Shown: one piece after another, positions 1-21,940 of the stretch
Position numbering within the stretch: the first letter of the stretch is position 1
Layout: each line of letters opens with the position of its first letter
Source of the DNA: a virus
Length of the DNA: 21,940 nt
Strand: one strand, 5' to 3'
IMG/VR virus record: IMGVR_UViG_3300034683_000343
Coordinates: 1-21,940 of that record
Made by a program: the position numbers and the translations under genes
The notes under the pieces: model-generated
Told to the model about the DNA's origin: nothing
Seen by the model: only the letters and a program-made list of their open reading frames with translations
Databases searched by the model: none

Positions 1-128
1 CTCAATGGGTGGAAGCCTTTTCTGAAGCGGTTGAAAAACTCAATGGCGCTACACGAGAGATGAAGGCTCTCTTAGCTGAGAGGCCCAAACTGAAGATTTC
101 ATCAACCGCTGCGGAGGAATCCGAGTGA
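1..128 (+). CDS. C-terminal end of an unidentified protein (cut by window start)
   Basis: An open frame enters from the left edge (first full codon at position 3) and ends at TGA 126-128. The visible 41 residues start QWVEAFSEAVEKLNG and end AAEESE. They are helical in character and charged, with a Ser/Glu-rich end. I do not recognise a family from this fragment. The gene runs toward a minus-strand gene, with only 2 bases between the two stop codons. No terminator hairpin is visible at the junction. Whether this is a phage or host gene cannot be decided here. Confidence 0.6.
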   Translation, partial: QWVEAFSEAVEKLNGATREMKALLAERPKLKISSTAAEESE

Positions 129-130
129 AA

Positions 131-355
131 CTAGATTTCTATGTCTAAATCTCCGAGATACTTTTTAAGGTCCTTCATTTTTTTGTTTAGTCGGTTGATG
201 TCTCTTTTGGTTTTGGGGTCGGGAGAAAGTTCCATTTTCGTGCCGCATCTTTTGCAGGTGATCGTTTTGCGTTTTCGGACATCATCCAATGTGACGGTAG
301 CCTTTTTGCCGCAGTCGCATTCGATTTCGAAAGTAATATTTTCGACGCTGGACAT
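131..355 (-). CDS. Small zinc-ribbon protein
   Basis: A 74-aa protein starting MSSVENITFEIECDCGKK. The start at 355 is chosen because GGAGG (361-365 on the complement) lies 5 bases upstream; a longer in-frame start at 385 has no such site. Four cysteines form a CDCG pair (about residues 14-16) and a CKRCG pair (about 34-37), the layout of a small zinc ribbon. The C-terminal third is Lys/Asp-rich and probably helical (KKMKDLKKYLGDLDIEI). It is the only minus-strand gene in the early region and is divergent from the replication operon. That suggests a regulator or nucleic-acid-binding accessory protein, but the role is unknown. Confidence 0.75.
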   Translation of the reverse strand: MSSVENITFEIECDCGKKATVTLDDVRKRKTITCKRCGTKMELSPDPKTKRDINRLNKKMKDLKKYLGDLDIEI

Positions 356-464
356 TCTAACCTCCTTTTTTCTCCGCAGCGGCATCTTGATGGTAACGCC
401 AATTACGAAACAAATAATTAACTACAGCTCGGTTCAGACGTTGATTGTTTGAGGAGGCGGTCAT
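356..464. promoter_or_regulatory. Divergent intergenic region upstream of the replication operon
   Basis: About 110 bases separate the minus-strand zinc-ribbon gene from the replication initiator. The middle (about 400-425) is AT-rich, as expected for divergent promoters. TTGATG at 387-392 could be a plus-strand -35 box, but no -10 box sits at the right distance, so I do not assign a promoter. A strong ribosome binding site (GAGGAGG near 451-457) precedes the ATG at 465. Confidence 0.3.
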
Positions 465-1439
465 ATGGCACGACGGCGGTACATATCTACGGAAATATCG
501 ACGGATCCTCTGGTGGCGAAGCTGGGAAGGGAGCATGGGTATTTCGCGGTCCTTTTGTACACCTGGCTGATTCCTCATGCGGAAGATGACGGGACGGCCC
601 CGCGGGATCCCGAGGAGATTCTGCTGAAGGTCCTTCCCGGGTTCCGGGATCTTACGATCGAAGACGTCGAATCCGCCCTGAAGGCCATGGACGAGTTGGG
701 GCTGGTAAAGCTCAACGGCGAACGGGTCTATTTTCCGGCGAAAAGCTTTTACAAATATCAGACCTATGTGGGGGAGTCTAAACGGCGACAGGAAGGGGAC
801 CCGGCGCCGGTAGCGGCGGAAAAGAGCGGCGAACAGCGCAAAACGCCGGAAAACGCCGACGAACAGCGCAAAACGCCGGAAAAGGCCGCTTCACCTTCAC
901 CTTCTCCTTCTCCTTCTCCTTCTCCTTCTCCTTCCCCTTCACCTACACCTACAAAAACCAAAAACAAAAAAGACTTGTCCGGCGAAAGTGCCGCCGGACT
1001 TTCCGCCGAGTTTGACGAGTGGTGGGAAGGGTACCCCAGGAAGGACGCGAAAAAAGAGGCGCTGGCCAAGTACAAGGCCACCCGTCGCAAGGGCGTGGCC
1101 CGAGAGGACCTCTTTCGTGCCCGTGACGTCTATGCCAGGTACGTCAGGTCCCAGGCGACGGAGAAGCAGTTCATGCTGCTGGCAAAGACCTTTCTCGGCC
1201 CGAACGAGCGATGGCGGGACTGGCTTAAGGGGCCCCCGGTGACGGGACGGTCGGCGGAACCGGCGTCGGCTTCGGATTTTGCGGACGAACGCAGGGAGAT
1301 CGACGAACTTTTCGGGGGTGATCAGCGTGCCTGGTGGCAATGGCGAAAGGCGGGAAAGCCTGAAATCGGCGAATGGCATCGTGGCAGAGGTAATGGGTCG
1401 GCTGGAAACGGTGCAGGAGACCGCGAAAAGCCTGGCTGA
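465..1439 (+). CDS. Phage replication initiator / replisome organiser-like protein
   Basis: A 324-aa protein with three parts. Residues 1 to about 105 are a winged-helix-like N-terminal domain (YISTEISTDPLVAKL, FAVLLYTWLIPHAEDDG) of the kind found in phage replisome organisers and DnaD-like initiators. Residues about 106-175 are a low-complexity linker with a duplicated 10-residue unit (EQRKTPE...) and nine Ser-Pro dipeptides. Residues about 180-255 resemble the C-terminal domain shared by phage replication proteins (FDEWWEGYPRKDAKKEAL ... KTFLGPNERWRDWL). Its expected role is origin binding and recruitment of the helicase loader encoded next. Its 3' end overlaps that gene by about 113 bases in another frame. 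Family placement is by motif memory; the origin itself was not located. Confidence 0.8.
   Translation: MARRRYISTEISTDPLVAKLGREHGYFAVLLYTWLIPHAEDDGTAPRDPEEILLKVLPGFRDLTIEDVESALKAMDELGLVKLNGERVYFPAKSFYKYQTYVGESKRRQEGDPAPVAAEKSGEQRKTPENADEQRKTPEKAASPSPSPSPSPSPSPSPSPTPTKTKNKKDLSGESAAGLSAEFDEWWEGYPRKDAKKEALAKYKATRRKGVAREDLFRARDVYARYVRSQATEKQFMLLAKTFLGPNERWRDWLKGPPVTGRSAEPASASDFADERREIDELFGGDQRAWWQWRKAGKPEIGEWHRGRGNGSAGNGAGDREKPG
831..890 (+). repeat. Tandem 30-bp duplication in the initiator linker
   Basis: Two 30-bp units, 831-860 and 861-890, match at 28 of 30 positions. Each encodes EQRKTPE plus three residues, so the duplication keeps the frame and lengthens the linker. Confidence 0.85.
891..944 (+). 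repeat. Hexanucleotide (TCT CCT) repeat encoding Ser-Pro dipeptides
   Basis: Nine consecutive 6-bp units of TCN CCT form encode (Ser-Pro)9 at residues 143-160, followed by Thr-Pro. Five central units are identical TCTCCT. Slippage would change linker length in steps of two residues without a frameshift, so this is a length-variable hinge rather than an on/off switch. Confidence 0.9.
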
Positions 1440-2127
1440 CTGTCCGGGTACGTGCCGGAACGGGAAGCTGGAGCTCTCGTGTGAGGGAAAGCCCTTCTGG
1501 TGGCCGTGCCCGTTGATGACCAAAGACTGCGAGTACGGAGCGAAGCTGTACCGGCAGTTCGTGGAGCAGATCCGGCTGGCGATCGTGGGGCTGGACATCC
1601 CGAGGGTGCATGTCGGGAATTTTGCCGACCCGAGGCCGACGACGGCCCTGAAGGCGGCGCGGGAGTGGAGCGGCGCCGGGTTTTTGGTCCTGATCGGGCC
1701 GACGGATACGGGAAAGTCTTACGCGGCTGCCTGGGCGGTGAAGCGTTTCGCCGAGCGGTGCGTGGACCGCCAGGCATGGCGCCGGCCGGACAAATGGCAT
1801 GAGAGCGTGGCGAAGATCCAGGGCGCGGTCCGGTGGCTACATATCCAGGAGCTCATCGAGGCTCGGGAAGACAGGGAGCGGATCCTCAAGGCCCGGTTTC
1901 TCGTGATCGATGACCTTGCGAGCGAGGACGCGACGCCGAGAACGAAATCGGTCATCAATTACGCGATTTCGACGAGGTACGACGACCGGCTTCCGACGGT
2001 GATCACGGCGAACCTGACGCGGCGGGAGATGGAGGATCGTTACGGCGGTCGCCTTATGGACAGGCTGTTTTGCGCTGGAACCATCGTCGATTGTGACGGG
2101 CCGGGGCTTAGGGCTGAAGTGGGGTGA
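1327..2127 (+). CDS. DnaC-like helicase loader ATPase
   Basis: A AAA+ ATPase of about 266 aa, expected to load the replicative helicase onto the phage origin. Walker A is GPTDTGKS (about residues 124-131), Walker B FLVIDD (about 191-196), sensor 1 VITANLT (about 225-231), and the arginine-finger region GGRLMDRL (about 240-247). The N-terminal part has five cysteines (39, 43, 52, 61, 68; CPGTC ... CPLMTKDC), suggesting a zinc-binding helicase-interaction domain as in DnaC-type loaders. I chose GTG 1327 because GGGGGTGA lies 5 bases upstream, close to the full anti-SD complement. ATG 1393 is the alternative and has a weaker site. Either start overlaps the initiator gene. SSB follows 5 bases after the stop. 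Confidence 0.85.
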   Translation: MPGGNGERRESLKSANGIVAEVMGRLETVQETAKSLADCPGTCRNGKLELSCEGKPFWWPCPLMTKDCEYGAKLYRQFVEQIRLAIVGLDIPRVHVGNFADPRPTTALKAAREWSGAGFLVLIGPTDTGKSYAAAWAVKRFAERCVDRQAWRRPDKWHESVAKIQGAVRWLHIQELIEAREDRERILKARFLVIDDLASEDATPRTKSVINYAISTRYDDRLPTVITANLTRREMEDRYGGRLMDRLFCAGTIVDCDGPGLRAEVG

Positions 2128-2132
2128 GTTGA

Positions 2133-2576
2133 ATGCCGAACAAGAACCTGCATGAAGTTTGCGGGCACATCGGAAGGCCTCCGGAAGTTCGCGCTACGGG
2201 AACGGGCAGGACCTATTGCCGGTTTTCCGTGGCAACGAACAACAATTACCAGAAAAACGGCAAGTGGGTCGAGGTTCCTCCGAGCTGGCACCAGGTCGTG
2301 ATCTGGGGAGATCTCGCAGATCTGGTCGCCGCAGAGTTCAAAAAAGGTGATGCGGTCATGGTGAGGGGTAAAAGCCATACGAGGAGCTTCACGAAAAACG
2401 GACAGACGGCCTGGCTGACGGAACTGACGGCCTTCGAGGTGTATCGGCCGATTTACGTTCGCAAGGCTGGGTCGGCGAATCTGCCGGATCCGGAAGATCC
2501 ATGGAATTACGAGGAAACAGACATGCATGACCAGGGCGATGATCCGGATTTCCCCTTCGGAGGCGGCAATGGGTAG
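2133..2576 (+). CDS. ssb: Single-stranded DNA-binding protein
   Basis: A 147-aa protein with the SSB OB fold over about residues 1-110. Landmarks are the N-terminal GHIGRPPEVR, the FSVATNNNY strand, WHQVVIWGDLAD, and VRGKSHTRSF. It coats single strands at the phage fork. The C-terminal tail is acidic and contains DDPDFPF, the usual partner-binding tip, but five residues (GGGNG) follow it. Those extra codons coincide with the GGAGGCGGCAATG that provides the ribosome binding site and start of the next gene, so the extension may be a by-product of that overlap. GGGTGAG lies just upstream of the ATG. Confidence 0.93.
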   Translation: MPNKNLHEVCGHIGRPPEVRATGTGRTYCRFSVATNNNYQKNGKWVEVPPSWHQVVIWGDLADLVAAEFKKGDAVMVRGKSHTRSFTKNGQTAWLTELTAFEVYRPIYVRKAGSANLPDPEDPWNYEETDMHDQGDDPDFPFGGGNG

Positions 2577-3102
2577 GGTCGCCGCCTTGCTCCCGCGCGA
2601 AAAAGAGGAAATATGCCGCCGGGCCCGATCCGGGGAGACGATTCGCGAAATAGCGGCAAGTTTTACTGTTTCGGAATCCACGATTTCCAAGTTTTTGCAT
2701 GAACGCGGGTTCGCACGACGGCACAGAACCGGACAGTCGCGTGCCAGACAATGGATGGGGAGCGACCAGCAGCGCCTCGAGGAGATGATGTCGCGCGGGA
2801 TGACATCGGAGGATATTGCCTTTGCGATGGATCGCCCGGTGGCAACGATACGACGAAAGATGCTTGAGACGCGAAAGCGCAGGGAAGGCGTTACGGATTT
2901 CGAGATCGGAAAGAAATACATGCTTCTGCAAAGGCAGCTGAGGAAGCTGGGAGTGGAAGACGAAATGCGGTGTCGGTATGAAGGTTCATGCCCTGGCTAT
3001 CGAGTGAAACACCATCTTTTCCGAAGCGTTTCTGGAGGATATCTGATCGCCATTTCCGATAGGCAGATGGATGACTATGAGATCAGGGAGGCGGGGAAAT
3101 GA
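2569..3102 (+). CDS. Helix-turn-helix DNA-binding protein
   Basis: A 177-aa protein (start MGRVAALLPREKEE). ATG 2569 is chosen because GGAGG sits 5 bases upstream and it overlaps the ssb stop, a typical coupled arrangement. A longer frame from 2527 lacks a good site. Residues about 22-48 form a clear helix-turn-helix (GETIREIAASFTVSESTISK), like those of resolvases and small terminases. A second helical repeat follows (about 68-93, MTSEDIAFAMDRPVATIRRK). The C-terminal part has two cysteines (CRYEGSC) and a HHLF motif. The specific role is unknown; an early regulator or replication accessory protein is likely from position. Confidence 0.75.
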   Translation: MGRVAALLPREKEEICRRARSGETIREIAASFTVSESTISKFLHERGFARRHRTGQSRARQWMGSDQQRLEEMMSRGMTSEDIAFAMDRPVATIRRKMLETRKRREGVTDFEIGKKYMLLQRQLRKLGVEDEMRCRYEGSCPGYRVKHHLFRSVSGGYLIAISDRQMDDYEIREAGK

Positions 3103-3296
3103 GCAGAAGAAGTGAAAGCATAAATGTATCTCAAACGCAGCGCCAGGCGGATCCGAAGATCGAATGGTTTCACAGGTACCACCAGGCCGTCAGATATCTT
3201 CTTGAGGTAGTCAAACCAGATACGGAACTTCCTTTCGCCGTTGGGGAAGCACTGTCCGACCTCAAAAGGATTCGCGACGAGGTGGAGGGGAATTAG
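3099..3296 (+). CDS. Small conserved-type phage protein whose 3' end is duplicated downstream
   Basis: A 65-aa protein overlapping the previous stop by ATGA. I recognise no domain. The C-terminal helix ends LKRIRDEVEGN. The DNA for the end of this helix (3257-3287) recurs exactly at 4951-4981, where the same reading would end in DEVES followed by a stop overlapping the next ATG. This points to an original gene order in which this gene directly preceded the MazZ-type gene at 4984. Confidence 0.65.
   Translation: MSRRSESINVSQTQRQADPKIEWFHRYHQAVRYLLEVVKPDTELPFAVGEALSDLKRIRDEVEGN
3257..3287 (+). repeat. 31-bp direct repeat, left copy
   Basis: A perfect 31-bp sequence beginning CGACCTCAAAAGG, identical to 4951-4981, with the copies 1694 bp apart. 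Bases immediately outside differ on both sides. It encodes DLKRIRDEVE at the end of the 65-aa protein and carries the GGTGGAG that serves as ribosome binding site for the gene at 3299. Confidence 0.95.
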
Positions 3297-3298
3297 CT

Positions 3299-3778
3299 AT
3301 GTGTGATCGGCTCTGGATCCCTTATTCAGGGTTTCAATATGACCTTTTTTCTCAGAAACCCGGGGAAGGTGGACAGAGGGATCTCGATCTCATAAAGAGC
3401 TGGGGGCTGGAATATCGGAAAACTCCAGAAGGCGAGCCGAACGTTGCAGATCTTTTGAACCTAGGAGATATCATATCCACGAACTACGGTCAGGCTCTGG
3501 AGCGCCGGTTCGGGCTGATTTTCGAGGTCCTGGAAACTCGTGGCCCATTTTACTTTAGTCCCATAGAACAGCCGGGTACGAAATATCCCAATTACAGCGC
3601 AATCTGTAGATCGACTGATGGATCTTATACCTGGAGTGAATTATGGTTCAACGAATTGGTTGCAGTCGGGAAAAGGATCTTGCATCTCTTCAAGAACAAT
3701 GATTCGGAGATTTTCGTGCTCGAAAAGCGAACGAGAGCATTTCAGAGGTCGTTATTCGGAACGGAGGTCCCAATATGA
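3299..3778 (+). CDS. Unknown 159-aa partner of the DruA-like protein
   Basis: This is the first gene in the repeat-flanked cassette. It is translated from the GGTGGAGGGG at the end of the left repeat and overlaps the next start by ATGA (3775-3778). The protein is soluble-looking with no signal peptide. It is Trp/Tyr/Phe-rich at the start (LWIPYSGFQYDLF) and has helical middle and C-terminal parts (FNELVAVGKRILHLF). I do not recognise a family. Strict coupling to the DUF4338 gene suggests the products act together. Confidence 0.7.
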   Translation: MCDRLWIPYSGFQYDLFSQKPGEGGQRDLDLIKSWGLEYRKTPEGEPNVADLLNLGDIISTNYGQALERRFGLIFEVLETRGPFYFSPIEQPGTKYPNYSAICRSTDGSYTWSELWFNELVAVGKRILHLFKNNDSEIFVLEKRTRAFQRSLFGTEVPI

Positions 3779-4950
3779 CTAACAATGTGCCATCGGCAGA
3801 GCACCTGAAGGTCGCTATTATCCGGTCTCTGCGCAAGCAGGGCTACAGGGTAGAGGACGGTATTATCCAAATGCCAGATAACCCTACGAAAGATGATTTT
3901 CGCGCTCTGAATGAACTTGCCCTGCAAAAGAAATTGGAAGTGTCCGGTCCGGGCGTCCGGCCTTATGAGGACAGGCTTATTCGATACATCGCCAATGGAA
4001 ACGAGGTGGTCCCCAGCGCGATACGCCCGAAGATCGTTGTCGTGAGGCAGGAATCCGAGCATGAGCTGCTTTTTCGTTACGCCTGTCTCCACTGGAGTAT
4101 CCCGGTTTCCGCAGGATATGGGAGAAGACTTCGGTTTCTCGTGTTCGATGAGAACAACGGTAAGCTGATTGGCTTATTCGGCTTAGGAGACCCAGTTTAC
4201 TCTATGCAAGCGCGAGACCGCTGGATTGGCTGGGACAAGGAAAACAAAGCACAGCGCCTGTATCACATAATGGATGCTTATGTACTTGGTGCTGTACCTC
4301 CATATTCATTCCTGCTGGGTGGAAAACTGATTGCAATGCTTGTATGCAGCAACGAGGTGCGACATGCATTCCGCAAAAAATACAACGGCAAAAAGTCTTT
4401 GATTAGACAGGAAACCCGGCCGCCTTACCTCGTACTGGTTACAACCACCTCCGCTCTTGGTCGCTCATCCATATACAACCGAATCCGCATTAATGGGCAC
4501 CAATATTGGACCAGTCTTGGATTCACACAAGGATCAGGTGAATTCCACTTTTCGAACGAAGTATATGGGGACATCAGGGCTTTCGTTGAAAAGAATTGTG
4601 AGCCTACGGCAAAACACGTCGCTTGGGGGACTGGTTTTCGAAACAAGCGCGAAGTGGTCCGCAAGTGTCTCTCGCATATTGGTCTCTCAGCCGATCTTAT
4701 TTACCATGGCATTCGCCGTGAGATATTTGCCGCACCCCTGGGGCGTGATGCAATACGGTTTTTGAAGGGAGAAGTTAAACGGCCGTGCTTCTATGACTGG
4801 CCGGCGTCGGATTTGTCGGAAGCCTTTAAGGAGAGATGGCTCATCGGTCGGTCGGAGAGAAAGCCCGAATATAGGGAATACACCCGTGAGGCGTATCGAC
4901 TTTGGCCATCCAAGACAAGAAATCAAAAGGAAGTTCCGTATCTGGTTTGA
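3775..4950 (+). CDS. druA: DUF4338 / Druantia DruA-like protein
   Basis: A 391-aa protein with the DUF4338 signature. GYGRRLRFLVFDENNGKLIG (about 115-134) is followed by the RDRWIGWD motif (148-155), then PPYSFLLGGKLIAMLV (175-190) and TTTSALGRSSIYNRIR (223-238). DruA is a component of type I Druantia anti-phage systems. Its biochemical activity is not established to my knowledge, and stand-alone relatives also occur. None of the other Druantia genes, in particular the large DruE helicase, is in this window. The gene ends immediately before the right repeat. A role in superinfection exclusion, or in mobilising the cassette itself, is inference. Family assignment is by motif recall and should be confirmed by profile search. 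Confidence 0.75.
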   Translation: MTNNVPSAEHLKVAIIRSLRKQGYRVEDGIIQMPDNPTKDDFRALNELALQKKLEVSGPGVRPYEDRLIRYIANGNEVVPSAIRPKIVVVRQESEHELLFRYACLHWSIPVSAGYGRRLRFLVFDENNGKLIGLFGLGDPVYSMQARDRWIGWDKENKAQRLYHIMDAYVLGAVPPYSFLLGGKLIAMLVCSNEVRHAFRKKYNGKKSLIRQETRPPYLVLVTTTSALGRSSIYNRIRINGHQYWTSLGFTQGSGEFHFSNEVYGDIRAFVEKNCEPTAKHVAWGTGFRNKREVVRKCLSHIGLSADLIYHGIRREIFAAPLGRDAIRFLKGEVKRPCFYDWPASDLSEAFKERWLIGRSERKPEYREYTREAYRLWPSKTRNQKEVPYLV

Positions 4951-4981
4951 CGACCTCAAAAGGATTCGCGACGAGGTGGAG
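4951..4981 (+). repeat. 31-bp direct repeat, right copy
   Basis: Identical to 3257-3287. It starts at the base after the DruA-like stop codon and supplies the AGGTGGAG ribosome binding site for ATG 4984. Read in the frame of the 65-aa gene it gives DLKRIRDEVE, then Ser and TGA (ATGA overlap with the next gene). Confidence 0.95.
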
Positions 4982-4983
4982 TC

Positions 4984-5421
4984 ATGAGTGAAAACAAAAC
5001 TGGGTCAACCACTCGGGAAATTATTCTTGAAGCGCTGGAAATGCGCCGAAACGCACACAAAAGCGGAGGTATGAATATGCTCGTCAACCAACAGAAAGAA
5101 GAGCCGGCGAATAATTTTGACGCCGGAAAACTCAGATACGACCTGATTCCGCCCGATGCTTTACGCGAACTCGCAAGAGTCTATACCGTAGGCGCTCAGA
5201 AATACGGGGATAGGAACTGGGAAAAAGGCATGAGCTGGGGAAGAGCTTTCGGAAGCCTCATGCGTCATTTGTGGGATTGGTTTTGGGGAGTTGAAGCCGA
5301 CGATGAAGACGGGTTACATCCTCTAGCTCACGGGGCCTTCAGAGTGTTCCAACTGCTTGCCTACTCGCTGCGGGGAATCGGGACCGACGACAGACCGAAA
5401 GGGGCTGGACCTGGTGAGTGA
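4984..5421 (+). CDS. dATP/dGTP diphosphohydrolase-like protein (MazZ / DUF5664 family)
   Basis: A 145-aa protein. The family core runs from about residue 45 to 130: KLRYDLIPPDALRELARVY, KYGDRNWEKGMSWG (73-86), RHLWDWFWG, and HPLAHGAFRVFQLLAY (112-127). The family belongs to the all-alpha NTP pyrophosphohydrolase (MazG/HisE-like) group. In cyanophage S-2L its member MazZ hydrolyses dGTP/dATP to feed 2-aminoadenine synthesis. Many phages carry it without the partner PurZ, and no PurZ is visible here, so nucleotide-pool control is the safer reading. The start at 4984 uses the repeat-borne binding site. An internal ATG at 5077 with GGAGG 7 bases upstream could give a shorter form that keeps the whole domain. 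Confidence 0.8.
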   Translation: MSENKTGSTTREIILEALEMRRNAHKSGGMNMLVNQQKEEPANNFDAGKLRYDLIPPDALRELARVYTVGAQKYGDRNWEKGMSWGRAFGSLMRHLWDWFWGVEADDEDGLHPLAHGAFRVFQLLAYSLRGIGTDDRPKGAGPGE

Positions 5422-5428
5422 GGAAAAG

Positions 5429-5638
5429 ATGAATGAGCATCCCGATCCCCAGAGACGCCGGTTCAGGTGCCGGCATTGGAGCATGGAGGAGGAAAGATGC
5501 CGCCTGCACATGCGGAGTTGTGAGATGTGTTTCATGTTCGATCGGATGAACGATTCGGAGTATAGAGCCCGAGCCAGGCGGTGGGGGCTGCAGGTACAGG
5601 AGCTGCTTTTCGAGGAGATGCAAAACAATGACTTGTGA
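5429..5638 (+). CDS. Small Cys/His-rich protein (probable zinc-binding)
   Basis: A 69-aa protein starting MNEHPDPQRRRF. GAGG lies 5 bases before ATG 5429; an in-frame GTG at 5414 is less likely. Residues about 12-37 contain CRHW, CRLH and CEMC, giving four Cys and two His that could bind a metal, followed by a helical tail (YRARARRWGLQVQELLFEE). The family is unknown. It lies in a run of short overlapping early genes. Confidence 0.65.
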   Translation: MNEHPDPQRRRFRCRHWSMEEERCRLHMRSCEMCFMFDRMNDSEYRARARRWGLQVQELLFEEMQNNDL

Positions 5639-5876
5639 GAAACACGAATACAGAGGATGGAATCTGGTTTTCGCCACGAACAGCAATATGTGGTTTACGG
5701 AGCTTGCTGGCGACACTGTCGTGCTTTATTTCGATCAACTACAGGTCAAGACCCTGGAAGATGCGAAAAAGAAAATAGACGAAATCGAAGACCGGCTCGA
5801 AAAAGAACATTTCGTTTCCAATCAGGAGTTGCGGGCGATAGGCAACATAGCTTTTCGGGATCAGCCCAGGCATTGA
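5628..5876 (+). CDS. Small hypothetical phage protein with predicted coiled segment
   Basis: An 82-aa protein whose ATG overlaps the preceding stop by 11 bases. The N-terminal part resembles a short beta-rich domain (YRGWNLVFATNSNMWF ... DTVVLYF). The remainder is a charged helix (LEDAKKKIDEIEDRLEKE). I do not recognise the family. No signal peptide or membrane segment is seen. Confidence 0.65.
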   Translation: MTCEKHEYRGWNLVFATNSNMWFTELAGDTVVLYFDQLQVKTLEDAKKKIDEIEDRLEKEHFVSNQELRAIGNIAFRDQPRH

Positions 5877-5884
5877 AGGGGGCG

Positions 5885-6124
5885 ATGGTTGTCATGAGCG
5901 AAACGGTTTTCGTGTTTTTCCTGGTCGCGTTGGGCTTCATGATCTTCGTCGTCGGGTTCCTTGTGGGGAATATCGCCGCAATGGATACCTCAAACATTCC
6001 TACGCCCAACTCGAGAGGCCACATTGAGCTCGCTGAAAAGCTCGAAATACCAATTCCGGAGCCGCCGAGGCCGCAAGTCAAGGGCGAGACAATTGAAGGA
6101 CCGATATCAGCTGATCCGCCTTAA
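5885..6124 (+). CDS. Small single-pass membrane protein
   Basis: A 79-aa protein from ATG 5885 (AAGGGGG just upstream). A longer open frame extends upstream but runs antiparallel in content to the previous gene and has no binding site. Residues about 8-29 (VFVFFLVALGFMIFVVGFLV) are one hydrophobic membrane segment, with a short N-terminus and a Pro/Glu-rich soluble tail (IPIPEPPRPQVKGE). Small one-pass proteins in early phage operons can be exclusion or accessory lysis proteins. Nothing here decides between these. Confidence 0.6.
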   Translation: MVVMSETVFVFFLVALGFMIFVVGFLVGNIAAMDTSNIPTPNSRGHIELAEKLEIPIPEPPRPQVKGETIEGPISADPP

Positions 6125-6148
6125 CCGGAACGGAAAGGGTGATCCTGA

Positions 6149-6859
6149 ATGTCTACTGCGTTCAAGGAAGCATGCGGGATAGCTGCGCGAGCCGAAAAAG
6201 CCGGCTGGTCGAACGCAGATCTTCAGCTTGCTGTGATGATGCAAGGCCGCGGTCAGAGTGTCAGGGAGATCTCTAAGGCCATCCGAAAGCCCGAGGAGCA
6301 GATCATGGAAGTGTTGGCCATCGCTACGAAGGAAGAAGATGCGAAACCGGAACCTGATGAACTGAAGTTGGACATAGGTGAAGGCAAAGCCAAACATGAC
6401 ATATCGGAAGTAGATGAATCATGGGTCATTGCCCGGATCGAGAACCTGAAAACTGAGGGGGCGACGTGGAAGGAGATCGCAAGGCATATCAATGACATGG
6501 GGATCACGACGGTGACGGGCAAACCATGGTCAAGTGCGAACCTTCTCCGATGGTACACCCAGCAGACGAGCACGGATCTAAAGCCTAAGCAGCGACCGAA
6601 AGATCCGCTGGGTGCCTACGAGGAGGTCCTCGAGGATGTCATGGAGATCTTGCAGGAAGAAGACGAGGAACAGGATTACGCCTTTTTGCGATCTGAATTC
6701 GGGTATGTATCCTTTTTGGTTCAGCTGACCCAGGAGGCCCGGAGGCTGAAGCGGCTTTCGCACAACGAGACCATAAAAACGGCCCTGTCCAGGATCACGG
6801 CGATGTGCCTCAAGGAATTGGCCCTGAGGTATGCCCAGGATATGGGCAGGGATCTGTGA
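6149..6859 (+). CDS. Helix-turn-helix protein of unknown role
   Basis: A 236-aa protein with AAGGGTGATC upstream, close to the full anti-SD complement. Two DNA-binding-like segments are visible. Residues about 22-57 (NADLQLAVMMQGRGQSVREI) precede an acidic linker. Residues about 93-132 (TEGATWKEIARHINDMGITT, then GKPWSSANLLRWY) resemble the helix-turn-helix found in recombinase domains of serine integrases. The C-terminal half is helical and acidic. No catalytic domain is attached, so it is more likely a regulator or replication accessory protein. Confidence 0.65.
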   Translation: MSTAFKEACGIAARAEKAGWSNADLQLAVMMQGRGQSVREISKAIRKPEEQIMEVLAIATKEEDAKPEPDELKLDIGEGKAKHDISEVDESWVIARIENLKTEGATWKEIARHINDMGITTVTGKPWSSANLLRWYTQQTSTDLKPKQRPKDPLGAYEEVLEDVMEILQEEDEEQDYAFLRSEFGYVSFLVQLTQEARRLKRLSHNETIKTALSRITAMCLKELALRYAQDMGRDL

Positions 6860-6873
6860 GAGGGGGAATCGGT

Positions 6874-7338
6874 ATGGGCTTGCCTGCCCACGTGAAACGT
6901 TTCGTTCTGTCTGAGGTCCGGTCATTGGAAGACTATCAGCGGGAAATAGAGTTCCGGAAGCGTCGTATCGACGAGCTCGAGCAGGAGAAAGACACCGTCA
7001 TTTTGCCTGATCGTCCCTTCGAGAGGGAACAAGTCCATGGCGGCAAGCCCGCCGATCCCGCCCAGCTGAAGGCGCTGTACCTGCAGGAGGAGATGGAGCA
7101 CCACCAGGAACGATATCGGATTCTGGCCAGAAAGGTGAAGATCCTGAACGAGGCGCTGGATATCCTGGACCCTGAACGACGCCATGTCCTGCTTTGGGCA
7201 TCCCAGCGAGAATCAGAACGCCCTACGGCAGAAATGTTTGCGCAGCGATTCTCTGTGTGCGAAAAGACCGTTTACAGGTGGCAGATCGACGCCGTGGAGC
7301 GGATTGCGCCGTTGTTATTGGGAGTTTTCGGGTTGTAG
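6874..7338 (+). CDS. ArpU/RinA-like late transcription regulator
   Basis: A 154-aa protein starting MGLPAHVKRFVLSEV. ATG 6874 is chosen because GAGGGGG lies upstream and the earlier frame runs inside the previous gene. Its size and order match the ArpU/RinA-type family: a long helical or coiled N-terminal part (EFRKRRIDELEQEKD ... LYLQEEMEHHQERYR), then a sigma70-region-4-like helix-turn-helix near the C-terminus (TAEMFAQRFSVCEKTVYRWQ). Members activate phage late genes. It is the last gene before a new promoter and is a reasonable candidate activator of the head operon. Assignment rests on architecture and position. Confidence 0.65.
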   Translation: MGLPAHVKRFVLSEVRSLEDYQREIEFRKRRIDELEQEKDTVILPDRPFEREQVHGGKPADPAQLKALYLQEEMEHHQERYRILARKVKILNEALDILDPERRHVLLWASQRESERPTAEMFAQRFSVCEKTVYRWQIDAVERIAPLLLGVFGL

Positions 7339-7351
7339 ATATTCACCCCCC

Positions 7352-7379
7352 TTGACATATATATATATTTCTATATACT
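7352..7379 (+). promoter_or_regulatory. Sigma70-type promoter of the accessory operon
   Basis: A perfect -35 TTGACA (7352-7357) and -10 TATACT (7374-7379) are separated by 16 bases of alternating TA sequence. The following gene starts at 7403 with GGGAGGTGG upstream. This is the best promoter match I found in the window and opens the AT-rich accessory block. Confidence 0.8.
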
Positions 7380-7402
7380 TATATGCAAGGGAGGTGGACA
7401 GA

Positions 7403-8572
7403 ATGGCATGGACGGAAGTTGAATGCAGGGAATGTGGAATGAAGTTTGAGGTCCAGATGTACGGACCTCACAAAGACAGAGAGTGGAGGGTTAAGAATCT
7501 CTATTGGCTTTGCGGTGAATGCAAGGCCAAAAAGCGAGAAGCAGAAGTAAAAGAAGCAGCCCAAAAAAGCCAGGAGATGGAATTGCCAGAATTACAGGGC
7601 AGCGAGAAACAGGTTCAGTGGGCGCTTAAAATCAGGTTACAAGCAATAAAGGAAATGGAGAAACAAATAGAACGTGATAAAAACATGGCCGATATTGATC
7701 TTGACGGAGATCCAGAAAAAGCAGAACGCTTGGTAAGACTCGGGATCCAAGAAGTACTTAAAGAGACACGAGCCTCCTGGTGGATAGATAGACGCGGTGA
7801 CGATTTTGGATTTATCGCTAGTAAAACGGGGAAAAAATTCCAGAATGCCCCCGAGATTACTGGAAAATATCTTGAAGCCGAGGCAGCAAAAGAAGCCAAG
7901 GCTGAAGCGACAGTAAGACCAACGGGAGCAGTAACAGATAACGTCGCCGAGATCGCATTTACAAATGACACAGTGACAATTTCCTTCCCGGAAAAAAGAG
8001 AGGATTTCAGGAAAACGGTGCGTGGTTTACGGTTTATATGGGATAGTGACAAGTTTCTGTGGAAGCGACGCATAAGCAACTTGAACGGCCCCGCCAAAGA
8101 TCGAATGGCCGAAGCCGGAAACAAAATCCTTTCAATTGGCGTCCCTGTCCGTATTTTCGACGAAGAAATTCGGAACGCCGCCATCAACGCTGAATTTCAA
8201 CACGAGCAGACCAGGTGGATCGTCGAGAATACAAATACTGGATGGTTCAGTATTGTTTGGTATCACAAAAATGAGGATTTTTACGAACAAGCCAGAAAGC
8301 TCCCTGGATCCAGATATGACAGAGATACCCGGAGCGTACTTGTACCACCGGAGAGTTTCCAAGAAGTTTTGGATTTTGCCGACATGTATAATTTCTGCTT
8401 GAGCGAAAAAGCTCAGGTAGTTGCGGATAAGGCAAGGGAAGATAAAGAGAAGAGCCTTATCGTGGATCCAGCGGAAGCGAAATCGATCAAAAACAAACCC
8501 AAATCGAAGCCGGAACCCCTCGAAATTCCGAAGGACGAAAATATAGATGAAGAGCTTCGAGACGACAACTGA
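7403..8572 (+). CDS. Zinc-ribbon protein with two HARP-like segments
   Basis: A 389-aa protein from ATG 7403 (GGGAGGTGG 5 to 9 bases upstream). Residues 8-40 hold a zinc ribbon (C8-x2-C11 and C37-x2-C40). A Lys/Glu-rich helical region follows. Residues about 190-250 (ISFPEKREDFRKTVRGL ... WDSDKFLWKRR) and about 281-336 (DFYEQARKLPGSRYDRDTRS) each look like a HARP-type unit, the small domain that accompanies SNF2 helicases such as SMARCAL1 and binds DNA. The tail is a basic/acidic linker. Its stop overlaps the start of the SNF2 helicase gene, so it is probably a separately encoded DNA-binding partner. HARP similarity is by pattern only. Confidence 0.65.
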   Translation: MAWTEVECRECGMKFEVQMYGPHKDREWRVKNLYWLCGECKAKKREAEVKEAAQKSQEMELPELQGSEKQVQWALKIRLQAIKEMEKQIERDKNMADIDLDGDPEKAERLVRLGIQEVLKETRASWWIDRRGDDFGFIASKTGKKFQNAPEITGKYLEAEAAKEAKAEATVRPTGAVTDNVAEIAFTNDTVTISFPEKREDFRKTVRGLRFIWDSDKFLWKRRISNLNGPAKDRMAEAGNKILSIGVPVRIFDEEIRNAAINAEFQHEQTRWIVENTNTGWFSIVWYHKNEDFYEQARKLPGSRYDRDTRSVLVPPESFQEVLDFADMYNFCLSEKAQVVADKAREDKEKSLIVDPAEAKSIKNKPKSKPEPLEIPKDENIDEELRDDN

Positions 8573-9962
8573 ATTGATGAGCCATCAGCGCGAGGCGGTT
8601 GCGAAGGTCCTCCCGTCTCGCGTTGGGGCCTTATTTATGGACATGGGGACCGGAAAGACGAGAACTGCGATAGAGCTGGTCAGGATTCGTAGTAAAAAGA
8701 TCAGTAAAGTCGTTTGGTTCTGTCCGGTCTCGCTCAAGGAAACAATCAGGTACGAAATACTGAAACATACTACCTGTACTGCGGAAGATATTTACGTGTT
8801 TAACAATAAGACTAAGAGTAACAGTATCCCAGACGCGCAATGGTATATCGTCGGCATCGAATCGATCAGCGCGAGCAACCGCGAAGCATGTGCTGCACAT
8901 AACCTGATAGATGGAAATTCCTTTGTGATTGTTGACGAGTCAAGCTATATAAAAGGACACAAGGCGAAACGTACCGAGAGGATCACTTTCTATGCTCGGA
9001 GTTGTCGATATAGACTCATTCTGACAGGTACGCCTATTTCGCAGGGGTACCAGGATCTTTTTGCGCAAATGAGGTTCCTGAGTCCAAAGATCCTTGGCTA
9101 CAATAGTTTCTATTCTTTTGCGGCCAATCACCTTGAGTATCACCCCAAATTTCATGGCATGATAGTCCGGGCACATAACACCGCGTACCTGGCAGCCAAA
9201 ATCAAGCCATACACGTACCAGGTTACAAAAAATGAATGTCTCGACCTCCCACCCAAGCTTTTTGACTCGCGGTATTTTTTCATGACCTCAGAACAGCGAA
9301 GAGCATATGAGCAGGCCAAGAACGAGATCTTGCTCGAATATGACCCGGATGATTGGAGCTCTATAGTGATATTCAGGCTCTTTTCCACGCTTCAGTCAAT
9401 CATTTGTGGCTTTTGGAATCGAGAGGGGAAACTGCTCACTTTTCCGCATAGGCGCATTGCAACGTGTATGGATGTGTTGCAGGCAATCCCCGACGGTGAA
9501 AAGGTAGTCATATGGATGAAATATAAAATGTCTGTGCAGGAAATCAAGGAGACGATACAGGGACTTTATGGGAGTCGTTCCGTAGCCGAGTTCCACGGAG
9601 GTAACCTGAAGGATAGAGACAAAGAGCTTGACAGGTTCCGGAACGACAAGCGAACTCGTTTTATGCTGGCGAACCAAAGTTGCGGTGGGCATGGGTTGAC
9701 CATCACGGAAGCTAGATATGCAATATTCTATGCAGATAGCTTCAAATACTCAGAACGCCTCCAGGCTGAGGATAGATGTCATAGGATAGGTCAGCAAGGG
9801 CCAGTGACATATATCTCGATACGGTGTCTGGACAGTATTGACGAGCGGATAGAAAGTGCCCTGATGAAAAAAGGAGATACTTTATCCATGTTCCGCAAGG
9901 AGGTCGATAAGGTGAAAAAGACTAATAAAGAAAAACTCCGAGAGTTGGTGAAATCGTTGTGA
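8547..9962 (+). CDS. SNF2-family DEAD-like helicase / DNA translocase
   Basis: A 471-aa two-lobed SF2 ATPase. Visible motifs are SHQREAVAKVL (Q-like), MGTGKT Walker A (33-38), VIVDESS motif II (127-133), LTGTP motif III (159-163), a second lobe with VVIWMKYK, HGGNLKDRDKELDRF and QSCGGHGLTIT, and motif VI AEDRCHRIGQQ (407-417) typical of SNF2 proteins. It is compact, without the large insertions or accessory domains of chromosomal remodellers, and its likely DNA-binding domains are on the preceding gene. The start overlaps that gene by 26 bases, with AAGGA 11 bases upstream. Related compact SNF2 helicases occur in phage replication regions. Here it is coupled to ibrA by GTGA overlap. Confidence 0.88.
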   Translation: MKSFETTTELMSHQREAVAKVLPSRVGALFMDMGTGKTRTAIELVRIRSKKISKVVWFCPVSLKETIRYEILKHTTCTAEDIYVFNNKTKSNSIPDAQWYIVGIESISASNREACAAHNLIDGNSFVIVDESSYIKGHKAKRTERITFYARSCRYRLILTGTPISQGYQDLFAQMRFLSPKILGYNSFYSFAANHLEYHPKFHGMIVRAHNTAYLAAKIKPYTYQVTKNECLDLPPKLFDSRYFFMTSEQRRAYEQAKNEILLEYDPDDWSSIVIFRLFSTLQSIICGFWNREGKLLTFPHRRIATCMDVLQAIPDGEKVVIWMKYKMSVQEIKETIQGLYGSRSVAEFHGGNLKDRDKELDRFRNDKRTRFMLANQSCGGHGLTITEARYAIFYADSFKYSERLQAEDRCHRIGQQGPVTYISIRCLDSIDERIESALMKKGDTLSMFRKEVDKVKKTNKEKLRELVKSL

Positions 9963-11176
9963 GCAAAACGTATCTAACCGAAAATGTCCTGACAGCCGCA
10001 AAGCGCCGAATTTCTCAGATCTATGACGAATTTGATCGGGTACTTGTGTCGTTTTCCGGCGGCAAGGACTCCACGGTTATGCTCGATCTCGTGATTCGGG
10101 AGGCAGAAAGACGGAGGCGCCTGCCTGTAGATGTGTTGTTTATCGACTGGGAAGCGCAGTACAAGGTCACAATCGAGCACGTCGAGGAAATGCTTGCAGA
10201 TTCAGTAAAAACGCGGGCCTGGTGGATATGCCTCCCTCTCACGACGGACAACGGGAGTTCGATGCACGAGCCGCTCTGGACCTCGTGGGACCCGGAGAAA
10301 CGCGACTTATGGGTGCGGGAGATGCCGGACCGTTCGGACGTCATTAAGGATTATGACGCCCTTCCATTCTATCGTTTTGGTATGTTTTTTGAAGAGTTTG
10401 TGCCGGAGTTTCAGAATTGGTTCGCCGGTGAGGATAAGTTGGCGTGTTTTGTTGGCCTCCGCGCTGATGAGAGCTTGAACAGGTTTAGGGCGATCAAGAA
10501 GAAACGACCCACGAGATACAATGGCTGGAGCTGGACGAGAATCATGGGTAAAAACGGCAACTCCGTCGCCGTGTATCCAATCTATGACTGGAAGGTACAG
10601 GATATATGGGCGTACATCGGGAAAAATAATCTCCCGTATAACAAAATTTATGATCGAATGTACTGGCTCGGAATCTCCCTGCACGAAATGCGGATAAACG
10701 AGCCCTACGGACCGGAAGCCCGGCGGGGGCTAGATAAATACCACCCACTTGAGCCAGAGACATGGAGTAAGATGGTCGAGCGGGTCGGTGGGGTAAATTT
10801 CGGTAAATTGTCGGGGCTCACAAGGCTTTTCGCACGCGGTAACAAGATAATCAGGCCGAAAACATTCAAAACTTGGAAAGACTATGCCATATTCCTGCTT
10901 GAGACATACCCACCAGAGGCGCGGGCGCATTATCTGCGCCGGATAAACGTGCTAATTAAATGGTGGCAGGACAACAGGCGAGAGGAATTGGATGCCGCCG
11001 GAGTGCCTGAAGGTGATATTTACGATGATCACGACAACCCTAAAAAGGAGTCCTGGCGGACGGTTTGCAGAGTCCTTCTTGAAAACGACTTCTTCTGCAC
11101 GAAACTATGTTTCGGGGTAAATAAGCGTGAGAAGGAGAAATTCGAGGCGCTGAAGGAAAAGTACAGGGATTTATAG
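9959..11176 (+). CDS. ibrA: IbrA-like PAPS-reductase-family protein (DUF3440)
   Basis: A 405-aa protein starting at GTG 9959, which overlaps the helicase stop (GTGA). The PP-loop SGGKDS (33-38) in VLVSFSGGKDSTVMLDL marks the ATP pyrophosphatase/PAPS reductase fold. This is followed by FIDWEAQ, GLRADESLNRFRAI and VYPIYDWKVQDIWAYI, typical of this superfamily. The C-terminal half (from about residue 250) matches the IbrA/DUF3440 layout. IbrA with IbrB was described as activating eib genes in E. coli strain ECOR-9 prophages; the chemical reaction is not established to my knowledge. It pairs with ibrB two genes downstream. Confidence 0.85.
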   Translation: MSKTYLTENVLTAAKRRISQIYDEFDRVLVSFSGGKDSTVMLDLVIREAERRRRLPVDVLFIDWEAQYKVTIEHVEEMLADSVKTRAWWICLPLTTDNGSSMHEPLWTSWDPEKRDLWVREMPDRSDVIKDYDALPFYRFGMFFEEFVPEFQNWFAGEDKLACFVGLRADESLNRFRAIKKKRPTRYNGWSWTRIMGKNGNSVAVYPIYDWKVQDIWAYIGKNNLPYNKIYDRMYWLGISLHEMRINEPYGPEARRGLDKYHPLEPETWSKMVERVGGVNFGKLSGLTRLFARGNKIIRPKTFKTWKDYAIFLLETYPPEARAHYLRRINVLIKWWQDNRREELDAAGVPEGDIYDDHDNPKKESWRTVCRVLLENDFFCTKLCFGVNKREKEKFEALKEKYRDL

Positions 11177-11189
11177 GGGGGCGTGATTG

Positions 11190-11636
11190 ATGAAAATGAT
11201 AGCCGAATATAAGGGGTACAAGATATTCCACATGACAGCCGAGCACGACCCGAAAGCGTTTTACGCCGAGATGGGGCATATCTTCGCGAGCCGGGAAATC
11301 CGTAAGGAACTCGATGGTTACCCGGTTGAAAACGAGCCTGGTAGGAAATGGGTAGTAGTCTATTATGGTGATGAGGTAGTAGGGTTTCGGAGTTATGACG
11401 TTAATGAAAAGGGTGAGGGGGTCTATTACGACGCATGGGTTCGGGAAGATTGCCGGAAGAATGGTCTTTACAGGCAGATGCTTGATCTCGCGGAAAGCGA
11501 GCTTAAGAAATCTTTCGGAGTATCAGTCATCAAGGCAATCGGAAACTCAACCTCGGCCCCGATTTTGAAGAAAAAAGGCTTCCACACTGTTAAGATGCGC
11601 GGGAAATTCCACGTAATGGAGAAGGTGTTGAAATGA
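11190..11636 (+). CDS. GNAT-family acetyltransferase
   Basis: A 148-aa protein from ATG 11190, with GGGGGG 8 bases upstream. An in-frame TTG at 11187 is not preferred. The GNAT fold is suggested by strand pairs WVVVYYGDEVVGFRSYD, the acetyl-CoA loop region VREDCRKNGLYRQMLDLAES (motif A R-x2-G-x form, about 86-105), and a C-terminal NSTSAPILKKKGF typical of motif B. It sits between ibrA and ibrB and overlaps ibrB by ATGA, so it belongs to the same system. The substrate is unknown; a protein, a small molecule or a modified nucleobase are all possible. Confidence 0.78.
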   Translation: MKMIAEYKGYKIFHMTAEHDPKAFYAEMGHIFASREIRKELDGYPVENEPGRKWVVVYYGDEVVGFRSYDVNEKGEGVYYDAWVREDCRKNGLYRQMLDLAESELKKSFGVSVIKAIGNSTSAPILKKKGFHTVKMRGKFHVMEKVLK

Positions 11637-12283
11637 CTGAATCGTTATTCTCGGCATTAGTAGACCTGATCGTATCGAAAGCGGAGGAGGTTTTTAAACA
11701 GCTCGACGATCTTGATCAAGAGAGCAAGATCGAGGCTGTCAACAGGATACGGCAATCACTCCACGAGTATAGCCCCTTCCAGGAGGATCCAGTGGATTGT
11801 GTGATATGGGTTCCTGCCGATAAAGTACAGGGGAATGACTATAACCCTAACGCCGTGGCGCCGCCGGAGATGCGGCTTCTGGAGCACAGTATAAAAATAG
11901 ATGGGTTCACGCAGCCCATTGTGGCATACCCGGAGAATGAGCACTATACCGTTGTTGATGGGTTCCATCGCACCAGGGTAGCAAAGGAATCCAGCGTGGT
12001 CAAAAAGCATCTTAAAGGCCATGTCCCCGTTGTAATAGTCAGGGGCGCACAGGCTGACCGCAAGAACCGGATGGCGGCAACAATCCGGCATAACAGGGCG
12101 CGTGGAGTGCATGGTGTAACGCCGATGATTGATCTGGTGGCATTATTGATACGAGACGGATGGAGCGACGAAGATGTAGCCAAAGAGCTTGGGATGGATG
12201 CCGACGAGGTGCTCCGTTTCAAACAGCATGCCGGACTGCCGGAGCTTTTTAAGAACCATCAATTTTCGCGGGCATGGGAGTGA
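11633..12283 (+). CDS. ibrB: IbrB-like ParB/Srx-fold protein
   Basis: A 216-aa protein. A helical N-terminal region (1-55) is followed by the ParB-like core: VPADKVQGNDYNPNAVAPPE (60-79), SIKIDGFTQPIVAY, and the VVDGFHR motif (107-113), where DGxHR is the signature also seen in ParB N-terminal and DNA phosphorothioation proteins. RHNRARGVHG (152-161) and a C-terminal helix-turn-helix (WSDEDVAKELGMDADEVLRF, 177-196) complete it. This order matches IbrB. The ParB/Srx fold can bind or hydrolyse nucleotides and can act on DNA. It overlaps the GNAT gene by 4 bases. Confidence 0.85.
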   Translation: MTESLFSALVDLIVSKAEEVFKQLDDLDQESKIEAVNRIRQSLHEYSPFQEDPVDCVIWVPADKVQGNDYNPNAVAPPEMRLLEHSIKIDGFTQPIVAYPENEHYTVVDGFHRTRVAKESSVVKKHLKGHVPVVIVRGAQADRKNRMAATIRHNRARGVHGVTPMIDLVALLIRDGWSDEDVAKELGMDADEVLRFKQHAGLPELFKNHQFSRAWE

Positions 12284-12288
12284 TTAAA

Positions 12289-12435
12289 ATGACAGAAAAA
12301 GGCAAAACAAGAAAAATTATAATCAACTGTCCGGAAAATCTAGCCTGGAAGTTTAAAGAAAAAGTAGCAAGAGACAAGACCAACATGACGGATTTCCTTA
12401 TCCAAAAGATTAAAGAATATGTAGAAGGCGAATAG
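12289..12435 (+). CDS. Ribbon-helix-helix (Arc/CopG-type) protein
   Basis: A 48-aa protein. GGGAGTG is 5 bases upstream of ATG 12289, and the gene starts 5 bases after the ibrB stop. The sequence has the RHH form: a short basic strand (RKIIINCPENL), helix 1 (WKFKEKVARD), a turn (KTNM), and helix 2 (TDFLIQKIKEYVEG). Such dimers bind operators with the strand pair. It ends the low-GC operon directly before a second promoter flanked by a dyad, so auto- or downstream regulation is likely but inferred. Confidence 0.75.
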   Translation: MTEKGKTRKIIINCPENLAWKFKEKVARDKTNMTDFLIQKIKEYVEGE

Positions 12436-12454
12436 GGATAATGTTTCTGTTCCG

Positions 12455-12503
12455 CAATGCTTGACGACGTTTAAAAGTAATTCTAAAATAGTGTCTAGCA
12501 TTG
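12455..12503. repeat. Inverted repeat flanking the promoter; possible operator
   Basis: CAATGCT (12455-12461) and AGCATTG (12497-12503) are perfect inverted copies 35 bases apart. One touches the -35 box and the other lies just past the expected transcription start. Symmetric half-sites placed this way fit a repressor operator, for which the RHH protein encoded directly upstream is the natural candidate. Confidence 0.5.
12461..12489 (+). promoter_or_regulatory. Sigma70-type promoter upstream of the 145-aa gene
   Basis: -35 TTGACG (12461-12466) and -10 TAAAAT (12484-12489) with a 17-base spacer, close to consensus. The gene at 12516 follows with TTGGAGGTG as ribosome binding site. Confidence 0.72.
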
Positions 12504-12515
12504 GAGGTGCGATAA

Positions 12516-12953
12516 ATGTCAAAAAAAGCGACTGCTCCCAGAATCGCCGAACAATCCGCGAAATTCTATTCCGAGGTTTTCTCTAGTTTGAATGCCGGTA
12601 TGGAATATATGGGGAACGCGTTCCCGTTACTCTACAAGCGTACTTTGCTTTCTTTAAAGAACACGTTAACTCGAGCGGAATTAAGTCTTCTGATCGACGT
12701 CTTTAACGGTACATTCCTCACTCCGGATTTGGCAGGTCAACACTTGGAAATACAGGTGGAAGACGGAATTAGGCTAGAGGGCCTTGATGAAAAATGGAAG
12801 GTCGATAGCGGAACCTTGCTGGGTAAAATACGGGCCCTGAATATTTTTGAACGTGCTTGTTTGGAAATATGGGCGAAAGGATTTTGGAACAAAGATCAAA
12901 ATATGGATGAATGGCTTGATCTCCTTTGTGATCAAAGTTCCAGCATTACATAG
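12516..12953 (+). CDS. Unknown 145-aa phage protein
   Basis: A well-supported gene with its own promoter and GGAGGTG site, starting MSKKATAPRIAEQSAKFY. It appears mainly helical (FYSEVFSSLNAGMEYMGNAF, RAELSLLIDVFNG) with an acidic C-terminus (MDEWLDLLCDQ). No signal peptide or certain membrane segment is seen. I do not recognise the family. The 3' end overlaps the convergent recombinase gene by 22 bases. Its separate promoter, next to a small RHH gene, suggests lysogenic or regulated expression. Confidence 0.7.
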   Translation: MSKKATAPRIAEQSAKFYSEVFSSLNAGMEYMGNAFPLLYKRTLLSLKNTLTRAELSLLIDVFNGTFLTPDLAGQHLEIQVEDGIRLEGLDEKWKVDSGTLLGKIRALNIFERACLEIWAKGFWNKDQNMDEWLDLLCDQSSSIT

Positions 12954-13507
12954 ATCTGATCCAGATCATCCCTCAGAATCCCCATATACCGAAGTGTTTC
13001 CGTTTGTGAGGCGTGGTTCAGCAGCTTTTGCAGCCTGCTGATGTCCACGCCCTTCTTGTAGGCGTGATAGCAGAAGGTCTTCCGCATCGTGTGTGTCCCT
13101 ATCCTCTCGCGTATCCCCACCTCTTTCGCCGCATCGGAGATTATCCGGTGCGCTTGCCTGGTCGTAAGCGGTCCTTTCCCCTTCCTCGATGGAAACAGAG
13201 GATCTCCCTTTGCCGGACGCCGAGCGTTCAGGTATTCCGACAGGGCGCTTCTGGCCGGCGTGTTCAGTGGAAAATCTTTTACCTTTCCCGTCTTCTTTTC
13301 CCGCATCCGTATCCGGTCGGTTACCTTCAGTCTTCTGCTCCCGGGATCGAGGACGTCCTCCACCCTGAGGCTTAGAAGATCCGAGATCCTCAAGCCCGAG
13401 TTGATCCCCAGGACGAACAAGGCGTAATCCCTGAGACTTCGCTTTTTTAATATTCTCTTGATGTCCTCGAGGTCAGTCTTCTTGCGGATCGGCTCGACTA
13501 TCTCCAT
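12932..13507 (-). CDS. Minimal tyrosine recombinase / integrase
   Basis: A 191-aa protein that is essentially only the catalytic domain of the tyrosine recombinase family. Visible catalytic residues are R40 (SGLRISDL), K75 (KKTGKVK), H139 and R142 (HTMRKTF), H165 (LLNHAS) and nucleophile Y174 (TLRYMGI). The N-terminal arm-binding and core-binding domains of lambda-type integrases (usually about 300-400 aa in total) are missing, a layout shared with FimB/FimE-type enzymes and with short recombinases of some phages. It starts at ATG 13507; GAGGAG lies 12 bases upstream on its strand, rather far. It could integrate the phage, invert DNA or resolve multimers. It transcribes against the surrounding genes and faces a long non-coding region. 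Confidence 0.88.
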   Translation of the reverse strand: MEIVEPIRKKTDLEDIKRILKKRSLRDYALFVLGINSGLRISDLLSLRVEDVLDPGSRRLKVTDRIRMREKKTGKVKDFPLNTPARSALSEYLNARRPAKGDPLFPSRKGKGPLTTRQAHRIISDAAKEVGIRERIGTHTMRKTFCYHAYKKGVDISRLQKLLNHASQTETLRYMGILRDDLDQIYVMLEL

Positions 13508-13643
13508 GTTGTTTCAGTGCTCCTCTTTAATTGAAATGGATTGATTCAAAAAATATTTCATAACCCTGGATTTTGTACAGGCATTTCTCCCTTCAGATAT
13601 GCCGGAATGACTGTTGCTGTCTGGCTTTCCGCACGCCCGGCGC

Positions 13644-13674
13644 GAATGTCCTAGAACGTCATTGAAAGACATTC
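13644..13674. repeat. Inverted repeat near the recombinase gene
   Basis: Perfect 7-bp arms GAATGTC and GACATTC with 17 bases between them. The geometry fits binding by a dimeric protein and is a candidate recombinase or regulator site, but no function is shown. Confidence 0.4.
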
Positions 13675-13736
13675 AGAGGGCGCCTGGTTCGAGAATACTA
13701 AAGGCGAGATGGTTTTGAACGGTTGTGTACAAAAGA

Positions 13737-13758
13737 TGTCCGATTTCTGTCCGTTTTC
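13737..13758 (+). repeat. Short tandem repeat of 11 bp
   Basis: TGTCCGATTTC is followed directly by TGTCCGTTTTC (10 of 11 identical). Tandem repeats of this size beside a recombinase gene can be arm-type or operator sites; here it is only an observation. Confidence 0.45.
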
Positions 13759-13810
13759 TTGTGCCCGAGAATGATTCAATGGTATCGGGGTATAACGCCC
13801 CCTTGAGGAT

Positions 13811-13852
13811 GGAGCTCCGCGGGCAACGCCTCCCCCGCGGGGCTCCTTCTTT
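13811..13852 (+). terminator. Strong GC hairpin, probable terminator
   Basis: A 13-bp stem, GGAGCTCCGCGGG (13811-13823) with CCCGCGGGGCTCC (13834-13846), contains one G-U pair and closes a 10-base loop. The run after it is TTCTTTCT, pyrimidine-rich but not a pure T tract. It would separate transcription entering from the left from the packaging operon. It could instead be a structured processing or protein-binding site. Confidence 0.55.
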
Positions 13853-13869
13853 CTACGAACCTGGCTTTG

Positions 13870-14090
13870 TTATGTGTATGTAAACGGTCGGACCTGTTCA
13901 TCGAGGACGGGACCAGGGGAGAACGCCCCAACATGCGAGGGGTGGGAGCGCGGGGCGTATATAAAAGCGCGAAAAGCGGGTCCTTCTAAGGCTTTGCGGC
14001 CCAGGGGTCGGCGAAAGCCGCGGTGGTCCTCTAGCCACAGGGGGGCTGAAAAAGGGTTTCCGGTTCCGATTTTTGGCACTTTTTGAGGTG
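13870..14090 (+). other. GC-rich, foldable leader of the packaging operon; candidate cos region
   Basis: Short hairpins include CGGC-GAAA-GCCG (14009-14020, a GNRA-type tetraloop) and GTGG(T)...(G)CCAC (14023-14038). A GC-rich stretch with GCGC repeats flanks TATATAAAA (about 13949-13973). The lambda-type terminase genes start directly downstream, so cos is expected here. No cohesive-end sequence can be identified by inspection. Confidence 0.35.
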
Positions 14091-14095
14091 GTGAG

Positions 14096-14602
14096 ATGGA
14101 CAGTCTCGAAACGCGGACGATAACTAGTAAAGACCTCGCCTCGATCCTGGGAGTCACTACAAGGCGAATTCGGCAATTGACCCAGGAAGGAGTTTTTCCT
14201 CGGGTTGCCAGGGGGAAATACGTCCTGGGCGAAGCCATGCGGGCTTACATTTCACATCTTCAAACGAAAGCTAAAGAGGCTGTGGTGGATCCCAAGGATC
14301 TCAAGAAGGAACTCACCAGGTTACGAAGGGCCCAGGCCGACAAGACGGAGCTTGAAGTCAAAGAATATCGCGGAGAACTCCATCGGGCGGAAGACGTGGA
14401 AGATGTATGGACGGAGATGCTTTCGAATTTCCGTGCAAGGGCCCTTGCCGTGCCTACGAAGCTTGCTCCCCAGATCCTCGGCATCGAGGACCTGAAAGAA
14501 ATGCAGAAGGCTTTGAAGGATGCCGTTTACGAAGCACTTCAGGAGTTGAGCGAGTATGACCCGGACCGGATCACTGAGCGAGCTCGTAAGAAGCGCCGTT
14601 AA
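14096..14602 (+). CDS. terS: Terminase small subunit, Nu1-like
   Basis: A 168-aa protein with GAGGTG 5 bases before the ATG. Residues about 9-55 form a winged helix-turn-helix (TSKDLASILGVTTRRIRQLT then YVLGEAMRAYISHL) of the Nu1 type that recognises cos. The rest is helical (LKKELTRLRRAQADKTELEV, then ALAVPTKLAPQILG) for oligomerisation and contact with the large subunit, ending in a basic ERARKKRR tail. It overlaps terL by 47 bases. Confidence 0.88.
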   Translation: MDSLETRTITSKDLASILGVTTRRIRQLTQEGVFPRVARGKYVLGEAMRAYISHLQTKAKEAVVDPKDLKKELTRLRRAQADKTELEVKEYRGELHRAEDVEDVWTEMLSNFRARALAVPTKLAPQILGIEDLKEMQKALKDAVYEALQELSEYDPDRITERARKKRR

Positions 14603-16382
14603 GGTCGTTGCGCCTCCGCCGGATCTGACGGTGTCCCAGTGGGCCGACCGGGAGCGCCGGCTTTCGAGCGAATCGAGCGCAGAACCCGGGCGCTGGAAAA
14701 CAAGCAGGGCGCCGTACCAGCGGGAGATCATGGACGCCCTGAACGATCCCGCCACCGAAACGATCGTCGTCATGAGCTCCGCCCAAGTGGGAAAGACGGA
14801 AATCCTCCTCAACATCATCGGCTACTACATCGACCAGGACCCGGCACCGATTCTGCTTCTGCAGCCGACGCTCGAAATGGCCGAGGCCTTTTCGAAGGAC
14901 CGCCTGGCTCCCATGCTCCGGGATACGCCGGCGCTTAAGGGCAAGGTCAAGGACCCGCGGAGCAGGGATTCAGGGAACACCCTCCTGCACAAGCAGTTTC
15001 CCGGCGGGCATATCACCATGGCCGGCGGGAACTCTCCGGCGTCGTTGGCATCGAGGCCGATTCGGATACTTCTAGCCGACGAGGTTGACAGATATCCCGT
15101 TTCGGCGGGATCCGAAGGCGATCCGTTGAGCCTCGCGGAGCGGCGGACGTCCAACTTCTGGAACCGCAAGAAGGTCTACGTCAGCACGCCCGGTGTCCGG
15201 GGCATGTCGAGGATAGAGGCGGCTTATGAGAGCTCGACGCAGGAGCAGTGGTGCCTGCCGTGTCCGTCCTGCGGGAAACCGCAGCCTCTGACGTGGGCGC
15301 AACTGCATTTCGAGGACCTGACGCTCGAGTGCGTCCATTGTGGTGCACGGCACGGGGAAATCGAGTGGAAGCGTCAGGAAGGACAGTGGGTCGCGAGAAA
15401 GGAACACTCCGTTCGGGGATTTCATCTGAACTCCCTGGCGTCTCCATGGAAGACCTGGAGTGAGATCGTCGCGGAGTTCAAAGAGGCGAAACGGATCGGC
15501 CCCGAAGGGCTCAAGACGTGGGTGAATACCGTCCTCGGCGAGACATGGGAAGAAGATGGAGACGTAATCGAGGAAGATGTTCTGCGGGCGCGGCAGGACC
15601 ATTATGGTGCGGAGGTCCCTGATGGGGTCCTCGTGCTTACGGCCGGCGTCGACACGCAGGACGATCGGCTGGAAGTCGAGGTGGTCGGCTGGGGGCTCGG
15701 AAAAGAATCCTGGTCGATCGAATACAGGACCATCTACGGAGACCCCGGGCAGAATGCGGTCTGGGAACAGCTGGACGAATTCCTGGGACGTTTCTGGAGC
15801 TTTCCGTCGGGGCAGTTGCTCGGGATCTCATGCACATGCATTGACTCGGGAGGGCACTTTACGGACCAGGTCTACAAGTTCTGCAAGGTGCGGGAGCACA
15901 GGAGGATCTTTGCGATCAAGGGGAAGGGCGGTCCAGGCAATCCCGTCATCGTCGGAAAACCCACCAGAAACAATCGCCACCGGACAGCTCTTTTCACGCT
16001 TGGGGTGGACACCCTGAAGGAACTCTTTTTCTCGCGTCTCAAGGTGGAGGACCCGGGGCCGGGGTATTGCCATTTCCCGAAGGGGCCGGAAAAGGGCCAT
16101 GACAGGGCCTATTACATGGGGATCACGTCGGAAAAGAAGATGCTCCGCTACAGGAAGGGGCGTCCTTATATCGAATGGGTGAAAAGGGGCTCCGGGACCC
16201 GAAACGAGCCTCTGGATTGCCGGATCTATGCGACGGGGGCCCTGGAGATCTTCAATCCCGATCTTGAGAAACTGGCGAAAAGCGGCTCGACGGCACTGCT
16301 CTATGCCCAGAAATCTCCGATGACGGCCCAGAGGATGGGCGTCGGGAAACGGAGACGGGTCATCAGCAAGGGTATCGGTTAG
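14556..16382 (+). CDS. terL: Terminase large subunit, lambda gpA family
   Basis: A 608-aa packaging motor and nuclease. Residues 74-81 hold the ATPase P-loop (SSAQVGKT) and 170-176 the Walker B (RILLADE). A zinc-finger-like insert follows (C236-x2-C239 and C259-x2-C262). The C-terminal nuclease domain begins about residue 360 (TAGVDTQDDRLEVEVVGWG), with DSGGHFTDQVYKFCK further on. These features and the length are typical of GpA. AGGAG lies 10 bases before ATG 14556 inside terS. The protein cuts concatemers at cos and pumps DNA through the portal encoded two genes downstream. Confidence 0.95.
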   Translation: MTRTGSLSELVRSAVKVVAPPPDLTVSQWADRERRLSSESSAEPGRWKTSRAPYQREIMDALNDPATETIVVMSSAQVGKTEILLNIIGYYIDQDPAPILLLQPTLEMAEAFSKDRLAPMLRDTPALKGKVKDPRSRDSGNTLLHKQFPGGHITMAGGNSPASLASRPIRILLADEVDRYPVSAGSEGDPLSLAERRTSNFWNRKKVYVSTPGVRGMSRIEAAYESSTQEQWCLPCPSCGKPQPLTWAQLHFEDLTLECVHCGARHGEIEWKRQEGQWVARKEHSVRGFHLNSLASPWKTWSEIVAEFKEAKRIGPEGLKTWVNTVLGETWEEDGDVIEEDVLRARQDHYGAEVPDGVLVLTAGVDTQDDRLEVEVVGWGLGKESWSIEYRTIYGDPGQNAVWEQLDEFLGRFWSFPSGQLLGISCTCIDSGGHFTDQVYKFCKVREHRRIFAIKGKGGPGNPVIVGKPTRNNRHRTALFTLGVDTLKELFFSRLKVEDPGPGYCHFPKGPEKGHDRAYYMGITSEKKMLRYRKGRPYIEWVKRGSGTRNEPLDCRIYATGALEIFNPDLEKLAKSGSTALLYAQKSPMTAQRMGVGKRRRVISKGIG

Positions 16383-16392
16383 GGGTGAAAAC

Positions 16393-16623
16393 ATGGCCGA
16401 ATGGACACTGACTGAAGCACAGCAGCACCTGGACGATTGGCTGGCGGCCGAGCGGGCCCTTGCGACGGGCCAGTCCTACAACATGAACGGCTATTCGCTG
16501 ACGCGGGCGGACCTTCAGACCGTACGGGACCGGATCAATTTCTGGCGTGCCGAGGTGGCACGGCTTACGACCGGCCGAAAGAGCGGCCCGAAAATCTTCC
16601 GCGTCGTTCCGAGGGATCTGTGA
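16393..16623 (+). CDS. gpW-like head-tail joining protein (DUF6148-type)
   Basis: A 76-aa protein between terL and portal, the position of lambda gpW. GGGGTGA lies just before the ATG. The sequence is two helices around a short hairpin (TEAQQHLDDWLAAERALATG, SYNMNGYSLTRADLQTVRDR), the pattern of small phage proteins of this type. It completes the head after packaging by plugging below the portal. Its stop overlaps the portal start (TGATG). Confidence 0.78.
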   Translation: MAEWTLTEAQQHLDDWLAAERALATGQSYNMNGYSLTRADLQTVRDRINFWRAEVARLTTGRKSGPKIFRVVPRDL

Positions 16624-18206
16624 TGAGCATCGTCGACAGGCTTGTGGGGATCGTCTCCCCGGAGCGTGAGGAAAAGCGCCTTGCCGCCAGGGTCCGTGTG
16701 AGCACGATACGGCGGTTCATGAACAAGGGCTACGACCAGCACGGAGCGAGCGTGGCCAAAAAGATCCTTCGTGGGTGGCGGACACAGGCCGGGGACCCGG
16801 ATGACGACATTGTCAAGAATCTGGCCAAGCTCCGGGAACGTTCGCGGGACCTCTGGATGGGGGAGTCCCTTGCGACGGGGGCCCTGAAGACGATCCGGAC
16901 GAACGTCGTCGGCCCGGGGCTGGTTCCGAACGCCATGATTCGAAACGACATCCTCGGTCTGACGGAGGACAAAAAGAGCGAATGGGAGCGTCGCGTGGAG
17001 GAACTCTGGACCTACTGGGCCGGATCAGCAGAATGCGATATCCGGAGGATGCATACCTTCGGGATGCTGCAGGGCCTTGCCATGCTCTCTGTCCTCATGA
17101 ACGGTGACGCCTTCGTCTTGCTTCCCATGGTTCCCAGGGACGGGAGCCTTTTTGACCTTCGGGTCCGCCTGCTCGAATCGGACCGGGTCGGCGACCCATC
17201 GCCGAAACCGAAGGATGCGGACGTGCTCGGGGGCGTCGAGGTCGACGAAAACGGGTGCCCTCAAGCCTACTGGATTGCGAACCGGCATCCCGCGGGAAGC
17301 GGGACGGGACAGATCAAATACGAACGCCTGGAGGCCTTCGGTAAGGATTCGGGCAGACGGAATATCCTGCATCTCATCGATCCGGAACGCATCGAGCAGC
17401 GCCGCGGGGTTCCCGTCCTGGCTCCGGTGATCGGGGACTTGAAGCAGCTCAGCAGGTACAAGGAGGCGGAACTCGTCGCGGCTGTAGTAAGCGGGTACTT
17501 TACGGTTTTCGTCAAGACGCCTGCACCGGGCGTGGAATCTCTCGGCGAGGCGATCCCACTGGAAGACCAGGTGGATGCCGACGATGCGACCACGATAGAA
17601 CTCGGCAACGGGTCCGTCGTGGGGCTTGCTCCGGGAGAGGACGTCACCACGGCGAGCCCGAGCCGGCCGAATTCTAATTTCGAGAGCTTCGTGGCCTCGA
17701 TCTGCCGGCAGGTCGGAGCCGCCCTGGATTTGCCCTATGAGGTCCTGATCAAGCATTTTTCGTCCAGCTATTCGGCCTCGAGGGGAGCGCTTCTGGAGGC
17801 CTGGAAGTTTTTCAAGGTCCGGAGGGCATGGCTGGCAGCCATGAAGTGCCAGCCGATTTACGAAGAGTTCGTCACCGAAGCGGTAGCCCGGGGGTATCTC
17901 GAAGCCCCGGGCTTTTTTGATGACCCGCTGGTCCGGTGGGCCTACACGAGGGCCGACTGGAACGGGCCGACCCAAGGGCAGCTGGATCCACTGAAGGAGG
18001 CCAAGGCCGCGAAGATTCGCGTCGATGAAGGCTTCAGCACACGAACCCGCGAGACTGCCGAGATGACCGGCGGCGACTGGGAGGCCTTCCATGCGCAGCG
18101 CGTCAAGGAGGAACGGATGCGCCGGGAGGCGGGATTCGGACCGTCCGAGCCGATGCAGGAAGAGAGGGATGACGATGCCACCGAAGGCGACACCACGACA
18201 ACGTAA
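16623..18206 (+). CDS. Portal protein, lambda gpB family
   Basis: A 527-aa portal starting at ATG 16623; the upstream extension of the frame lies inside the preceding gene. It has the lambda portal pattern: LRERSRDLWMGESLATGALK (about 82-101) and VVGPGLVP near residue 106, then the wing and stem (FGMLQGLAMLSVLMNGDAFV, LHLIDPERIEQRRGVPVLAP). A later region ends IKHFSSSYSASRGALLEAWK, typical of this family. It forms the dodecameric DNA channel. The C-terminus is acidic and Thr-rich (ATEGDTTTT). Confidence 0.93.
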   Translation: MSIVDRLVGIVSPEREEKRLAARVRVSTIRRFMNKGYDQHGASVAKKILRGWRTQAGDPDDDIVKNLAKLRERSRDLWMGESLATGALKTIRTNVVGPGLVPNAMIRNDILGLTEDKKSEWERRVEELWTYWAGSAECDIRRMHTFGMLQGLAMLSVLMNGDAFVLLPMVPRDGSLFDLRVRLLESDRVGDPSPKPKDADVLGGVEVDENGCPQAYWIANRHPAGSGTGQIKYERLEAFGKDSGRRNILHLIDPERIEQRRGVPVLAPVIGDLKQLSRYKEAELVAAVVSGYFTVFVKTPAPGVESLGEAIPLEDQVDADDATTIELGNGSVVGLAPGEDVTTASPSRPNSNFESFVASICRQVGAALDLPYEVLIKHFSSSYSASRGALLEAWKFFKVRRAWLAAMKCQPIYEEFVTEAVARGYLEAPGFFDDPLVRWAYTRADWNGPTQGQLDPLKEAKAAKIRVDEGFSTRTRETAEMTGGDWEAFHAQRVKEERMRREAGFGPSEPMQEERDDDATEGDTTTT

Positions 18207-18261
18207 GGAAAGGGACAAAGAGGGCCCCGATCGAACATATACAGCAGGAGGGAGGGAGGAA

Positions 18262-19359
18262 ATGTCGAAACGTTTCTGGAGTTTCAGGGCGCAGGAAAAC
18301 GGGGTGGCGGAACTGCTGCTTTACGGGGTGATCGACGAGGACGAATCATGGGGTGGCGTCGGGGCAAAGGAGTTTGCAGAAGAACTGAAAAAGCTCGGGG
18401 CCATACAGGAGATCCGGGTTCGGATCAACTCGTCGGGCGGATACGTTTTCGCCGGCCAGGCCATCTATTCGACGCTCAAGCGGCATCCGGCGACAGTGAC
18501 GGTGTACGTGGACGGTCTCGCCGCATCCATCGCGAGCGTCATCGCCATGGCTGGAGACAGGGTCATCATGCCGAAAAACGCGCTCATGATGGTCCATAAC
18601 CCCTGGGGTCTCGCAATCGGCGACGCCGAGGATTTGCGCAAGGAAGCGGAGGTCCTCGACACCATCACGGAGACGATCATTTCCGCCTACCAGGACAAAA
18701 CAGGGCTTGAGAGAAACGACATCATCGAGCTTATGGAGGCCGAGACCTGGATGACGGCCCGGGATGCCCTGGATTGGGGGTTCATCGACGAGATCGAAGG
18801 GGAAGGGCAGATCGCGGCGTCCGTTCGAGGCTGGGAGCTGGTGGTCAAGTCCGAAACCGGCGAGGCCAGGCTTTCCCTGGAATCGCTCAAGCAGACGGAG
18901 GAGATGAAGAAGAAAGTGGCGGCCTTGCCGGCCGCTCAAGCCGAAAGGCCTGAAAGCGGCGAAACGATTGAACCGGAAGGAGGAAAGGAAATGAACCTTG
19001 AAGAGCTGGCGGAACAGTATCCCGAACTCCTGGAGGAAATCCGAAACCAGGCCAGAACGGAAGGGGCAAAGCAGGAGCGGGAGCGTATCAGAGCCATCGA
19101 GGATCTGGCGGTGAAGGGTTTCGATGAGATCGTGACTAAGGCGAAGTTTGAGGAACCAAAGCAGCCTGAGGACGTGGCCGTTGCGATCATCAAGGCCCAG
19201 AAGGAACGGGGCGAAAAGGTGCTCGAAAGCCTGCGCCAGGACGCGAAGGCCCTCGAGGGCGTGGCTCCCGGGGCGACGGAACTCGACGCCGGAAAGGGCG
19301 AAGAGGACGAAGTCACGGCCCAGGCCTCGAAGATCGCCTTGGCGTTCAAGCGGCGGTAG
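18262..19359 (+). CDS. ClpP-like head maturation protease with C-terminal scaffold domain
   Basis: A 365-aa protein with GGAGGGAGGGAGG before ATG 18262. Residues 1 to about 195 are a ClpP/S14-type serine protease: NSSGG oxyanion loop (56-60), nucleophile S89 in GLAASIAS, H112 in MMVHNP, and an acidic residue near 161 in EAETWMTARDAL, where Glu stands at the ClpP Asp position as is common in phage forms. Residues about 205-365 are helical and charged, the scaffold part. This fusion is the counterpart of lambda gpC. The protease digests the scaffold during prohead maturation. Confidence 0.9.
   Translation: MSKRFWSFRAQENGVAELLLYGVIDEDESWGGVGAKEFAEELKKLGAIQEIRVRINSSGGYVFAGQAIYSTLKRHPATVTVYVDGLAASIASVIAMAGDRVIMPKNALMMVHNPWGLAIGDAEDLRKEAEVLDTITETIISAYQDKTGLERNDIIELMEAETWMTARDALDWGFIDEIEGEGQIAASVRGWELVVKSETGEARLSLESLKQTEEMKKKVAALPAAQAERPESGETIEPEGGKEMNLEELAEQYPELLEEIRNQARTEGAKQERERIRAIEDLAVKGFDEIVTKAKFEEPKQPEDVAVAIIKAQKERGEKVLESLRQDAKALEGVAPGATELDAGKGEEDEVTAQASKIALAFKRR
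18977..18983 (+). promoter_or_regulatory. Internal ribosome binding site for the nested scaffold
   Basis: AAGGAGG lies within the protease coding frame, 7 bases before the in-frame ATG 18991. It is as strong as any gene start in the window. Confidence 0.7.
18991..19359 (+). CDS. Nested scaffold protein from internal start (Nu3-like)
   Basis: An in-frame ATG at codon 244 of the protease gene is preceded by a perfect AAGGAGG (18977-18983) with a 7-base spacer. It would give a 122-aa protein (MNLEELAEQYPELLEE ... ALAFKRR) made only of the helical scaffold part. Lambda makes Nu3 from inside gene C in exactly this way, so independent translation is likely. It is not proven here. Confidence 0.7.
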   Translation: MNLEELAEQYPELLEEIRNQARTEGAKQERERIRAIEDLAVKGFDEIVTKAKFEEPKQPEDVAVAIIKAQKERGEKVLESLRQDAKALEGVAPGATELDAGKGEEDEVTAQASKIALAFKRR

Positions 19360-19392
19360 GCCGCGAAATGACAGAAAAGGGGTGAACGTGAA

Positions 19393-20037
19393 ATGAGTGA
19401 AACTTACACGCCGGCGAATCTGTTTGCCGGAAGTTCCATGCCCATCGTGTCCGGAAAGATGACCCTGGCGTCTGGCCAGAATCTTTCCCTGGGGTCCGTG
19501 CTGGGCAAGGTGACGAAGGCCATAGGCTCGGTGGTCGTCACCGGAACAAACAATGGTGACGGCGAGGTTACCGGGGTCGCCCTCGGAGGAAAGGCGAAGA
19601 TCGGAAGCTATGCGCTGGTTTGTACCGCGGCACCGTCTGAAGCCAGCGCGAACGATGCGGTCTTCGCCGTCTACGCACCCGACGGGTCGCGCCTTGAAGA
19701 TGCGGTGCAGGGGGTGGCCTACGCGAACGGGCACCTGGAATTCACCATCGGGAATGCGACCGCCTCCGATTTTGCGGTGGGAGACAGCTTTTCCATTCCG
19801 GTGGCGGCCGGGTCCGGATACGCAAAGCTCGTCGACAGCGCGAGCGTGGACGGCAGCGCGGATCCCGTGGCGATCCTGGCCGATGACGTGGATGCCACGG
19901 AAGAGGACAAGCCCGCTCCGGTCTACCTGACGGGCGAATTCAACGAGGATGCCCTGACCTTCGGAGGCAGCGACGATGCGGATACGCATCGTGACGCCCT
20001 TCGGGCTCTCGGGATCTTCCTCAAGACGATTGGATAA
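19393..20037 (+). CDS. Head decoration protein (lambda gpD-like) with an inserted domain
   Basis: A 214-aa protein, about twice the length of lambda gpD (about 110 aa). The N-terminus (YTPANLFAGSSMPIVSGKMT) and C-terminus (DPVAILADDVDATEEDKPAP, VYLTGEFNEDALTFGG) follow the gpD trimer fold. Residues about 45-141 are an inserted beta-rich domain (NNGDGEVTGVALGGKAKIGS through FAVGDSFSIPVAAG) also seen in other phage decoration proteins. It caps capsid three-fold sites and stiffens the shell. The insert would project outward. GGGGTGA precedes the ATG. Confidence 0.85.
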   Translation: MSETYTPANLFAGSSMPIVSGKMTLASGQNLSLGSVLGKVTKAIGSVVVTGTNNGDGEVTGVALGGKAKIGSYALVCTAAPSEASANDAVFAVYAPDGSRLEDAVQGVAYANGHLEFTIGNATASDFAVGDSFSIPVAAGSGYAKLVDSASVDGSADPVAILADDVDATEEDKPAPVYLTGEFNEDALTFGGSDDADTHRDALRALGIFLKTIG

Positions 20038-20050
20038 GGGGGTGGCATGA

Positions 20051-21079
20051 ATGCCCATCAGTATTTTTGAAACGCGCACCATGCTCAAGGCCCTGGAACA
20101 GAGACCGGCGCCGAAGACATTCATCCGGGACATGTTCTTCAGGGACGTGGAATATTCGGACACGTCGAAGGTGGATGTTGATATCCAAAAGGGTACGCGG
20201 AAAATGGCGCCCTTCGTCTCGCCCGTTCTGGCCGGGAAGGTCCTGGCGAACCAGGGCTTTACGACCCACACCTTCGAGGCGCCGCTCCTGAAGCCGAAAA
20301 AGCAAACCACCGCGGAAGACATCCTGAACCGGCTCCCAGGGGAGGGCCTCTATTCCGGCATGTCCCCCGACGAGCGTGCCGCGGTAAAGCTAGGAAAGGA
20401 TCTCGCCGAGCTCGACGACGCTATCATCCGACGGGAAGAGTGGATGTGCGCCCAGGCGCTTTTCGCGGGGAAAATTTCCGTGGAGGGCGAGGGCGTCAGC
20501 TATGAGATCGATTTCTCCGTTCCCTCGGATTCTCTGATCGGGGACGCGCTCTGGAACGCCGAAACGTCGAACCCGCTGGACACGCTCCGCCTCTTCTTCG
20601 GCGAGGTCGTAAAAGGGGCGGGCGTGAATCCCGACGTCTGCATCCTGGCGCCCGATGTGGTGCCCTATTTCCTCAACCACGCCAAGGTGCAGAATCTGCT
20701 CGACAAGCGTCTCATCAACACGGGGCAGATCGATCCGAAACAGCTGCCCAACGGGGCAACCTACCTGGGGCACGTCAACGAGCTCGGGCTCGACGTCTAC
20801 TCATACCTGGAATGGTACGTCGACAACACTGGGACGCAGCAGCCCATGGTTCCGGAGAAGAAGGTCCTGCTCGGGTCCACCAGGGCCCAGACGGTCATGA
20901 ACTACGGAGCCGTCATCACGAAGGACGAGTCAGGCCAGATGGTGACGTACATGGCGGACCGGGTGCCCCGCAGCTGGGTCGATGATGATCCCGTCGTGAG
21001 GTGGGTACAGCTTCAGAGCCGGCCCTTGCCGGTACCGACCCAGGTGGACGCCTTCTACGTGATTGAGGTGATCTCCTGA
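20051..21079 (+). CDS. Major capsid protein, lambda gpE family
   Basis: A 342-aa shell protein with AAGGGGGTGG upstream; ATG 20051 is used because the overlapping ATG at 20047 is out of frame. The order of segments fits gpE: an N-terminal arm (RTMLKALEQRPAPKTFIRDM), FRDVEYSDTSKVDVD, PFVSPVLAGKVLANQGF, a central helix (AAVKLGKDLAELDDAIIRRE), and the late region YLEWYVDNTGTQQPMVPEKK through VWVDDDP-like residues. It follows the decoration gene as in lambda. The end overlaps the next start (TGATG). Confidence 0.92.
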   Translation: MPISIFETRTMLKALEQRPAPKTFIRDMFFRDVEYSDTSKVDVDIQKGTRKMAPFVSPVLAGKVLANQGFTTHTFEAPLLKPKKQTTAEDILNRLPGEGLYSGMSPDERAAVKLGKDLAELDDAIIRREEWMCAQALFAGKISVEGEGVSYEIDFSVPSDSLIGDALWNAETSNPLDTLRLFFGEVVKGAGVNPDVCILAPDVVPYFLNHAKVQNLLDKRLINTGQIDPKQLPNGATYLGHVNELGLDVYSYLEWYVDNTGTQQPMVPEKKVLLGSTRAQTVMNYGAVITKDESGQMVTYMADRVPRSWVDDDPVVRWVQLQSRPLPVPTQVDAFYVIEVIS

Positions 21080-21405
21080 TGATACGGGCCCTGAAACGCC
21101 TTAGATCGCTCAGGGCCCTCTACCTGCCCGGAGATCTCGTCTCCGGGCTTTCTCCTGAAGAGGAGAAACGGCTGATCAAAAGAGGGTATGCCGAACTAGT
21201 TACTGAAGCCAGGAATGAACCGGAAAAGCATGTCACAAAAGGTCCGGAGCCTGTGGCGGAAAAGGCGGAAGTTGATGCGGAACATGTCGAGCCTGCACCT
21301 GAGAAACATGTGACGGAGGCTGAAGAGACTGAAAAGAAACCGTCCGGCAAGCCCAAGACGAAAAAGCCGAGGGAACGGGGGTCCGGGAAGAAGGGTGCCG
21401 AATGA
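21079..21405 (+). CDS. Small head-operon protein with charged repeat tail
   Basis: A 108-aa protein coupled to the capsid gene. Residues 1-45 form a short domain (LYLPGDLVSGLSPEEEKRLI, KRGYAELVTE) seen in many small phage proteins next to capsid genes. The rest is low-complexity, with EKHVT repeated (49-53 and 75-79), an acidic stretch, then a basic Lys/Arg-rich end. The position matches lambda FI, a packaging accessory protein with a disordered charged region, but the sequence does not prove that role. Confidence 0.6.
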   Translation: MIRALKRLRSLRALYLPGDLVSGLSPEEEKRLIKRGYAELVTEARNEPEKHVTKGPEPVAEKAEVDAEHVEPAPEKHVTEAEETEKKPSGKPKTKKPRERGSGKKGAE

Positions 21406-21719
21406 ACTTCAAAGACCAGGTCCGGGCGGACTTGGAGACCCTCCTGGGTGGGGAGTTCGCCGAAGACGTGGAGATAAACGGCACGATGGTGTCCGCTGTT
21501 GTGGCCAGGGACGCGGCGCCGGAGTCTGGAAACGAGATGGCTTCCGAGGGGAGCGCTGCCCGGGCGACGGTTTTTTTGTCGGCTGAAGGCCTCGACAAGC
21601 CTCAACGCGGGGACGTCGTCAAGGATTCCGAAGGCGTGATCTGGAAGGTCGTCCAGGTGCAGCCTTTGCCCGGGGCTTATAGTCTCGTCTGCGTCTCCGA
21701 GGAAAACCCCTGGGGGTGA
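21402..21719 (+). CDS. Head-tail connector / completion protein
   Basis: A 105-aa protein overlapping the previous stop by ATGA. The pattern is beta-rich: NFKDQVRADLETLLGGEFAE, then VFLSAEGLDKPQRGDVVKDS and VWKVVQVQPLP-like residues. Such proteins at this position are FII- or adaptor-type stoppers that finish the head. Assignment is from position and general pattern. Confidence 0.6.
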   Translation: MNFKDQVRADLETLLGGEFAEDVEINGTMVSAVVARDAAPESGNEMASEGSAARATVFLSAEGLDKPQRGDVVKDSEGVIWKVVQVQPLPGAYSLVCVSEENPWG

Positions 21720-21723
21720 TGTA

Positions 21724-21940
21724 GTGAAGACCACCGTTGAAGTGATCGACGAGGCGAGCCCGTGGCTCGAATGGGCTGCGGAAGCCTTTCCGAATTTCAC
21801 CAGGTCGGCCCTGAAAAGCACCGGCTGGTGGCTCTCGCAGGAGATCAAAAAAGGCATCCGGTCCGGAGCCCCGGGAGGGAAGCGATACCCGAAACGAATG
21901 GAAGCCAAAAGGCGGCGGCCGCTGGAAGCGAAGTTCGGCG
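21724..21940 (+). CDS. N-terminal part of a tail-completion-type protein (cut by window end)
   Basis: GTG 21724 has GGGGGTGA 4 bases upstream, and the frame stays open to the window edge (72 residues visible). The sequence (PWLEWAAEAFPNFTRSALKS, TGWWLSQEIKKGIRSGAPGG) is a helical N-terminus with a basic stretch after it, like minor tail or gpZ-type proteins that follow connector genes. Length and family cannot be fixed here. Confidence 0.55.
   Translation, partial: MKTTVEVIDEASPWLEWAAEAFPNFTRSALKSTGWWLSQEIKKGIRSGAPGGKRYPKRMEAKRRRPLEAKFG

What the first reader, a model, noticed from the sequence alone, without database searches (positions are those of the whole stretch)
3257..4981. 31-bp perfect direct repeats bracket a two-gene cassette and rebuild both neighbouring genes
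The sequence at 3257-3287 recurs exactly at 4951-4981. The left copy is the end of the 65-aa gene plus the ribosome binding site for the first cassette gene. The right copy begins at the base after the last cassette stop and supplies the binding site for the MazZ-type gene. Read in the old frame, the right copy gives the same DEVE ending and a stop overlapping the next ATG, so the pre-insertion gene order can be reconstructed. This is a precise gain of two genes without damage, with a repeat too long for ordinary target duplication. It may be a modular insertion site in a phage replication region or the product of an unrecognised mobilisation mechanism.
Basis: partly seen in the sequence, partly recalled or inferred. 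Interest (0 to 1): 0.75.

Follow-up and report, generated by a model that had tools for sequence, protein, structure and literature searches.

The report
Phage-captured defence gene with fold-back scar
A phage took one gene from a bacterial defence-type gene cluster, and the join carries a short mirrored-and-repeated copy of the phage's own DNA, so the reported repeat is best read as the scar of a copying slip and not as the end of a mobile cassette.

Summary
The 31-bp exact repeat (3257-3287 / 4951-4981) is real, but it does not bracket a two-gene cassette. A sibling phage contig (L002; 96.8% identical over window 912-3785) has one repeat copy and already carries the first "cassette" gene, so that gene is resident. 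Only the second is foreign: a DruA/DUF4338 gene (PF14236, E 3.8e-138), 81-82% identical in DNA to genes in a Syntrophaceae MAG and another genome of its order, where it sits in a DUF499-DruA-NurA-HerA cluster. Host similarity begins where the phages diverge (about 3785), 498 nt past the left repeat, fused in frame to the resident start codon, and ends near 4926. There a 26-nt inverted copy of part of the 65-aa gene (3210-3235) begins and abuts the 31-nt direct copy. With the sibling's base at 3209, the two source pieces meet in a perfect 9-nt inverted repeat, a typical template-switch point. The 56-nt filler gives DruA its last residues and stop, and the next gene its ribosome-binding site. 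None of nine other DruA loci tested had flanking repeats above shuffle maxima. Best reading: capture of a host gene by microhomology-guided template switching. Mobilisation is not supported; an assembly artefact is unlikely but not excluded.

The parts
3099..3296 (+). Resident 65-aa gene, template for both copies at the right junction
   Evidence: 100% identical protein in L002; no family in Pfam, NCBIfam or PHROGs
3202..3210 (+). Left arm of the inverted repeat (TTGAGGTCG in L002; TTGAGGTAG in the window because 3209 differs)
3257..3265 (+). Right arm of the inverted repeat (CGACCTCAA), inferred switch point
3210..3235 (+). Source of the inverted copy (26 nt exact; 34 nt, 3202-3235, with the L002 base at 3209)
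3257..3287 (+). Left copy of the 31-nt repeat, read as the ancestral one; also the leader of the 159-aa ORF
   Evidence: single copy in L002 3698-3728
3299..3778 (+). 159-aa ORF of unknown family, a resident gene and not part of the insert
   Evidence: 98% identical in L002; no family match
3775..3785 (+). Resident start codon and first codons kept; left junction at about 3784-3786, in frame, with AA shared
   Evidence: L002 ATGACCAACAAGG, window ATGACTAACAATGTG, host G077 ATGAATGTACC
3786..4925 (+). Host-like body of DruA (DUF4338); whole ORF 3775-4950, 391 aa
   Evidence: PF14236 E 3.8e-138; PADLOC DruA1 E 6.3e-119; 87% aa to L055 and G077
4926..4951 (-). Inverted copy of 3210-3235, encoding DruA's last residues and its stop (4948-4950)
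   Evidence: not in the host DruA ends seen
4951..4981 (+). Right copy of the 31-nt repeat, read as the derived one, ending in GAGGTGGAG before ATG 4984
4982..5094 (+). Start of the MazZ-type gene with no DNA match in L002; origin unresolved, perhaps a diverged allele
   Evidence: blastn match to L002 resumes at 5095; residues 9-29 resemble the L002 gene start, 48% over 21 aa, E 0.099
4984..5421 (+). dATP/dGTP diphosphohydrolase N-terminal (MazZ-type) gene
   Evidence: PF18909 E 5.6e-29; 5095-5654 is 99.8% identical to L002

Best explanation
The phage captured the druA gene of a bacterial DUF499-DruA-NurA-HerA-type cluster, and the right-hand join was made by DNA polymerase switching templates. 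SHOWN: the druA body (about 3786-4925) is host-like and is absent at this place from the sibling phage; its 5' end is fused in frame to the first codons of a resident gene; its 3' end is followed by a 26-nt inverted copy and then a 31-nt direct copy of the phage's own 65-aa gene. INFERRED: the growing strand left the host druA end at an AAAGGA-like match, copied the opposite strand of the 65-aa gene from 3235 downward, switched back at the 9-nt inverted repeat TTGAGGTCG/CGACCTCAA, copied 3257-3287, and resumed on resident DNA next to the MazZ-type gene. The scar was kept because it supplies a stop codon for druA and a ribosome-binding site for the next gene. The repeats could still recombine and delete the 159-aa ORF plus druA, but they were not made by a mobile element.
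For: Sibling L002 has one repeat copy, the 159-aa ORF and no DruA match. DNA similarity starts at window 3784 in the three genomes with a druA match and ends at 4931-4933 in the two full-length ones. The inverted and direct copies abut. With the L002 base at 3209 the inverted copy extends to 34 of 34 nt and overlaps the direct copy by 9 nt; 0 of 20,000 random inverted-direct joins in the L002 65-aa/159-aa stretch shared 9 nt or more. At 3218 the inverted copy has the window's base and not L002's, as expected if it was copied from this lineage's own gene. A scan for adjacent inverted-plus-direct composites in 81 sequences (the window and 80 loci, many overlapping; 682,446 bases) found one, the window's own, and none in shuffled sequences. 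DruA stays under purifying selection: dN/dS 0.076 against L055; on the part covered by L056, window-side codon changes were 33 synonymous to 3 nonsynonymous.
Against: Only one close sibling is known, so it is not settled whether L002's 163-aa gene or another arrangement preceded druA, or even whether L002 lost druA. The actual donor was not found (dS 1.13 to L055), nor was the pre-event right flank (4982-5094). Two of the host relatives give shorter DNA matches that do not show the ends: L056 4054-4907 (its contig starts inside the gene) and L057 3985-4742. The order and number of switches are inferred from one product. The base at 4952 could come from the direct arm alone, so the 9-nt arm rests on the L002 base at 3209; with the present window base the perfect arm is 7 nt. 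The record is a single metagenomic contig.
Confidence: 0.8

Rival explanations
1. Mobile two-gene cassette or modular insertion site: the 31-nt repeats are ends or target duplications made by an unrecognised mobilisation mechanism.
For: Exact 31-nt repeats with two genes between them; the interval between the HTH gene and the RCRHWS gene differs among the three related phages seen (window, L002, L059).
Against: The 159-aa ORF is resident in L002 without a second repeat. The foreign DNA begins 498 nt past the left copy. 9 of 9 other DruA loci tested show no flanking direct or inverted repeat above the shuffle maximum. One full-length copy per genome in the 2 of 155 order genomes that have one. 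The adjoining inverted copy is unexplained.
Confidence: 0.04
2. Recombination with an unsampled phage that already carried druA together with this right flank, so the scar arose elsewhere and was imported.
For: The phages are mosaic: 5095-5654 is 99.8% identical to L002 while other matched blocks are 81-98.5%; 4982-5094 has no L002 DNA match.
Against: Both copies match this phage's own 65-aa gene, with this lineage's base at 3218. Near DruA genes were not found in IMG/VR (0 relatives with the window protein; 3 distant ones at 25-29% with the L055 protein; these scans reach close relatives only), and all 18 matching records among 50,697 phage records are under 60% identity.
Confidence: 0.1
3. 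Metagenome assembly chimera: a host druA read path was joined to the phage at a short repeat.
For: A repeat of 31 nt is near common assembly word sizes (recalled); single contig; no reads available here.
Against: The 5' fusion keeps the reading frame and the 3' join gives a stop and a ribosome-binding site. The scar is an inverted plus direct composite with microhomology. DruA is about 18-19% different in DNA from the full-length host copies found.
Confidence: 0.06

Closest known systems
Phage morons and mosaic joints made by illegitimate recombination (PMC3029335, passages read)
   Same: A gene present in one phage and absent at that place in its sibling; joints close to gene boundaries that keep genes functional
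   Different: No own promoter or terminator was looked for; start codon and downstream ribosome-binding site are borrowed from the phage; the right joint carries a templated filler copied from a neighbouring gene
Template switching between inverted-repeat arms, with spacer inversion (PMC8604942, abstract and outline read; PMC7202029 and PMC6357072, search listing only)
   Same: Short inverted-repeat arms, inverted spacer copy joined to direct sequence, changes to the encoded protein
   Different: Here the copy lies 1.7 kb from its source and seals the end of a captured foreign gene, instead of editing the repeat in place
DruA / DUF4338 (PF14236) of Druantia type systems
   Same: Full-length Pfam match and strong PADLOC DruA match
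   Different: Alone in the phage; the nearest host copies lie with NurA and HerA genes (and DUF499 where the upstream side is held), and no Druantia helicase is seen in the window

Membership tests
Phage moron (acquired extra gene) | Present in one phage, absent at that place in a close relative | tested here: met
   L002 has a different gene at that place; a search of its 41-kb record found no DruA (the tool warns that an empty answer alone proves little, but the same query matched the window's own record)
Phage moron (acquired extra gene) | Own promoter and terminator | not tested
   No promoter or terminator scan was run
Transposon or cassette with direct repeats at its ends | Repeats lie at both ends of the inserted DNA | tested here: not met
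   Left copy ends at 3287, insert starts about 3785
Transposon or cassette with direct repeats at its ends | Empty site with one copy and none of the cargo | tested here: not met
   L002 has one copy but still carries the 159-aa ORF
Transposon or cassette with direct repeats at its ends | Other copies of the cargo show the same ends | tested here: not met
   9 of 9 other DruA loci tested have no flanking repeat above the shuffle maximum (L055 and L074 are close relatives); L056, L060-L062 and the G148 and G122 matches were not tested
Inverted-repeat template-switch product | Adjacent inverted and direct copies of one nearby source | tested here: met
Inverted-repeat template-switch product | Switch point inside inverted-repeat arms | tested here: met
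   9-nt perfect arms with the L002 base at 3209, 7 nt with the window base
DruA (PF14236) | Full-length match above the curated cut-off | tested here: met
   460.1 bits against cut-off 27, profile 1-297 of 297
Druantia defence system | DruA accompanied by a large Druantia helicase (recalled) | tested here: not met
   No closed ORF in the window exceeds 658 aa (ORFs running off the ends not listed); the 159-aa ORF has no PADLOC match and the downstream gene is PF18909. The record is 21,940 bases and may be a fragment

The most novel reading that the evidence does not exclude
Replication template switching at short matches, some of them ribosome-binding-site-like, may be a general way in which tailed phages pick up host genes and at once write a new stop codon and a new ribosome-binding site. 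Here it lifted one component out of a host DUF499-DruA-NurA-HerA cluster, and the phage may use the lone DruA as a decoy or regulator against that host system, or against rival phages.
Probability: 0.15. Interest if true: 0.7.

Novelty: new variant of a known kind. Interest (0 to 1): 0.45.

Why it matters
How phages pick up single host genes without harming compact operons is usually unseen because the joints decay (general knowledge). Here the copies are still exact over 26 and 31 nt, a sibling without the gene is known, and relatives of the donor cluster are known. One event can therefore be read almost base by base, and the role of short inverted repeats and ribosome-binding-site-like matches in gene capture becomes testable. 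It also shows a phage carrying a lone component of a defence-type gene cluster. For the scan it is a warning that a long exact repeat around genes need not mean a mobile cassette.

Tried and rejected
Target-site duplication or mobile cassette: rejected on L002 and on the position of the left junction. DruA as a multi-copy element: 2 of 155 genomes of the order have a full-length copy, one each (4 of 155 match at all, one a broken fragment and one weak at 26% identity).

Searches for further relatives: the 65-aa gene, 159-aa ORF, SSB and the L002 163-aa gene each found only the L002 contig; the HTH gene also found L059. All 8 virus-collection scans went to protein queries, so the 31-mer itself was never scanned there. 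The DNA stretch 2133-6900 had one weak match (3% of the query) in 50,697 phage records; the 159-aa ORF none. The stretch 2133-5700 in 155 genomes of the order of G002 matched host druA in 3 genomes plus one 52-nt match, so no prophage was seen there.

Origin of window 4982-5094: the first 36 residues of the MazZ-type protein have no convincing match in the 51 MazZ loci; the best is L002's own gene start (48% over 21 aa, E 0.099), and whole-protein alignments that reach into this part in L004, L031, L040, L045 and L047 are weak there. It may be a diverged allele of the L002 start; not settled.

AlphaFold2 model of DruA from 4 sequences: mean pLDDT 41.6, unusable, no fold search made. Solved structures: two matches at E 0.8 and 0.9, taken as chance.

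Papers: DUF4338 occurs in 3 held papers (listing) and DruA with transposase in none. Druantia with phage-encoded: 18 papers, 15 listed; in PMC12458937 I read passages only and found no NurA, HerA or DUF499. Searches for template switching or templated insertion in phage gene capture listed no paper whose title or abstract start concerns this kind of event (8 of 8 listed, 12 of 248, 2 of 2); a search on morons and illegitimate recombination listed 10. A search for at least two of DruA, NurA and HerA listed 20 of 77 papers, none of the 20 holding DruA. Only open-licence papers are held, so absence there is weak.

Full report
Observation. The 31-nt repeat 3257-3287 / 4951-4981 is exact, with a chance expectation near 5e-11 under a uniform-base estimate. 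What was missed is a second exact match: 4926-4951 is the reverse complement of 3210-3235 (26 nt) and shares one base with the right direct copy. No other inverted match of 15 nt or more exists in the window.

What is between the repeats. The first ORF (3299-3778, 159 aa) matches no family in Pfam, NCBIfam, PADLOC or PHROGs. The second (3775-4950, 391 aa) is DruA/DUF4338 (PF14236, E 3.8e-138; PADLOC DruA1). The downstream gene is a dATP/dGTP diphosphohydrolase N-terminal protein (PF18909).

The sibling phage. IMG/VR contig IMGVR_UViG_3300005067_000090 (L002 and overlapping loci; record of 41,022 bases) is 96.8% identical over window 912-3785 and 99.8% over 5095-5654; other matched blocks are 81%, 90% and 98.5%. 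It has one copy of the 31-mer, the 65-aa gene (100% identical protein) and the 159-aa ORF (98%), and no DruA match. After the 159-aa ORF it has a 163-aa gene that begins ATGACCAACAA, then a 210-aa MazZ-type gene with a different N-terminus. A more distant relative (L059, 87% DNA identity over window 899-2128) has none of these in the 12.5 kb held: a DUF1599 gene follows the HTH gene. So this is a variable slot, and the 159-aa ORF is resident. With the window, only three related phages were found, so the ancestral order is not fixed, and a loss of druA in L002 is not excluded.

The donor. DruA relatives at 87%, 82% and 63% protein identity were found in three genome contigs (L055 Syntrophaceae MAG, L056 Deltaproteobacteria MAG, L057 Armatimonadetes MAG). 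In all three a NurA-domain gene follows (Pfam), then a HerA-like gene: DUF87 by Pfam in L055 and L056, a truncated frame resembling L055's by eye in L057. Of 155 genomes of the order of L055's genome, 4 match: two full-length at 87%, one broken fragment, one weak. DNA similarity to the window starts at 3784 in the three genomes with a druA DNA match and ends at 4931-4933 in the two full-length ones. The left limit is where the window leaves L002 (3785). L056 and L057 give shorter DNA matches that do not show the ends. The donor itself was not found: dS to L055 is 1.13.

The joints. Left: resident ATGAC(C/T)AACAA is followed by host-like AATGTGCCATCGG, in frame. Host to phage: host AAAGGAGG in G077 (AAGGGAGG in L055) and phage AAAGGAAG share AAAGGA or less. 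Inverted to direct: L002 differs from the window at 3209 (C), 3218 (G) and 3239 (A). With C at 3209 the arms TTGAGGTCG (3202-3210) and CGACCTCAA (3257-3265) are perfect 9-nt inverted repeats, and the inverted copy is 34 of 34 nt. None of 20,000 random inverted-direct joins in a 680-nt stretch of L002 shared 9 nt or more; 0.07% shared 7 or 8. At 3218 the inverted copy carries the window's base and not L002's, as expected if it was copied from this lineage's own gene. The right-hand joint (4981/4982) cannot be polarised because no relative with the 4982-5094 stretch was found; its protein start weakly resembles L002's.

Consequences. The filler supplies DruA's last five to seven residues and its TGA (4948-4950); the host proteins end differently, in KINKGGN, DGVRHDR and TLEEEGR. 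The filler also supplies GAGGTGGAG in front of ATG 4984. The gene evolves as a working gene: dN/dS 0.076 against L055, and, over the part covered by L056, 33 synonymous to 3 nonsynonymous codon changes on the window side where L055, G077 and L056 agree. Most of that branch may predate the capture, so this does not prove function in the phage.

Against a mobile element. In 9 other DruA loci (L055, L057, L074, L076-L081) the longest direct match between 1.5-kb flanks was 10-12 nt and the longest inverted 10-13 nt, never above the maximum of 30 shuffles (12-14); the window gave 31 and 26, with shuffle maxima of 15 and 12. L056, L060-L062 and the matches in G148 and G122 were not tested that way. 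A scan for adjacent inverted-plus-direct composites over 81 sequences (the window and 80 loci, several overlapping; 682,446 bases) found only the window's; shuffles gave none.

Mechanism. The order of copying is inferred: host druA end, opposite strand of the 65-aa gene, switch at the inverted repeat, 65-aa gene, resident DNA. Template switching between inverted-repeat arms with spacer inversion is described in yeast (PMC8604942, abstract and outline), and quasipalindrome template-switch mutations in E. coli (PMC7202029 and PMC6357072, search listing). Illegitimate recombination as a source of phage mosaicism is discussed in PMC3029335 (passages). My searches listed no paper on such a fold-back filler at a phage gene-gain joint; they saw open-licence papers only, and of some lists only the top.

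What DruA does here is unknown. The structure model was too poor to use (pLDDT 41.6) and no solved relative was found by sequence. A lone component of a host defence-type cluster in a phage could be a decoy, a regulator or a weapon against other phages; this is speculation.

Verdict. The repeat is real, and the reading as a two-gene mobile cassette is not supported. It is best explained as the scar of a capture of one host gene by template switching. The main remaining doubts are the single metagenomic contig and the single close sibling.

Noticed in passing
L055 49-7062; L074 (reverse complement) about 1140-8180; L056; L057: A host gene cluster DUF499 (HmaC-like)-DruA-NurA-HerA, with a methylase-like gene (by eye) upstream in G077. 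Of the 20 papers listed (of 77) for at least two of DruA, NurA and HerA, none holds DruA. Possibly an undescribed defence arrangement.
   Followed up: partly
window 5655-6747: About 1.09 kb, including a 236-aa ORF with a Recombinase domain (PF07508, E 1.6e-05), is absent at this place from L002, with a 2-nt overlap of the flanking matches.
   Followed up: no
window 9959-11176 and 11633-12283: PAPS reductase/DUF3440 gene and a ParB_N-domain gene (the latter just under the Pfam cut-off), resembling the IbrA/IbrB pair (pair name recalled; domains).
   Followed up: no
window 889-936: Tandem CTTCNC repeats encoding a Ser-Pro run in the 465-1439 ORF; L059 encodes a similar run.
   Followed up: no
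L076 2575-4270: In Pelagibacter phage Mosig a distant DUF4338 gene is directly followed by a MazG-domain gene, another DruA beside a nucleotide pyrophosphohydrolase-type gene.
   Followed up: no
L075 (G148), reverse complement 4427-4702: A DruA remnant cut after about 92 codons downstream of a DUF499-like frame.
   Followed up: no

Follow-up and report, generated by a model that had tools for sequence, protein, structure and literature searches.

An IbrA-IbrB operon in a phage cargo slot is linked to a P1-SNF2 pair that sister loci exchange for type IV-B genes

Six same-strand genes, in the order P1, SNF2, IbrA, GNAT, IbrB, and RHH, lie within a viral DNA stretch of 21,940 nucleotides (IMGVR_UViG_3300034683_000343; hereafter the window). 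Their combination raises the question of whether they are a chance assembly or a real module, and what such a module would do.

Organization and genomic setting of the operon

Gene calls on the window place the six genes in close succession (Table 1). P1 and SNF2 overlap by 26 nt, SNF2 and IbrA as well as GNAT and IbrB by 4 nt, and gaps of 13 nt and 5 nt separate IbrA from GNAT and IbrB from RHH, in agreement with the original prediction of six overlapping or nearly touching genes. IbrA starts with GTG. The promoter is the top-scoring site of the region by consensus matching, and the relative that shares it, L002, has 95% identity to the window, which bears out the near-consensus promoter proposed earlier.

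Table 1. Features of the operon in the window
Feature	Coordinates	Strand	Evidence
Promoter, TTGACA-16 nt-TATACT	7352..7379	+	11/12 consensus bases; kept in relative L002
P1	7403..8572	+	phrog_16123
SNF2-family translocase	8547..9962	+	PF00176 and PF00271 above cut-off; phrog_62, 1e-99
IbrA, PP-loop ATP-pyrophosphatase fold + DUF3440	9959..11176	+	PF11922, PF01507; phrog_2302, 1.8e-93
GNAT acyltransferase, IbrAB-associated subfamily	11190..11636	+	PF00583 above cut-off
IbrB, ParB/sulfiredoxin-fold protein	11633..12283	+	phrog_2159, 1.3e-71
Small RHH-like protein	12289..12435	+	ParG-like, below cut-off

The mean GC content of the operon block is 47.6%, compared with 56.6% in the rest of the window. 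Its 60-base rows range from 32 to 65% GC, with just 29% at 43% or less, a milder contrast than the rows of 33-43% from which separate acquisition had been argued. Because both flanks are low as well (51.8% at 3000-7351 and 49.4% at 12436-14000), the operon is not uniquely low in GC. Separate acquisition is better evidenced by alignment: the relative L292 (86.7% identity over 8.9 kb) aligns up to base 7332 and resumes at 13043, and between the aligned flanks it carries other genes, one of them HicA-toxin-like. The operon occupies a variable cargo slot of the phage.

Genetic linkage of P1-SNF2 with IbrA and IbrB

Viral loci were searched with the window SNF2 protein alone as bait, close relatives being defined by at least 35% identity. 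IbrA and IbrB were both found in 32/32 close loci and a P1 relative in 29 of the 32, four of which (L190, L193, L194, and L196) carry the P1-like domain fused to SNF2. Among 47 more distant SNF2 loci, IbrA, IbrB, and a P1 relative were found in none. These counts show genetic linkage of P1-SNF2 with IbrA and IbrB: every SNF2 of this clade that was found had both genes at its locus. The combination recurs in phages that are unrelated, so the operon is a real module and not the chance assembly that a lack of co-occurrence elsewhere would have indicated.

The same counts bear on the alternative in which P1-SNF2 serves the phage as an ordinary helicase for replication or fork repair and IbrAB is a neighboring passenger. 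Phages commonly carry SNF2 genes (1752 records), and the P1 repeats described below resemble a DNA-structure recognition domain, as that alternative would have it, but the split between close and distant relatives contradicts a helicase independent of ibrA/B, and the pairing persists while IbrA lineages change. We regard this explanation as very unlikely.

Co-variation reached r = 0.71 for P1-SNF2 and r = 0.72 for IbrA-IbrB, against about 0.2 across the pairs. The four fusions and the first of these values strengthen the earlier idea of an SNF2 protein with a separate DNA-binding partner. The low cross-pair co-variation, together with 8 or more changes of label along the IbrA tree, points to repeated re-pairing, and the loci show two sub-modules, P1-SNF2 and IbrA-IbrB. 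When surveyed from IbrA, IbrB was present in 175/180 loci, and 100 of the 180 had IbrB with no SNF2, GNAT, or P1 relative nearby; the core may therefore function independently of DNA remodeling. A P1 relative also occurs in the 176-kb phage record MT835469, from which IbrA and a close SNF2 are absent.

GNAT proteins of the same subfamily adjoin IbrA in 49 loci, and GNAT often joins the IbrA-IbrB core as a third member. A single-protein scan with GNAT returned near kin only, and in eight annotated phages alignment showed that the small ORFs next to IbrA are not GNAT. RHH is adjacent and on the same strand, but it was seen in 5 near-kin loci only and lies outside the recurring module. The known IbrA/IbrB pairs of E. 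coli and phages are described alone, as co-activators of expression, whereas the pair of the window, adjacent and clearly of these families, is coupled to P1-SNF2 and GNAT.

Features of the encoded proteins

P1 begins with a Zn ribbon, visible as Cys columns in the alignment, followed by a helical AcrIF23-like segment (residues about 58-162, E 2.6e-5) and by two repeats (residues about 178-253 and 269-338) that resemble the XPB damage-recognition (HARP-type) domain and each other. In the AlphaFold2 model (pLDDT 91), the repeats match the XPB domain with Z 5.0-5.9 over 54-57 residues and rmsd 1.8-2.5, values too low to be telling on their own. Pfam HARP was absent among the matches listed for 30 P1 members, and a Foldseek comparison of P1 with the PDB gave nothing at E <0.001, the SMARCAL1 HARP structure not being among the matches listed. 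The modest structural likeness thus lends the predicted label "HARP-like" weak support, with no Pfam or sequence match behind it. RecA matches of the P1 profile were dropped as probable compositional noise.

The SNF2 protein scores 69.1 bits against PF00176 and 43.4 bits against PF00271. It partially matches the ZorD and DpdE models of PADLOC, and its NCBIfam scores are 41 bits for ZorD (cut-off 1500), 22 for DpdE (cut-off 500), and 16.7 for DrmD_b (cut-off 950). Like the HARP-SNF2 fork remodelers SMARCAL1 and UvsW, the pair joins an SNF2 motor to a partner with two XPB-like repeats, sometimes fused; unlike them, it is usually encoded by two genes and has the additional Zn ribbon and AcrIF23-like segment. 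In the Dpd 7-deazaguanine system, a ParB-like ATPase (DpdB) and an SNF2-type helicase (DpdE) likewise accompany a base-modifying enzyme, but the window has neither a TGT-like DpdA nor DpdC.

IbrA belongs to the IbrA (DUF3440) family, with 95.4 bits for PF11922 (cut-off 25) and 70 for PF01507 (cut-off 22.5). Its model (pLDDT 83) resembles FAD synthase, APS reductase, and CysD with Z about 15, and CysD and FAD synthase are the closest solved structures by sequence. The full ATP PP-loop is retained, including SGGKDS, with K36/D37 as PP-loop residues. Across 178 IbrA sequences, no cysteine is invariant; at the best candidate position, C380, about 28 sequences have L, A, G, or M. IbrA has no conserved counterpart of the C-terminal catalytic cysteine of PAPS reductase (CysH) and falls below the NCBIfam cut-offs. 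Phage PAPS-reductase annotations that assign this family to sulfur metabolism are probably mistaken.

These features weigh on the resemblance to DNA sulfur modification noted in the original prediction. Dnd, Ssp, and type 4 BREX systems share with the module a PP-loop PAPS-reductase-type enzyme and, in Dnd, a ParB-type protein. A Dnd/Ssp-type system drawing its cysteine desulfurase from the host would agree with the place of IbrA in the PAPS-reductase/DndC fold family and with the ParB superfamily that IbrB shares with DndB, and hosts can supply desulfurases (PMC12839542). However, IbrA reaches only 29 bits against DndC (TIGR03183, cut-off 290.4), a desulfurase and the DndD/E and SspB/C partners are absent, as the original prediction had observed for the Dnd/Ssp set, and the module has GNAT or a methyltransferase instead. 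Lacking an invariant cysteine, IbrA is unlikely to perform Dnd-type sulfur chemistry, and we consider this explanation highly improbable.

IbrB belongs to the phage ParB-like family, as judged from its phrog, from H112 (present in 173/173 sequences), and from the adjacent IbrA. The motifs DGFHR and IRHNRARG are conserved in the same 173 sequences, the PF02195 score (24.7) is just under the cut-off (26.3), and the C-terminal stretch reads as a putative helix-turn-helix.

Exchange of P1-SNF2 for type IV-B genes

In a second architecture, a DPPW methyltransferase and an unknown protein, c4, take the place of GNAT. Of 45 loci found with c4 as bait, 44 contain IbrA, 43 IbrB, 44 the methyltransferase, and 32 SNF2. 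Of the 13 c4 loci that lack SNF2, 10 hold Csf genes; of the 32 that have SNF2, none does. A type IV-B Csf/CysH gene set takes the place of P1-SNF2 in such loci, the two never occurring together, and type IV-B genes replace P1-SNF2 beside some GNAT-type cores too. Fisher p-values, being uncorrected for relatedness, carry no weight in this assessment. The csf profiles match 11 sister loci and none in the window, which lacks the csf1/csf2/csf3 and CysH-like genes of type IV-B and has P1-SNF2 in that position. A small CysH adjoins Csf in 10/11 Csf loci and was found in no other locus of the set; it was scored by score comparison, the "cysH-like" profile having merged with IbrA (274 matches). Csf2 and P1 were surveyed indirectly because their alignments are too divergent for collection scans. 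Type IV-B systems (Csf1, Csf2, Csf3, Cas11, CysH-like) also resemble the module in having an enzyme of the PAPS-reductase fold that lacks the classical catalytic cysteine, and the sister loci hold IbrA-IbrB in or beside Csf/CysH operons. IbrAB is absent near classic type IV-B loci. In the accessible papers that were searched, we found no description of IbrAB beside type IV-B or of the P1-SNF2-IbrAB linkage. From the window alone, the original prediction could not show the type IV-B link.

To our knowledge, the sole phenotype of IbrAB is prophage gene activation, and we know of no IbrAB carrier in which a modified base or nucleotide has been demonstrated. The literature gave no description of the biochemical function of IbrA/IbrB. 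Both are annotated as co-activators of prophage gene expression, which favors a gene-control reading: IbrA/IbrB, with P1-SNF2 removing or remodeling a DNA-bound protein, would activate phage or host genes, with any chemistry directed at a protein regulator that GNAT acetylates. The helix-turn-helix-like C-terminus of IbrB is consistent with this, as are the relatives ybdN/ybdM in E. coli, which adjoin the LysR regulator YbdO/CitR and are repressed by it, their expression rising when citR (ybdO) is deleted (PMC9068703). Gene control does not predict that a Csf ribonucleoprotein and CysH would replace P1-SNF2, or that a methyltransferase would replace GNAT, and we consider it possible but rather unlikely.

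A role in defense or counter-defense, in which rival phages or host immunity would be blocked, for example through sensing or remodeling of invading DNA, IbrAB being the signal or effector, would fit the HicA-type toxin held by the slot in L292, the partial ZorD and DpdE matches, the segment shared with the anti-CRISPR AcrIF23, and the alternation with type IV-B CRISPR genes. The AcrIF23 homology is limited to one helical segment, though, no nuclease or toxin domain was recognized in the conserved module, and P1, GNAT, and IbrB have no PADLOC model. We judge this role improbable. The original, broader proposal of an undescribed modification, defense, or gene-control module fits all these findings.

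We give about even weight to reading the operon as a mobile nucleic-acid-modification module with interchangeable DNA-engaging cassettes, an explanation that joins the observed linkage to a chemistry that we infer. IbrA would activate a substrate by ATP-dependent adenylation without a catalytic cysteine of its own, and IbrB, through its ParB/Srx fold and predicted DNA-binding helix-turn-helix, would position or power the reaction on DNA. The final group would be added by GNAT or by the methyltransferase, whose swap is the pattern expected of such an enzyme. P1-SNF2 may be a split branched-DNA remodeler that opens or patrols DNA for the core, a part that the Csf ribonucleoprotein would take in sister systems. 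The likely benefit would be the marking of phage or plasmid DNA, or altered host gene expression, when the element contends with its host or with rivals. The methyltransferase could instead be a self-protection enzyme outside the IbrAB chemistry, and that chemistry could act on RNA or protein.

More tentatively, IbrA-IbrB may supply the chemistry at the heart of a mobile, widespread DNA-modification system, with P1-SNF2 or a type IV-B ribonucleoprotein as its swappable targeting part. If so, type IV-B would be a platform directing nucleic-acid modification, not cleavage. Type IV-B with its CysH-like protein is also unexplained, and the mutually exclusive pairing joins both puzzles, yielding the testable prediction of a shared nucleic-acid chemistry served by the two gene sets. 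IbrA/IbrB are carried by hundreds of phages and plasmids, and common laboratory bacteria have them too, as ybdN/ybdM in E. coli K-12. The same linkage is found on cultured archaeal and proteobacterial replicons, the plasmids of Halomontanus, Natrinema, Actinarchaeum, and Rhodovastum; Halomontanus rarus KZCA124 and Natrinema thermotolerans A29 naturally carry csf together with IbrAB. A coherent five-gene unit with sister systems in named cultured carriers replaces "hypothetical" and "auxiliary metabolic" labels.

Co-occurrence of the operon's genes and a second architecture

Neighborhoods were surveyed with three baits: IbrA, SNF2 alone, and c4, an uncharacterized protein of a sister architecture. 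The IbrA sample comprised 180 loci from viral contigs, bacterial genomes, and phage records. IbrB was present in 175 of them. Same-strand neighbors no more than 3 kb away included SNF2 relatives (about 46 loci), members of the same GNAT subfamily (about 49), and P1, the operon's first gene (17). In unbiased clustering, the top four neighbors of IbrA were IbrB, SNF2, GNAT, and P1. The SNF2 bait yielded 79 loci, 32 at ≥35% identity (including a few copies of contigs already surveyed) and 47 at 30-34%. IbrA and IbrB accompanied SNF2 in all 32 closer loci and P1 in 29; two of the three P1-less contigs start inside SNF2, and the third is locus L207. IbrA, IbrB, and P1 occurred in none of the 47 more distant loci, and no member of the window's SNF2 clade without IbrAB was found among the 79. 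P1 and SNF2 form a single open reading frame in four loci, and two prophages in bacterial genomes (L115 and L118) carry the window-type module. The original prediction had called for a search for recurring SNF2, HARP-like, and GNAT genes near IbrA and IbrB; they do recur in the IbrA survey, and the genetic linkage of the module is very likely.

Nine loci of the SNF2 survey have c4, between SNF2 and IbrA, and a methyltransferase, after IbrB, in place of GNAT. Besides a DPPW motif, this methyltransferase has a further conserved one, GDLCMGRGLVG. Neither c4 nor the DPPW methyltransferase was found in the 180 IbrA loci or in 78 terminase-selected loci. With c4 as bait (45 loci), IbrA was present in 44, IbrB in 43, the DPPW methyltransferase in 44, and SNF2 in 32. 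Five c4 loci (L366, L369, L374, L378, and L380), with a methyltransferase-like gene upstream of c4 rather than after IbrB, represent a rearranged form of this architecture.

Exchange with type IV-B CRISPR genes

The 45 c4 loci divide into 32 with SNF2 and no csf genes, 10 with csf genes and no SNF2, none with both, and 3 with neither. The csf genes match the NCBI models Csf1, Csf2, and Csf3, all below curated cut-offs, and also solved Csf2 and Cas7 chains. Within the set, a separate CysH-like gene is confined to csf loci, 10 of 11 of which carry one. In locus L044, a GNAT-type core sits between csf2 and csf3. Plasmids of cultured organisms show the linkage as well: that of Halomontanus rarus carries csf1, csf2, csf3, IbrA, IbrB, GNAT, and CysH on one strand, and the others belong to Natrinema thermotolerans, Actinarchaeum halophilum, and Rhodovastum atsumiense. 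The classic type IV-B loci of Skermania phage SPI1, Thermococcus nautili, and Rhodococcus jostii RHA1 contain csf and CysH genes with IbrAB absent within 6-7 kb, so the link concerns only a subset.

Beside one ATP-using enzyme pair, a DNA-engaging motor is exchanged with a CRISPR-type ribonucleoprotein, and an acetyltransferase with a methyltransferase. The simplest common denominator of both exchanges is chemistry on nucleic acid. IbrAB would be an ATP-using pair acting chemically on nucleic acid, the motor or ribonucleoprotein would bring the enzymes to DNA or open it, and the acetyltransferase or methyltransferase would add the last group. Candidate substrates are DNA, RNA, and a protein bound to either. 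We infer nucleic-acid modification with roughly even odds; its main rival is that the module serves in gene control.

Pairwise distances in 42 loci correlate at 0.71 for P1 versus SNF2 and 0.72 for IbrA versus IbrB, against about 0.2 for cross pairs. On a FastTree tree of 146 IbrA sequences, which has some long branches, the P1-SNF2 label has to switch ten times, and well-supported branches force eight or more of these switches. Therefore, P1-SNF2 and IbrA-IbrB are sub-modules that were brought together more than once. P1 alone is not strictly tied to the module, since a relative of P1 occurs in one phage record of 176 kb that lacks both IbrA and a close SNF2.

Protein features

P1 consists of a Zn ribbon, a helical segment, and two repeats. 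The helical segment shares homology with a portion of the anti-CRISPR AcrIF23, seen both by profile (E 2.6e-5) and by structure (26% identity over 68 residues). The repeats align to the XPB damage-recognition domain (Z 5.0-5.9), a fold reportedly shared by the HARP domain of SMARCAL1. No HARP profile was among the matches listed for P1, and the predicted HARP-like character is at most plausible.

IbrA retains the ATP-binding motif SGGKDS. Its nearest solved structures by sequence are CysD and FAD synthase, followed by PAPS reductases; by fold the three are tied (Z about 15). No cysteine is invariant across 178 IbrA sequences. This favors ATP-dependent activation over sulfonucleotide reduction, although IbrA might still use an external sulfur donor. 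According to a review of type IV systems (PMC8175902), CasCysH lacks the catalytic cysteine and has an unknown role, and any DNA modification by it would not be phosphorothioation. Deletion of ybdO in E. coli raises ybdN/ybdM together with many cys sulfur-assimilation genes (PMC9068703), a confounded but possible hint of sulfur or PAPS involvement.

The IbrB motifs DGFHR and IRHNRARG are retained in nearly all of 173 sequences, and the operon's GNAT belongs to one recurring subfamily. In Mycobacterium phage Gaia (L017) and Pseudoalteromonas phage XCL1123 (L018), a cupin-like segment annotated "ectoine synthase/ParB multidomain" either precedes IbrB or is fused to it.

Layout of the locus

The window spans an entire viral record of 21,940 bases, which may itself be part of a larger phage genome. 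Replication genes lie at its left and terminase and further head genes at its right. As predicted, the operon's genes overlap (26, 4, and 4 nt) or nearly touch (gaps of 13 and 5 nt), behind a near-consensus promoter that matches 11 of 12 consensus bases and is kept in L002, a 95%-identical relative. GC is lower than in the rest of the window (47.6% versus 56.6%), a milder contrast than predicted, and about 4 kb to the left and 1.5 kb to the right are low as well, so GC by itself says little. The close relative L292 aligns with the window at the nucleotide level on both sides of the operon, ending at base 7332 and resuming at 13043 (86.7% over 8.9 kb), with other genes, one matching a phage toxin family, in between. 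This marks the operon's site as a variable cargo slot.

Features of the window and of two compared loci
Sequence	Position	Strand	Feature
Window		+	P1, SNF2, IbrA, GNAT, IbrB, RHH-like gene (all six), between replication and terminase/head genes
Window	4984-5421	+	dATP/dGTP pyrophosphohydrolase-family gene (phrog_801), early region
Window	12461-12489		Promoter-like site of the 145-aa gene
Window	12516-12953	+	145-aa uncharacterized gene
Window	12932-13507	-	191-aa tyrosine recombinase, just ahead of terminase genes, opposite strand
L292	5970-8002		Operon's slot: 356-aa gene, HicA-like toxin gene, 189-aa gene on other strand
Skermania phage SPI1 (L386, KR011061.1)	~5843-9476		Type IV-B csf2, csf3, CysH-like (Orf42-44), all annotated hypothetical

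The phrog_801 gene possibly has a role in nucleotide pools. The 145-aa gene occurs only in near kin with the module, and the position of the recombinase is kept in many relatives found by terminase.
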